Notes under the pieces: generated by a model
What the model was told of the DNA's origin: nothing
Database searches by the model: none
The model's input: only the letters and a program-made list of their open reading frames with translations
Shown: piece after piece, positions 1 to 42,086 of the stretch
Numbering within the stretch: position 1 is the first letter of the stretch
Layout of the letters: every line of letters starts with the position of its first letter
From: a virus
Strand: one strand, 5' to 3'
Virus record (IMG/VR): IMGVR_UViG_3300009506_000076
Span: 1-42,086 of that record
Length of the DNA stretch: 42,086 bases
Translations under genes and position numbers: made by a program

Positions 1-845
1 AGTGTTGGCGTATACCATTGAGACAGAACACCCCAAGACCATGTATTCCAAGCTGTCGTGGTGTTGAAGTAGCTTCGTGTAGCCCATATGACAGTGCCGA
101 CAGTCCACGTCAGCTTGTTTGCTGTATAATAAGGGGTGAGTACATCAGTATACCAATCACCTGTCGTCTGAATCATTGTACCGGGCGGATCATACAATGT
201 CCACTTTGTACCAGACGTAAGATGCTGAGTAAGCGTGTACGTCAACGTATTGGTATACCACTGAGAGAGCGTACCTATCGACCATGTATTCCACGAAGCA
301 AACGTTTGTGTAAGTCTGCTCGTCTGCCAGATGACAGACCCCATCAGTTGTGTGAGCGTGTTCTTGAGCGTATAGGTCGTCGTGCTCGTATTCGTGTACC
401 ATGAGGAACTGGCTGTCGTCTGGATCAGACTTGACGTCTGCCGGTACCTCGTCACCTTCTGAATCGCTGCCCACACACCGCCGAGTGAGGCAGACTTTGA
501 GCGTGAGATATTCTTATGCTTAACGAGTGCTCGAGTCTTGACCGCAGTAAATACCTCAGCCCAAGTCTTGCCGCGGTTACGCTCTTCCTTCGTCAAATAC
601 CACACATCTTGAAGGACGGCGCTCTTAGCACGAACGATATTCAAAGACTTCACTAATACGCGAGTCTTTACAGCAGAAAGCGCATCTGCCCAATACTTCG
701 TATACTTAGAGTTGAGAGCCGCCGAACGTCTCCAAAGAAGCTGGCCCGAGGGGCCGCGTATCTCTACAGCCTCATCACCATATGGAGTGTATGCTCGGTA
801 GAACTCGTCACCGGCAGGAGTATATCCGTGCCACTCGGTGCTCAT
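1..845 (-). CDS. Repeat-rich tail fibre-like protein, partial (runs off left edge)
   Basis: An open frame begins at an ATG overlapping the tail hub stop codon (ATGA) and stays open for 281 codons to the window edge, so the C-terminus is missing. The start MSTEWHGYTPAGDEFYRAYT is Tyr/Gly rich. Residues about 58-82 and 101-125 are a duplicated unit built on AVKTRxLVKxxNIxRxKSA. Further on, two copies of about 66 residues contain WNTWSxGxLSQWYT and are rich in Trp, Tyr and Thr. Its place immediately downstream of the tail hub, and the repeats, suggest a tail tip or fibre protein that contacts the host. I recognise no named domain. It is translationally coupled to the hub gene. Confidence 0.6.
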   Translation of the reverse strand, partial: MSTEWHGYTPAGDEFYRAYTPYGDEAVEIRGPSGQLLWRRSAALNSKYTKYWADALSAVKTRVLVKSLNIVRAKSAVLQDVWYLTKEERNRGKTWAEVFTAVKTRALVKHKNISRSKSASLGGVWAAIQKVTRYRQTSSLIQTTASSSWYTNTSTTTYTLKNTLTQLMGSVIWQTSRLTQTFASWNTWSIGTLSQWYTNTLTYTLTQHLTSGTKWTLYDPPGTMIQTTGDWYTDVLTPYYTANKLTWTVGTVIWATRSYFNTTTAWNTWSWGVLSQWYTPT

Positions 846-2953
846 GGTGGCGGTAGAGTGGTGACGAAGAAGAATGTTCCGGTAGGGTACGGAGAAGGTA
901 CTTCTGAACCACTATCCCAATTCACACCAACCTGAAGCTCGACAGCACTTGCACCAGATCCTTGATCTACCTTAACGGTTCCATCTTTTTCACGAATCTT
1001 TCGTGCATAGAATTGTGACGTTTCTGCACCGCCACCGTCGATAAATGCAGGTTCGTCAACAGTCACAAGATCCGCCGGTTCGCCTACATGGCCCTGGAAA
1101 CCGTCATACGGATAGACTGTACCGGTTTGGTTCATACCACCGATAACGCCTTCGATAATACCTGCCTGACTTGGTACGACTGTCCAGGCACCTTCTCCGC
1201 CACCGAAATCGAATCGGCAATATGTCACTTTATCAGAAGCACAAACGTAATGTAGATCCTGTGTGACTCCGGTTGTGCCGTCTCCGTTGTCGATAATACG
1301 ATTCTGAAGCCAGGCTGCTGTGAACGCTATGAGATTACGTGACGGACCAATACATAGCAGTATCGGTTGTGAACGAGGAGCTGCTTCCTGATCCGTATCC
1401 GTCGTCGACGTAGTGTCGAAGGCGTATGCGAATATGTACAGCAACTCCCCGTCCAGGAGTGGCGTGATATCAGAAGCGTAGGTTACGACCTGAAGAAGCT
1501 CATCGAACGTGGTACTGCCGAACTCATCGTTTGCCGCGTCGTCGAAGTCCGGTGGCGCATATGCAGGCGGGTCGGTACTGAGCGCCTTTACGAATTTGAC
1601 ACGGTACGACTGAGCAAGATTGTTGAGTCTCTTAGCCGTCATCGAAACCGAGTTGTCATCCTTGGAGATCGTAGCGTGGATCTCCGCCATCGGTTTGAGA
1701 ACAGCTTCGTACGAGAAGGCAAGATTGCGCCAAGTACCGAGCCCTGCTGTGGGCACACCACGCACTCCCATCGACGAAGACGCCTTGAATGGCGCTATAT
1801 TGATGGTCATGTTGAATGGCGCAAACTGCTGGTTGCTGTCGAACATCCGATCCCTATTGGTGAATGTGTAGAGATCGGTACTCATCTCGGCAAAGACGAG
1901 AGGACGTGAAGACACAGTAGCAATCGCGTCCGGATCGGCTACGTCCGAAAGCGCTGCTGTGATTAGAGCGTTCGCGTCTGTATAAGAACGCACTGGAGAG
2001 TCTTCGTTCAGTGCAATCCAGAATGGACGGCGAATTCCGTAGGCTCCACCATACTTCGCCAAGCTGGCAGAGTCCTCGTAAGGTCCGATGAGCTGCTGTA
2101 CACCGTCAGTATCGTAGTAGAGCAGATACCCGGCATTCCGTACCTCATCCTCACTGATCGACAGGGCGTCAAAATCCCACCAGTGGCTCAGAGTCATGTC
2201 TGACGAACTTTTGGACCGTGCTGGCTCAAAGAACGTCAGTTCAACAGGATTCTGTCCGCGGTACCTGAAGAAGCATACCCAGCCCATCGCCTGCGCCAAT
2301 GACCACAGTTGATCCCAAACCGTCTTCTGGAGTCCTGGCGCCCAGTCGTTCGGTAGCACTTTTCCGGTGGCGGCCGGGAAGTATAGCGGGATACCGGTGA
2401 AACCGTTATTGTCGAGTACGGCGCGTGCTGCCGTCTCAATGCTAGTACCTGCGGCGTAGGTGTAGGCGACCTCGCTCTTCTGTATCTTCAGAATACCACC
2501 GAGGTCGCTGCACTGAACGCTGCCCTGGCGCGATTCAAACTTCGGCCAGTTCACGTTTGTGATGAAACCCTTGAAGACTTGGTACCAGAGCGATGAGGCA
2601 TCGCCGGGACGGGTTCCGCCGACAGCAGTGAGAGCAACATCTAACGTGACAACTCGCCCAAGCTGGAGCAACGGCGAGTATGTGACTGTGTCGTCCAGCT
2701 TGTTGAGGCTGCTTGCTGCGATAGTTGGTGCGAGTGAGGTACTCGACCCGTCTTTAGTGAACTCGCGTACGAAGGAGAAGTCGAGGCTTCCGATTGGTTG
2801 GTTGGGGTCTGGCAGGCGAAGGCTAATTTGGAAACATCTCGTAGTGATATCGATAGCTGTACTGCTACCGTTATCTACTTTGAGCCGCCAATGCGTGTCG
2901 TAACTCTCACTCGTGTAGAGTGCAAGAGTCGGAGCGTCAACACCAGACCTCAA
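842..2953 (-). CDS. Tail hub / baseplate-like minor tail protein
   Basis: 703 residues, directly downstream of the tape measure gene with a TTGA overlap, so translation starts at TTG (2953-2951). The position after the tape measure is where siphophages encode the distal tail and tail-hub proteins. The N-terminal 150 residues are beta-rich (QISLRLPDPNQPIGSLDFSF), followed by a segment reminiscent of hub proteins that handle a local reference frame (FKGFITNVNWPKF, IETAARAVLDNNGFTGIPL). The last 150 residues are Gly/Asp rich and could lead to a receptor-binding part. No peptidase motif is visible. The assignment rests mainly on gene order and length; the exact family is not recognised. Confidence 0.55.
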   Translation of the reverse strand: MRSGVDAPTLALYTSESYDTHWRLKVDNGSSTAIDITTRCFQISLRLPDPNQPIGSLDFSFVREFTKDGSSTSLAPTIAASSLNKLDDTVTYSPLLQLGRVVTLDVALTAVGGTRPGDASSLWYQVFKGFITNVNWPKFESRQGSVQCSDLGGILKIQKSEVAYTYAAGTSIETAARAVLDNNGFTGIPLYFPAATGKVLPNDWAPGLQKTVWDQLWSLAQAMGWVCFFRYRGQNPVELTFFEPARSKSSSDMTLSHWWDFDALSISEDEVRNAGYLLYYDTDGVQQLIGPYEDSASLAKYGGAYGIRRPFWIALNEDSPVRSYTDANALITAALSDVADPDAIATVSSRPLVFAEMSTDLYTFTNRDRMFDSNQQFAPFNMTINIAPFKASSSMGVRGVPTAGLGTWRNLAFSYEAVLKPMAEIHATISKDDNSVSMTAKRLNNLAQSYRVKFVKALSTDPPAYAPPDFDDAANDEFGSTTFDELLQVVTYASDITPLLDGELLYIFAYAFDTTSTTDTDQEAAPRSQPILLCIGPSRNLIAFTAAWLQNRIIDNGDGTTGVTQDLHYVCASDKVTYCRFDFGGGEGAWTVVPSQAGIIEGVIGGMNQTGTVYPYDGFQGHVGEPADLVTVDEPAFIDGGGAETSQFYARKIREKDGTVKVDQGSGASAVELQVGVNWDSGSEVPSPYPTGTFFFVTTLPPP

Positions 2954-5913
2954 AAGACCTCACTATCCGCTACCGACACGCGACCACCCCTTGCGCGTCT
3001 AGCGTTAGCCGCAGTTTCGATCTTCCCAAGGAGCACTTCGCCGGAGTCGCCAGCCTCGTTGACGATTGTGATACCTCCGTTGACAGTCCACGAGTTAGAC
3101 GGCTCTGGAGGCTTCGTACGCTCCCAGTCGTATTTGTTCGGCAAGTTGGTGCCGTAATGACCGTACTTCTGCTCGTAGTAGATGATATCCATCGCACGAG
3201 GGAAGTCGGTCGTGATCTGCAGAATAGACTCGGACAGAGCGTCGAAAGCGTCCTTGGTGTTCAGGATAGCGTCAAGAAGTTCGTTCTTATCAGCAAAAGC
3301 ACCTAGAAGCTCCGGAGTCAGCTCACCCTGGAGAATCAGGTTGAAGATATCACGTAGGCCGGCAAGCAGTGTCGCGCGAGCTTCAGGCGAGTTGAGATCG
3401 AGGTTCGCCAGACCCATCTGCTTTATCAGGTCCGGAGCTAGCTCGGACAGAACCTGATAGGCATCCTTCAAGCTCTGCAACGGAGTATCCGGAACGTCGA
3501 AGAGCTTGTTGTAGGCGTTGATACGTGACGTGACATCCGTCAAGTTGTTGCCGAACTGCGTAAGCTGGCGGACAGTCTCTTGTACAGCCTCGATTAGCTG
3601 GCGGAAAGCTTCCGTCTGGAACTTGCCCTCCTCGTCGGTCACCTTAATTCCCGTCAACGACTCCATGCGATGAATAAGGGCGACCATTTCAGGCCAAGTA
3701 GTCTGCCACTGCTTCCAAGCATTGTCGGTCGGCTTTGGGCCGCCAGCGCTCTTCCAAACTTCCTGAAAGCGTAGCACGTCAGCATGTGGACGACCCTCGA
3801 AGCTGTCTCGCATTTCCTTCAGCGCCTGCGAGTTCTCTGCGAGTAGCTTTTGCTGAGCCTCAAGAGCCCTACGAAGCTCTTCTTCTTTCTCGTTACGCTT
3901 GCCAAGAGCTCCGATCAGACCACCGATGGCCCCAACAGCGCCACCGACGATCGCTCCAGGCACACCACCGATCTGCGCACCAACAGCAGCACCACCAAGC
4001 GCACCTCCGAAGAAGCCGGTGACCGGATTTGTCGTTTGCGAACCGATCATGTTGCCGACCATATAGGCCGACAGAACGATACCGATCTGCTTACCGATCT
4101 CTTTTGCCCACTTCCTGCCGGACTCATACTCGAGTGTTAGTTCGACAGTCTGTCCGGTTTCAGGCGTGATTCCAGTTTCGCCCAAATGTGATTTGGCTTG
4201 TTCGACAGCTGCGGCTTGCTGTTGATTGAGTAGCGCACGCTGCGCATTTGTGCCGAAGATATCACCAAGCGCCTGTTGAATAGGCGCTCCGATAGACTCC
4301 ATCATCTTAGCCGCAGCCATCTCAGCTACAAGCCGGAAGAACAACTTCTTAATGGCATCGAAAAGGTCTCCAAAGTTCTTCAGCCCGTCGTTCAAGATCT
4401 TTTCGAAGACGTCGCCAAAGGCACGCTGAAGATTTTCGGCAAACCGGTCGATGATCTTTTGGTATTCCTTCCAAGCCGCCTCGGCTTCTTTTAACTTATC
4501 CTTGATGCCAAGCGCCTCAAGGGCAAGTTCACGTTCTTTCAGGATGGCTGCTTCGTAGGTCGGTAGTAGAGCATTGTCCATGTACTCTCTACGAGCTTCG
4601 ATAAGCTTGTTGACAGCCTCGAAGTTGACAGCCATCCGCTCTTCTTCAAGGCCGGTAAGGCCAGAAAGTACAACACCCTGATGCGCCTTACGGAGCATGT
4701 CGTCAATAATAGCCTGAAGCTTATTCTCTTCGCCACCTCCAAGAATACCGTTACCTAATGCGTCATCAAGATTGGCGTTAGCGTTGATCCACGCCTCTGT
4801 CATCTTGGTAATTTCTTCTAGTGCCTTCTTGTATACCAGAACACCCACTGTCAAAGCGGCCAGGGTGACACCGATCTTAATGAAGTCGGCACTCACCAGC
4901 TTGAGGAAGTACCCAATACCGACGAACTTGCTTACTACCTTATAGAGCTCGATCCAACGCGCGATAGCCTGAACGCCAATCACGAGCTGTTGCGCAATGT
5001 ACACACTGATAAGCGCGGCCCTATAAGCAAGAATCATGCTGGTGAGCGAAATCAACCCGGCAATGACTTTGTCGATATGCTCAGCCATATAACGCAGCGC
5101 ACGGCCGAGATCACCGCTAGCACCGGTCCCCATATTGATGATACCGACCATGCGAGTGATAGCATTGATCAGTACCTCGAACGACTGACCGACAGTCCAA
5201 GTCATCTTCTGAGAACGCTCGACAAGCTCGTCATGCTTCTTCAAAAGGGCGTCAATTACGGTCTGTACATCGACCAATCCCTTCTTTGAGAGCTTGTAGA
5301 GATCGCCCATAGCCACACCCATCTCGTCAGATACCGCACGAGCAACCATCGGCATGGCTTCCATCATGGTACGGAACTCGTCACCCTGGACACGCCCGGA
5401 ACCAAGAGCCTGTGCAAACTGCCGCATCGCCTGGGCAGACTCTACTCCCGTCGCACCAGAGATAAGCATGGCCGCGTTAACTGCCTCGACAACGTTCAAC
5501 AGATCGTTATGACTACGACCAAGCTGATCCGCGTTGAGTGCGACACGGGTATAGAGTACGGATGTCGCAGCAAGAGTGTTACGAGTTTTCTGCGAGATTT
5601 CGAACAGGCGTTGCTGAACAGCCATCGCTTGCTCGTCACTCTTAGTAACGAGCTTGACACGAGAGTTGATCAGTGTCCAGGTATCGGCATACTCGACAAG
5701 CTGGCGAACACCAAAGTATCCACCAAGACCAGTGAGCGTGCGAGTCAAGTTCTTGGTAGTACGCTCAAAGTGCTCTGTCGCTCGCCCTGCATTGGTGGCA
5801 GACGCAGAGAACTTATTCATGGTAAAGATTGCTCCACCAGCTGTGACGCCGATATTTACCGTCGCCAGCTTGGAAAGCAATCCACCTGCGCCTGTTCCGC
5901 CGCTACGCGCCAT
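2950..5913 (-). CDS. Tape measure protein
   Basis: 987 residues, the second largest gene of the window. It sets tail length and is threaded inside the tail tube. The region of residues 40-240 matches the tape-measure N-terminal domain: the stretch around LVEYADTWTLINSRVKLVT, then TRVALNADQLGRS, QFAQALGSGRVQGDEFRTMM and KKGLVDVQTVIDAL are typical. Hydrophobic segments follow at about 280-370 and a Gly-rich hydrophobic segment at about 630-680 (AVGAQIGGVPGAIVGGAVGA), the usual membrane-active part. Long helical stretches with Gln/Glu/Lys lie between them. The start ATG has an AAGAGAAAGA ribosome site and overlaps the end of the chaperone reading frame by 11 bases. Confidence 0.93.
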   Translation of the reverse strand: MARSGGTGAGGLLSKLATVNIGVTAGGAIFTMNKFSASATNAGRATEHFERTTKNLTRTLTGLGGYFGVRQLVEYADTWTLINSRVKLVTKSDEQAMAVQQRLFEISQKTRNTLAATSVLYTRVALNADQLGRSHNDLLNVVEAVNAAMLISGATGVESAQAMRQFAQALGSGRVQGDEFRTMMEAMPMVARAVSDEMGVAMGDLYKLSKKGLVDVQTVIDALLKKHDELVERSQKMTWTVGQSFEVLINAITRMVGIINMGTGASGDLGRALRYMAEHIDKVIAGLISLTSMILAYRAALISVYIAQQLVIGVQAIARWIELYKVVSKFVGIGYFLKLVSADFIKIGVTLAALTVGVLVYKKALEEITKMTEAWINANANLDDALGNGILGGGEENKLQAIIDDMLRKAHQGVVLSGLTGLEEERMAVNFEAVNKLIEARREYMDNALLPTYEAAILKERELALEALGIKDKLKEAEAAWKEYQKIIDRFAENLQRAFGDVFEKILNDGLKNFGDLFDAIKKLFFRLVAEMAAAKMMESIGAPIQQALGDIFGTNAQRALLNQQQAAAVEQAKSHLGETGITPETGQTVELTLEYESGRKWAKEIGKQIGIVLSAYMVGNMIGSQTTNPVTGFFGGALGGAAVGAQIGGVPGAIVGGAVGAIGGLIGALGKRNEKEEELRRALEAQQKLLAENSQALKEMRDSFEGRPHADVLRFQEVWKSAGGPKPTDNAWKQWQTTWPEMVALIHRMESLTGIKVTDEEGKFQTEAFRQLIEAVQETVRQLTQFGNNLTDVTSRINAYNKLFDVPDTPLQSLKDAYQVLSELAPDLIKQMGLANLDLNSPEARATLLAGLRDIFNLILQGELTPELLGAFADKNELLDAILNTKDAFDALSESILQITTDFPRAMDIIYYEQKYGHYGTNLPNKYDWERTKPPEPSNSWTVNGGITIVNEAGDSGEVLLGKIETAANARRARGGRVSVADSEVF

Positions 5914-6274
5914 TCTTTCTCTTCGGCCAAGGACGCTCTGGTAGCTCTTCTACAGATTCCTCGTCATCTTCGTCCGGCCCAAACAAAGCAGCGTCCAATA
6001 GCATCAATGCCTCAACCTCCCAAGGATGAAGCTCGCCAATGCGCGTCAGACTCTGCCAAGCCATCACTTCCTGATGCGACAGAAGAGCGACTGTAGTCGC
6101 CCCTACGCCACTGCGCCCATGAAGACTTTGCGCCCATTCCACAAGGTACATGAACTCCTGTGGGCATTCTGGAGCCTCAGCTAGGATCTTCAGGGCACCT
6201 AAACTGCCACGCTCAGCAGCCGATTCCAGCGTTTCGATCAACGGCACCTTAGTCTTTGGATCCCGCTTATTCAT
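5903..6274 (-). CDS. Tail assembly chaperone, downstream (T-like) frame, probably made as a -1 frameshift fusion
   Basis: A 123-codon frame starts at an ATG here, but the same frame is open without a stop up to the T7 slippery site at 6328-6322. The likely product is therefore a fusion of the upstream chaperone (134 residues) with 139 residues read from 6322, about 273 residues in total. This matches the lambda G/GT arrangement, where the minor fusion binds tape measure and tail tube subunits. The C-terminal part is acidic then basic (GPDEDDEESVEELPERPWPKRKNGA). No good ribosome site precedes the internal ATG, which fits expression by frameshifting. It lies directly upstream of the tape measure gene, as in other siphophages. 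Confidence 0.78.
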   Translation of the reverse strand: MNKRDPKTKVPLIETLESAAERGSLGALKILAEAPECPQEFMYLVEWAQSLHGRSGVGATTVALLSHQEVMAWQSLTRIGELHPWEVEALMLLDAALFGPDEDDEESVEELPERPWPKRKNGA

Positions 6275-6297
6275 GCGGGCATGCCAGAGTGTGTACT

Positions 6298-6723
6298 CTA
6301 AGGTGTCGCTGATCCCTTGCCAAAAAAACGGGCATGATCATGTACAGCTTCGAATACCTGCTCGTACACCCACGGACACTCTGTGTAGAGCACTCGTGCA
6401 TTCTCTCTCGTGCAGGCCACCGGAGTATCGGCATCGAGAGCAATGCCAGTCCAGTCGAGCGTGCAGGCGAGGATCTTCTCCATGTTGTCGTCGTAGATCG
6501 CACCAGCAGTCAGCTGCTTCGGCTTGAGGCGCCGCTTCCGCTGGTCCGCTTCGACCTGCCGATAGTACCGTGAATGAGACCCGGCCACCTTGATCGTGAT
6601 CGGCTTCTCTTCACCGTTCTCGTCGATGTACGTCTCTGGCGTTTCGTCGAGAGAAAAGATGGGCACATCAATGCCCTCATCCTCGACTCGCGCTTCAGCT
6701 GATTTCTGTTTGATGTTGAACAT
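6298..6723 (-). CDS. Tail assembly chaperone (G-like)
   Basis: 141 residues starting MFNIKQKSAE. This ATG is chosen because AAGGAG lies 6 bases upstream; a longer open frame exists but lacks a ribosome site. It is the abundant zero-frame product of the frameshifting chaperone pair located between the major tail protein and the tape measure. The N-terminal 60 residues are polar and beta-prone (PIFSLDETPETYIDENGEE, ITIKVAGSHSRYYRQV). The C-terminal helical part ends FFGKGSATP just after the slippery run. By analogy with lambda gpG it coats the tape measure before tube assembly and is absent from the virion. Family assignment is by gene order and the frameshift, not by strong sequence motifs. 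Confidence 0.75.
   Translation of the reverse strand: MFNIKQKSAEARVEDEGIDVPIFSLDETPETYIDENGEEKPITIKVAGSHSRYYRQVEADQRKRRLKPKQLTAGAIYDDNMEKILACTLDWTGIALDADTPVACTRENARVLYTECPWVYEQVFEAVHDHARFFGKGSATP
6322..6328 (-). promoter_or_regulatory. Programmed -1 ribosomal frameshift site (T TTT TTT)
   Basis: Seven consecutive T residues on the minus strand lie exactly in the X XXY YYZ phase of the upstream frame (CGT TTT TTT GGC). Slipping back one base gives TTT TTT TGG CAA and continues without a stop through the internal ATG into the downstream chaperone frame. The zero frame ends at TAG (6300-6298), 21 bases past the slippery run. Confidence 0.8.
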
Positions 6724-6830
6724 CTTTGTGCTCCTTGAGAGAAGGATTGAGAGATTGAAAGGAGTCCCCACCGGCTCCTCTCACTGTGCCGCGCCCTTTA
6801 GGCACTGCGACACAACCCCGACCTGCTCAG

Positions 6831-7100
6831 CTACTTGGCTGCCGACTTCTTGCCGGACGCGCCACCCTTCACGGCCGGTTTGGGTTCGGGAACCGATTCG
6901 CCGAGCATGAGCCAGAACGGCCCCTTCGGGTTGTCCGTGTGATGTTCGATGCTGGACACCACGAGGCCGTCCTTCTTGCCTTCGCTGAGGTTGAGGAGCT
7001 TCTTGTTCGAGGCTCCTGCCCCAACGATCTCCACGATCGTCAGAAGAACCGGCTTGTCCCCGGCCTTCTGGAAGAACTGTACCTTCTGGCCGACCTTCAT
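6831..7100 (-). CDS. Small hypothetical protein in the tail operon
   Basis: 89 residues. The start at 7100 is set by a near-perfect ribosome site (AGGAGGTGAC before ATG). The first 60 residues look like a small beta-barrel (MKVGQKVQFFQKAGDKPVLL, then VVSSIEHHTDN), and the tail is Lys/Pro/Ala rich (KPAVKGGASGKKSAAK) and probably disordered. It sits 8 bases after the major tail protein gene, so it is co-transcribed and possibly tail-associated. Such small proteins of actinophage-type tail operons have no assigned role that I know. Function unknown. Confidence 0.7.
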   Translation of the reverse strand: MKVGQKVQFFQKAGDKPVLLTIVEIVGAGASNKKLLNLSEGKKDGLVVSSIEHHTDNPKGPFWLMLGESVPEPKPAVKGGASGKKSAAK

Positions 7101-7108
7101 GTCACCTC

Positions 7109-8104
7109 CTAGGAGTGCGCCACCGGAGTGCCGGTGCTCGTATAGATTTCGACAGCGTTGTGGTAGCCGATGGGGTATGACCCCGTGAACTGCCGCATCT
7201 CGACCTTCGCGGCGTTGCCACCCAGGAAGGGGGCGTCGATGTCGGTGATCTTGACACGAGGAAGGCGAATCATCCACGTCAGCCGCGCGCCGGTACCGGG
7301 AGCCAGCAGCTTGGCGTAGATTTCGAACTCCGTTTCGGCATCGAAGTCCGCCAGTGCCGCCAGGTCTTGCCGCACTGCCCCGATACTTCCCGTGACCTTG
7401 ATGCGGTTCATGTAGACGTCCGGACTGACGAACGTTCCGATGACGTCCTGGGTCGCTGCGGCAATGGCGAGGGAGATGTTCAGGCCAGTGCAGACGAGAA
7501 GCTGCGCCGAGTCGTAGTAGATGTAGGCATTGTCGACAATGAGAGAATCGCCGGCTACCTCGGTCGGGTTGGTGAAGTAGGGCGCCGAGGCCGAACCGAC
7601 GATCTGTCGATCGACGCCCTGGAAGGTCCAGGTTGCACGTCCACGTGCGCGTGGCTGAAGCGCGAGGTCCAACTGCGTATTGCGGACACCGATGAAGAGC
7701 TCCGAGTCGTCGATGTCAGAGTCGTTCTGCTCAACCGAGTAGGAGTAGTTGACCGGAGTGGCCGGCGTCTCCACCTTGGCGAGCTGAGTGTCCGCGTCGT
7801 ATGCTGTGTCGGCCAGGGCACCGAGCGTTCCACGCAGCATGGACTCGCACAGGAGATCGAAGAAGTCGCCTGGGACGATCGGCGTCTCGTACGAGCCATT
7901 CACGTTGGCTCCACCGAGGACGTCCATCGGCTCAATCTGATCGGGACGTCTCTCGTCGTCTGTGATTGGGGCACGGGTGTACTTGAGGCCCGGGCTGTCG
8001 TAGAGCCGGATACGCGACCCGCCGGCACCGGAAGAAGCTGGTGTCCCGAACGTCGTCTCCCGCTTGAGCGACGCAATCACGTGCTCCGCAGTCTGATTCG
8101 CCAT
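7109..8104 (-). CDS. Major tail protein (tail tube)
   Basis: 331 residues with a good ribosome site (GGGGGAACAG before ATG). The opening (MANQTAEHVIASLKRETTFG) with the following PGLKYTRAPITDDERRPDQ is typical of a family of siphophage tube proteins that begin with a conserved hydrophilic arm. VNGSYETPIVPGDFFDLLCE and TWTFQGVDRQIVG are also characteristic of tube subunits of the larger, two-domain type. Placement between the tail terminator and the chaperones supports the call. It polymerises as hexameric rings around the tape measure. Length is normal for tube proteins carrying an additional surface domain. Confidence 0.85.
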   Translation of the reverse strand: MANQTAEHVIASLKRETTFGTPASSGAGGSRIRLYDSPGLKYTRAPITDDERRPDQIEPMDVLGGANVNGSYETPIVPGDFFDLLCESMLRGTLGALADTAYDADTQLAKVETPATPVNYSYSVEQNDSDIDDSELFIGVRNTQLDLALQPRARGRATWTFQGVDRQIVGSASAPYFTNPTEVAGDSLIVDNAYIYYDSAQLLVCTGLNISLAIAAATQDVIGTFVSPDVYMNRIKVTGSIGAVRQDLAALADFDAETEFEIYAKLLAPGTGARLTWMIRLPRVKITDIDAPFLGGNAAKVEMRQFTGSYPIGYHNAVEIYTSTGTPVAHS

Positions 8105-8113
8105 CTGTTCCCC

Positions 8114-8767
8114 CTAGATTGGATTGCTTGTCTCCGCGTAAAGCGGGATCGTGATGGAGACTTCGACCGTTCCTGCGTACCGGGAGAGCACCTGGCCTCG
8201 GAAGGGTCCGGGATCCGTTCCCACACGAACAATATCACCTGTTTCCGGGATGATCGCAAGTGTCGGTGGGAAAGCTTCCATGATCTTGCGCGCTACCGTA
8301 TAGATAGCGTCCGCTCCTGTTCGCGATACGCCTTCGAGCCGAATCACATAGGCTGGCTCTTGCTCTACTATGCCTCGTTCTCCAACTCCGTACTTGTTCT
8401 GTACGCCAGGCAGATAATCCTCACTAATGAACCAACGGCGTGCCTGCCGCTCGAGGTCCGTATTCTCCCAGTTGCGCAATACCGGTATGCCCACAGTGAG
8501 GGAGCGCCCTGCGCCGGCAGATTCCACTTGGTTTTCGTCTGTTTCGAGTGTCAGGGCGTACACCCGAGTAATGAGCACTGGCACGTTGCTCGTAAACCCG
8601 CTGGGTACGACCTCCATACCCACTACAAAGCCGTCGGCGATAAAGCTGCCTGTCGTGCGTGTATACCCCGTTCCGGTCGCCGCCAGGGTGGTTGCCCCGG
8701 TAGTGGCGACCTCCACGGTTAGCAGCTGCGTCCGCAGGGCGCGAAGTAATGCGAGATCGTCGATCAT
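8114..8767 (-). CDS. Tail terminator / tail completion protein
   Basis: 217 residues, overlapping the preceding gene by ATGA and ending 9 bases before the major tail protein start. The N-terminus (MIDDLALLRALRTQLLTVEVA) and the C-terminal beta strands (FRGQVLSRYAGTVEVSITIPLYAE) fit the fold of lambda gpU-like terminators, which cap the tail tube and contact the head-closure ring. Residues about 25-100 form a Thr/Gly-rich insertion (ATTGATTLAATGTGYTRTTG) not usual in short terminators. The assignment is from gene order and general features. Confidence 0.6.
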   Translation of the reverse strand: MIDDLALLRALRTQLLTVEVATTGATTLAATGTGYTRTTGSFIADGFVVGMEVVPSGFTSNVPVLITRVYALTLETDENQVESAGAGRSLTVGIPVLRNWENTDLERQARRWFISEDYLPGVQNKYGVGERGIVEQEPAYVIRLEGVSRTGADAIYTVARKIMEAFPPTLAIIPETGDIVRVGTDPGPFRGQVLSRYAGTVEVSITIPLYAETSNPI

Positions 8768-9204
8768 AGCGGACCCGAGGCAAAGCGGCCAGTAGCGGCA
8801 TCACGCCAAGCACCGCCCTTGTAGACGATGGGTTGACTTCCAGCGTGAAGCTGCTCTAACTCGTAAGTTACGATGCGATGGAACCCCATTACCGTCATCT
8901 TCACACTATGGAATCCGCCAACCGAAGACCGAAGTGTGGCTCCACGTAGGTTATCTTCGATGATCGGCGCGTAAGGAACCTGCGTATAGATGCTAATATT
9001 CTTAGAACGCGCAGTGCCTTGTCTGCGCCAAGATTTCAGCAATCGACCAGTCTTTACAGGCTGTCCTGGTGCTCCCGTGATTGGGCTGCCGACTGTAATT
9101 GAGCGGAAACAATGCTCTGCGACAGCGTCGTATAGGTCATCGAATCCTATACGGATATCACGAACGATGTCCTCCATCTGTTGCTTGAAGGACAGGGTAC
9201 TCAC
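8764..9204 (-). CDS. HK97 gp10-like neck / tail completion protein
   Basis: 146 residues beginning with GTG that overlaps the upstream stop (GTGA). The segment VGSPITGAPGQPVKTGRLLKSW is the hallmark of the gp10-like minor head/neck family, where a Gly/Pro loop precedes a conserved TGxLxxSW. Further features are YAPIIEDNLRG and the C-terminal GAWRDAATGRF. These proteins act at the head-tail interface between stopper and terminator. Gene order (stopper, gp10-like, terminator, tube) is exactly the usual one. Confidence 0.72.
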   Translation of the reverse strand: MSTLSFKQQMEDIVRDIRIGFDDLYDAVAEHCFRSITVGSPITGAPGQPVKTGRLLKSWRRQGTARSKNISIYTQVPYAPIIEDNLRGATLRSSVGGFHSVKMTVMGFHRIVTYELEQLHAGSQPIVYKGGAWRDAATGRFASGPL

Positions 9205-12200
9205 TTGAGGAGTACCTCGGCTGCGATTGCTGTGCCGGCAGGACGATATGGCATCACGCCACCAACGGTGAGCTTCTTACCGCTCCAGCTCACGTTCATG
9301 TCCAGTTCGGGAAGATCACCAATGTTGGTCGGCACGAAGAGTAGGATCACGTACACGTCCGGGATCAGCTCGACTCCCTCGTACTGCGACTCCTCGCGTG
9401 GGATCTCGACAGCATACCCGGAGATAGTGATCGATGTGGGGCCAGAGGTCCACTCACCTGTCTCAGGATCGTATGTACCTTCGTAAATCTTTATGAAGTC
9501 GACAGCCGTGCCATGCTTCTGGACCTTGCGCAGCGCCTTCTGGTATGCGGCCATCGAGGATCTCGGAATGGTGAGGACCCTAGTCTTTACTGTCGACTCC
9601 AAGGTCAACATCGGCAAGGACAGGGACGCCGTACCCTCAATATAGACGGTTCCGGCGGCGCTCGCAACGAGAGCTGGCAGAACAACACCGATGCGCTGGC
9701 GTGCCCCGAAGTCGGCAGTGAGTGCCGGCAATACAGCAACGAGGTCACCGCGTGTCGTGGTGTATCCCGCGGCGTCAATCGTCAACGCCGGAAGCGCAAT
9801 AACGATATTGCCGCGATATGTGCCGATTCCAGAAGCCGAAGATACCAGCGCCGGCAGCGTGATATCGAAGCTTCCCTGAATAGCTGTTTCGGAACTGAGG
9901 TGCGCTGTCAGTGCTGGCAGCACCAGAGTTGTAGAACCGGCAACAAGTACGGCACCACTCAGGGTGGCACCGAGGGCAGGTAGTACCAGATCGGCTGTGC
10001 CAACCTCGGGTAGAACACCGGCACTCGTAATCGTCAGTGCGGGCAGAGTAACTGCGAGCTGGCCGAAAGCTTCGGCACCGCCCGTGCTAGCACCGGTAGC
10101 GGCAAAGGTGAGTACAGGGAGGGCAACACCGATATCACCAGCGATCGGAGCGGTCCCGGCGAATGTCCCTGTGAGCGCCGGGAGAAGCACGTTGCCAGCA
10201 CCGGCTACGGGCGTATTTCCGTTGGCGGACAGGGACAGGGTGGGTAACGTAAGAGCCGTATCACCGGATACCTGGACAACACCTGCGGTGCTAACGGTAA
10301 GCGCCGGGAGTGTGATGTCGGCTGTACCGACAGCAACACTGGACGAGCTTAAAGTCGCCGTCAACATCGGCAGTACAAGGGTAGCCGTACCGTCAATGTC
10401 CACAGTGGCAGCGGCACTTGCTGTCAAGGCGGGCAGTACGATCGTGGCATCGCCCGCGACTAAAGCCTCGCCAGCCGACGCGAACGTAAGCGTCGGTAGC
10501 GTAAGGGCTGTCGATCCAACCGCTAAGACTTCACCGACCGCAGCAAGCCCAAGTGTGGGCAATGTGAGGTCGGTAACACCTTCAACAAGAACAGCACCAT
10601 CAGCAGATACAGCGAGTGCCGGAAGAACTATCGCGGAGGTGCCTATAATACCAGAAGTAACGACTCCGGTACCACTAGCAAGTAGAGCTGGAAGTGTAAC
10701 GCCAAGGTCACCATCTATATCAACTGTACCTGCGATCGACGCTGTTAGCGCCGGAAGTGTAAGAGCCGCGTCTCCATCTACAAGTAAGGCTCCTGCAAAA
10801 GCTAGTGTAAGTGCAGGCAGATCGGCAGTAAGTCCTCCGGTGATTTCTGCTGCTGCGGCCGTCGTGTTGACAGCCAGGAAGTACGCGGTTCCCACGCCTC
10901 CGCTGATGAGCGCCGTCTGGATACACATCATACGGAACTCGATGCTGTCGGCCCCGACGAGATTGCTCGTCGCGTAGTTGTACCTGTTCGTCCACGAGCC
11001 GGGATTGCCACTCCCATCATCCGGGGCGGTGTCGCAATAGATCGTGCCACCGGACTCACGGATTCTCAGCCATGCGTGGTTCGTCGCGCTATAGGTCGTG
11101 TACCACGGGTTGCTCCACGACCCGCTGATCCGCGTGTTCACCTCCAAGTTCCCGTTGTTGAACGCGAACTGAAGCTGATACCCGGTATCAGCCCTCGCCT
11201 CGATCAACGCGGTGGAGTCTGGATCGGTCGAAAAGTCAGACACGTCCAGTCGGACGACGACCTCACTCCCCACGAGGTCGAACTGATCATTCGAGTATAC
11301 CCACGGATACGAGGTTGCCGTCGTGTCTCCGGGGCTGATCTCAAGCTGCCCGTTCTGCTCGACTATCGACGCCCCAGCCACGAGCGTGCCGTTGATTGCG
11401 TCGCCAGACGACCACAGCGCGGAATCGATCGTGCCATCCTCGAAGTCATCCACCAGATTTTCGAGGAGATCATAGCCGACAGTACCAGCACTGCTGCTTG
11501 TCAGTGAAGGCAAGGTAACCGCAAGAGATCCATCATTCTGTACAGCACCGGCGAGACTCGATGTTAGTGCAGGCAGCGTAGCAGCAAGATCGCCGGCGAG
11601 TGCTGTCGCTGCTGTCGTGTTGACGGCTAGGAAGTACGTCGTACCTACACCGCCCGAGATTAGAGCATCCTGCGTGGCAACGATGTGGATGTCAACACTC
11701 TCTATTCCAACAAGATTTGAAGTTGCGTAATTATACCGATTCGTCCACGAACCGGGATTGCCGCTTCCATCATCGGGTGCTGTATCAAGATAAATCGTAC
11801 CACTGCTTTCACGGATACGAAGCCAAGCGTGGTCCGTGGCGCTATAGGTCGTGTACCATGGATTGTCCCATGATCCATTAATCCGACGGAGAACGTTCAG
11901 AACACCGTCGCTGTAGCTCCACTGGATCTGGTAACCGTCGTCGCCCTTGATCTCAAGCAGTGAGGAGCAGTCGGGATCGACCGCGAAGTCCGACACGTCC
12001 ATCCGCCAGACAATCTCGCTGCCTGTCGCGTCGTAGAGACACTTCGAAATCAAACGCGGGTAGGAGACAGCCGTGGTGTCTCCTGGGCTCATCTCGACCC
12101 GCCCGTTCTGCTCTACAACTGACGCGCCACTCTTGAGCCCACCGCCCAGCGCATCATCAACCGTCCACTGCCAGCCAATTGAACCATCTTCGAAGTCGTC

Positions 12201-12887
12201 AACGACGTCCGCAAGAGGTATAATCGTGCTGCCGGCAATAGAACTCGTCAGCGCTGCAAGCGTAAGCGCCAGAGTACCCACAATGGGGAGGACTCCTGTG
12301 CTCGCCATTGTGAGTGCAGGCAACGCAACTGCTGTATCGCCAACTACATCGACGGTACCCGCGGACGCCATTGTGAGCGCCGGCAAGGTAGCAACGATGT
12401 CGCCAGAGATAGGACCGGCCGTGCCATCGGGGATCTCAAGCTCAGCCCAGGAGGTAGTGAGGTAGTTGCCTGCCGTTGCAGATGTTTGCGACACACGAAT
12501 ACGCAAGTCCGTCCAATCGGAGATAGCAGCAATCTCGCCAGCAGACAGAGTATGCGTATACTCTGCGAACGATGTTGTAAGAGTGCTGTTACTGATCGAT
12601 TCGGAAAAGATTTGCGTAGAGCCTTGGTATAGCTCCCACGTTCCGGCAAGCGCCTTGTTCGTTGCATTGACTTTGAGCCGAATGCGAACGATATGCGTAC
12701 CAGATCCAGGGTCGTTCAGCGAGGAGGTGAGTGCGACCTCGAGGGTGGCAACAGAGTTCGCAGCAGCAACTGCATAGTCGCCGTCGTCGTAAGATGCTTC
12801 GTCAAGTACAGCAAATAGATCAGTACCAGTCGACGGCGACCAGTTGGTCGTCGTGACATCACTGATCGGTCTGCCGTACTGAGTCAT
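9201..12887 (-). CDS. Giant repeat protein with C-terminal head-closure (stopper)-like domain
   Basis: 1228 residues, the largest gene of the window. Residues 1-155 form a beta-rich domain (NWSPSTGTDLFAVLDEASYD, then TSWAELEIPDG) like carbohydrate-binding jelly rolls of virion appendages. Residues about 162-222, 431-472 and 684-1101 contain 25 copies of a 21-residue unit, consensus G(D/T)xxLTLPALTxSxAGxVxV. Two near-duplicate domains at 228-427 and 477-677, starting VDDFEDG, resemble concanavalin A/LamG-like lectin folds. The last ~124 residues (FIKIYEGTYDPETGEWTSG to VMPYRPAGTAIAAEVLLK) have the pattern of siphophage stopper proteins and stand where the stopper gene belongs. I infer a neck protein carrying a long decorated arm. 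Ribosome site AAGGTGT precedes ATG. Confidence 0.65.
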   Translation of the reverse strand: MTQYGRPISDVTTTNWSPSTGTDLFAVLDEASYDDGDYAVAAANSVATLEVALTSSLNDPGSGTHIVRIRLKVNATNKALAGTWELYQGSTQIFSESISNSTLTTSFAEYTHTLSAGEIAAISDWTDLRIRVSQTSATAGNYLTTSWAELEIPDGTAGPISGDIVATLPALTMASAGTVDVVGDTAVALPALTMASTGVLPIVGTLALTLAALTSSIAGSTIIPLADVVDDFEDGSIGWQWTVDDALGGGLKSGASVVEQNGRVEMSPGDTTAVSYPRLISKCLYDATGSEIVWRMDVSDFAVDPDCSSLLEIKGDDGYQIQWSYSDGVLNVLRRINGSWDNPWYTTYSATDHAWLRIRESSGTIYLDTAPDDGSGNPGSWTNRYNYATSNLVGIESVDIHIVATQDALISGGVGTTYFLAVNTTAATALAGDLAATLPALTSSLAGAVQNDGSLAVTLPSLTSSSAGTVGYDLLENLVDDFEDGTIDSALWSSGDAINGTLVAGASIVEQNGQLEISPGDTTATSYPWVYSNDQFDLVGSEVVVRLDVSDFSTDPDSTALIEARADTGYQLQFAFNNGNLEVNTRISGSWSNPWYTTYSATNHAWLRIRESGGTIYCDTAPDDGSGNPGSWTNRYNYATSNLVGADSIEFRMMCIQTALISGGVGTAYFLAVNTTAAAAEITGGLTADLPALTLAFAGALLVDGDAALTLPALTASIAGTVDIDGDLGVTLPALLASGTGVVTSGIIGTSAIVLPALAVSADGAVLVEGVTDLTLPTLGLAAVGEVLAVGSTALTLPTLTFASAGEALVAGDATIVLPALTASAAATVDIDGTATLVLPMLTATLSSSSVAVGTADITLPALTVSTAGVVQVSGDTALTLPTLSLSANGNTPVAGAGNVLLPALTGTFAGTAPIAGDIGVALPVLTFAATGASTGGAEAFGQLAVTLPALTITSAGVLPEVGTADLVLPALGATLSGAVLVAGSTTLVLPALTAHLSSETAIQGSFDITLPALVSSASGIGTYRGNIVIALPALTIDAAGYTTTRGDLVAVLPALTADFGARQRIGVVLPALVASAAGTVYIEGTASLSLPMLTLESTVKTRVLTIPRSSMAAYQKALRKVQKHGTAVDFIKIYEGTYDPETGEWTSGPTSITISGYAVEIPREESQYEGVELIPDVYVILLFVPTNIGDLPELDMNVSWSGKKLTVGGVMPYRPAGTAIAAEVLLK
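9585..10838 (-). repeat. Coding tandem array, 20 of the 25 63-bp units
   Basis: Units 6-25 of the LPALT repeat in the giant neck protein, each about 63 bases encoding 21 residues. The core xLPxL is kept in every unit while flanking residues vary, and DNA copies are diverged, so the array is old or recoded and under protein-level selection. Units vary by only a few residues in length, the longest carrying the insert STGGAEAFG. Confidence 0.85.
10857..12206 (-). repeat. Duplicated lectin-like domain pair inside the giant neck protein
   Basis: Two copies of a ~200-residue domain (coded at 12206-11607 and 11459-10857) share long identical stretches such as DTAPDDGSGNPGSWTNRYNY and NPWYTTYSAT, with differing DNA. 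They are separated by two LPALT units. This is an internal segmental duplication. Copy two has an extra Cys in GTIYCDTAPDD. Confidence 0.85.
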
Positions 12888-12890
12888 GGC

Positions 12891-13514
12891 TTACACCTTG
12901 TGGAACAGCGCCGTGACTTGGATCGTGCCCTTGCGTAGCAGCCGCGGTTGCACGGGCAGCGACGCTCGCTGCTCGATTGGGATCGGCAGGAACTCAAACG
13001 GGCACGCGCCTGCGGTCGAGCCGTCCGTCTGCTGCACGACGTACCCGTTGTACAGCCAGTACGTGCAGATCGTCGCCGATTCGTTGATTGAGGTCAGCCC
13101 CACCGGGAACTGCCAGATTATCTCCCCAGGATGCGAATCTGGAAACCAGCCGCTAACGACCTGATTCACCTGCTGCGCGACCACCCATATCTGGACGTCG
13201 CCACCGCCCTGACCCACGGTCTTCTTCAGCAGGATCAGCTTCGCGCCCAGCGCGTCCGGCTCGATCAATACCGCAGTCGTGTCCGATGCGCCCCAGGTCA
13301 GGATCGCGCTGACGGGATCGCCAGCCGAGTCCTGCGGGTGCGCGACGACCTGCACCGTGTCGCCGACGTGGTACGGGCCATTCGACAGCACGTCGAGCGT
13401 GACGGCCACCAGATTGCCCTCGATCGTGATCGTCACGGTATCGGTAGCAGTCTGCCCGGCGGCCGGGACCGCCAACACCAGCGCGGCCACCATCGCCAGC
13501 AACAATCTCTTCAT
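12891..13514 (-). CDS. Secreted Ig-like domain protein
   Basis: 207 residues. The N-terminus MKRLLLAMVAALVLAVPAAG is a classic signal peptide (basic start, hydrophobic core, small-residue cleavage region before Gln). Residues about 24-115 look like a bacterial Ig-like (Big) domain: TVTITIEGNLVAVTLDVL, DTVQVVAHPQDSAGDPV, AILTWGASDTTAVL. The C-terminal part contains ATICTYWLYNGYVVQQTDG and two cysteines that could pair. The start overlaps the sigma factor stop (ATGA) and the stop lies 3 bases before the giant neck protein, so it is co-translated with both. A secreted protein here is unusual; it could modify the host surface (exclusion) or decorate the virion. Function not known. Confidence 0.7.
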   Translation of the reverse strand: MKRLLLAMVAALVLAVPAAGQTATDTVTITIEGNLVAVTLDVLSNGPYHVGDTVQVVAHPQDSAGDPVSAILTWGASDTTAVLIEPDALGAKLILLKKTVGQGGGDVQIWVVAQQVNQVVSGWFPDSHPGEIIWQFPVGLTSINESATICTYWLYNGYVVQQTDGSTAGACPFEFLPIPIEQRASLPVQPRLLRKGTIQVTALFHKV

Positions 13515-14368
13515 GACGCCTCCTTACAGTGAAATTCCTCGAATACATGGCGCCACCGCTTGCCTGTCTTAATCAGCGATAGCTGGCCTTCGGACAGCCC
13601 AATGCTGGCAGCGATCTCCTTCTGCGTCTCCTCACCGGACAGTAGCCGACGATGGATCATGCGGACGTGCTCCTCGTCGATCTTGCGCCGTGCGTTGCGT
13701 CTCCCATCAACCGGCCGGCGGCGTCTCGGAGTGGGTACGACGGAGACGGTCACGCCATAGTGGCGGCGTAGCTTGTCGAGCGCCTTCAGAGACACGGTGG
13801 ACGCGCCACTGGCGGTCAGCCCGTAGTCCCGGGACACATCGGCCGCGGTTCGCTCCTCAGCGTACCGACCCCAAACCAGCCCCCGCTCGCGCTCGGGCAG
13901 CACGGTCAACGCAAACTGCACATGCGCGGCCTCGTCTGCACGGACAACTTCATCCAGGGGAGACGGGGAGGGATCGCCAAGAACCTCGTGCAGTTGCAGC
14001 CCGACCTCGCTCGAGACGGCGCTCTCAAGGCTCATGGCAGGCAACATTCGGCGCGCTCGATACCCGTCGACGACGCGCCGCCATATCACGGTCGACGCGA
14101 ATCCGGGGAACCCGCCCCTAGCAGGGTCGTACGCGTCAACCGCCTCCACGACGCCGACCATCGCATCGGCGCGAGCGTCGTCCAGCTCCTGCACCCGCAG
14201 GTCGACCCTGGCATCCATGCAGCGGACCACCCACATCGCCAGCCGAACGTGCCCGAGTATCAACCTCTCTCTGGCGTGCGCGGATCCACATTGACGGTAC
14301 TCGCGGAATAGCTCGGCGACTTCGGCTCGCAACAAGCGCCGATACTGGAATGTACTACTCTGGCTCAT
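13511..14368 (-). CDS. RNA polymerase sigma-70 family factor with extra C-terminal HTH
   Basis: 285 residues. Residues about 31-105 correspond to sigma region 2 (RERLILGHVRLAMWVVRCMD, then DAMVGVVEAVDAYDPARGGF and ASTVIWRRVVDGYR). Residues 151-206 correspond to region 4 (LPERERGLVWGRYAEERTAA, DYGLTASGASTVSLKALDKL). An additional helix-turn-helix at about 229-275 (TQKEIAASIGLSEGQLSLIK) is of the type found in phage DNA-binding proteins and homing enzymes, joined by an Arg-rich linker. Region 3 is short or absent. It probably redirects host RNA polymerase to phage promoters. It lies within the head-tail operon, overlapping its neighbours on both sides (14 bases and ATGA). Confidence 0.88.
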   Translation of the reverse strand: MSQSSTFQYRRLLRAEVAELFREYRQCGSAHARERLILGHVRLAMWVVRCMDARVDLRVQELDDARADAMVGVVEAVDAYDPARGGFPGFASTVIWRRVVDGYRARRMLPAMSLESAVSSEVGLQLHEVLGDPSPSPLDEVVRADEAAHVQFALTVLPERERGLVWGRYAEERTAADVSRDYGLTASGASTVSLKALDKLRRHYGVTVSVVPTPRRRRPVDGRRNARRKIDEEHVRMIHRRLLSGEETQKEIAASIGLSEGQLSLIKTGKRWRHVFEEFHCKEAS

Positions 14369-14669
14369 TTGGCGTCACAGACTTCGCCTTCTGAGCCGCA
14401 TGGATGGCAAAAGCCATTGCGGCCGAGGCTGCCGCTTCCATCTTGTCCGGTGTGATCAGTTGTAGGTCGGTGGGAAGCATAACATTCAGCTTCTCACCGA
14501 TGACTGTGATCACAAAAGCGATCGTCGCAGCCACAAACCGCTGCTTCGTTGGTGATAGCCTGCCGACCCAGGTCTGCACCTTCTTCAGCCAGTCCATGAG
14601 CGGTACAGTCAGCATGGCAGCGACGAGCGGGAGGGCCATATCGAGGTATTGCACCAGAAGATCAGGCAT
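14355..14669 (-). CDS. Small membrane protein, holin-like
   Basis: 104 residues beginning MPDLLVQYLDMALPLVAAML; ATG at 14669 is preceded by a GGGAGC ribosome site. A much longer open frame extends upstream but is low quality, so this start is preferred. Hydrophobic segments at about 8-26, 44-56 and a weaker one at about 78-92 (AAASAAMAFAIHAAQKA) suggest two or three membrane helices with a charged C-terminus, which is compatible with a holin, but no endolysin is adjacent. It overlaps the sigma factor start by 14 bases. A small membrane anchor of other function is equally possible. Confidence 0.55.
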   Translation of the reverse strand: MPDLLVQYLDMALPLVAAMLTVPLMDWLKKVQTWVGRLSPTKQRFVAATIAFVITVIGEKLNVMLPTDLQLITPDKMEAAASAAMAFAIHAAQKAKSVTPNEPE

Positions 14670-14728
14670 GCTCCCATCTCCGTACAGTAGAGCGAGGGCC
14701 GTGAGAGAACCCACGGCCCTCACAGACG

Positions 14729-15154
14729 TCAGCTTGCAGGCATCGTCACCGTTGCCGTACTGATCGTGACCTGCTGACCAGCTGCGATGCTGGTGTTGTC
14801 CAGCTCGAGATCGCCACCACCGCTGGTGGCCGTGACCGATCCCTCGATCCGCTCGTCCGTCGTACCAGTCGCACCACCCGTATCGCCGGACTGCTTGATA
14901 CGGAAGTGCGCCGCGGTGCCGGCAGCGTCGGCCGAAGCGTCCTGCCACGTACCGTTCAGCGAGAGCTGACCGTTGCCGCTCGACGGACCCGTGAAGCAGT
15001 CCGCTGGGAGGGTGATCGAAGCCAGAAGCGTACCCGCATCGGCCGCGTTCGCGCCCGGAGCCGCTCCCGTCCGGATCTCGAGCACCCCGTTGTTGAAGAT
15101 GTCCGTCGCCGTGGCAAGGACATCCCGGAGCGCACCAGAGATTTCGAGTGCCAT
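14729..15154 (-). CDS. Small virion-type protein (beta-rich)
   Basis: 141 residues, ribosome site CGGAGGTAAC before ATG. Opens MALEISGALRDVLATATDIF and continues VLEIRTGAAPGANAADAGTL, a pattern that recurs in siphophage proteins of the head-tail region annotated only as structural or hypothetical. The rest is rich in Gly, Thr, Ser and Ala with alternating beta strands and few charges, so it is probably a capsid or tail surface protein. It sits between connector genes and the membrane-protein/sigma cassette. No catalytic motif. Confidence 0.6.
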   Translation of the reverse strand: MALEISGALRDVLATATDIFNNGVLEIRTGAAPGANAADAGTLLASITLPADCFTGPSSGNGQLSLNGTWQDASADAAGTAAHFRIKQSGDTGGATGTTDERIEGSVTATSGGGDLELDNTSIAAGQQVTISTATVTMPAS

Positions 15155-15160
15155 GCTGCG

Positions 15161-15439
15161 TTACCTCCGGAAAGAGCCCCGAATGGGGGGCAGGTTCTTG
15201 GCCGCCTTCCAGCGGGCATCGGCGAGCTGAATCAGCGCCTTCTGCTCGTCTGTCAGGGAAACACCGAGGTCCTTCTTCTTCTCGAGCAGCATGGCATAGA
15301 GCATACCCTGCCTGCTCATACCCTGCTTCTCCCACACCGCCCACATCTCCTCCAGCGCCTCGTCGCTCTTGGCCTCGGCGATGGCGGACTCCTTCGCCTG
15401 CTTGGATGTGAGTGCAGCGTAGTCGACCTTCTTCGCCAT
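15161..15439 (-). CDS. Small helical hypothetical protein in the head operon
   Basis: 92 residues, ribosome site AAGGAG before ATG at 15439. Highly charged and helical (ALTSKQAKESAIAEAKSDEA, LLEKKKDLGVSLTDEQKALI), ending NLPPIRGSFRR. It ends 6 bases before the next gene and starts 11 bases after the adaptor-like gene, so it is part of the head operon. I do not recognise the family; a connector accessory or chaperone role is possible but unproven. Confidence 0.65.
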   Translation of the reverse strand: MAKKVDYAALTSKQAKESAIAEAKSDEALEEMWAVWEKQGMSRQGMLYAMLLEKKKDLGVSLTDEQKALIQLADARWKAAKNLPPIRGSFRR

Positions 15440-15450
15440 GGTCGTCTCCT

Positions 15451-15882
15451 TCAGTAGTCGAAATCGAGAGAGGTTGTTCGCGACGGGATACCAACGGGCG
15501 CCGCCGTTGTGGGCACTGCGGCAAGAAGAGCCCGATACTCGTCGAAATACTCGTTCGCCTTGTCGAGCAAGGCATCGCGTTGATCCTTCGAGTACGACTG
15601 ACTACCGATGACCGCTACCTGCGCGTTGTCGATTGACGGTCGCGCCACGGCCACCATATATGCCGCAGAAAAGGCTAGATGTAGCGCCCACGCCTTGTCC
15701 GCAGCGTCTTGATCGGAAAAGCCGATAGGAGTGTTCTTCGCCTCGGCCTGATCGATGTACTCCTGGAGCCGATCCTCCAGGATCGTGTTCGGAGGATTGT
15801 CACCCTCGACGTCTTCACCCTCGAACAACTCCGGTTCGATCGGGCCGACCGGAGAAAGCAGATCCGCGGGTGTGATCGCCAT
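15451..15882 (-). CDS. Head-tail adaptor (connector)-like protein
   Basis: 143 residues. Ribosome site GAGGAGTAAC precedes ATG. The helical core (LEDRLQEYIDQAEAKNTPIG, AWALHLAFSAAYMVAVARPS, LLDKANEYFDEYRALLAA) has the length and layout of gp6/gp15-type adaptors that form the ring under the portal. The position downstream of the major capsid protein and upstream of the stopper-like region agrees. The sequence similarity is only at the level of overall pattern. Confidence 0.55.
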   Translation of the reverse strand: MAITPADLLSPVGPIEPELFEGEDVEGDNPPNTILEDRLQEYIDQAEAKNTPIGFSDQDAADKAWALHLAFSAAYMVAVARPSIDNAQVAVIGSQSYSKDQRDALLDKANEYFDEYRALLAAVPTTAAPVGIPSRTTSLDFDY

Positions 15883-15885
15883 GGG

Positions 15886-16257
15886 TTACTCCTCTTCCTC
15901 TTCCTCACCTTCGAGGGCGTCCATGATCTTCTCGAAGGTGGGTTCCCCGATCCCCTTGACCTCGAGCAGTGACTCACCAGCGGCGGTCACCTTCTCGATC
16001 GTGTCGTATCCGGCCCGTAGGAGGTCGATACGTCCGGGGAATCCGGTCGGGAGCGGTGTAGCGTGGTCCGACGGCAGCATCTTCATGCCCCCGTCCCCCT
16101 TGCCACTCCATTCTCCCTCGATGGCGTTGCGCGCCGTGAGGTGATCGACCTGGTCCTGTGACAGGATCTTGTCGAGATCCTCTTCCTGGCCGGGCTTGAA
16201 TAGCCTCCGGCTTGCGTGTACCGCGCGAAGAATCTTCGGCGGTTGCTTCTTGGCCAT
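15886..16257 (-). CDS. Helix-hairpin-helix protein with acidic tail, head region
   Basis: 123 residues, ribosome site AAGGAGCAGAAGT before ATG. The C-terminal half (LLRAGYDTIEKVTAAGESLL then VKGIGEPTFEKIMDALEG) is a helix-hairpin-helix/SAM-like DNA-contact motif such as those in RNA polymerase alpha C-terminal domains and RuvA-type proteins. It ends in six to seven Glu residues. HhH proteins immediately after the capsid gene are known in several siphophages, probably at the head-tail joint near the DNA end, but the function is not established. It begins after a strong hairpin downstream of the capsid gene. Confidence 0.7.
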   Translation of the reverse strand: MAKKQPPKILRAVHASRRLFKPGQEEDLDKILSQDQVDHLTARNAIEGEWSGKGDGGMKMLPSDHATPLPTGFPGRIDLLRAGYDTIEKVTAAGESLLEVKGIGEPTFEKIMDALEGEEEEEE

Positions 16258-16274
16258 ACTTCTGCTCCTTCTTA

Positions 16275-16304
16275 CCCCCCGCCCGAATCAGCCCGGGCGG
16301 GGGG
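16275..16304 (-). terminator. Strong GC hairpin between capsid gene and connector genes (attenuator-like)
   Basis: A perfect 11-bp stem (CCCCCCGCCCG paired with CGGGCGGGGGG) with an 8-base loop lies between the major capsid stop and the next ribosome site. It has no T tract after it on the minus strand, so it is more likely a partial terminator or an mRNA-stabilising end that keeps capsid mRNA in excess over connector mRNA. Confidence 0.6.
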
Positions 16305-16334
16305 ATCGCTGAGAGAGTCGATGAAGAACGCCGC

Positions 16335-17399
16335 TTACACGCCGGCGTCGATGACGAACAGCACCTGCTCGTTCGGATCGGGCATGGGGTTGAACTGACC
16401 CTCGACGGTCAGCTCACGGCCGCCGTTCCCGATCTCATGGTAGATCGTGATCCCACGCACGTCGATGCCGGCCTGCGGCACCTGCGAGCTGAGGTCCCAC
16501 GCACGAACGACCGGAGCGAACGCCGTGGACCCCACGACGTTGCCGGCAGGCACCGCGGCGACCATCTGCTCCGGCCACACGTTCACGGACGACCGCGCGA
16601 TCCCACCGTCGGTATACGGCTCGACGGTGTTCTCGTTGATGAAGAACCGGAACGGGCGACCCAGCTCGTCCTGGATGCGCTGCTCGACCTGAGTCACGGT
16701 CGGCGTCAGGCCGGCGATGGCGCCAGCCATGGGGTTCGGCGCATCGGCGACGATGACGTTCCTCGTGGAGAGGCGCATCATCGCACCGGCCTGCGGCCCG
16801 CACGCCGCGAAGGCGTCCTGGAGCCAGGCCAGGAACTCGTCGTAGGCGTTGAGTCCCGCATCGTCCCAGGCGGTCGCCGCCGTCTGGTACCGAGTGGCAT
16901 CGAACCCGTAGTCGACGGTCGTGGTGAGTCCCGTCTGCGGGTTCATGTACGTGATGGTCCCGTTCGCCCAGGCGGACATCACGTCCAGCTCGAGCCGGCG
17001 GTAATTCGCGATCGCCAGCATGTCCGTGCGGTCCGGGATACGGGCCGCGATGATGTTGCGGAAGAGGGCCTGGTTACCCCGGACCTCGTTCAGGAGGTCG
17101 TTGATCTCCTTCTCCTCGAGCTTGAAGTATCCCTCGATCGGGATCCACTCGAGCTCTCGGGTCGGGGGCGTCACGAGGTTGATCAAACGACCCCTGGTGT
17201 TCCACTCACGCCGGTCGGTCACGATCCGCACATCCTGGGTCGTGAGCGACGACAGCTTCGTCATGTCCACATTGCGCCGTGGCATGAAGATGTCCCACAG
17301 AAGCCGACCCTGATCCGTCGGGTCGACCGTCTGTGCGCGGACGGTCAGAGCTGCCGGCGTCAGCTCCTCGGCCGCGGCCATCCAAGTGAAGTCCGGCAT
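16335..17399 (-). CDS. Major capsid protein (lambda gpE family)
   Basis: 354 residues, the usual length for gpE-type capsid proteins with the HK97 fold. Typical features are the start of the conserved arm (GRLLWDIFMPRRNVDMTKLS), REWNTRGRLINLVTPPTREL, KEINDLLNE, and the C-terminal VVRAWDLSSQVPQAGIDVRG with PNPMPDPNEQVL-like ending. A gpD-like decoration gene lies just upstream, as expected for this family. Start ATG is preceded by GGAGAAGCGGCA. The shell is formed around the scaffold protein encoded two genes upstream. Confidence 0.9.
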   Translation of the reverse strand: MPDFTWMAAAEELTPAALTVRAQTVDPTDQGRLLWDIFMPRRNVDMTKLSSLTTQDVRIVTDRREWNTRGRLINLVTPPTRELEWIPIEGYFKLEEKEINDLLNEVRGNQALFRNIIAARIPDRTDMLAIANYRRLELDVMSAWANGTITYMNPQTGLTTTVDYGFDATRYQTAATAWDDAGLNAYDEFLAWLQDAFAACGPQAGAMMRLSTRNVIVADAPNPMAGAIAGLTPTVTQVEQRIQDELGRPFRFFINENTVEPYTDGGIARSSVNVWPEQMVAAVPAGNVVGSTAFAPVVRAWDLSSQVPQAGIDVRGITIYHEIGNGGRELTVEGQFNPMPDPNEQVLFVIDAGV

Positions 17400-17430
17400 T
17401 GCCGCTTCTCCGGTGGAAGTTGATGTTCGA

Positions 17431-17445
17431 GGTAGCTAGGCTACC
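17431..17445 (-). other. Short hairpin upstream of the capsid-gene side junction
   Basis: GGTAGC-TAG-GCTACC forms a 6-bp stem with a 3-base loop in the 55-base gap between decoration and capsid genes. It has no T run, so it could be an RNA processing signal or nothing. Confidence 0.35.
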
Positions 17446-17454
17446 GGCATCTCA

Positions 17455-17871
17455 TCAGGTGGACGTGATCGCGACGTGTGAACCCGCGAGGTCCACCGCG
17501 GCCAGCTCGTTCGCGTCCAGAGCACGTCCGAGGATGTCCTCGAGCACGTCTCTGTTCAGCAGCACCCACAGGCCGACAGCAACTTCGACGTCTGTCGTGA
17601 TGGCTGCGAGTGCGGTGTTGTCAGAACCGGCCGGTGCGACCTTGACCGGTTCGACGACTGCCCCGTAGGCGACCTGAGCAGCGGCGGTGATCGCGTCACC
17701 GTTCTGCTGAATCAGAACCCCGGGCTTGATGTACCCGTAGTCGTCCACTTCGTCGGTCGTCAGCGTGGACACGTCCACGAGGACGCCGACCGTGTGGTTG
17801 ACCGGACCGAGGAACGGGTTCGGATGGACCTCGCCCGCCGTGGTCAGGTCAGTGACGCTCATTGGCGACAT
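17455..17871 (-). CDS. Head decoration protein (gpD-like)
   Basis: 138 residues, ribosome site AGGAGGCAG before ATG. The pattern PGVLIQQNGDAITAAAQVAYG and LWVLLNRDVLEDI-like C-terminal half is characteristic of lambda gpD-type cement proteins, which bind as trimers at capsid three-fold axes and stabilise the expanded head. It is encoded between scaffold and major capsid protein as in related phages. Confidence 0.8.
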   Translation of the reverse strand: MSPMSVTDLTTAGEVHPNPFLGPVNHTVGVLVDVSTLTTDEVDDYGYIKPGVLIQQNGDAITAAAQVAYGAVVEPVKVAPAGSDNTALAAITTDVEVAVGLWVLLNRDVLEDILGRALDANELAAVDLAGSHVAITST

Positions 17872-17893
17872 TTGACTGCCTCCTGGTTGACGT

Positions 17894-18628
17894 TCAGCTC
17901 GCCTTGGTCATCCCAAGACGGCTTTCGAGACTCCTGTCCACGGTGGTTGCCTCGCGCTTCGCCTTGGCGGCATCCGCCTCGGCCTTGCGCTGGTTGCGAA
18001 TCCGATCGTAGACGCTGCCATCGGGCGGCGGACCACCCTTGTCGCTACCCTGCGGAACGAAACCGACGCCCGACTTCTCGTCCTTCGAAGCCATCCGCAG
18101 GCCCTTCAGCTCCGGGAACCGTACCGACGCCGCGTCCATCTTCAGCGCCTCCTTGGTCCCCTTCGCGTCGGTCAGGACGATGTACCCGACGTTCGCGTCC
18201 ACTTCCTGACCCTGGTCGTTCTTCACCTTCTCGGTACGCACCTCGAACTCCGCTCCGGTGAGCGAAGGGAGGGCGGCGAGCGTGTCCGCGGCCTCCGCGG
18301 CAAGCCCGACTGCCGCTACGAACTTCGAAGCGGCGGCACTTCTCTCGAGCCTGATGAGGCGCTGGCCGGCTTCCTCACCCTTCTCGAGCTTGCCCTTGAT
18401 CTCGTCCGGCTTCCCCATCTCCATGTACTGCTTGAGCCGATCGGCGTCCGCCTTCGACACGACCACCTGACCGTCCGGAACCTGCTTCTCCTTCAGCGCT
18501 CGGATCGACTCCCTCTGATCATGGTTGTCCTTCTCCAACCCCTTGATCTTCGAGGTGATCTCCTCGGGGCTCCCGAGGCTCTGGTACCGCACGAAGGACC
18601 TCAGTTCCGACTCCGAAATCTCGGGCAT
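17894..18628 (-). CDS. Scaffold protein
   Basis: 244 residues, starting at ATG 18628 (MPEISESELRSFVRYQSLGS) because AAGGTGA lies at the right distance; a GTG three codons upstream is less likely. Highly charged coiled-coil segments (EEITSKIKGLEKDNHDQRES, DEIKGKLEKGEEAGQRLIRL), a small globular middle, and a basic C-terminus (RNQRKAEADAAKAKREATTV) fit a scaffolding protein that binds the capsid subunit through its C-terminal helix. It lies between portal and capsid genes. No protease motif is seen, and no separate head protease gene is present in the cluster. Confidence 0.75.
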   Translation of the reverse strand: MPEISESELRSFVRYQSLGSPEEITSKIKGLEKDNHDQRESIRALKEKQVPDGQVVVSKADADRLKQYMEMGKPDEIKGKLEKGEEAGQRLIRLERSAAASKFVAAVGLAAEAADTLAALPSLTGAEFEVRTEKVKNDQGQEVDANVGYIVLTDAKGTKEALKMDAASVRFPELKGLRMASKDEKSGVGFVPQGSDKGGPPPDGSVYDRIRNQRKAEADAAKAKREATTVDRSLESRLGMTKAS

Positions 18629-18649
18629 GGCTGTCACCTTGACAGGTTG

Positions 18650-18666
18650 ACGCTGGCATCCAGCGT
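18650..18666 (-). other. Short hairpin between portal and scaffold genes
   Basis: A perfect 7-bp inverted repeat (ACGCTGG / CCAGCGT) with a 3-base centre lies 22 bases before the scaffold start, in the 118-base portal-scaffold gap. It may separate portal from scaffold mRNA levels. No T tract. Confidence 0.4.
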
Positions 18667-18746
18667 TCTGTGAGCGGCAAGACCGGAGGCGTCCCCCGGC
18701 TCCTCATAGACAACTATAACCTCAATCAAGCCCTCACCGCAATGCT

Positions 18747-20498
18747 TCACGGTTGTGGCGGAATGTTCGGTGGAGTCTCGCCGCCCGTCGGAACGACCGG
18801 CTCAGGAGGAGGCTCTTTCTCGAGGCTGTCGATGATCTCCTGCGGTACACCCAACTTCTGGAGTAGTGTCGACAGACTTTCTTCTGTGAGACTGAGCTTC
18901 GACGTCTTGTCAAGCACATCCAGGATGAACTCGGCCGACTTGTGGATGCGTTCCATCTCGGCGTCGATGTCTTCCACACCCAGGCGAGTCATCAACGTTT
19001 CGATCGCCATACCCGAGGCGTCGTAGCTCTCGAGGTCCAGGCGAACCAGATCGGGTGACCGCGGGCCAGCGTTGAAGTGCTGATCGACAGTAACCCGGAA
19101 TTGACTGGTGAAGTATCCCGGCTTATTTGTAATCAGCTCTGCCATCGCCAGCACCGCGGTCAGCAGCTCCCGAAGCATCCCCTCTTCAGGAATGCGTCGG
19201 CGGTTCAGGTCCTTCTCGAACACCGCCCGGGCCTGCTCGTACGCAATGCCGCTAGCTTCGGCGTTTGAATCACCGGCAAGGTGACCCTGCCCACACATCC
19301 GGAGGATTCTGCCGCGGGTCTTGCTAGCAGCCTCGATGTAGGGAGCAGGGTCTACGGGGTCGACAACCATCACCTGCGGGGTCTCGACGCCCTTCGCGTC
19401 TCCGTTGTTGTCGTACTTCGCCAGACCGACCAGCTCCGTCGTGACGCTCGCACCGAGTGTTCTGGCCTCTGGAGTCACGAGCCACTGGCGTCCTTCTTCG
19501 TCACGTTCTAGCAACGAGCCGTCCGGGATCGTGTCTCCGTCGTCGTACGGAATGCGCGAGCCCTGGGGCTTCGCGTTCATCGTGTACCGCTCCCGGAAGG
19601 CCGCAGTTTCGGCAATACGGGTGACCAGTGTGGTCAACAGATTCAACTGGCGCTGGGTACGAATGACGGGGTCGGTGAGTAGCGACTCCACGGCCATCTC
19701 GCTGAACAGCAGGTTCCCTTGAAGCTTCAGAGTGGCTTTGAGAGGTTGTTTCTCTTCCCCCGAATAGACAATGCGCAGGATCGTATCGGTATCTCGGTCA
19801 GAGTCGCGTTCCGGGTCCAGGTAGATGATCTCGGCGCGCTTCGACTCGTTCTTGTTGCCCTGGCTGTCCCACTCCACCTCCGAGTCCATGAAGACCGCAC
19901 ATCGATCCTGCGTGGCAGGGTCGACGATGATGGTCGCCACGTCCATGAGAGGAGTCGCGACGTGAATGTAGGATAGGGCCTCAGCGAAGTCCGAAGTGTT
20001 CTTGATGGTGACACTGTTGCCGTCGTTGACCCGAAGAAACCGTCCAGGAATCCAGAGACGCAGTCCAGCCTTGCCTGCCCAGGCTGCTGTGCGCTGGAGG
20101 CCGATGATCTTCTCCTGCAGCTTACGGTCATCCCACCACTGGGAAAGTAGGGACAAGCCCTCGGCCATACGGGCTTTGAGTTCGGCCGAAATCTCCCCCT
20201 GGGCTGGCGGTTCTTTTAACAACGCCATACCCAACTGTGGTTCCCCGAACGCGTTACCTACGTTGGATATCACCTCCCCAATCGCGTCCTCGGGTGCGAA
20301 CTGCTGGTCGATCTTGCTGTTGGTAGTGGCTTCCCCAGGACCGACCCATTCCTTGCCTGTACGGAAGTGGTCATGGTCCTGTGCGTAGTCCTGCCGGATC
20401 TGAAAGTCCGCCTTGACGTAGCTGTTGTCGACCTCGCGGACCACGTCCTCGTACTTCCAGTCGTTGAACGGCGCTGTGGCAAATCTCTTAGGAGGCAT
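18747..20498 (-). CDS. Portal protein
   Basis: 583 residues from ATG 20498 (MPPKRFATAPFNDWKYED), which overlaps the terminase stop by 11 bases; an upstream GTG/ATG would overlap terminase more. Portal features include the N-terminal helical wing, VGNAFGEPQLGMALL, DDGDTIPDGSLLERDEEGRQ, SKTRGRILRMCGQGHLAG and the long helical C-terminal crown with proline-rich end (EPPPEPVVPTGGETPPNIPP). It forms the dodecameric ring at the DNA-entry vertex and docks terminase. Length is at the larger end for siphophage portals. Confidence 0.85.
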   Translation of the reverse strand: MPPKRFATAPFNDWKYEDVVREVDNSYVKADFQIRQDYAQDHDHFRTGKEWVGPGEATTNSKIDQQFAPEDAIGEVISNVGNAFGEPQLGMALLKEPPAQGEISAELKARMAEGLSLLSQWWDDRKLQEKIIGLQRTAAWAGKAGLRLWIPGRFLRVNDGNSVTIKNTSDFAEALSYIHVATPLMDVATIIVDPATQDRCAVFMDSEVEWDSQGNKNESKRAEIIYLDPERDSDRDTDTILRIVYSGEEKQPLKATLKLQGNLLFSEMAVESLLTDPVIRTQRQLNLLTTLVTRIAETAAFRERYTMNAKPQGSRIPYDDGDTIPDGSLLERDEEGRQWLVTPEARTLGASVTTELVGLAKYDNNGDAKGVETPQVMVVDPVDPAPYIEAASKTRGRILRMCGQGHLAGDSNAEASGIAYEQARAVFEKDLNRRRIPEEGMLRELLTAVLAMAELITNKPGYFTSQFRVTVDQHFNAGPRSPDLVRLDLESYDASGMAIETLMTRLGVEDIDAEMERIHKSAEFILDVLDKTSKLSLTEESLSTLLQKLGVPQEIIDSLEKEPPPEPVVPTGGETPPNIPPQP

Positions 20499-21744
20499 TT
20501 CGGTAGCTGTGCCCGCGGTAGGACTGACCCGCACTACGCCGCGCACGAATCATCGGAGCTAGTGCGTAACGAGTCGCGTCAATGAGGTGATTGTGCTTGT
20601 CTTTGACCTTCGCCAACACTTCTTGCGTCTTGGGGTCAACTTCGTAGGAGTACAGGCGTGCCTCTTCCTTCCACTTCTTGCACGCCGGGTGAATGATGAT
20701 CTCCTCGTACTGCCGAAGGTACGCAATTCCGTCTTCGACAGACTTCGGCCATTTGAAGACGCCACGCATACGATGTAGACCATGCTGGCGCAGGTAACTG
20801 ATGGTCTCAGGACGCGAAGAGTCTGCCCGAATTACATACTTGGAGAGCTGTCTGTTCTGGATGTCCTCGACCCACCGCTTGCGCATCTTGTGAATATCAA
20901 GATGTAGCTTCCAGGACTCCCGGCGAATCATCAACCTCCCCTGCGACACCTTTGGCGCGCCCGGATCCTTCGCCACATAGCATTCAACGAGTGCCGTCGG
21001 GTCGTCACCGAACCCAAAGTCAGCGCCGTAGAGCGGACCGATCCAATGTGACTCTGGTTCGAACGCCTCGACGCGCCACTTGCCTCGGAGGATCTGTGCC
21101 TGTGACGACTTGCGCGGCTCTCCACCCCACACATGCTCCGCCGCTTCCGGATCAACGGCATAGAGGTAGTCCTTTTCCTCGCGCAGCTCTTCAGGGAACC
21201 AAGGATTGTCTTCCCACCCGACCTTACGCACGACCGCTCGTGGCGGATTATGCACGACGAACCGCTGGTATGTCGGGTCGTCCTCCAGATCGGGGTTGAA
21301 GGAAATCCAAATCTCCGATCCGGCCTTACGGATCGTAGGAATCAGGATCTCCCACGAATCCTTGGATACAGACTCGGCCTCTTCCACCCAGCAGATATCA
21401 ATGCCCTCGAGGGACTTGATTCTGTTCGTGTTGTACCGCAGGCCCTCGAAAAGGAAGACCGTGCCGGTACCCACATGGATGATCTCGGTCTTGTTGATTC
21501 GCCAGCCAGGGAGCTCGAGCAACCCGATTTGGTCGCTCAGCAGCTTGTGGACGGAGTCGGCGATGGATTTCTGGAACTCACGGCAACACAGAATGCGCAT
21601 TTGCCGCTGTGAGCCCATGATGAGCAGAGCCCGCGCGAAACTCCAGGAACGAGCAGCCCCTCGGCCTCCGTAGTAGACCTTATAGCGCCTCGGGATGAAT
21701 ATCTCCCGAAACACTGTGGGGAACTGCGCCTGGAGTGTCCTCAT
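20488..21744 (-). CDS. terL: Terminase large subunit
   Basis: 418 residues, PBSX/Terminase_3 type. The ATPase motor has a Walker A region GGRGAARSWS (26-35), a variant with Arg where Lys is common, Walker B DICWVEEAES (115-125) and the coupling motif SFNP (148-151). The nuclease domain has D242 (ADFGFGDD), D308 (IRADS) and D389 (HLIDATRYAL), the three acidic positions for metal binding. It pumps DNA through the portal and cuts the concatemer. It starts immediately after the small subunit stop (TAA then ATG). Confidence 0.95.
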   Translation of the reverse strand: MRTLQAQFPTVFREIFIPRRYKVYYGGRGAARSWSFARALLIMGSQRQMRILCCREFQKSIADSVHKLLSDQIGLLELPGWRINKTEIIHVGTGTVFLFEGLRYNTNRIKSLEGIDICWVEEAESVSKDSWEILIPTIRKAGSEIWISFNPDLEDDPTYQRFVVHNPPRAVVRKVGWEDNPWFPEELREEKDYLYAVDPEAAEHVWGGEPRKSSQAQILRGKWRVEAFEPESHWIGPLYGADFGFGDDPTALVECYVAKDPGAPKVSQGRLMIRRESWKLHLDIHKMRKRWVEDIQNRQLSKYVIRADSSRPETISYLRQHGLHRMRGVFKWPKSVEDGIAYLRQYEEIIIHPACKKWKEEARLYSYEVDPKTQEVLAKVKDKHNHLIDATRYALAPMIRARRSAGQSYRGHSYRNAS

Positions 21745-22320
21745 TTAGGCTTCGTCGAACTCGCTGAAGTCCTCCGGCTCTACTTCTGGCTTCTCCTGGC
21801 CCTCGATCTCGATGTTCTGTCCGGTCTGCGCGTCCACGAAGACGACCTGCATCGTCACGGGAGCGCCCCCCGCACCACTCAGTTCGAGGCCGTCCTTGAA
21901 CTGACCCTTGATCCGAGCGATATCTCGAAGCGCCGCTAGCGCATCGTGGAACTCGACCTTCGGATTGCCGTTGCTGTCGAACCCGAAGCTCTTGATGAAC
22001 TCCTTGTTCTCAAGCACAGCCTCGGGGTCGATCATCAGATGTCCGTTGGGGCCGATCTTGACAACGTCACCAACCTCGGATCGAGCGATGGCTGTGAACC
22101 GGAGGAGCACCTCTTCCGCGGACATGGCGTACTCGTCCATCCGCTTGCGGATGTACTCCGCCACGTCGGGGTGACGCAAGAGCTTCGACGGGTTGGCGGA
22201 GGGATTGACGACGTCGAGCTTGTAGCCGGCGTACTCGTATGCCTTGACGCCGTTGAATCGCTTCCCGGTATGCGCACCGGTAAGCCACTCATCAGCAAAG
22301 AGCTGCATTCGGGCGTTCAC
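21745..22320 (-). CDS. terS: Terminase small subunit
   Basis: 191 residues, GTG start at 22320 with GGGAGCAGAACT upstream. The N-terminal half (MQLFADEWLTGAHTGKRFNG, AYEYAGYKLDVVNPSANPSK, LLRHPDVAEYIRKR) is the Terminase_2 helix-turn-helix region that recognises the packaging site. The C-terminal half contains ALRDIARIKGQFKDGLEL and an acidic end. It is the first gene of the late operon, 35 bases downstream of a promoter with overlapping inverted repeats. Confidence 0.9.
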   Translation of the reverse strand: MNARMQLFADEWLTGAHTGKRFNGVKAYEYAGYKLDVVNPSANPSKLLRHPDVAEYIRKRMDEYAMSAEEVLLRFTAIARSEVGDVVKIGPNGHLMIDPEAVLENKEFIKSFGFDSNGNPKVEFHDALAALRDIARIKGQFKDGLELSGAGGAPVTMQVVFVDAQTGQNIEIEGQEKPEVEPEDFSEFDEA

Positions 22321-22354
22321 AGTTCTGCTCCCGGAAAGAGGGGGACTCTTATAG

Positions 22355-22384
22355 AGGGTAAAGCAGAACCGTGCTGACTGTCAA
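22355..22384 (-). promoter_or_regulatory. Promoter for the terminase/late operon, with overlapping palindromes
   Basis: -35 TTGACA (22384-22379), 18-base spacer, -10 TACCCT (22360-22355). Two inverted repeats overlap it: CTGACT/AGTCAG at 22374-22379 and 22387-22392 around the -35, and GTTCTGCT/AGCAGAAC at 22322-22329 and 22362-22369, whose distal arm covers the spacer. These look like operator or leader structures. Confidence 0.6.
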
Positions 22385-22396
22385 GGAGTCAGGTTT

Positions 22397-22855
22397 TCAT
22401 CGAGATACTTCGTCGTCCAGGAACATCTTCCACGCCGTACGATAATCCTGATCGGGTGACATCTCACCCTTACAGATTGCATCGATAGCGACGTGCGCCA
22501 GTTGGTGTACGCGATCCTCGCCGACCCCATGAAACTGATAGACCAGATCGGGCGGAGTCAGATGGTGCATACCTCCAAGAGTGTCTGGATCTGGAGGAGG
22601 GAACTCAGGATTCAATGAAAGGATCATCAGCTCCCACTCGGCCAGCGCGTACTGCTTCTTTGCCGGAGGGACTCCCGGAATATCACGCAGACTGATTACT
22701 GTCAGCAGCCACCAGCTCCAGAAAGGATGGAATCCCGGACCGTTGATGAGCCAACCGAGCACGGTCGCTTCGTGCGCAGGGTTCGTAATGTCCGCTCTGT
22801 TGATGCGCGCCTTCCAGGCTCGTGCCGCAGGGCCGACCATATCGGGATCTCTCAT
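22397..22855 (-). CDS. Hypothetical protein upstream of terminase
   Basis: 152 residues starting MRDPDMVGPAARAWKARINR at 22855, where the ATG overlaps the TGA of the preceding small gene. A longer frame upstream is not used because it would cover that gene. The middle is rich in aromatic residues (FHPFWSWWLLTVISLRDI), then Pro-rich (FPPPDPDTLGGMHHLTPPDL), and the end is helical. Position before terminase suggests a packaging-region accessory protein, but I recognise no family. Confidence 0.7.
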   Translation of the reverse strand: MRDPDMVGPAARAWKARINRADITNPAHEATVLGWLINGPGFHPFWSWWLLTVISLRDIPGVPPAKKQYALAEWELMILSLNPEFPPPDPDTLGGMHHLTPPDLVYQFHGVGEDRVHQLAHVAIDAICKGEMSPDQDYRTAWKMFLDDEVSR

Positions 22856-23022
22856 CGGTCGTTCTTCTCGGCAGCTTCGATGCGCAGGGCCTCCTCGACT
22901 ACCTGGCGTTCGTCGTCCCGTAAGATCCACGGGTTCTGTACCAGCCACTCGGCCTGCCGCAGTTCCAACAGCTCTCCCTTGCGCGCCGCCCACTCCTTCA
23001 GCGCGAGTGCAGCCTTGCTCAC
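22852..23022 (-). CDS. Small helical protein, GTG start
   Basis: 56 residues, VSKAALALKEWAARKGELLE onward, ending IEAAEKNDR. Start GTG overlaps the upstream stop (GTGA) and its TGA overlaps the next ATG, so it is coupled on both sides. Entirely helical and charged, with EWLVQNPWILRDDERQ in the middle. The double overlap and compact coding are the evidence that it is real. Function unknown. Confidence 0.6.
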   Translation of the reverse strand: MSKAALALKEWAARKGELLELRQAEWLVQNPWILRDDERQVVEEALRIEAAEKNDR

Positions 23023-23216
23023 GGCGCCACAACCTTCGCCATGTACATCAGCCGTTCGTACCCCCTCGGGGGTGTGGCATGGCCGGCGCCGAAACGTCCG
23101 GCGTCGCGGCGATTCAGGCCGAATGTCGCCTTGATACGGCGCTTACGGCGCGCCCGTATGCGCTTGGGTACACTGATGTGTGGACGGAGTTTACGTCTCT
23201 GCGTCGCTCTTGACAT
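23019..23216 (-). CDS. Very basic small protein
   Basis: 65 residues, start MSRATQRRKLRPHISVPKRI with AAGGAG seven bases before ATG. About a third of the residues are Arg or Lys (KRIRARRKRRIKATFG), so it should bind nucleic acid. The region RRDAGRFGAGHATPPRG is Gly/Pro rich. It lies in the small operon upstream of terminase, behind a 13-bp inverted repeat. It may be a packaging or DNA-condensing factor; this is inference only. Confidence 0.65.
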   Translation of the reverse strand: MSRATQRRKLRPHISVPKRIRARRKRRIKATFGLNRRDAGRFGAGHATPPRGYERLMYMAKVVAP

Positions 23217-23235
23217 TGTGGCTCCTTAGATGGTT

Positions 23236-23297
23236 GGGAGGTAGCAGGTTTCACGTTACTCGTTTGCGCACGGTTCACGCGTCTCCTGCTACCTCCC
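23236..23297 (-). repeat. 13-bp perfect inverted repeat in a leader
   Basis: GGGAGGTAGCAGG (23236-23248) and CCTGCTACCTCCC (23285-23297) are exact reverse complements separated by 36 bases. They lie in the 111-base gap between the small membrane protein and the basic protein, ending about 20 bases before the latter's start codon. In RNA this is a long stem that could control ribosome access; near terminase it could also be part of a packaging site. Confidence 0.65.
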
Positions 23298-23327
23298 GAG
23301 GGCACCACTCACGGATGCCCACATGGT

Positions 23328-23513
23328 TCATTTGTCTGTTATCATCCAACCGCCCAGGACCGCAAGCACCAGCCCTGCGCAGTAGGGTATGAGCATGTTT
23401 CGTAGCGCCTGGCTCTGCGTCCACTCGGGATGGACGACGACGGCATACGCAGCACACATAATGATGGTGAAGGTACCGACAGAAGCCAGGATGGAACCGA
23501 TAACCGTGCGCAT
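23328..23513 (-). CDS. Small two-helix membrane protein
   Basis: 61 residues, MRTVIGSILASVGTFTIIMC onward. The ATG at 23513 is chosen because an upstream in-frame start would lie inside the promoter. Hydrophobic helices at about 3-27 and 40-58 (LIPYCAGLVLAVLGGWMI) with the polar loop HPEWTQSQALRN between. First gene after the leftward promoter at 23544-23573. A holin is possible, but length and position alone do not prove it. Confidence 0.6.
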   Translation of the reverse strand: MRTVIGSILASVGTFTIIMCAAYAVVVHPEWTQSQALRNMLIPYCAGLVLAVLGGWMITDK

Positions 23514-23543
23514 GAAGTGAACCCGTTCAAGTGTGGGTAGTAT

Positions 23544-23573
23544 AGTATACCGAAGTCGTCGGGTGATTGTCAA
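23544..23573 (-). promoter_or_regulatory. Leftward promoter
   Basis: -35 TTGACA (23573-23568), 18-base spacer, -10 TATACT (23549-23544), preceded by CGG like other promoters in this phage. It reads into the four small genes before the terminase operon. Confidence 0.75.
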
Positions 23574-23687
23574 CAGGGTCGGAAGTGAAGTGAAATGAAG
23601 ATAAAGGAGTAGAAGTGAAATACTGGAATCAGAGGAGACACGCGGCGGTGGACAATTCGCAGGTTACAAAGACATATAATTATCGGG

Positions 23688-24266
23688 ATACCCCTATGTG
23701 GGGGTATGTATAAATACCCAACCCCCACCTGGTAACCTAACCCTATGTACCAGGTGGGGGTTGGGTTACACCCTACCTACAGGGTAGGGGGTACAAACCC
23801 TGGGGGTAGTTTAACACCCTTGGGTAGTTGGGTGGGGTTACACCCACCCTTAACCCAACTACGGTACTTGTACACCTGGGTACGGGTGGTGTAAAAGGTA
23901 ACCCCATTGGTAATACAGTGGTGGTACAACACCCTGGTTGGGGGTACCACGTTGTTGTTACCCAACGTAAGGTTACCACACCACACCCAAACCATACTAA
24001 CTGGGTGGGGTACCGTACTGGTACCCTTACGGTTTACTGGGGTGGTGGGGGTTGGGGGTACAAACGTAAACCCCACGGGTGGGGTTGGGGTACCTGTACC
24101 CTTGGTACCCTTGGGGGTACCCTTGGTACCCCGTTTGGTGGTGGTGTTACCCATTGGTGTTACCCTTGGTTGGGGGTTGGGTGGGTTAGGTACCCGTACA
24201 TACTACAAGTACCGTACCACAACCCCGTATGTGGGGGTACGTACCCGTAAGTGTATGTAACTACAT
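23688..24266. repeat. GA/TC/GC-free tract
   Basis: Read base by base, no GA, TC or GC dinucleotide occurs between 23688 and 24266. Every G run is followed by T and every C run is preceded by A, on both strands. It contains many GGTACC, GGTTACC-type words and runs of four to five G or C, including closely spaced G runs near 24038-24059 that could form G-quadruplexes. It is not a simple tandem repeat. Confidence 0.9.
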
Positions 24267-24373
24267 CACATAGGTGTATCCATATATAGTGGTTTGGTTG
24301 TGGTCCAATACTTGGCTCTGTAACAGTAGTACCACAAGTGTTGTACGTTTGTAGCAACGTGGTACCGCCACTA

Positions 24374-24485
24374 CAGGTGTCCACTCCAGTGTACAGTAGT
24401 TACCGCAGGTGTCCACTCCAGGCGCCAGCAGCAGTGTCCACTTTAGGGTACTCAAGTAGTACATCAGGTGTCCACTTCTGGCGCC
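24374..24485. repeat. Four copies of CAGGTGTCCACTYCNGG
   Basis: Copies at 24374-24389, 24406-24421, 24432-24443 (shorter, CAGTGTCCACTTT) and 24465-24485 (followed by CGCC). Spacing is 26 to 33 bases. Copies two and four share the continuation GGCGCC. Confidence 0.7.
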
Positions 24486-24590
24486 ATGTATCTACGCCGT
24501 ATCCATGTATCCACCGTGTATCCAGTGTATCTGCGCTGTATCCATGTATCTGTCGCAGATCCATGTATCCGCCGCATATCCAGTGTGTCG
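24486..24590. repeat. Imperfect tandem GTATCCATG-type repeats
   Basis: About ten short units of the form (G/A)TATCC(A)(T)GTATC(C/T) with interspersed CGCC or CGC, for example CCATGTATCCACCGTGTATC. The unit length is about 9-12 bases and irregular. Confidence 0.65.
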
Positions 24591-24632
24591 TTTCGACACA
24601 GCAGCCCGCAGCCGCAGCCGCCGTCGCAGGGC

Positions 24633-24779
24633 GATTTTTCATCCTCGGATTTTTCATCCTTCGGATTTTTCAGCCGCAGGATCCGCCGCATGCGGATTTT
24701 TCATCCTCGGCTCATGCTCCCGCCGCCTTGCGATTTTTCAGCAGCAGCCGCTAGCTCCGTATCTTAAGGATTTTTCATC
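24633..24779. repeat. Six GATTTTTCA(T/G)C iterons, direct orientation
   Basis: Exact 9-base cores at 24633, 24648, 24664, 24695, 24732 and 24769, all in the same orientation, mostly followed by TC or GC. Further copies occur at 26421, 26433, 26494 and, as looser variants, around 30006-30065. All are outside genes, so they look like protein-binding sites. Confidence 0.85.
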
Positions 24780-24800
24780 GACACACACACAGATCAAGTC

Positions 24801-24818
24801 GCTAGCTGATCAGCTAGC
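24801..24818. repeat. 18-bp perfect palindrome GCTAGCTGATCAGCTAGC
   Basis: Perfectly self-complementary over 18 bases, with two further GCTAGC or GAGCTAGC words within 20 bases. The GCTAGC hexamer recurs in other gene-free stretches (26271-26480, 28167-28200). Confidence 0.75.
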
Positions 24819-24847
24819 TGCGGAGCTAGCGCCCAGCCTCACAGAGG

Positions 24848-24869
24848 AAAGGCGCCCGAGTAGGGCGCC
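24848..24869 (-). terminator. Intrinsic terminator of the leftward small-gene operon
   Basis: Stem GGCGCCC/GGGCGCC of 7 bp with a 5-base loop, followed on the minus strand by TTTCCTCT, 12 bases after the stop codon at 24882. Confidence 0.7.
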
Positions 24870-24881
24870 GATCCTTGTCCT

Positions 24882-25232
24882 CTACGGAGCAGGCTTAGTC
24901 GCGTAGTTGTTCAGCACCTTCAACATCTGTACAGCACAGTCGGACTGGTACTCACCAGGCACGCCTCTGACTCGCATCATTACCTCGAAAGCGTCGCCAT
25001 ATTTCAGGTCCTGGTCCTCATCCATGGCGCTGGTGTAATACTCTTCCATGTCATCCCGGTACATATCCAGCAGGTTGTCGCCATGGATCTGTATCGCCAC
25101 CTCGAGCTCGCCCTTCACACTCGTGGGCATCGTCGTCCTGTCGAGCATCCTCACGATCGCAGGCATCCACATCAGCCACTGGCTCAGGTTGGTGTATCTG
25201 CTCTGCACGTCCTGCTTCGATATCGCGCTCAT
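24882..25232 (-). CDS. Small acidic hypothetical protein
   Basis: 116 residues, MSAISKQDVQSRYTNLSQWL onward, ribosome site AAAAGGAGCC before ATG. Helical and Met-rich, with MYRDDMEEYYTSAMDEDQDL and the C-terminal GEYQSDCAVQMLKVLNNYA. It is the last gene of the leftward small-gene block and is followed by a terminator. No family recognised; an early host-takeover protein is plausible from the context only. Confidence 0.7.
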   Translation of the reverse strand: MSAISKQDVQSRYTNLSQWLMWMPAIVRMLDRTTMPTSVKGELEVAIQIHGDNLLDMYRDDMEEYYTSAMDEDQDLKYGDAFEVMMRVRGVPGEYQSDCAVQMLKVLNNYATKPAP

Positions 25233-25262
25233 GATTGGCTCCTTTTGCTACTGCGGTTGATG

Positions 25263-25667
25263 TTACTTCCCGATCTCGTACCTGCGGCCCTGCTCATCCC
25301 ACCCGATGATGCCGTCGAAGGTGAAGCCACCGCGAAGATCCTCGATCGGCGTAAACTTCAGATTCTGAAGTATATCCTCGAGGACGAAGTTGAACTTGAC
25401 CAGATCCTCGCGCTCGTACGGATCCCAGCTGCTGTGATTAGCTTCCCCGATCCAGCTTAGGAAGAAGTGGCCGATCTGGACCAGATCCAGCTTCCTGAGT
25501 TCTGCTTCGAGATCGAAGAGTGCGTCCAGACCTGCGAACTCGGAGTCGCTCATGGCAGCGTCGATAGCGTCATCGATAGTGAAGTCGCTTCTGGCTGTGC
25601 CGTCTGCGATTGCTTCGAGGTTGGCTTTGAGCTCGATTCGGAACTGCTCCATCTGCTTGGCGTCCAT
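25263..25667 (-). CDS. Small acidic hypothetical protein
   Basis: 134 residues, MDAKQMEQFRIELKANLEAI onward. ATG at 25667 overlaps the upstream stop (TAATG) and is preceded by CAGGAG. Strongly acidic (DFTIDDAIDAAMSDSEFAGL, DLEAELRKLDLV), with FLSWIGEANHSSWDPYERED in the middle. The C-terminus FDGIIGWDEQGRRYEIGK looks like a small beta hairpin. Translationally coupled to the preceding 63-residue gene. Unknown function. Confidence 0.7.
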   Translation of the reverse strand: MDAKQMEQFRIELKANLEAIADGTARSDFTIDDAIDAAMSDSEFAGLDALFDLEAELRKLDLVQIGHFFLSWIGEANHSSWDPYEREDLVKFNFVLEDILQNLKFTPIEDLRGGFTFDGIIGWDEQGRRYEIGK

Positions 25668-25858
25668 TAGTCGATCTCCTGCTGCCCGAGGGCGGCTGTG
25701 CGTGCGTCGATGGAACGGAAGACGAAGTCGGCGACTGACTGCGGATACAGACCCCGTGCGACACCACCCTGGATCTGCTCCTTGAGGAGCTCCGCGTAGA
25801 CGATCCACGAGATGAACTCCTGCACCTGCTTACCGACCTGCTTTGGGAGAATGATCAT
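25667..25858 (-). CDS. Small hypothetical protein
   Basis: 63 residues, MIILPKQVGKQVQEFISWIV onward, with AAGGAGCC upstream of ATG 25858. A longer frame extends upstream but lies over the preceding gene. Helical, with QGGVARGLYPQSVADFVFRS in the second half. Overlaps the next gene's ATG by its stop codon. Confidence 0.65.
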   Translation of the reverse strand: MIILPKQVGKQVQEFISWIVYAELLKEQIQGGVARGLYPQSVADFVFRSIDARTAALGQQEID

Positions 25859-25886
25859 TTGCTTGGCTCCTTGAGGTTTGCGGTGG

Positions 25887-26117
25887 CTACGAGAACAGAA
25901 CCGTGAGAATTGCGTCCTCGAGGACTGCTGCATACTGCCTGATGTCGACCTCGACGCCGAAACCAGCTCCGATATCGACGACGTCGGCCGAGCCGTGCTC
26001 ATACTCCCCGAGTGCGGCAAGGAGTGGCGCCACGAACGGATGCTCGAGGTCGACCCCCGCTTCGAGGAGGCGCTGCCGCAGGTACTGCTGGTGGGGGTAG
26101 AGGCTGGGGTTTGACAT
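25887..26117 (-). CDS. Small hypothetical protein, first gene of its operon
   Basis: 76 residues, MSNPSLYPHQQYLRQRLLEA onward, AAAGGAGCC before ATG 26117. Contains LGEYEHGSADVVDIGAGFGV; the DxGxGxG-like string superficially resembles a methyltransferase motif I, but the protein is far too short for that enzyme. Transcribed from the promoter at 26177-26205. Confidence 0.65.
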   Translation of the reverse strand: MSNPSLYPHQQYLRQRLLEAGVDLEHPFVAPLLAALGEYEHGSADVVDIGAGFGVEVDIRQYAAVLEDAILTVLFS

Positions 26118-26176
26118 GGTTTTGGCTCCTTTGGGCTGCTGCCCCCCGTGTGGGTGTGTGTACGTGTACATACATA

Positions 26177-26205
26177 AAGGTATAGGTAGCAGGGGTGGGG
26201 CACAA
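26177..26205 (-). promoter_or_regulatory. Leftward promoter
   Basis: -35 TTGTGC (26205-26200), 17-base spacer, -10 TACCTT (26182-26177), 60 bases before the first gene of the 26117-25263 operon. Matches the -10 TACCTT seen at other promoters of this phage. Confidence 0.45.
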
Positions 26206-26378
26206 TAGGTATTCTGCGAAATCGCTAGAGAAAAGAGTTCAAGATTTCCTCGTGAGATGTCGCAGGAGGAATCGCTAGCGCCTGGGAGCAACTGCGCGAG
26301 CAGCAAGATACGTCTCTAGCGGCGGCGCTAGCTGCCGGCCTCGGCGTCGAGTCGCTAGCTCCTACCCGGGTGGTCCCG

Positions 26379-26400
26379 CCGCTAGCTGAGTCGCTAGCGG
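26379..26400. repeat. Inverted repeat CCGCTAGC / GCTAGCGG
   Basis: Perfect 8-bp arms with a 6-base centre (TGAGTC), each arm containing the palindrome GCTAGC. Part of the intergenic GCTAGC family. Confidence 0.7.
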
Positions 26401-26420
26401 ATCATGCTGCGGGCATCTAG

Positions 26421-26504
26421 GATTTTTCATCGGATTTTTCATCTTACTGCGTAGCAAGATGCGGACAATGAAGCCGCTAGCGGAACGCATCTGGATTTTT
26501 CATC
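26421..26504. repeat. Three GATTTTTCATC iterons
   Basis: Exact copies at 26421-26431, 26433-26443 and 26494-26504, same orientation as the six copies at 24633-24779. Confidence 0.85.
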
Positions 26505-26510
26505 CGGCGC

Positions 26511-26540
26511 AAAAAGATCCCCCCGGCCGGAGCCGGGGGG
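26511..26540 (-). terminator. Intrinsic terminator
   Basis: 9-bp GC stem (26519-26527 with 26532-26540) and CGGA-type tetraloop, followed on the minus strand by ATCTTTTT. It ends the single-gene unit 27054-26572. Confidence 0.9.
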
Positions 26541-26571
26541 ACCGATCCCCCAACCAAGGGATCCTAGCGGG

Positions 26572-27054
26572 TCAGCCGTTCGCTTCCGCCAGCTCGTCGA
26601 GCGCCTCACGGACGCTCTTCGGCAGCCCCGTGAGCTGCGTCAGGGGCACCCGCCCGCCGTCGGTCGCCTTGTACCACGCCTGATACTGCGTCCGGGCGGT
26701 GTGGTAGGCGATCCCGTTCTGCACGAGGGTGTCGCAGACCACGCTGCGCCGCGGCTTGTCCTTGCCCGCGGCCTCGGCCTCGCGGACCATGTTCTCGGCA
26801 CCGAGCCAGACCTTGGCGACCGGATGGTTGACCTTGGACTGGCGGAGGATCTCCGGCTTCACCGGAGGCGCCGGGAACTTCGCGTAGATGGCCTCGCCGA
26901 GCTCCTGCTTCGTGCCCTTGGCGACGATGTCGTCCCCGACGTTGACGATGGCGGCCATCTCCTTGAGGTCGGCCTTCGAGGTGCCCTTGACGAACTCCTC
27001 GATGGGGGTGGACTGGACCTGCTGGCGGATGCTGCTGGTGTCCTGGGTGCTCAT
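26572..27054 (-). CDS. Putative DNA-binding protein with the TQYxxW domain
   Basis: 160 residues, MSTQDTSSIRQQVQSTPIEE onward, CAAGGAGCC before ATG 27054. The C-terminal part (RRSVVCDTLVQNGIAYHTAR then TQYQAWYKATDG) shares a pattern with the proteins at 39728 and 40779: a helix with VCD or ICDEL, then a second helix A(R/K)TQ(Y/F)xxW. This looks like a small HTH or winged-helix unit. The N-terminal 80 residues are a separate charged helical domain (FVKGTSKADLKEMAAIVNVG). It is alone in its transcript, between promoter and terminator, so it is probably strongly expressed. Confidence 0.7.
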   Translation of the reverse strand: MSTQDTSSIRQQVQSTPIEEFVKGTSKADLKEMAAIVNVGDDIVAKGTKQELGEAIYAKFPAPPVKPEILRQSKVNHPVAKVWLGAENMVREAEAAGKDKPRRSVVCDTLVQNGIAYHTARTQYQAWYKATDGGRVPLTQLTGLPKSVREALDELAEANG

Positions 27055-27097
27055 TGTGTTGGCTCCTTGGCCACGGGTGAGTAACATCGTACACTAT

Positions 27098-27126
27098 AGT
27101 ATACCGACTATGGTACCCCAGGACAA
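27098..27126 (-). promoter_or_regulatory. Leftward promoter of the single-gene unit
   Basis: -35 TTGTCC (27126-27121), 17-base spacer ending in CGG, -10 TATACT (27103-27098) followed by ATAG. The context TCGGTATACTATA is the same as at 23544. Confidence 0.6.
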
Positions 27127-27145
27127 GGGGGCTCTCCTGAGAAAT

Positions 27146-27409
27146 TTAAGCGGGAGCCTCCTCGTGATTAAAGGTGCAGTAAGGGGCAGGCTCAGCACGC
27201 AGGTAGGTGTCGCAGTCGCAACCCTCGTCATCAGCCACCGGAGCATGATCGTGTAGCAGCAACCATATCTCTAGCGGCTCAGCACGTTCTGCAGCCTCGC
27301 GCACAAGATCCCCGATTGTCTCCCGAAGGGGTATGTGATCAGGACACACACGCTCTTCTACCGTCTTCCCCGAGGCGGCGATCAGCGCCACCGTCACGTA
27401 GCCCTTCAT
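27146..27409 (-). CDS. Small Cys/acidic hypothetical protein
   Basis: 87 residues from ATG 27409 (MKGYVTVALIAASGKTVEER), chosen because it overlaps the preceding stop (ATGA). The second half has HDHAPVADDEGCDCDTYLRA and YCTFNHEEAPA, with Cys and His residues that could bind a metal. Ends 20 bases before the next promoter. Unknown function. Confidence 0.65.
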   Translation of the reverse strand: MKGYVTVALIAASGKTVEERVCPDHIPLRETIGDLVREAAERAEPLEIWLLLHDHAPVADDEGCDCDTYLRAEPAPYCTFNHEEAPA

Positions 27410-27543
27410 CGGAGTTCGTAGGCAATATAGAGGAAGACGACGATCCCGAGCGTCCCGCCACCGATCCCGAGGTGCTGCCATGCCCACACAGCGGCGCCTG
27501 CCGCCACGAGTTCCAGCAAACGGAACAGCAGCCACTTTGTCAC
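27406..27543 (-). CDS. 45-residue membrane peptide, GTG start
   Basis: VTKWLLFRLLELVAAGAAVW onward, ending IVVFLYIAYELR. Start GTG overlaps the upstream stop (GTGA) with GGAGGACCAGTC before it, and its TGA overlaps the next ATG. Two hydrophobic stretches (4-22 and 29-43) make it a small integral membrane peptide. Double overlap and ribosome site support it as real. Confidence 0.6.
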   Translation of the reverse strand: MTKWLLFRLLELVAAGAAVWAWQHLGIGGGTLGIVVFLYIAYELR

Positions 27544-27767
27544 GACTGGTCCTCCACGCGTTGGATGATGATATGCTCAAACTTACACTTCAGTTGCTTC
27601 GAGGCTTCGAATTTGACGAGTGCGATGGCTACTTCTTTCGGATGCTTGCGGCCGACGTACATATCGAAGACCTCGTCAAAGCCTTCTGCGACGAAGAAGA
27701 TATGCCACGTGCCGCCCTGCTTCCGACGTAGCTTGGCTAGCTCCGGGCTAGTGAAGTTACGAGCCAT
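27540..27767 (-). CDS. Small hypothetical protein
   Basis: 75 residues, MARNFTSPELAKLRRKQGGT onward, with GGAGG before ATG 27767 and an 11-base overlap with the preceding gene. Alternating strands and helices (WHIFFVAEGFDEVFDMYVGR, KEVAIALVKFEASKQLKCKF). Compact single-domain protein in the early small-gene operon. No family recognised. Confidence 0.65.
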   Translation of the reverse strand: MARNFTSPELAKLRRKQGGTWHIFFVAEGFDEVFDMYVGRKHPKEVAIALVKFEASKQLKCKFEHIIIQRVEDQS

Positions 27768-28044
27768 GCTTACGCGCCTCCAGTGCCGCTCGGTAGGTGC
27801 GAGCACTCATCGCGGCCTCGTCGTAGTCCAGCGTCACGAGATCCAGTTGATCCTCGCTCAGGTGGTCGTGCTCGTAGAGACCGTGCTTCACAGGGACGAG
27901 TACTTCATCTGGACGAGTCTTCCAGACCTTCGGCTTCCCCGATACACGCCAGCAAGCCGGCTGCCCTCGAGAGTCCGTGTGGATCATGCTATACAGGGTA
28001 TCACCAGGTCGCAGGGATTTGGCTTGCGCCAGAGTAAGTGGCAT
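27757..28044 (-). CDS. Small hypothetical protein, first gene of operon
   Basis: 95 residues, MPLTLAQAKSLRPGDTLYSM onward, AAGGAGCC before ATG 28044. The N-terminal LRPGDTLYSMIHTDSRGQPA with RVSGKPKVWKTRPDEVLVPV is a typical small beta-barrel (SH3-like) pattern seen in many early phage proteins. The C-terminus is helical and contains TLDYDEAAMSARTYRAALEA. Transcribed from the promoter at 28093-28122. Confidence 0.65.
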   Translation of the reverse strand: MPLTLAQAKSLRPGDTLYSMIHTDSRGQPACWRVSGKPKVWKTRPDEVLVPVKHGLYEHDHLSEDQLDLVTLDYDEAAMSARTYRAALEARKHGS

Positions 28045-28092
28045 GGTAGGGCTCCTTAGCTTCAGGGTGGGTAGGTCCACGTACACATATAT

Positions 28093-28122
28093 AAGGTACT
28101 AAAAGCCGCAGGTGCGCATCAA
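28093..28122 (-). promoter_or_regulatory. Leftward promoter
   Basis: -35 TTGATG (28122-28117), 18-base spacer, -10 TACCTT (28098-28093) followed by ATATAT. 49 bases before the first gene of its operon. Confidence 0.6.
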
Positions 28123-28170
28123 GGGGTTTCCTCGATGGGTGTCCTCCTCGGGATAGTATCCTGGGCGTCG

Positions 28171-28186
28171 CTAGAGACGTCTCTAG
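28171..28186. repeat. 16-bp perfect palindrome CTAGAGACGTCTCTAG
   Basis: Perfect palindrome in the gap between a terminator and a promoter, with GAGCTAGC eight bases away. Related in position and CTAG content to the GCTAGC intergenic elements. Confidence 0.65.
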
Positions 28187-28209
28187 ATGGGGAGCTAGCG
28201 GCGGGCGCC

Positions 28210-28238
28210 GAAGAAGAAGAGCCGCCCGGAGGCGGCTC
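28210..28238 (-). terminator. Intrinsic terminator
   Basis: 8-bp stem GAGCCGCC/GGCGGCTC with a 4-base loop, followed on the minus strand by TTCTTCTTC, 12 bases after the stop at 28251. Confidence 0.8.
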
Positions 28239-28250
28239 GTTCTTCTACAG

Positions 28251-28451
28251 TCATTTGAGCTCTTCCCTCCTCTCCTCGATCACCTCGAGGCAGTCGTTCC
28301 AGACAGTCTTGTCCGCCTTCTGCAGATACCTCCAGATCAGTTTGTCCTCCTCCCGGGTCAGATCGAGCTTCTCGAGCCTCTCGCAGCCCTCGATGATCGA
28401 CGCTATGAACGCCTTGGCAGATCCCCGCGCCTTGATCGTCTTGTCAGCCAC
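28251..28451 (-). CDS. Small helical protein, GTG start
   Basis: 66 residues; GTG at 28451 preceded by GAGGAGGGCTC. All helical and charged (KAFIASIIEGCERLEKLDLT, WRYLQKADKTVWNDCLEVIE). It overlaps the upstream gene by 8 bases and is the last gene before a terminator. Function unknown. Confidence 0.65.
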   Translation of the reverse strand: MADKTIKARGSAKAFIASIIEGCERLEKLDLTREEDKLIWRYLQKADKTVWNDCLEVIEERREELK

Positions 28452-28668
28452 GAGCCCTCCTCATGTTGATGTCGCAGTATCGCGTGACCCGCTCGATGAA
28501 CGAGGGCCACGCCGCCTCTCCATACTCGCCCCAAAAGCAGTTCCCGTCCTCGTCCGCCCTCCAGCAGACCAGCTGCCCCTCGGCGAGTGCCAGCACCACG
28601 AAGCCGCTGCCATTGGCCTCTTTGACGCACCCCGTCAGCGTGGCTCCGTTCTTCAGTTCGGTCAGCAT
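28444..28668 (-). CDS. Small hypothetical protein
   Basis: 74 residues, MLTELKNGATLTGCVKEANG onward; GGAGGAGCGAGG before ATG 28668. Small beta domain with Trp-rich part (QLVCWRADEDGNCFWGEYGE, AAWPSFIERVTRYCDI). Overlaps neighbours by 7 and 8 bases. Confidence 0.65.
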   Translation of the reverse strand: MLTELKNGATLTGCVKEANGSGFVVLALAEGQLVCWRADEDGNCFWGEYGEAAWPSFIERVTRYCDINMRRARG

Positions 28669-28907
28669 CCTCGCTCCTCCCGCAGATCGGCACAAACCCT
28701 GATCACCGTATCCGCGTTGTAGATAGGCTCCTTCTCACCGCAGATGCGGTCGATCAATTTCAACGCACGGATCCGCGCCCACATGGGCTCGGCTGGGTTC
28801 ATCAGAATGGCGTCCGCCTCCATCCAGAGATCCTCGTCCATGAAGAAGTTCCCGTGAATGGGCTCAGACTCCAGCTCCTCGATGCGGTGCCCCTGCCACA
28901 TGATCAC
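28662..28907 (-). CDS. Small acidic hypothetical protein, GTG start
   Basis: 81 residues starting V-I-M-W-Q-G-H. GTG at 28907 overlaps the upstream stop (GTGA) and lies 7 bases from GGAGG, whereas the ATG two codons later is too far. Contains NFFMDEDLWMEADAILMNPA and ARIRALKLIDRICGEKEPIY. Helical. Function unknown. Confidence 0.62.
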   Translation of the reverse strand: MIMWQGHRIEELESEPIHGNFFMDEDLWMEADAILMNPAEPMWARIRALKLIDRICGEKEPIYNADTVIRVCADLREERGC

Positions 28908-29146
28908 GGAAACACCTCCTCGTACGGCTTCTCGAGCACGTAAGCATAGAGTGCCCGAGCGGGGAAGCCCTGGATCCCGCGGAAGGCAAGGAAGATGGAG
29001 GCGAGATGCCAGGGGTAGACATACCACCGGCGCATGATCCAGAGGAACTCCTCGACGCCGACCCGATTGTAACGGATGGCGTCGTTGATGGCCTCACGAG
29101 CCGCGGTCGGCTTGCTGAGGTCGTAGTGGATGGTGTAGTGCATCAT
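28904..29146 (-). CDS. Small aromatic-rich hypothetical protein
   Basis: 80 residues, MMHYTIHYDLSKPTAAREAI onward; AAGGAGCCG before ATGATG. Trp/Tyr rich (FLWIMRRWYVYPWHLASIFL). ATG overlaps the upstream stop. Possibly membrane-peripheral. No family recognised. Confidence 0.65.
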   Translation of the reverse strand: MMHYTIHYDLSKPTAAREAINDAIRYNRVGVEEFLWIMRRWYVYPWHLASIFLAFRGIQGFPARALYAYVLEKPYEEVFP

Positions 29147-29394
29147 CGGCTCCTTGGGGTGGTGGTGAGATCACTGAAGACATGGAGCGTTTCACCATGT
29201 CGCTCGCAGTCTCTGTTCTTGCACTTCAACATCAAGGTCTGTGGGTCGCTCCGCCGCTTCATAACGCGGAAGTGATCGCCCCACCAGACGCGGCAGCTAC
29301 GATGATAAGAGTGGTAGGCTCGCAGAACCTCCTCACCACCCTCTTTCCGGATAGTGCCGTCTGCGCTCTGGATCTGGTAGGTACGGGTCATCAT
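29143..29394 (-). CDS. Small basic hypothetical protein
   Basis: 83 residues, MMTRTYQIQSADGTIRKEGG onward; AAAGGAGCC before ATG 29394. Contains CRVWWGDHFRVMKRRSDPQT then LKCKNRDCERHGETLHVF, where spaced Cys and His residues could bind zinc. Coupled to the next gene by ATGA. Confidence 0.65.
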   Translation of the reverse strand: MMTRTYQIQSADGTIRKEGGEEVLRAYHSYHRSCRVWWGDHFRVMKRRSDPQTLMLKCKNRDCERHGETLHVFSDLTTTPRSR

Positions 29395-29564
29395 GGCTCC
29401 TTTGTGAGTGCGGTGTGTTGATCGATCTTTGCGAGGCTCTCCAGCTCTCGCGCCTCCTTCTGGAGACGCTCTACGAGCTCCCGATTGTACCACTTGCCAC
29501 CGCGCTCCCGCTCCAGACGGGCGCAGGCGCGTAGTAGCTCTGCTGTTTCGCGGAAGGGATGCAT
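29391..29564 (-). CDS. Small helical protein
   Basis: 57 residues, MHPFRETAELLRACARLERE onward, ending HTALTKEP. ATG shares a base with the upstream TGA (TGATG), and its TGA overlaps the next ATG. Continuous amphipathic helix (RELVERLQKEARELESLAKI) suggests a coiled coil. Its ribosome site may lie in the upstream gene. Confidence 0.6.
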   Translation of the reverse strand: MHPFRETAELLRACARLERERGGKWYNRELVERLQKEARELESLAKIDQHTALTKEP

Positions 29565-29749
29565 CAGTTGGCCTGCTCGTAGAACATGGCGTCGAGGACC
29601 TCGATCAGATCCAGGACGGGGACACCGTTGATCCGCGCCAGCTCATCGCGGTCGGCGGCTTGGTACGCGAGCTCGCGGAAGACCACCAAGGGTAGATCCT
29701 GGAGGGCGAGGTCGCGCTCGACCAGCTTCCTGATTTCTGCGGGTTTCAT
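29564..29749 (-). CDS. Small helical protein, first gene of operon
   Basis: 61 residues, MKPAEIRKLVERDLALQDLP onward; AAGGAGCCAAG before ATG 29749. Helical, ending ARINGVPVLDLIEVLDAMFY. The operon runs 29749 to 28251 (seven genes, all overlapping) and uses the promoter at 29793-29822. Confidence 0.65.
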   Translation of the reverse strand: MKPAEIRKLVERDLALQDLPLVVFRELAYQAADRDELARINGVPVLDLIEVLDAMFYEQAN

Positions 29750-30079
29750 CTTGGCTCCTTACCTCGGTGAACGTGTACCATCCATCTATACCAAGGTAAC
29801 GGGAGCAACGTGCGACAGACAAGAAGTAAAACGTGAGGAATTTATTCGAGAGCCTGCCGCAGGAGGCGATCCTGGGCGGCGCCGCAAGAGACGCATCTAG
29901 CAACACATCTAGCGGACACGCATCGGGTGTGAGGCTGCGATGGCTGACGAGAAGGGAAACCAGCGACTGCGACACTCCTGGCTCTGCGCCGGCGCCGTAC
30001 ACGTGATTTTCACGCGATTTTCAGCCCTGGGATTTTTCATTGAGATTTTCAATCGGGATTTTCAAAACCGATTAGGCTC
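29750..30079. other. Gene-free stretch with promoter and iteron variants
   Basis: 330 bases without a gene: a leftward promoter (29793-29822), CTAG-containing words near 29895-29915, and at 30004-30068 five GATTTTCA-type elements (one exact GATTTTTCAT, others with one T fewer) resembling the iterons at 24633-24779. Confidence 0.65.
29793..29822 (-). promoter_or_regulatory. Leftward promoter
   Basis: -35 TTGTCT (29822-29817), 18-base spacer, -10 TACCTT (29798-29793). An overlapping TATAGA further downstream is an alternative -10 without a matching -35. Confidence 0.5.
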
Positions 30080-30505
30080 TTACTTGCGCAGATGACTCTT
30101 GAGTTTTTCCCTGAACCAGACCTTGAAAGTTTCGAAACCGACTGTGACAGTAGCAAGTATCCGGGTGTCCCCCGCTAAAATCGGTACCCTCATGCGTACT
30201 TGCCATGCCGTATTGTTCGGTCTGTACATCAATACCGCAGTCTGTCCCTCTCGCGTAGCCGCTAGTGTCTGCCTCCACCATGTATTGATCTGACCGATAT
30301 TCTCCCTGCGCTTAACCTCAATCGCAAGCCAAGGTATGCCCACAAGGTCGTAGTGCTTTGCCTCGAATCGTTGCCGTTGGTCGCGACGCAGCTCGAAGCG
30401 TACCTCATTCAGTTCGTCGCAAACCTCATCCACTATGGGCTGTAGCAACGCGAGGGCTTCCCGCTCTCCTCTATACCCTTTATCTCTGCTTGCCTTACCG
30501 GCCAT
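30080..30505 (-). CDS. Holliday junction resolvase-like PD-(D/E)XK nuclease
   Basis: 141 residues, MAGKASRDKGYRGEREALAL onward, GGAGGAGC before ATG. The N-terminal RDKGYRGERE helix, a central D (YDLVGIPW) and EVKRRE (about 63-68) form the E...D...ExK active site of archaeal Hjc-type resolvases, followed by a QxNTWWRQ helix. Such enzymes cut four-way junctions or branched DNA before packaging, matching the recombination genes on the plus strand. Alternative: a related restriction-like endonuclease. Confidence 0.7.
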   Translation of the reverse strand: MAGKASRDKGYRGEREALALLQPIVDEVCDELNEVRFELRRDQRQRFEAKHYDLVGIPWLAIEVKRRENIGQINTWWRQTLAATREGQTAVLMYRPNNTAWQVRMRVPILAGDTRILATVTVGFETFKVWFREKLKSHLRK

Positions 30506-30542
30506 CGTGTTGCTCCTCCTGTCCTCTAGGTGATTATAATGG

Positions 30543-30572
30543 GTATAACTCGTTCCTTATACTTTCACTCAA
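30543..30572 (-). promoter_or_regulatory. Leftward promoter for the nuclease gene
   Basis: -35 TTGAGT (30572-30567), 18-base spacer, -10 TTATAC (30548-30543); ATTATAAT just downstream is an alternative -10. The 276-base gap 30506-30781 also contains an ACCCCC/GGGGGT inverted repeat near 30678-30700 and nothing else I recognise. Confidence 0.4.
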
Positions 30573-30781
30573 CTTGATTTCCGTTGTGGCACAGTAACTT
30601 CCTATTTAATGTATAAAGAGTATAAAGGTATAAAGGGGGTATATATAGACTGTGTGATGGACACGTTCTTGACGTACCCCCACCCGTGTATAGGGGGTGT
30701 TATCCCTACAACACATACCTGCGCGCCTTGCAAGTTGTTGTGCCACATACAGATACAGGTTTCAGAATTACGCCTTCACCC

Positions 30782-32989
30782 TTAATACCTGTTATACCAG
30801 CAATCACCGCGTGTCCCAAATTCCTCGAGTGCCTGACGCTTTGGCACTCTCACAATCAGGTCCTGTCTCTCGAGATCCATCAGTGTGTCCATCAACGCTC
30901 GTGTAGCACCGCGCTTGTCGTTCCGGAACGCACTCAGGTTGCCGCAGCGCCTACGCACGTATATGTAAGGAAACACTCGCCTCTCGTACATCTCTTTGGT
31001 GACGCCGTAGGATGATAGCTTTGCGAAGGGCTTATCTGCATAGTCTTTGAGTACCCGCGCGACGTCGGCCTGCATCTTGCTTTCGCCGATGCCGATATCT
31101 CCGGACTCGAAGCGCCCGGCCAGCGTGAGAACATCCCGCACCACAAGATCAATGGCCCATTGCGCCTCTTCACCGTTGACCGTATATTCATGTGGGCGGT
31201 CTGCCGCGGCAAGGAGGCCGGCGATGCGAAGGGCCTTCAGGTGCGCGCGATTCCACAACTGCCGAATGCCGTTGCTTTGTTCCTCTCGAATGTGGTGATC
31301 GCAGTCCCTATCGAAGTAGGCCAGTAGAGCCGCTGCTTCGGAGCCGAGCTGAATATCGACCCAGGTCTGGTTACTTTGCATTCGGAGGGCGGTGTCGACG
31401 ATGTCGACGAACCGATGCACTAGAGTGTCAGACGGTGGCGTGAATGCATTCGGGTTGCGCGGGGGCCGATCTCCATCGTACTCTATTATCGAGAACCTGG
31501 GGATGAGGCCGTCGGCGATGTGATGCTCGTTGAGACCCTCGTAGAACGTCTCGGGCGTGCTCTCGCCCAGCAGAGTCATCGCCGGGGAGAGCAACAACTT
31601 CGTGTTCTTCGTGTTGTCGCTGTAGGCATTTGGATACAGGATGCCGCTCTTGCCTGATTTACCGTACAGATCCAGGTACACGCGGCGCATGGTGCGCGTT
31701 AGCTGATTCGCGTTGGCGTCGCTGAGGTCCTGTAGAGTAAGCCCGAACTCTCCGAGGATCGAAACGAACGATGGTTTTTCATCCAGCGTACGAATGATCG
31801 CCTGCCCGGAAGCGAACGTACCGGGGCCGAGGAACGAGTCCACGACGGGGGCGATTGGTCTGGCCGCCTTCAGCAGCCGTTCGATCCCACTGGCCGCACC
31901 TTCTTTGCCCACACCAGTCTTGGCGAGCAGAATCAGGTATAGGTTCAGGCCGGTGTTGCTGATATTGAACTGCCTGCCCAGCACCCCGGCGCCGAGAGCA
32001 AGCGCGGCAGCTACACCGATTTCAGGCACCGGTCTGGTACTAGAATCATGTACATACCGCGCGATGTCCCCGATTAGCCCCGGTGGATACGAAATTCCGC
32101 CCTCTGTAGCACTGCTGTGGCTGCGATTTCTTTTGGGGGACGGGTCGGTGGGAGGGCTATTTGGAACCGGATCTACTACTTTCGGCGGACGTAGGGCACT
32201 GAAGTCTATCGGTTCCGGTTCTTCGGCGCGAATCTTCCGCAGCATGTACTCGATGTACTTCTGGCGGTGCGCCTTGTCTCTCTTACCGAGCGCGCTGTAG
32301 TGGAACAGCCTTGTCGCTTGCGCATTGCTTCGAGTGTAGTAACAGAGGATGTCCATCAAAGCGAAGTCGGCCTCGCTCTGGCTTGGATACATCCCCTCCC
32401 ACTCACCTCGGCATAACTGATCGAACTTATCCCCGTTGACCGCACGTAAAGCCAACTCGTACACTTCGCGGTCGGTGAGGATCTCTACATGCTCTGTGAG
32501 CTCGGCGTTGCCGTTTGTGCTTACTGCCATCTCCTGGAACAGAACTTCCAAGAGGTGCTGTTGATCCGTTATGGGAGACTCACGGAGGGTGCGCCCGGTG
32601 CATATGATATACCTCGAATGTGGGTATACCTCTACTTTGTCACGTCGGGCGCCTTGCGGCAGGGTTCCTTTACACCAGATGTGAACGCCAGCGCCTGATC
32701 TTGAGAGTTCGGCGTATGTATCGAACGCCTCATAGATTCGCTGATGTCTTTGCTTCTGAGAGTCGTTTGCTGGGGCGTCTAGGTCGATTACTACGAAGGG
32801 ATCTTCAGGGGTGAGGGCAAACCCGATGTCCAACCCATATTGCTGTGCATAACTGCTCGCTTCAGCATATGTAGCGTGGAGGGCCTTGTCGCGAACATCT
32901 GCCAGCTTACCTGTCCGGGGGGCGCGGGGTGCTTTATCCTCACCGCTGACGAGCCAGTTCGGCCAGTCCAGCAGTTCGGGGGGCAGCAC
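30782..32989 (-). CDS. Primase-polymerase / ATPase replication protein
   Basis: 735 residues, GTG start directly after the preceding stop. Residues about 50-135 carry archaeo-eukaryotic primase motifs: D69-L-D71 in FVVIDLD, SGAGVHIW (98-105) and VYPHSRYIICTG. Residues 193-253 (GEWEGMYPSQSEADFALMDI, LFHYSALGKR) match the helix-bundle domain that follows the primase in NrS-1-type polymerases. Residues 300-700 resemble DUF3987, a RecA-fold ATPase, with Walker A AKTGVGKEG (356-364) and LGEFGLTLQDL. It likely primes and unwinds phage DNA, so it is the central replication protein. No family B or A polymerase gene is in the window. Confidence 0.85.
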   Translation of the reverse strand: MLPPELLDWPNWLVSGEDKAPRAPRTGKLADVRDKALHATYAEASSYAQQYGLDIGFALTPEDPFVVIDLDAPANDSQKQRHQRIYEAFDTYAELSRSGAGVHIWCKGTLPQGARRDKVEVYPHSRYIICTGRTLRESPITDQQHLLEVLFQEMAVSTNGNAELTEHVEILTDREVYELALRAVNGDKFDQLCRGEWEGMYPSQSEADFALMDILCYYTRSNAQATRLFHYSALGKRDKAHRQKYIEYMLRKIRAEEPEPIDFSALRPPKVVDPVPNSPPTDPSPKRNRSHSSATEGGISYPPGLIGDIARYVHDSSTRPVPEIGVAAALALGAGVLGRQFNISNTGLNLYLILLAKTGVGKEGAASGIERLLKAARPIAPVVDSFLGPGTFASGQAIIRTLDEKPSFVSILGEFGLTLQDLSDANANQLTRTMRRVYLDLYGKSGKSGILYPNAYSDNTKNTKLLLSPAMTLLGESTPETFYEGLNEHHIADGLIPRFSIIEYDGDRPPRNPNAFTPPSDTLVHRFVDIVDTALRMQSNQTWVDIQLGSEAAALLAYFDRDCDHHIREEQSNGIRQLWNRAHLKALRIAGLLAAADRPHEYTVNGEEAQWAIDLVVRDVLTLAGRFESGDIGIGESKMQADVARVLKDYADKPFAKLSSYGVTKEMYERRVFPYIYVRRRCGNLSAFRNDKRGATRALMDTLMDLERQDLIVRVPKRQALEEFGTRGDCWYNRY

Positions 32990-33202
32990 CTATGCCACCA
33001 GCTGCTTCCCGGAGAGGTGCTCGTACAGCGCCTGCACCTTGTTCACAGACGGGTTCCTGAACGCACCACTACTGAACTTGCGGAGCCAGAAATATGAGAT
33101 GTCCTCGATCCCGGCCATGCGTAGATCCCCGTAGACTTCCGGTAGGGATCTTCCGCAATTACGAAGGAGAAGACGTGTCTGCTCCATAAGGCTGTTGGTC
33201 AT
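32990..33202 (-). CDS. XRE-like HTH regulator
   Basis: 70 residues, MTNSLMEQTRLLLRNCGRSL onward. ATG 33202 is chosen because upstream in-frame starts lie inside the promoter. SLPEVYGDLRMAGIEDISYF then WLRKFSSGAFRNPSVNKVQA and LYEHLSGKQL has the shape of small phage Cro/repressor helix-turn-helix proteins, with the recognition helix around ISYFWLRKF. It is the first gene of the primase transcript and lies beside the divergent promoter pair, so it may regulate early transcription or replication. It could equally be a replication-associated DNA-binding protein. Confidence 0.6.
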   Translation of the reverse strand: MTNSLMEQTRLLLRNCGRSLPEVYGDLRMAGIEDISYFWLRKFSSGAFRNPSVNKVQALYEHLSGKQLVA

Positions 33203-33245
33203 GGCTACCTGGGACGATGCGGTGGGGGATAATAGGGTCCTGCGT

Positions 33246-33275
33246 ATTATACCATGCTCCCAGGTGATTACACAA
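33246..33275 (-). promoter_or_regulatory. Leftward early promoter (regulator-primase)
   Basis: -35 TTGTGT (33275-33270), 18-base spacer ending GG, -10 TATAAT (33251-33246), 44 bases before the regulator start. Confidence 0.7.
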
Positions 33276-33291
33276 CCCCCACTAAAAGGTG

Positions 33292-33321
33292 TTGACAATC
33301 AGGTGCTCCTTTCGGTACCTT
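33292..33321 (+). promoter_or_regulatory. Rightward early promoter
   Basis: -35 TTGACA (33292-33297), 18-base spacer ending TTTCGG, -10 TACCTT (33316-33321), 36 bases before the first plus-strand gene. Back to back with the leftward promoter; only 16 bases separate the two -35 boxes. Confidence 0.72.
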
Positions 33322-33356
33322 GTCGTAGTGGACCTCTCACCCCCAGGAACCCCTCC

Positions 33357-33686
33357 ATGAAGTGTAGCGTCTGCGAGCAAGACGAGAGCCCGTATCTAGA
33401 AGAGATGGGGACATCCACGGCTGGTCTTCACATTGGCTGCCTCTATTGGGCACGCGACATGGCAGTCAACTGGCTTGTCGAACTCGGCAACGGCGATTAT
33501 GATCGGAATATGCAAGATGTTCGTATCGCCGAGTTCGTCAAGCTGTACGAAGCCATTCGCTATTCTGTCTTCACTGGTGGCATCGGAGGACTTCTTACTT
33601 TCATCGGAATGAACTACTTCCTCGTTCGTGGTTTCCTCCACGAAGAAGAGATCGACGCCTACTACAGGAGCCAAGATGGTAACTAA
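33357..33686 (+). CDS. Early zinc-binding-type protein
   Basis: 109 residues, MKCSVCEQDESPYLEEMGTS onward, AGGA before ATG. C3, C6, H and C residues in CSVCEQDES and LHIGCLYW can form a zinc site. The middle is acidic and helical, and YSVFTGGIGGLLTFIGMNYF is hydrophobic enough for a buried or membrane helix. It is the first plus-strand early gene and overlaps the next by 11 bases. Not recognised further. Confidence 0.65.
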   Translation: MKCSVCEQDESPYLEEMGTSTAGLHIGCLYWARDMAVNWLVELGNGDYDRNMQDVRIAEFVKLYEAIRYSVFTGGIGGLLTFIGMNYFLVRGFLHEEEIDAYYRSQDGN

Positions 33687-33921
33687 AGAGGATCTCGCCA
33701 AAGCGGTAGAAGACAACCCGAACGAGCAATACGACTTCTACCGTGCCCTACTCATCTACAGCCTGGGGTTCCTGGAGCAGCAGAGGCAGAAGCTTCGTGC
33801 GGAGGGCCTTGGTTCCAAGGATATCGACGCGGAAGACATCCGGCAGGCGGTCGACGACGCCTACGTAGCTTCGGGCACCGAGATGTTCATCATCGAAGAA
33901 GACGACTTCGAGGAGGTTTGA
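33676..33921 (+). CDS. Small early helical protein
   Basis: 81 residues, MVTKEDLAKAVEDNPNEQYD onward, AGGAGCCAAG before ATG 33676. Acidic helix-rich protein (FYRALLIYSLGFLEQQRQKL, DIRQAVDDAYVASGTEMFII) with an acidic end. Its stop codon lies inside the -35 of the next promoter. Confidence 0.65.
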   Translation: MVTKEDLAKAVEDNPNEQYDFYRALLIYSLGFLEQQRQKLRAEGLGSKDIDAEDIRQAVDDAYVASGTEMFIIEEDDFEEV

Positions 33922-33947
33922 CAGCAACCTGCTGATCGTGGTACCTT
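33918..33947 (+). promoter_or_regulatory. Rightward early promoter
   Basis: -35 TTGACA (33918-33923), 18-base spacer ending GTGG, -10 TACCTT (33942-33947) immediately followed by ATAATC. Upstream of the recombination gene operon. Confidence 0.7.
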
Positions 33948-33968
33948 ATAATCCCCGGGAGAGAGACA

Positions 33969-34361
33969 ATGGATTACTTCGAGACACTTGCGAAGTGGCA
34001 GCAGCTTTCCGATACCATCAAGGTTCTCCAGGACCAAGAGCGCGCCCTCCGCGAAGGCATCTTCAACGGTACCTTCCCCGATCCCAAGGAAGGCGTCAAC
34101 AGCATCGAGTTGGCTGACGGTCGCGTCCTGAAGGGCACCTTCAAAATCAACCGATCGGTCGACCAAGAAGCTGCAGCAGCCCTCCCCGAAGAAGTGCGCG
34201 AACGGTTCTTCCGCGTCAAGTACGACCTCCGCACCACAGTATATAAGGACCTGTCTGCGGCTGAGCGCAAGAAGCTCGATCGCTACATCACGGCCAAGCC
34301 TGGCCTCCCCACTCTGCAGATCGTTCCGGCCAAGAAGAAGCCTGAGGACGTAGCGCCGTAA
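33969..34361 (+). CDS. Small early phage protein (DUF7173-like)
   Basis: 130 residues, MDYFETLAKWQQLSDTIKVL onward. Pattern: N-terminal coiled helix, then ELADGRVLKGTFKINRSVDQ and YDLRTTVYKDLSAAERKKLD. Widespread small phage proteins of this layout, with the GR(V/L)LKGxxKINR strand, occur just upstream of Sak4/SSB-like genes, and I think this is one, possibly an accessory of recombination. First gene after the promoter at 33918-33947. Confidence 0.6.
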   Translation: MDYFETLAKWQQLSDTIKVLQDQERALREGIFNGTFPDPKEGVNSIELADGRVLKGTFKINRSVDQEAAAALPEEVRERFFRVKYDLRTTVYKDLSAAERKKLDRYITAKPGLPTLQIVPAKKKPEDVAP

Positions 34362-34561
34362 TGCCCACACACGTCGCAGGTGTCGAGGGGAAGTACAAGG
34401 GCAAGCACGGTGGGCTCTACGCGTACGTCGCCTACTGCTCTTGTGGATGGGAAGGTCCGGTGCGCAAACTGAACGAACATCCTCCCCGGTGGCGTGCCCA
34501 TAGAGCGCGAGAGGCCGCTGACCAGGACGCCATGGCTCATCTCGCGCATCTGAAGGCATGA
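34361..34561 (+). CDS. Small hypothetical protein
   Basis: 66 residues, ATG overlaps the preceding stop (TAATG). Basic and His-rich (MPTHVAGVEGKYKGKHGGLY, YVAYCSCGWEGPVRKLNEHP), with CSC and several His that could hold a metal. Ends in an Ala/His helix. Unknown function. Confidence 0.62.
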   Translation: MPTHVAGVEGKYKGKHGGLYAYVAYCSCGWEGPVRKLNEHPPRWRAHRAREAADQDAMAHLAHLKA

Positions 34562-34749
34562 TGAACCCACCTAAGCATCCAGTCGAGAAGCGCTGGTTCG
34601 AGAGAGGCCGGAAGCAAGGCCACGACAAGCGCTTCAAAAAGCCGAAGCTTCCGTATCAGTCGATGGAGAAGTCTTCCAACGCCTTCACGAAGCGCTACGT
34701 CGAGTGCTTCGTACAAGGTTGGGAGCAGGGTCGTGGAGAAGTTTCGTGA
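34558..34749 (+). CDS. Small basic protein
   Basis: 63 residues, MMNPPKHPVEKRWFERGRKQ onward; ATG overlaps the preceding stop. Very basic (GRKQGHDKRFKKPKLPYQSM), probably nucleic-acid binding. Its TGA overlaps the GTG of the next gene. Confidence 0.6.
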   Translation: MMNPPKHPVEKRWFERGRKQGHDKRFKKPKLPYQSMEKSSNAFTKRYVECFVQGWEQGRGEVS

Positions 34750-35426
34750 CACTCATCTTCACAACCACGGCGCAGGAAGCTCGACTACACGGGGTCAAGA
34801 TGCTCGTTCACGGACGAGCGGGTTCGGGTAAGACTCCGTTGTGCGCCACGGCCCCCGAACCTCTCATCATCAGTGCCGAGGCCGGACTCCTGAGTCTAGC
34901 CGCCTACGAGATCCCTACCATAAAGATCACGTCGTACGCGGATATCGACGAAGCCTACAACTTCGTAGCGCATAGTGCAGAGGCTCGTCGATTCTGGACA
35001 GTCTGTCTGGACTCGGTCACTGAGATCGCCGAGCAGTGCCTCGCCACCGAGAAGACGAAGAACAAAGACCCGAGGCGAGCCTACGGCGAGATGCAGGACA
35101 AGATGATCCCGCTCATTAAGAAGTTCCGGGATTTGCCTGGGCGCCACGTTTACTTCAGCTGCAAGCAGGAATGGCAGAAGGACGAGGTTACAGGCATCAG
35201 CCGCTACAGTCCCTCGATGCCTGGGCGGCAAGTTGGACCGCAATTACCCTACCTCTTTGACGAGGTGTTCAGCCTCGAGGTCGGGGAGACAGCAGAAGGA
35301 CAGCAGTTCCGTTACCTGCGCACTCGCCTGAATCTACAGTACGAAGCGCGGGACCGCTCTGGCCGCCTGGCCGAGTTTGAAGAACCCCACCTGGGCAAGA
35401 TCATCGAAAAGATTCTTGCCACCTAA
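34746..35426 (+). CDS. Sak4-like RecA-fold ATPase (phage recombinase)
   Basis: 226 residues starting VTLIFTTTAQEARLHGVKML; GTG overlaps the upstream stop and has GGAGAAG before it. Walker A GRAGSGKT (23-30), then LIISAEAGLLSL, the Walker B-type FWTVCLDSVTEIAE, and RAYGEMQDKMIPLIKKFRDL, GRHVYFSCKQEWQKDEVTGI. This is the pattern of the Sak4 family, RecA-core single-strand annealing or exchange proteins usually paired with an SSB-like gene. The DUF669 gene follows 14 bases later, supporting the assignment. Confidence 0.85.
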   Translation: MTLIFTTTAQEARLHGVKMLVHGRAGSGKTPLCATAPEPLIISAEAGLLSLAAYEIPTIKITSYADIDEAYNFVAHSAEARRFWTVCLDSVTEIAEQCLATEKTKNKDPRRAYGEMQDKMIPLIKKFRDLPGRHVYFSCKQEWQKDEVTGISRYSPSMPGRQVGPQLPYLFDEVFSLEVGETAEGQQFRYLRTRLNLQYEARDRSGRLAEFEEPHLGKIIEKILAT

Positions 35427-35440
35427 CTGAGGAGAAGGAC

Positions 35441-36157
35441 ATGGCGAATCTCGGAGGGACGTTTGATGCCAATCAGTATGAGCCGGCAACCGGTTCACCA
35501 CCGGCAATGCCGACGGATTGGTACAACGTGATGATGACGGACAGTGAGGTGCGCGAGACGAAGGACAAGCAAGGCGCGTATCTCTTCTGTACGTTCAAGG
35601 TGCTCGATGGTCAGTACGCCGGTCGTCTCGCGTGGGCGCGTCTGAACCTGTGGAACAAGAACCCCGTGGCGGTCGAGATCGCACAGGGCGAGCTGTCGGC
35701 CATCTGTCATGCCGTCAATGTGTTTCAGGTCCAGGACACCGCGGTACTCCACGGCAAGCCGCTGATGGCGCGTATCGTCTACAAGCCTGCCGAGGCTGGA
35801 TACGACGAGGGGAACGACGTCAAGGCGTATGCACCGCTCGGTAGTAAGGAGAGCAAGAACGCTGGCACTCCTGCCGGTCCCGGGGCGGAAGGCCCGCCTG
35901 CGGCCGCGATTCCTCCGACCGGTTACCCTGCGACGCCCCCGGGAGGATACGGTGCCCCAGCACCTGCCCCGGCTCCTGGTCCCGCTCCCTGGGGTCCGCC
36001 TCCGGGAAGTACCGGCTCGCCTCCTCCTGGGCCGGCGCCGTCGACCACCGGCTCTCCACCTCCGACGCCGGCTCCCGCTCCCACGTTCACACCGCCTCCG
36101 ATGAACCCGCCGGCACATCCCGGTACCGGTGGTGTGAAGCCTCCGTGGGCCTCGTGA
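35441..36157 (+). CDS. DUF669 SSB-like protein with long Pro-rich tail
   Basis: 238 residues, GAGGAGAAGG before ATG. Residues 1-135 match the DUF669 family: MANLGGTFDANQYEPATGSP, VMMTDSEVRETKDKQGAYLF, ARLNLWNKNPVAVEIAQGEL. They are OB-fold-like single-strand binding proteins that work with Sak4. Residues 140-238 are almost entirely Pro, Gly, Ala, Ser and Thr (for example PPGPAPSTTGSPPPTPAPAP), an intrinsically disordered arm, ending KPPWAS. A long disordered tail with a Trp tip is analogous to the C-terminal tip of bacterial SSB, though not acidic. Confidence 0.82.
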   Translation: MANLGGTFDANQYEPATGSPPAMPTDWYNVMMTDSEVRETKDKQGAYLFCTFKVLDGQYAGRLAWARLNLWNKNPVAVEIAQGELSAICHAVNVFQVQDTAVLHGKPLMARIVYKPAEAGYDEGNDVKAYAPLGSKESKNAGTPAGPGAEGPPAAAIPPTGYPATPPGGYGAPAPAPAPGPAPWGPPPGSTGSPPPGPAPSTTGSPPPTPAPAPTFTPPPMNPPAHPGTGGVKPPWAS

Positions 36158-36185
36158 TGTAGTTGCCCCTCTCCCGGGGCATGGT

Positions 36186-36280
36186 TGAGGGTGAGCCTCT
36201 GACGGTTACCATACCATCGGCAGGATTATGGCGGAGCGACGGTTGGGCGCTTCCTGCGGGGTTCGAGTCCCCGTCCCTCA
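36186..36280 (+). tRNA. tRNA-like element (T arm and acceptor stem), identity unclear
   Basis: A good T arm (CGGGG-TTCGAGT-CCCCG, 36257-36273) is followed by TCCCTCA (36274-36280), which pairs with TGAGGGT (36186-36192) except for one end base, giving a 7-bp acceptor stem. The 64 bases between contain no clear canonical D and anticodon arms, so I cannot give an anticodon. No CCA is encoded. A hairpin TGCCCC/GGGGCA (36164-36181) precedes it. Could be a degenerate or unusually structured tRNA, or a tRNA mimic. Confidence 0.35.
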
Positions 36281-36298
36281 TTTGAAAGGAGGTGGATC

Positions 36299-36595
36299 GT
36301 GAGCGAGCGAGAGCGGGACATCGTGGAGCGGCTGCGCAAGGTCGCTCATGTCTTCGATGCAGATAATTGGGTGCAGGCTGTTCTCAAGGACGCCGCCGAT
36401 GAGATCGAGCGTCTGCGCGCTGCGCCCCCAGCGGGAGAGACGCAGGAGCCAGTGGCGAGAATCGCGATCTACGACCACGAGGGCGTGCGGCTATCGGAGT
36501 GGGTTGATTGCTCTGAGCAGGACATCCCTGTCGGCGATTACGCCCTCGTCCACCTCCAGCAGAGCGAGCCCGTCCACCCGGAGCAAGAATCGTGA
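36299..36595 (+). CDS. Small early protein, GTG start
   Basis: 98 residues starting VSERERDIVERLRKVAHVFD, with AAAGGAGGTGGATC before GTG 36299. The N-terminal helix (AVLKDAADEIERLRAAPPAG) is the widespread small-phage-protein pattern seen in many unnamed early genes. Residues 47-80 are beta-rich (VARIAIYDHEGVRLSEWVDC). Overlaps the next gene by GTGA. Unknown function. Confidence 0.65.
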   Translation: MSERERDIVERLRKVAHVFDADNWVQAVLKDAADEIERLRAAPPAGETQEPVARIAIYDHEGVRLSEWVDCSEQDIPVGDYALVHLQQSEPVHPEQES

Positions 36596-36735
36596 CACAG
36601 GACCAGCGCGACCTCATCATGCTCATCACGTTCCTCGTGGTGTGCGTCTGGTTCGCGATCCAAATCGGGTTCACTATCGATCAATGGATGTGGTGGCGCA
36701 GGGTCAGAGATGCGAAAAGCAAAAACCGCAGATAA
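36592..36735 (+). CDS. 47-residue membrane peptide, GTG start
   Basis: VTQDQRDLIMLITFLVVCVW onward, ending RDAKSKNRR. GTG overlaps the upstream TGA. One strong hydrophobic helix (9-26) then a Trp-rich segment DQWMWWRRVRD and a basic tail: a single-pass membrane peptide. It overlaps the nuclease gene start by 26 bases. Confidence 0.6.
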   Translation: MTQDQRDLIMLITFLVVCVWFAIQIGFTIDQWMWWRRVRDAKSKNRR

Positions 36736-37546
36736 GACCCTAAAGGCGATCTCTAAGTTCCTTGAAGAGAATCAAGGGCATGGTCTGCGTAAGCACCTTG
36801 GCGCCTCTATCGTAGGAAGAGAGTGCGCCCGTCACCTCTGGTACACCTTCCGGTGGTCACGTCGTCCTCGCTTCTTTGCTAGAATACTACGTCTTTTTGA
36901 ACGAGGCAATCGCGAAGAACTCTACCTAGTACGTCTGCTTCGACAGTCTGGTATTCACGTCCTGGACCGTGATCCAACTACAGGGAATCAATTTCGAATC
37001 TCCGAGTTCGATGGTCACTTTGGTGGCTCTATGGACTCGAAACTATTTGACACTCCGGACTTCCCTGGCATATGGGTGCTCGGAGAATACAAGACGCACA
37101 ACGATAAGAGCTTCCGTAAGGTCAAGAAGGAAGGTGTTAAGAAGGCAAAGCCAGAACATTATGTGCAGATGCAAATCTATATGCACTATGGCGAGCTGCC
37201 TTTCGCTCTCTACTTCGCCGTAAACAAAAACGACGACGAGCTCTATATTGAGATTGTCGAGTACGACCGCGAGACTGCCATACGATTTATTGACCGGGGC
37301 GGGCAAATCATCTACGCTACGGAGCCGCCACCGCGTATCAGCGAAAGTGAGTCCTGGTATGTCTGCCGCTTCTGTGACCACAAAGAGATTTGTCATCGTG
37401 GTCAGCCAAAAGACAAGAATTGCCGCACGTGCGTACACTCGAAGCCTGTAGCCGATGCAGCATGGCTCTGTACGAAGTTCAACTATTACCTCTCTGAACA
37501 GGAGCAGAGGCGGGGGTGCCTTGAGCACGAAGAGATCCGCGAGTAA
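36710..37546 (+). CDS. Cas4/RecB-like exonuclease with Fe-S cluster cysteines
   Basis: 278 residues. PD-(D/E)XK nuclease with D109 (GGSMDSKLFD), E126-Y-K128 (LGEYKTHN) and Q155 (YVQMQIYMHYG). C39 (GRECARHLWY) plus C219, C222 and C228 (CRFCDHKEIC) reproduce the one-plus-three cysteine layout of the 4Fe-4S cluster in Cas4 and AddB. Two further cysteines follow (NCRTC). It should resect DNA ends for the Sak4/SSB recombination system. Start overlaps the membrane peptide; its stop overlaps the helicase ATG (TAATG). Confidence 0.85.
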   Translation: MRKAKTADKTLKAISKFLEENQGHGLRKHLGASIVGRECARHLWYTFRWSRRPRFFARILRLFERGNREELYLVRLLRQSGIHVLDRDPTTGNQFRISEFDGHFGGSMDSKLFDTPDFPGIWVLGEYKTHNDKSFRKVKKEGVKKAKPEHYVQMQIYMHYGELPFALYFAVNKNDDELYIEIVEYDRETAIRFIDRGGQIIYATEPPPRISESESWYVCRFCDHKEICHRGQPKDKNCRTCVHSKPVADAAWLCTKFNYYLSEQEQRRGCLEHEEIRE

Positions 37547-39450
37547 TGGCAACCTTTTACATCAAAGAGAAGGGGCTCTGGCTTCCCTTGCCTGGACAGA
37601 GCGCCCGCAAGGCTGACCTCTATGTCGGCACCGCTGTCGGCGAACCGCGACTGCGCTGTTCTGGATGTGGGAAGGTTGCCTATGCTACAAAGGAACTTGC
37701 CACACGTCACGCCGTCGAGATCAGTAAGAAGACTCCACGCCGCCCGTACTTCGATCGGAGATGCGGATGGTACCACTTGACAAAACGTGGCGCCGAAGAA
37801 TGGCTGCAAGAATACCGCGAGGGACTTGTGCCTGATCCCGTGCGCCTGCGCGATTACCAGGAAGCAAGCGTCGCCCATCTCTTCAGTTACTTCGAGACGC
37901 ACCCAACTGGCAATCCGATCATAGCCCTACCGACCGGCACCGGCAAGTCTCTGATCATAGCTGATTTTGTGAAGCGTGCCTGCTTGACATATCCAGGGAC
38001 GCAGGTACTGATGCTTACGCACGTAAAGGAGCTTATCGTTCAGAACTTCGATAAGTTGATCGAGACATGGCCGACAGCTCCTGCGGGGATTTACAGCGCC
38101 GGCCTCGGGCGCCGTGAGCATCACGACGACATCACGTTTGCGGGTATCCAGTCTGTCTTCCGGAAGCCGCAAATCTTTGGACGTGTCGACCTTGTCATCA
38201 TCGACGAGTGTCATCTCGTGAGTCCAAAGGCTGAGACGATGTACGGTAAATTCATCGACGCCTTGCGCGAGGTCAACCCTTATATCAGGGTGATTGGACT
38301 CTCGGCGACCCCGTACCGTATGAAGCACGGTATGCTGACAGATCCCGGTGGTCTCTTTACGGATGTGATTTTCGACCTGACAGACCGTACCGGATTCAAC
38401 TGGCTCATCGGCCAGGGATATCTAGCACCAGTCGTTCCAAAACGTGCCGAACATTTGATGGACGTGTCCGGTGTCAAGCTCGCTGGCGGAGAGTTCGTCC
38501 TCAAAGAGCTACAGGAGCGCTTCGACCGTGAAACAGTCACAATGGCGGCACTACACGAGGCCGTTCCCCTTGCCCACAGGCGGAAGCACTGGCTCATTTT
38601 CGCGTCTGGTATCGAGCACGCGGAGCACATCGCAGAATACCTCAACGAATCCTTCGGTATACCCGCGGCTGCGGTGCACAGTAAGCTCTCTGATCAGGAT
38701 CGCGACCAACGTATTCGTGATTTTAAGTCGGGGAAGCTTCGCGCGGTGGTGAACAACAACGTACTCACAACCGGATTCGACTTCCCGGACATTGATTGTA
38801 TCATAATGCTCCGGCCGACGATGTCCCCCGGGCTGTGGGTACAGATGGTCGGTCGTGGAACCCGTCCTGCGCCCGAGAAGGTAAACTGCCTCTGCCTCGA
38901 CTTTGCTGGCAATACAGAGCGCCTCGGTCCGATCAACGACCCCGTGCTACCGAAGCGTCGTGGACGTGGTGCGCCAGGACCAGCCCCGGTACGACTCTGC
39001 GAGCAGTGTGGGTGCTACTCCCATGCTTCGGCACGTTTCTGCGAGAACCCTGAGTGTGGTGCGGAGTTCCCACGAAATGTGAATATCTTCACCCAGGCTA
39101 GCCTCCAGGATCTTATTGCAGGTACGATTCCAGAAGTACACACGATCCCTATAGATAAGGTGACGTATCGGATACACCAGAAGGAAGGAAGACCTGACTC
39201 CATGCGTGTGGACTACTATGCTGGAATTAGGAGGTTCAGCGAGTGGGTCAAACTGGATCATGGTGGGTATTCGACACGTCTAGCGAAGCGGTGGTGGGAG
39301 CAACGATGTCCTTGGGGTGTGCCGCCATCAACACATGAAGGTATGAAGGCTGTTGACTACTTGAAGGTACCTAAAGCTATTCAGGTGGTGGAGCGTGGCA
39401 GGTATCCCGAGATTTGTGGATATACGTTCAGCGATGGCACCTCAGCGTAG
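37546..39450 (+). CDS. SF2 DEAD/DEAH-type helicase with zinc fingers
   Basis: 634 residues. The N-terminal CSGC...CGWYH (C38, C41, C73, H77) is a zinc finger. Motor motifs: Q-like RLRDYQEASV, Walker A LPTGTGKS (128-135), DECH in VIIDECHLVSP, SATPYR, then LTTGFDFPDID and QMVGRGTRPA of the second RecA lobe. A second zinc ribbon (CEQCGCYSHASARFCENPEC) follows near residue 485-505, and the last 120 residues form a WYL-like or unknown extension. This is the RadD/UvsW-like helicase class of phages, which remodels recombination intermediates. It works beside the exonuclease. Confidence 0.88.
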   Translation: MATFYIKEKGLWLPLPGQSARKADLYVGTAVGEPRLRCSGCGKVAYATKELATRHAVEISKKTPRRPYFDRRCGWYHLTKRGAEEWLQEYREGLVPDPVRLRDYQEASVAHLFSYFETHPTGNPIIALPTGTGKSLIIADFVKRACLTYPGTQVLMLTHVKELIVQNFDKLIETWPTAPAGIYSAGLGRREHHDDITFAGIQSVFRKPQIFGRVDLVIIDECHLVSPKAETMYGKFIDALREVNPYIRVIGLSATPYRMKHGMLTDPGGLFTDVIFDLTDRTGFNWLIGQGYLAPVVPKRAEHLMDVSGVKLAGGEFVLKELQERFDRETVTMAALHEAVPLAHRRKHWLIFASGIEHAEHIAEYLNESFGIPAAAVHSKLSDQDRDQRIRDFKSGKLRAVVNNNVLTTGFDFPDIDCIIMLRPTMSPGLWVQMVGRGTRPAPEKVNCLCLDFAGNTERLGPINDPVLPKRRGRGAPGPAPVRLCEQCGCYSHASARFCENPECGAEFPRNVNIFTQASLQDLIAGTIPEVHTIPIDKVTYRIHQKEGRPDSMRVDYYAGIRRFSEWVKLDHGGYSTRLAKRWWEQRCPWGVPPSTHEGMKAVDYLKVPKAIQVVERGRYPEICGYTFSDGTSA

Positions 39451-39643
39451 AGCGCAGCCAGGCGCCCACGATGTACCGTGGATGCTCGCCCTGGCTGAGA
39501 AGCTCCATCGCGATCGTCTTGTCGCCTGCTGCCTTACGTGCCAGCACTTTGTCGAGAGCACAGAGATGTGTAAACTGGCACAACAGCGTCCGCCTGCTCG
39601 TATCATTGCTTACGGGTGTGCTTCATGGCTCGACTACTTATAG
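39434..39643 (+). CDS. Small four-cysteine zinc-type protein
   Basis: 69 residues, MAPQRRAQPGAHDVPWMLAL onward; start 39434 overlaps the helicase end by 17 bases, and an in-frame alternative lies at 39395. CCLTCQHFVESTEMCKLAQQ and IAYGCASW give four or five cysteines in a zinc-finger-like spacing. Common phage small proteins of this layout are unnamed. Precedes the promoter at 39655. Confidence 0.6.
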   Translation: MAPQRRAQPGAHDVPWMLALAEKLHRDRLVACCLTCQHFVESTEMCKLAQQRPPARIIAYGCASWLDYL

Positions 39644-39654
39644 TTCGATCCCCC

Positions 39655-39684
39655 TTGACAAGTCAACGATCCTTTCGGTATACT
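39655..39684 (+). promoter_or_regulatory. Rightward promoter
   Basis: -35 TTGACA (39655-39660), 18-base spacer ending CTTTCGG, -10 TATACT (39679-39684), 44 bases before the next ATG. The spacer shares CTTTCGGTA with the promoter at 33292. Confidence 0.75.
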
Positions 39685-39727
39685 TCCATATGTAGAACGG
39701 ACGTACTCACTCACGGATCAAGGAACC

Positions 39728-40132
39728 ATGCCAGTCCGGTTGGATTCACTTCCCGATAACTCGTACTTCGGCATCGCGTGGCGACCGGGAGCTTTCGGTC
39801 ACCTGAAGCGTGTCGGAGCGGGTTCCTGTAGCGTGTACGTACCCAAGCGCGAAGGCGGATGGGAAGACACGCAATGGGCGGGTGGCAGTGAGGTAGAGCC
39901 TGCTACCGAAGAGCAGTTCAAACGTCAGGATTCCAATACGACCACTGACGGGAAGCCTCGAGAGCGTAGCGAGGTTGAGAACCCCGTAAAGCTCGTATGG
40001 AAGCTCTGCGACGAGATGTGGCCCTGCGAACGTGACGACATTGTGAAGGCTGCTGTCGAGCAGGGTGTCAACATCAGCACGGCGAAGACTCAGTTCTACG
40101 CCTGGAAGAAAAAGATCGGGAGATGGCTATGA
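39728..40132 (+). CDS. Putative DNA-binding protein with the TQ(F/Y)xxW domain
   Basis: 134 residues, MPVRLDSLPDNSYFGIAWRP onward, AAGGAACC before ATG. The N-terminal 45 residues are a beta domain. The C-terminal half (VKLVWKLCDEMWPCERDDIV then KAAVEQGVNISTAKTQFYAW) shares its pattern with the proteins at 26572 and 40779, most likely a small HTH or winged-helix unit. It follows its own promoter. Confidence 0.62.
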   Translation: MPVRLDSLPDNSYFGIAWRPGAFGHLKRVGAGSCSVYVPKREGGWEDTQWAGGSEVEPATEEQFKRQDSNTTTDGKPRERSEVENPVKLVWKLCDEMWPCERDDIVKAAVEQGVNISTAKTQFYAWKKKIGRWL

Positions 40133-40335
40133 AGACGCATTACGCACAGCGTCATCGTTCGTCTGCTCCAGTAGCAACATGGTTCCCCCTTTGTGGAGGT
40201 GCGCAGGGAACAGATGTTGCCATGACGACCAGACAGAAAGACGTGACTTGTAAATGGTGCAAGCGCCGTCTAGTAGAACGTCGGAAACTTGATAGAATTT
40301 ATGGTCGTCTCAGCATAAGGAAAAGACGCGGATGA
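40129..40335 (+). CDS. Small zinc-finger-type protein
   Basis: 68 residues, MKTHYAQRHRSSAPVATWFP onward; ATG overlaps the preceding stop, with GGGAG before it. The pattern H...TWFPLCGG...VTCKWCKRRL is widespread in actinobacterial phages and hosts as a small zinc-binding protein of unknown function. Basic C-terminus. Coupled to the next gene by ATGA. Confidence 0.68.
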   Translation: MKTHYAQRHRSSAPVATWFPLCGGAQGTDVAMTTRQKDVTCKWCKRRLVERRKLDRIYGRLSIRKRRG

Positions 40336-40715
40336 GCAAATGGGATAGGTTGTTCGCGGCCAAGCCGGGCAAGTTCTATAAATTCATCGTTCCCGATGCC
40401 CCTCGGGATATCGTTATCGAGATGAAGCGTACCAAGCCGCGTATGGAGTCCGGTAGTTCAGCACACGTATCGCTACAGCAAGCGATTCAGTACCACTCCT
40501 ACGGCTTCGAGTGGGGATATGGCGGTAGCGGACCTGCCGACCTTGCTCTCAACATCCTGATGTTATTCGTGTTGCCGCCAGAGGCGTGGCGTCTGCATCA
40601 CGACTACAAGAACTCCGTCATCGCCCGTGTCCCCGAAATGGGAGGCACCATCCGCGGGGAGGACGTTGTGAAGTGGCTCAACATGAAGTGGAACCAAGAA
40701 GGCGCAGGTAAGTAA
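40332..40715 (+). CDS. DUF6166-like phage protein
   Basis: 127 residues, MSKWDRLFAAKPGKFYKFIV onward. The core YHSYGFEWGYGGSGPADLAL NILM (residues about 55-75) is the distinctive strongly conserved feature of DUF6166, small proteins found in many phages and mobile elements with no assigned role. Conserved W, D and G suggest a catalytic or nucleotide-binding pocket, but this is not known. ATGA overlap with the previous gene. Confidence 0.7.
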   Translation: MSKWDRLFAAKPGKFYKFIVPDAPRDIVIEMKRTKPRMESGSSAHVSLQQAIQYHSYGFEWGYGGSGPADLALNILMLFVLPPEAWRLHHDYKNSVIARVPEMGGTIRGEDVVKWLNMKWNQEGAGK

Positions 40716-40724
40716 AGGGCGACA

Positions 40725-40752
40725 GCTTCCTCCGCCCTCTCTAAGAGGAAGC
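40725..40752 (+). other. Intergenic hairpin GCTTCCTC / GAGGAAGC
   Basis: Perfect 8-bp arms with a 12-base loop, in the 63-base gap before the next gene and 27 bases from its start codon. No T tract, so it is more likely a processing or regulatory hairpin than a terminator. Confidence 0.5.
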
Positions 40753-40778
40753 ATCAGCATCCACTTTGGAGATGCAAC

Positions 40779-41102
40779 ATGGCGAAGAAGCAGAAGGAGA
40801 AGGAGGAGGCCGCGGCCACCGAGGCGCCCGCCGCCGAGGCGACCACCACGAAGATGCCCTCGCAGAACGGCGTCACCCGTCCGAAGCCGGACACGGCGAC
40901 CGGCCGCGTGTGGGCGATCTGCGACGAGCTGTCGGCGAGCACCGGCAAGCCTGCCGTCCGCGGAGACGTGATGAAGGCCGGTGAAGCCGAGGGCCTGAAC
41001 CCCGCCACGATCGCGACGCAGTACGGCCGGTGGCGGAAGTTCCACAACCTGGGGCGCTACAAGGACGTGCCGGCCGAGGACGCCGCCCAGGTCCAGGAGT
41101 AG
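40779..41102 (+). CDS. Putative DNA-binding protein with the TQYxxW domain, Ala/Lys-rich N-terminus
   Basis: 107 residues, GGAGATGCAAC before ATG. Residues 1-35 are Lys/Glu/Ala/Thr rich and disordered (MAKKQKEKEEAAATEAPAAE). Residues 38-95 (GRVWAICDELSASTGKPAVR, GLNPATIATQYGRWRKFHNL) are the third copy of the pattern seen at 26572 and 39728. The GC-rich codon use here is more extreme than in neighbours. Two hairpins follow. Confidence 0.65.
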   Translation: MAKKQKEKEEAAATEAPAAEATTTKMPSQNGVTRPKPDTATGRVWAICDELSASTGKPAVRGDVMKAGEAEGLNPATIATQYGRWRKFHNLGRYKDVPAEDAAQVQE

Positions 41103-41105
41103 GTT

Positions 41106-41134
41106 GCTGCTAGAACCGCTGGCGATCTAGCAGC
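41106..41134 (+). other. Hairpin GCTGCTAG / CTAGCAGC
   Basis: 8-bp arms with a 13-base loop directly after the 107-residue gene and abutting the next hairpin. Contains the CTAG word common in intergenic elements of this phage. Confidence 0.55.
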
Positions 41135-41164
41135 GGGGGTGGTCAGGTTCGCCTGATCACCCCC
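41135..41164 (+). terminator. Strong TTCG-loop hairpin before QueE
   Basis: 13-bp stem (GGGGGTGGTCAGG with CCTGATCACCCCC, one G-T pair) closed by a TTCG tetraloop. No T run follows (ACCTCCTCACT), so it is a candidate terminator or barrier rather than a certain intrinsic terminator. Confidence 0.6.
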
Positions 41165-41194
41165 ACCTCCTCACTCCTGCCCGTCCCACTCAAA

Positions 41195-41902
41195 ATGAAA
41201 ACGAATCAGCAAGCACCCCTTCCGGTGTCGCGCGATGCTGAAGGACGGGTCCTCCTGAACAGTGTCTTTCACACGGTTCAGGGTGAAGGTCCATTCGCAG
41301 GTCAGGTCGCAATCTTTTTGCGTCTCTCCGGGTGCAACCTCCAATGCCCCTTCTGCGACACGGAATACAGCAAAGTCATCTATGATGGCAAGCCGGAGTT
41401 TATTCGGCGCTACCTCGATGTTGTCTACCCGGACATCAAGCTCGTTGTGATCACAGGCGGAGAACCTTTCCGCCAGAACATCACGCCCCTGGTCAACGAG
41501 CTCCTGAACCACCAGCGTCGTGTTCAGATCGAAACCAACGGCACCCTCTTTCCCGGCGCTGACTTTCCCTGGTCCAAAGTCACCGTCGTGTGCAGTCCGA
41601 AGACCGGGAAGATACATCCACAGACGGCTAAATTAGTCGCCGCGTACAAGTACGTTCTCTCCCACGACTCGGTAGGGGGCGACGGGTTACCGAACCAAGC
41701 CCTCGGCCACACACTAGGGGCTGCCAGCAAGGTTGCCCGGCCCCCTGTAGGGTGGGAAGGTCCGGTGTACCTGCAACCCATGGATGCACGCGACAACGAC
41801 GAGAATGCAAGAAACATTCAAGCCGTCGTCAAGTCTGTTATGGACGCTCGTGGCAAGTACATCATGGGTGTCCAGATGCACAAGCTGAGTGGACTACCAT
41901 GA
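41195..41902 (+). CDS. queE: QueE, 7-carboxy-7-deazaguanine synthase (radical SAM)
   Basis: 235 residues. QueE converts 6-carboxy-5,6,7,8-tetrahydropterin to 7-carboxy-7-deazaguanine, the second last step towards preQ0. Seen: HTVQGEGPFAGQVAIFLRLS, then the radical SAM cluster C47, C51, C54 (SGCNLQCPFCDTEYS), GGEP (88-91, SAM binding) and ETNG (113-116). Length is normal. Start MKTNQQAPLP at 41195 has no visible Shine-Dalgarno, which is odd among these genes; a GTG at 41225 is an alternative. Phage-borne queE genes supply preQ0 for tRNA or, more often in phages, for DNA modification by a DpdA-type transglycosylase, which is not in the window but may lie to the right. Confidence 0.93.
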   Translation: MKTNQQAPLPVSRDAEGRVLLNSVFHTVQGEGPFAGQVAIFLRLSGCNLQCPFCDTEYSKVIYDGKPEFIRRYLDVVYPDIKLVVITGGEPFRQNITPLVNELLNHQRRVQIETNGTLFPGADFPWSKVTVVCSPKTGKIHPQTAKLVAAYKYVLSHDSVGGDGLPNQALGHTLGAASKVARPPVGWEGPVYLQPMDARDNDENARNIQAVVKSVMDARGKYIMGVQMHKLSGLP

Positions 41903-42086
41903 GCTCTGGTCTAGCCTGGGAAAAGCGCTATCATGGCGATTGGGGATATGGCGCAGAAGGATTACATATCTTCAATGCCGAAAGAGAAGTACATCGTGGT
42001 AGCCAAGTCGGCATTGTCCTCAGTCGTACAGCACTAACAGCAGTCGTTCGTTGGAACAACGGCTCGAAGGAAACAATCGAACAATT
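41899..42086 (+). CDS. Unidentified gene after queE, partial (right edge)
   Basis: First 62 codons, MSSGLAWEKRYHGDWGYGAE onward; ATG overlaps the queE stop (ATGA), so it is co-translated. The visible part (LHIFNAEREVHRGSQVGIVL, TALTAVVRWNNGSKETIEQ) does not resemble QueC, QueD or FolE starts. It may be a small accessory protein. Truncated by the window end. Confidence 0.6.
   Translation, partial: MSSGLAWEKRYHGDWGYGAEGLHIFNAEREVHRGSQVGIVLSRTALTAVVRWNNGSKETIEQ

Follow-up and report, generated by a model that had tools for sequence, protein, structure and literature searches.

The window, i.e. the whole stretch of DNA analyzed here, corresponds to a 42,086-bp virus record of IMG/VR, the minus strand of which carries a siphovirus-type structural block (terminase, capsid, tube, tape measure). 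All the window genes described below are located on this strand. The block includes the genes of the major capsid protein (16335..17399; PHROG_29, E=2.6e-9; 80% identity in the related contig L011), a probable adaptor (15451..15882), the major tail (tube) protein (7109..8104; PF18906, E=2e-19) and the tape measure (2950-5913). A probable tail terminator (8114..8767), which matched no Pfam or PHROG family, was assigned on its position only, the same slot being occupied in relatives. The gp10-like neck/tail-completion gene (8764..9204; PHROG_5, tail completion or Neck1, E=0.007) is conserved in about 80 relatives, and directly upstream of it lies an open frame encoding a protein of 1,228 amino acids (9201..12887). 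The ATG of this long frame adjoins the stop codon of the preceding gene, and its own stop codon overlaps the GTG of the gp10-like gene.

From the N- to the C-terminus, this protein consists of a beta domain (residues 1-160; 12408..12887), three LPALT repeats (at positions 168, 189, and 210; 12222..12410), a first lectin domain (residues 224-435; 11583..12218), two further repeats (at positions 438 and 459; 11466..11582), a second lectin domain (residues 475-687; 10827..11465), a stalk consisting of repeats 6-25 (residues 688-1104; 9576..10826), and, adjoining the stalk, a stopper or head-closure (Hc1, gpFII-like) domain (residues 1112-1228; 9204..9554). The 20 units of the stalk have a period of 21 with a few indels. 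A sequence-only reading of the window had announced 25 LPALT units and a duplicated lectin-like domain of about 200 residues, and both were recovered here. Exactly 25 L[PA]xL units were counted, 19 of the 24 spacings being of 21 residues, which is far above the numbers of matches obtained in the shuffled protein (mean 1.2, maximum 6), and the two lectin copies, each of about 210 residues, show 65% identity and a dN/dS of 0.15.

The lectin and stopper domains were modelled separately, since an alignment of the 1,200 residues placed lectin rows on the stopper. The AlphaFold2 model of lectin copy 2, which was based on six sequences and has a core pLDDT of about 60-78, matched GH16 glucanases, with a Z of 15.9 over 183-185 residues. 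Legume-type lectins and the CBM2 of the evolved Dit of phage J-1 (E 3.8e-6) were matched as well, and a concanavalin-A-like (jelly-roll) fold is supported by this model. Since the GH16 catalytic motif E-x-D-x(x)-E was found nowhere in the protein, even in a relaxed form, the lectin domains are expected to bind rather than cut sugars. For the LPALT repeats, strands were predicted with a low confidence (pLDDT 30-58), and any shape attributed to the stalk they may form is a guess.

The N-terminal beta domain matched residues 447-606 of the tail-tip proteins of several relatives (L006/L018/L036, L035, and L032; phmmer i-E 4e-12 to 4e-8), where it comes after a conserved region spanning the first ~412 residues. 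No match to this domain was found in the 703-aa tail-tip protein of the window itself. Host-facing modules thus appear to move between the neck arm and the tail tip. The domain shared by window positions 12408-12887 and L006:15141-17969 might reflect a swap between these two sites.

The identity of the C-terminal domain was assessed on the basis of sequence profiles, predicted fold, and gene position. PHROG_161 ('head closure Hc1') matched the full protein with E=2e-4 and the isolated domain with E=3.5e-6; the same family was matched by 56 of 70 stoppers from relatives. A direct scan of viral contigs using the 128-aa C-terminus yielded no matches; the relatives were gathered via their tail-tube, capsid, and gp10 neighbours. 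A profile built from stand-alone stoppers only (n=69) detected the window domain with E=1.5e-30 and no other among the 540 ORFs of the window. The Pfam family Phage_attach (PF05354, lambda gpFII) was matched by 15 of the 70 relatives at E<=0.01, but not by the window domain. The AlphaFold2 model of the domain (70 sequences) reached a pLDDT of 91 and shows the beta-barrel/sandwich with an N-terminal helix typical of stoppers. Its best PDB matches were phage stoppers and neck proteins, namely those of T1 (Z 9.8 over 114 residues), phiCD508 (9.4), lambda (FII, 8.0-8.1), and SPP1 (gp16, 6.7), and the entries ranking just under them were other phage neck proteins. Two phage neck proteins were also retrieved, below significance, when the stopper profile was run against the PDB sequences. 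The matches obtained in a phmmer search of these sequences with the stopper (kelch-type and other unrelated proteins) were regarded as due to chance.

The C-terminal 117 residues of the 1,228-aa ORF are thus solidly identified as a phage stopper. The sequence-only reading, in which the last ~124 residues were given this role, would have been contradicted by a different fold or by a stopper gene elsewhere: the predicted structure has the stopper fold, and no second stopper was detected in the 42-kb record, which may be incomplete, with the stopper profile, PHROG_161 or PF05521. Nor was any other stopper found in the records of two relatives described below, L021 (36 kb) and L096 (70 kb). The sole detectable stopper of the window record is thus encoded by ORF 9201-12887, at the C-terminal end of a long arm.

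The location of the gene is that expected of a stopper gene, as had been claimed. In L006, L007, L008, and L011, the capsid proteins of which are 69-80% identical to that of the window, the slot before the gp10-like gene is occupied by a free stopper ORF of 118-120 aa showing 30-44% identity to the window domain. The fusion likewise lies immediately upstream of the gp10-like gene, while the adaptor-like gene is located further upstream, several genes apart. This probable adaptor was assigned by its position, as it adjoins the stopper in relatives, and shows 41-48% identity to the ORF that L006, L008, and L011 carry immediately 5' of their free stopper. No genes separate the two in these three contigs, whereas in the window they are separated by the interval 12891..15439, which includes a virion-protein gene (14729-15154; PHROG_3758) and a holin-like gene (14355-14669). 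A sigma-factor-like gene (13511-14368; PHROG_351, E=4e-14) is also found here, within the head-neck structural operon. The gene immediately before that of the arm-stopper protein (12891-13514) encodes a 207-aa protein with a signal-peptide-like N-terminus and no match to any Pfam or PHROG family.

Two genes might have been joined in this single metagenomic record by an assembly artefact, through the loss of a stop codon or through chimerism. This was rejected as highly improbable, since a repeat arm fused to a stopper was found in six other IMG/VR contigs, two of which (L096 and L097), from different metagenome records, carry an ORF of identical length (859 aa, at positions 5365-7944 in L096). 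The gene order on either side of the fusion also agrees with that of the relatives. The four other fused ORFs occur in L021 (5379-7622; 747 aa), L068 (3-1781; 592+ aa), L080 (3899-6901; 1,000 aa), and L094 (3390-6455; 1,021 aa). The close relatives are metagenomic. Extensions of 90-270 aa preceding the stoppers of L034, L041, L043, L087, L088, L095, L108, L109, and L118 were not counted as fusions, because they are Arg-rich low-grade frames, most of which have a plausible start at the stopper.

In all six of these contigs, the arm is followed by two tandem stoppers with linkers of 16-21 residues, and a further contig, L056 (1209-2426), carries three stopper domains and no repeat arm. The region between the first strands, which in known stoppers is the hairpin contacting the tail or the tail terminator, is missing in the second copy of L021 and in the second and third copies of L056. 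The arm repeats of the other fused contigs are unrelated in sequence, with periods of 20, 24, 24, and 20 (21 in the window); LPALT repeats and recognizable lectin domains fused to a stopper were seen in the window only. Fused forms are distributed over at least two clades of the tube-protein tree, one consisting of the window and L021 (SH-aLRT 98) and the other of L068/L080/L094/L096, with L056 beside. The stopper-arm fusion has at least two origins, involving unrelated repeats. Since the L021 copies fall outside the supported clade containing the other tandem copies in the stopper tree, and L056 was duplicated again, tandem duplication occurred more than once. A 316-aa protein encoded upstream of the fused stopper gene looks alike, by eye, in L021 (4429-5379) and L094 (872-1822), and its presence in both fused clades suggests a common accessory cassette.

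Whether the fused gene yields one long chain or a separate stopper is a question on which the start codons and the selection patterns both bear. The stopper might be freed from the arm, through internal translation or proteolytic cleavage. In that case, free stopper would make up most of the ring, while the arm would either be a separate virion protein, such as gp13 of Streptomyces phage Hiyaa, or be carried by only a minority of the stoppers. The window has an in-frame ATG at residue 1112 (9552..9554), near the point at which the free stoppers start, tandem stoppers could belong to a polyprotein, and in some Streptomyces phages (see below), the arm has a gene of its own at almost the same location. 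The Shine-Dalgarno match at this ATG is weak (GAGA), however, and an additional free product starting there is possible but unsupported. All six of the other fused contigs lack an ATG at the arm/stopper boundary, and the GTG or TTG present there in L068 and L094 has no convincing Shine-Dalgarno sequence, so that these genes are unlikely to yield a free stopper. No conserved cleavage motif was apparent by eye in the linkers. In the one pair of relatives compared (L094 and L096), the whole arm-stopper frame is under purifying selection, with dN/dS values of 0.08 in the N-terminus, 0.21 in the repeats, 0.20 at the junction, 0.14 in stopper 1, and 0.24 in stopper 2, i.e., the linker and both stoppers are selected as one frame. 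We consider the release of the stopper to be rather unlikely, while giving it more weight than the other alternatives discussed here.

On the whole, the data are best explained if the stopper is the head-closing base of long neck arms, which is probably the case. About six copies of the fusion chain would assemble as the stopper ring beneath the adaptor. The T1 stopper is a hexamer in which the N-terminal helix (residues 1-17) surrounds the adaptor beta-hairpins from the outside (PMC11945409), and the SPP1 connector has the composition gp6(12) gp15(12) gp16(6), the stopper being again a hexamer (PMC9701221). The figure of twelve arms put forward in the sequence-only reading is thus not supported: stoppers of this fold form hexamers in the solved structures, so that six arms are expected. 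By analogy, the most likely number per virion would be six, or three in the case of the tandem stoppers, where the six positions would be filled by three two-domain chains, or by two three-domain chains, giving fewer arms. If the N-terminal helix of the stopper lies outside the adaptor barrel, as it does in T1, the ~1,100 N-terminal residues of each chain would extend outward from the neck, at the level of the adaptor, as a beta-rich LPALT stalk. This stalk would bear the two concanavalin-A-like lectin domains and, distally, a beta domain of the kind otherwise present at the tail tip. The covalent fusion would secure one arm per stopper without any need for a separate collar protein. The placement of the arms on the virions, their stoichiometry, and their sugar binding are inferred from these comparisons.

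Arms at the neck have been described in other phages. The lactococcal NPS (TP901-1, 936 group) consist of long neck arms ending in carbohydrate-binding modules, which are thought to aid host contact (PMC6669499), while the way they are attached to the neck is not known (PMC10747895). The arm proposed here would resemble them in combining length, location at the neck, and carbohydrate-binding modules, but the NPS is a separate, dispensable protein with an N-terminal BppU-like anchor and a coiled-coil stalk (PMC6669499, PMC10747895). In the window, there is no separate gene, the candidate anchor is the C-terminal stopper rather than an N-terminal domain, and the linking repeats are of beta type, being modelled as strands and not as helices. 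T4 whiskers (wac), the XM1 collar spikes (gp40), and phi29 gp12 are likewise fibres or spikes of the collar or neck (PMC10491603), but these are separate neck-bound proteins, as neck fibres usually are, whereas the window arm belongs to the same chain as the protein of the head-closing ring.

The closest unfused counterparts were found in the Streptomyces phages Hiyaa (gp13) and Galactica (gp11), in which the genes of the adaptor and the stopper come directly after that of a protein of ~1,100 aa annotated as 'minor tail protein' and containing a lectin domain and repeats. The concanavalin-A-like domain of this protein is homologous to that of the window, and long arrays of short repeats come after it as well, but the stopper is encoded by a separate gene two places downstream. 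In L080, the gene of the stopper-fused arm is directly preceded by that of a 792-aa free repeat-arm paralogue (1517-3895), which resembles it in the type of its N-terminal domain and repeats. Unfused arms such as these are possible precursors of the fusion.

A structural ring protein carrying a lectin-like module of matching fold is also found in the evolved Dit and the CBM extensions of the major tail protein (J-1 Dit CBM2, 5ly8), which, however, sit at the tail tip or on the tube, whereas the module in the window would sit on the genome-gate ring. The window's C-terminal 117 residues resemble the known stoppers (SPP1 gp16, lambda gpFII, T1 gp44; PHROG_161, PF05354) in terms of their profile, fold, gene position, and single copy in the record; the known stoppers are, however, free proteins of ~110-130 aa, while that of the window terminates a chain of 1,228 aa, and those of relatives are also duplicated or triplicated in tandem. 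Stoppers and neck whiskers are already known, as are ring proteins (Dit, tube protein) decorated with CBMs. What is new with respect to the literature and phage records searched is a stopper which itself anchors a long arm, along with tandem stoppers in one chain. In agreement with the sequence-only reading, which knew of no described example, a protein search of 50,697 phage records detected neither stopper-arm fusions nor tandem stoppers among isolates; neither of them was found in the literature searched, which is weak evidence, as it mostly excluded subscription journals.

The role of the arm is inferred by analogy. As has been proposed for the lactococcal NPS with CBM tips, host adhesion is the simplest role for the present arm, which would bind host-surface glycans and aid reversible adsorption, like neck whiskers. 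It might instead be a strap stabilizing or decorating the capsid or the tail, or a fast-evolving filler, given that the repeats differ completely between the fused lineages (periods of 20, 21, and 24) and that lectin domains are recognizable in the window only. This is an improbable explanation, slightly more so than the release of the stopper, since the two concanavalin-A-like domains have been conserved after their duplication (dN/dS 0.15), the N-terminal module also occurs in tail-tip proteins, and the L094/L096 repeats are under purifying selection. The most speculative proposal, to which we give a little less credence still, is that the fusion couples host sensing to the genome gate: the glycan-gripping arms would pull on, or report to, the DNA-retaining ring, and tandem stoppers would make this ring three-fold or two-fold, thus setting the number of arms.

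If the stopper is indeed the base of neck arms, a covalent chain would be a simple means of fixing both the number and the position of the arms. The tandem stoppers offer naturally occurring dimers and trimers of a ring protein, each made of one chain, which are useful for testing its stoichiometry and the opening of the gate. In addition, repeat-rich genes annotated as 'tail fibre' in the stopper slot may conceal a stopper. Two further observations were made on the relatives. In L085 (479-1153), a 224-aa ORF combines PF05521 (Phage_HCP) with a gpFII-like Phage_attach domain, i.e., two different head-completion folds. Lastly, a distant relative of the neck module with a free stopper (L104) was found in a Gemmatimonadetes MAG (DAHUXM010000034.1), which provides a lead as to the host of this phage group.

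Follow-up and report, generated by a model that had tools for sequence, protein, structure and literature searches.

A small phage gene unit free of GA, TC and GC on both strands: possible avoidance of the phage's own 7-deazaguanine modification

Which force could remove every GA, TC and GC from one stretch of a phage genome that is otherwise full of them? The DNA analysed here, hereafter the window, is one entire IMG/VR virus record, a linear fragment of 42,086 bp that holds 2,935 GA, 3,249 TC and 3,406 GC. The initial annotation had pointed to a 579-base tract (23688-24266) without any of the three, and a direct count gave exactly that (GA = 0, TC = 0, GC = 0); the 12 GA that it reported in the neighbouring bases 23581-23640 were likewise found on reading the sequence. 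GA, TC and GC together form one strand-symmetric motif, G before A or C, for which we use the shorthand GM, and the symmetry proposed earlier is real, since the banned set is closed under reverse complement. The runner-up run free of these dinucleotides in the window has 48 nt, the GA rho of the window is 1.22 and the genome outside the unit is rich in GM. Under a first-order Markov model built from the rest of the window, the tract has a log10 P of about -104, and each ban is needed separately: banning only the other two would leave an expectation of 48 TC, 50 GA or 65 GC, corresponding to single-ban log10 P values of -26, -27 and -36, respectively. The other 13 dinucleotides fit a maximum-entropy chain defined by the tract composition and the ban (chi2 11.0, 13 cells, 3 fitted), and therefore no additional telomere-like or G-quadruplex rule is at work. 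The GC content of the tract is 54%, against 40% predicted from filtering alone. A nucleotide search of the tract against cultured phages gave no match.

The tract had been regarded as a non-coding landmark or protein-contact site. This idea had to be abandoned, because the tract is a small gene unit, composed of a leader, a 125-codon gene and a terminator, and the gene is homologous to ordinary genes. The parts of the unit are the following:

23688-24266, unstranded: GM-free tract, 579 nt, both strands without G before A or C
24267-24405, unstranded: GM-poor upstream shoulder (9 GM in 23688-24405)
23777-24154, minus strand: purged gene, 125 aa (P0001), ATG start and TAG stop, no Ala, Asp or Glu
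24155-24266, minus strand: leader of 112 nt, also GM-free
24163-24167, minus strand: AAGGG, recoded Shine-Dalgarno sequence (AGGAG here in ordinary homologues)
23716-23766, minus strand: perfect 19-bp hairpin 3' of the stop codon, GM-free, likely the terminator (-50 kcal/mol with flanks, z -4.3)

A second phage with a purged gene, L279 (IMGVR_UViG_3300009173_000135), was found by a primase-based scan, and the Shine-Dalgarno context AAGGG(G)TAACACC(A)ATGGGTAA is common to both phages. Strict absence of GM covers 112 nt of leader, the gene and 89 nt past the stop codon in the window, and 98 nt, the gene and 69 nt in L279; a looser depletion reaches upstream. Both purged proteins lack Ala, Asp and Glu completely, and their homologues contain 15-25 Ala, 2-5 Asp and 1-11 Glu. 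At the corresponding positions, Ala most often gives way to Thr (46 cases) or Val (16), Asp to Asn (6), and Glu mostly to Thr (16) rather than Lys (3); the serine codon TCG of the homologues becomes AGT and the stop codon is TAG. The purge of GM costs the coding sequence its Ala, Asp and Glu. The two purged genes differ at 40, 31 and 63 sites in codon positions 1, 2 and 3, a pattern which indicates that they evolve as coding DNA. The predicted model of the protein shows three helices in its C-terminal part (mean pLDDT of 70, from a shallow alignment); a fold search of this model against solved structures returned no significant match, and neither purged protein fell into a Pfam or PHROGs family at E up to 1. 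As a guess, the 125-aa protein may be helix-turn-helix-like and bind DNA.

The comparison with L279 bears directly on whether the rule is maintained. Its tract (15906-16450) spans 545 nt with 0 GM, or 715 nt if two exceptions are allowed, and occupies the same place as that of the window, following similar repeats and directly preceding a promoter. The two tracts are homologous: their local alignment score is 118, against a maximum of 57 among simulated rule-abiding sequences, the blastn E value is 1e-12, and the purged protein of the window shares 54% identity with the ORF of the L279 tract. The alignment shows 55.7% identity over 526 columns, with 233 differences. The same number of random substitutions would create 87±6 GM, and none is present in either tract. 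Persistence of the rule under sequence drift had been put forward as a test in the initial annotation, and this outcome shows that the GM-free state is actively maintained across a deep divergence. Ordinary homologues of the gene, namely two copies in G004, one in G006 and a second copy in L279, carry 61-102 GM each and are about 40% identical to the purged protein; family members at the locus range from 36 to 54%. In tblastn, the purged protein retrieved copy 2 of G004 (E 5e-22) and the G006 gene (E 1e-15). The homologues at the syntenic place are copy 1 of G004, with 77 GM, and the G006 gene, with 61 GM: L279 16397-16715 matches G004 43014-42696 (77%), which adjoins copy 1, and the gene order in G006 is identical. 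This homology and the location ahead of the late promoter, which is syntenic with that in the relatives, place the purged gene in the family of the ordinary homologues, the TARTQ-domain small proteins. Further relatives of this domain are encoded in the window at 26572-27087, 39728-40132 and 40779-41102, two of which sit just upstream of queE (phrog_18634, phrog_7864). The gene at 24882-25232 is common only to the two purged phages, and in L279 it is not adjacent to the tract.

To the left of the unit, late genes lie on the minus strand and include the small and large terminase, capsid and tape measure; to its right are found the primase, a Sak4-like ATPase, a ResIII helicase and queE. The features of this neighbourhood that are relevant here are:

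23544-23573, minus strand: TTGACA-18-TATACT, probably the promoter from which the late operon directly downstream is transcribed
24369-24486, unstranded: GTGTCCAC repeats, located upstream of the gene unit
24609-24784, unstranded: GATTTTTCATC-type repeats, upstream; similar repeats precede the L279 tract
30601-30721, unstranded: small GM-poor stretch between the primase and the PDDEXK-type nuclease (7 GM vs 20 expected)
41195-41902, plus strand: queE, whose product shares 48-50% identity with QueE of Seurat/CAjan/9g-type phages; the contig stops directly behind this gene

The counterpart promoter of L279, TTGACA-18-TATATT at 16523-16552, has the same arrangement. A phage-encoded sigma-70-type factor with regions 2 and 4 (13511-14368) lies inside the late operon of the window. 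Intergenic repeats of the GATTTTTCATC, GCTAGC and GGATCAAGATCC types are numerous in the window (24600-24800, 26400-26520 and 30000-30065) as well as in G004 and L279, and are typical of this phage group. The gene for the PDDEXK-type nuclease, a weak match, is conserved near the primase and is found also in G001/G006. In G001, DNA polymerase A (L087:8864-11803) appears to carry an intein-like insert, with Pfam DNA_pol_A in two stretches.

The search for dpdA and queC/D next to queE that the initial annotation had proposed found these genes in the relatives, and for the window itself the contig stops after queE, before the position of dpdA. In G001 and G004, which are syntenic with the window, queC, queD, folE and dpdA come after queE, which completes the folE-queD-queC-queE-dpdA pathway, and L096, which is conspecific with L279 (99.9% over 3,959 nt), has dpdA too. 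DpdA is about 50% identical to the enzymes that insert 7-deazaguanine in Escherichia phages.

Loss of GM could also be looked for beyond this gene. The 9,062 ORFs of about 300 loci include only two purged genes, that of the window and that of L279 (0 GM observed, 74 and 71 expected), and the next-ranked ORF is another one of the same L279 island (z -5.0). Islands poor in GM, defined by a 150-nt window with z below -3, were detected in 6 of the 10 family contigs, in 4 of 110 other QueE/DpdA loci and in 0 of 56 controls. The intergenic place homologous to the primase-nuclease stretch of the window is GM-poor also in G015 and G001/G006; the G015 island (L121:8172-8322, equivalent to G015:19172-19322) is a 151-nt intergenic sequence with 3 GM vs 25.5 expected and CCCTTATAC-type repeats, and is a possible replication origin. 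In L279, a large intergenic palindrome (14770-14920) has GM-free arms of 66 and 63 nt and a loop that is not GM-free. The genome of CAjan (NC_028776) has an unannotated 630-nt gap at 49963-50592, with CCCTATA repeats and four of the six longest GM-free runs of the genome, and this GM-poor region is weak, with a run of 66 nt; the cultured DpdA phages VPv64, ply2008005c, Me-ZS1 and M39 showed no strong island or comparable tract. Islands free of GA at first looked enriched in 7-deazaguanine phages. A general intergenic avoidance of GA in such phages was rejected, since many of the islands are coding tails rich in proline, alanine or glutamine, and pooled intergenic GA did not differ between 7-deazaguanine phages and controls. 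Gene-bounded intergenic stretches of 117-271 nt with low or zero GA/TC were seen at L252:15394-15560, L192:18468-18634, L151:14387-14524, L137:13227-13343, L134:11800-11930 and L061:3012-3282, mostly in QueE/DpdA phages; the L061 contig, with the strongest other non-coding island, had no detectable QueC or DpdA, in a DpdA search run without a positive control, which likewise told against a general avoidance. Palindromes of 4 and 6 bases in the family had observed/expected ratios of 0.98 and 0.78 when they contained GM and of 0.95 and 0.81 when GM-free, which gives no sign of a protection specific to GM, and the avoidance was no stronger than in controls.

A force that acts on DNA fits best, because reverse complementation leaves the banned set unchanged and none of its members is dispensable. 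As the leading cause we propose, tentatively and from sequence comparisons, that the unit avoids a modified or damaged base at each G followed by A or C, a base which would most likely be the 7-deazaguanine inserted by the DpdA of the phage. An island free of modification is the leading explanation because the phage group carries the whole 7-deazaguanine pathway, including dpdA; it is favoured also because the GM-poor islands concentrate in the family contigs (6 of 10) and because the 7-deazaguanine motif of Escherichia phage CAjan, GA and GGC (PMC8306585), has the same form of G before A or C. It has been suggested that 7-deazaguanine hinders sigma and transcription factors which read the N7 of G (PMC6884629). 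Virion DNA would already be modified on entry into the cell, and a unit without target dinucleotides would permanently stay ordinary DNA, so that the RNA polymerase of the host could read it at once or a protein with affinity for DNA, perhaps the helix-turn-helix-like product of the gene itself, could bind it at once; the coding sequence would pay for this with the loss of Ala, Asp and Glu. It is possible, then, though we hold it with some reserve, that the phage has deleted the target dinucleotide from both strands of one gene unit and given up three amino acids of the protein for it, which would make the unit chemically invisible to the phage's own genome-wide modification and let this unit, and no other, always be read as unmodified DNA. 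Several results weaken the modification reading in its simple form. All GC was lost, not GGC alone, and the CAjan motif falls short at this point, where the initial annotation had already called the loss of GC stricter than GGC requires: 57 GC should occur (P about 1e-27). The locus is not GM-free in all phages with the same DpdA, since G004 has an ordinary copy with 77 GM there, even though its DpdA and that of the L279 species share 91% identity. In addition, the CAjan region is weak and four cultured DpdA phages have no strong island, palindromes give no sign of GM-specific protection, the purge is confined to one gene and the window contig ends before dpdA. The unpurged G004 gene and the loss of all GC imply that either the need for an unmodified unit differs among phages or the cause is another one.

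Among the other causes, a targeted mutation process, in which a deaminase-like or repair-coupled mutator hits C after G or T within the unit too often for such sites to last and the protein has adapted to what remains, would account for a single dinucleotide context on both strands with sharp edges, and for the replacement of Ala mostly by Thr or Val and of Asp by Asn, each one transition away. We consider it unlikely, since a purge by C-to-T and G-to-A changes would lower the GC content to about 27%, against 54% in the tract and 51-62% in the leaders and 3' ends; moreover, Glu was mostly replaced by Thr rather than Lys, the change of the Shine-Dalgarno sequence from GGAGC to GGGGT includes an A-to-G step, and no mutator gene was found. 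Escape from a phage or host endonuclease that cuts or nicks unmodified G before A or C would require that the unit be exposed unmodified, for instance as the first-entering or last-modified DNA, so that it lost its sites. The rule at the DNA level, its strand symmetry and the PDDEXK-type nuclease gene conserved near the primase agree with such an escape, to which we nevertheless assign a low probability: the nuclease match is weak and occurs also in the unpurged G001/G006, and the remaining genome is full of GM. We know of no nuclease with a dinucleotide motif of this kind.

Selection on the transcript, by which cleavage or modification of RNA at GA, GC and UC is avoided, draws support from the extent of the strict part, which covers leader, gene and terminator and is thus roughly a transcript. 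It seems improbable, because UC is as strictly absent as GA (48 expected, 0 found), closure under reverse complement is not required of RNA, and the depletion reaches further upstream. The G and C runs, the 19-bp hairpin, the place upstream of the terminase genes and the TACCCTT repeats (6 vs 1.9 expected, p 0.005) could recall a structural element such as an origin, a packaging site, a telomere-like or G-quadruplex array or a structured non-coding RNA. This explanation is highly improbable and appears mostly refuted by the protein homology, as an ORF homologous to ordinary genes fills most of the tract; the dinucleotides reflect only ban and composition, the folding excess comes solely from the terminator hairpin, an Rfam search of the tract had no match and the TACCCTT repeats are not conserved in L279. 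The telomere-like, G-quadruplex and restriction-site ideas of the initial annotation therefore receive no support from the dinucleotide fit, the folding or the palindrome statistics. Finally, a composition so unusual might raise the suspicion of mis-assembly or of synthetic or spike-in DNA, an artefact whose probability is practically nil and which is in practice refuted by a diverged second copy from an independent metagenome, at the same place and with a homologous protein.

Whatever its cause, the purged unit makes a hidden force that acts on phage DNA readable from sequence only. Should the phage's own 7-deazaguanine be that force, G before A or C would be the predicted target of a DpdA not yet characterised, and the unit would show that a phage can pay for such modification at a particular locus. 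We know of no single natural gene, and our literature searches found none, in which both strands of the gene, its leader and its terminator lack an entire class of dinucleotides; recoding of a natural gene under such a ban, with the loss of three amino acids, is to our knowledge without precedent. The avoidance of restriction sites in phages is similar in that a short DNA motif is lost by selection against an enzyme that reads it, and different in that the loss seen here concerns a dinucleotide, is total and is limited to one gene unit. With the small phage proteins of the GVAYYTARTQVQ-W domain (phrog_18634/phrog_7864-type), the purged protein shares 36-54% identity at the locus, although the purged members are without Ala, Asp and Glu and escape PHROG and Pfam. 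The nearest system is the 7-deazaguanine modification of CAjan, which differs in that this phage has no purged gene and a weak GM-poor region, and in that its motif has GGC where the tract lacks all GC. In turn, the relatives of the window have the same pathway and a homologous DpdA, CAjan has a replication module (helicase, Cas4-type exonuclease, Sak4 and primase) beside queE as in the window, and both the GA/GGC motif and the banned dinucleotides place G before A or C.
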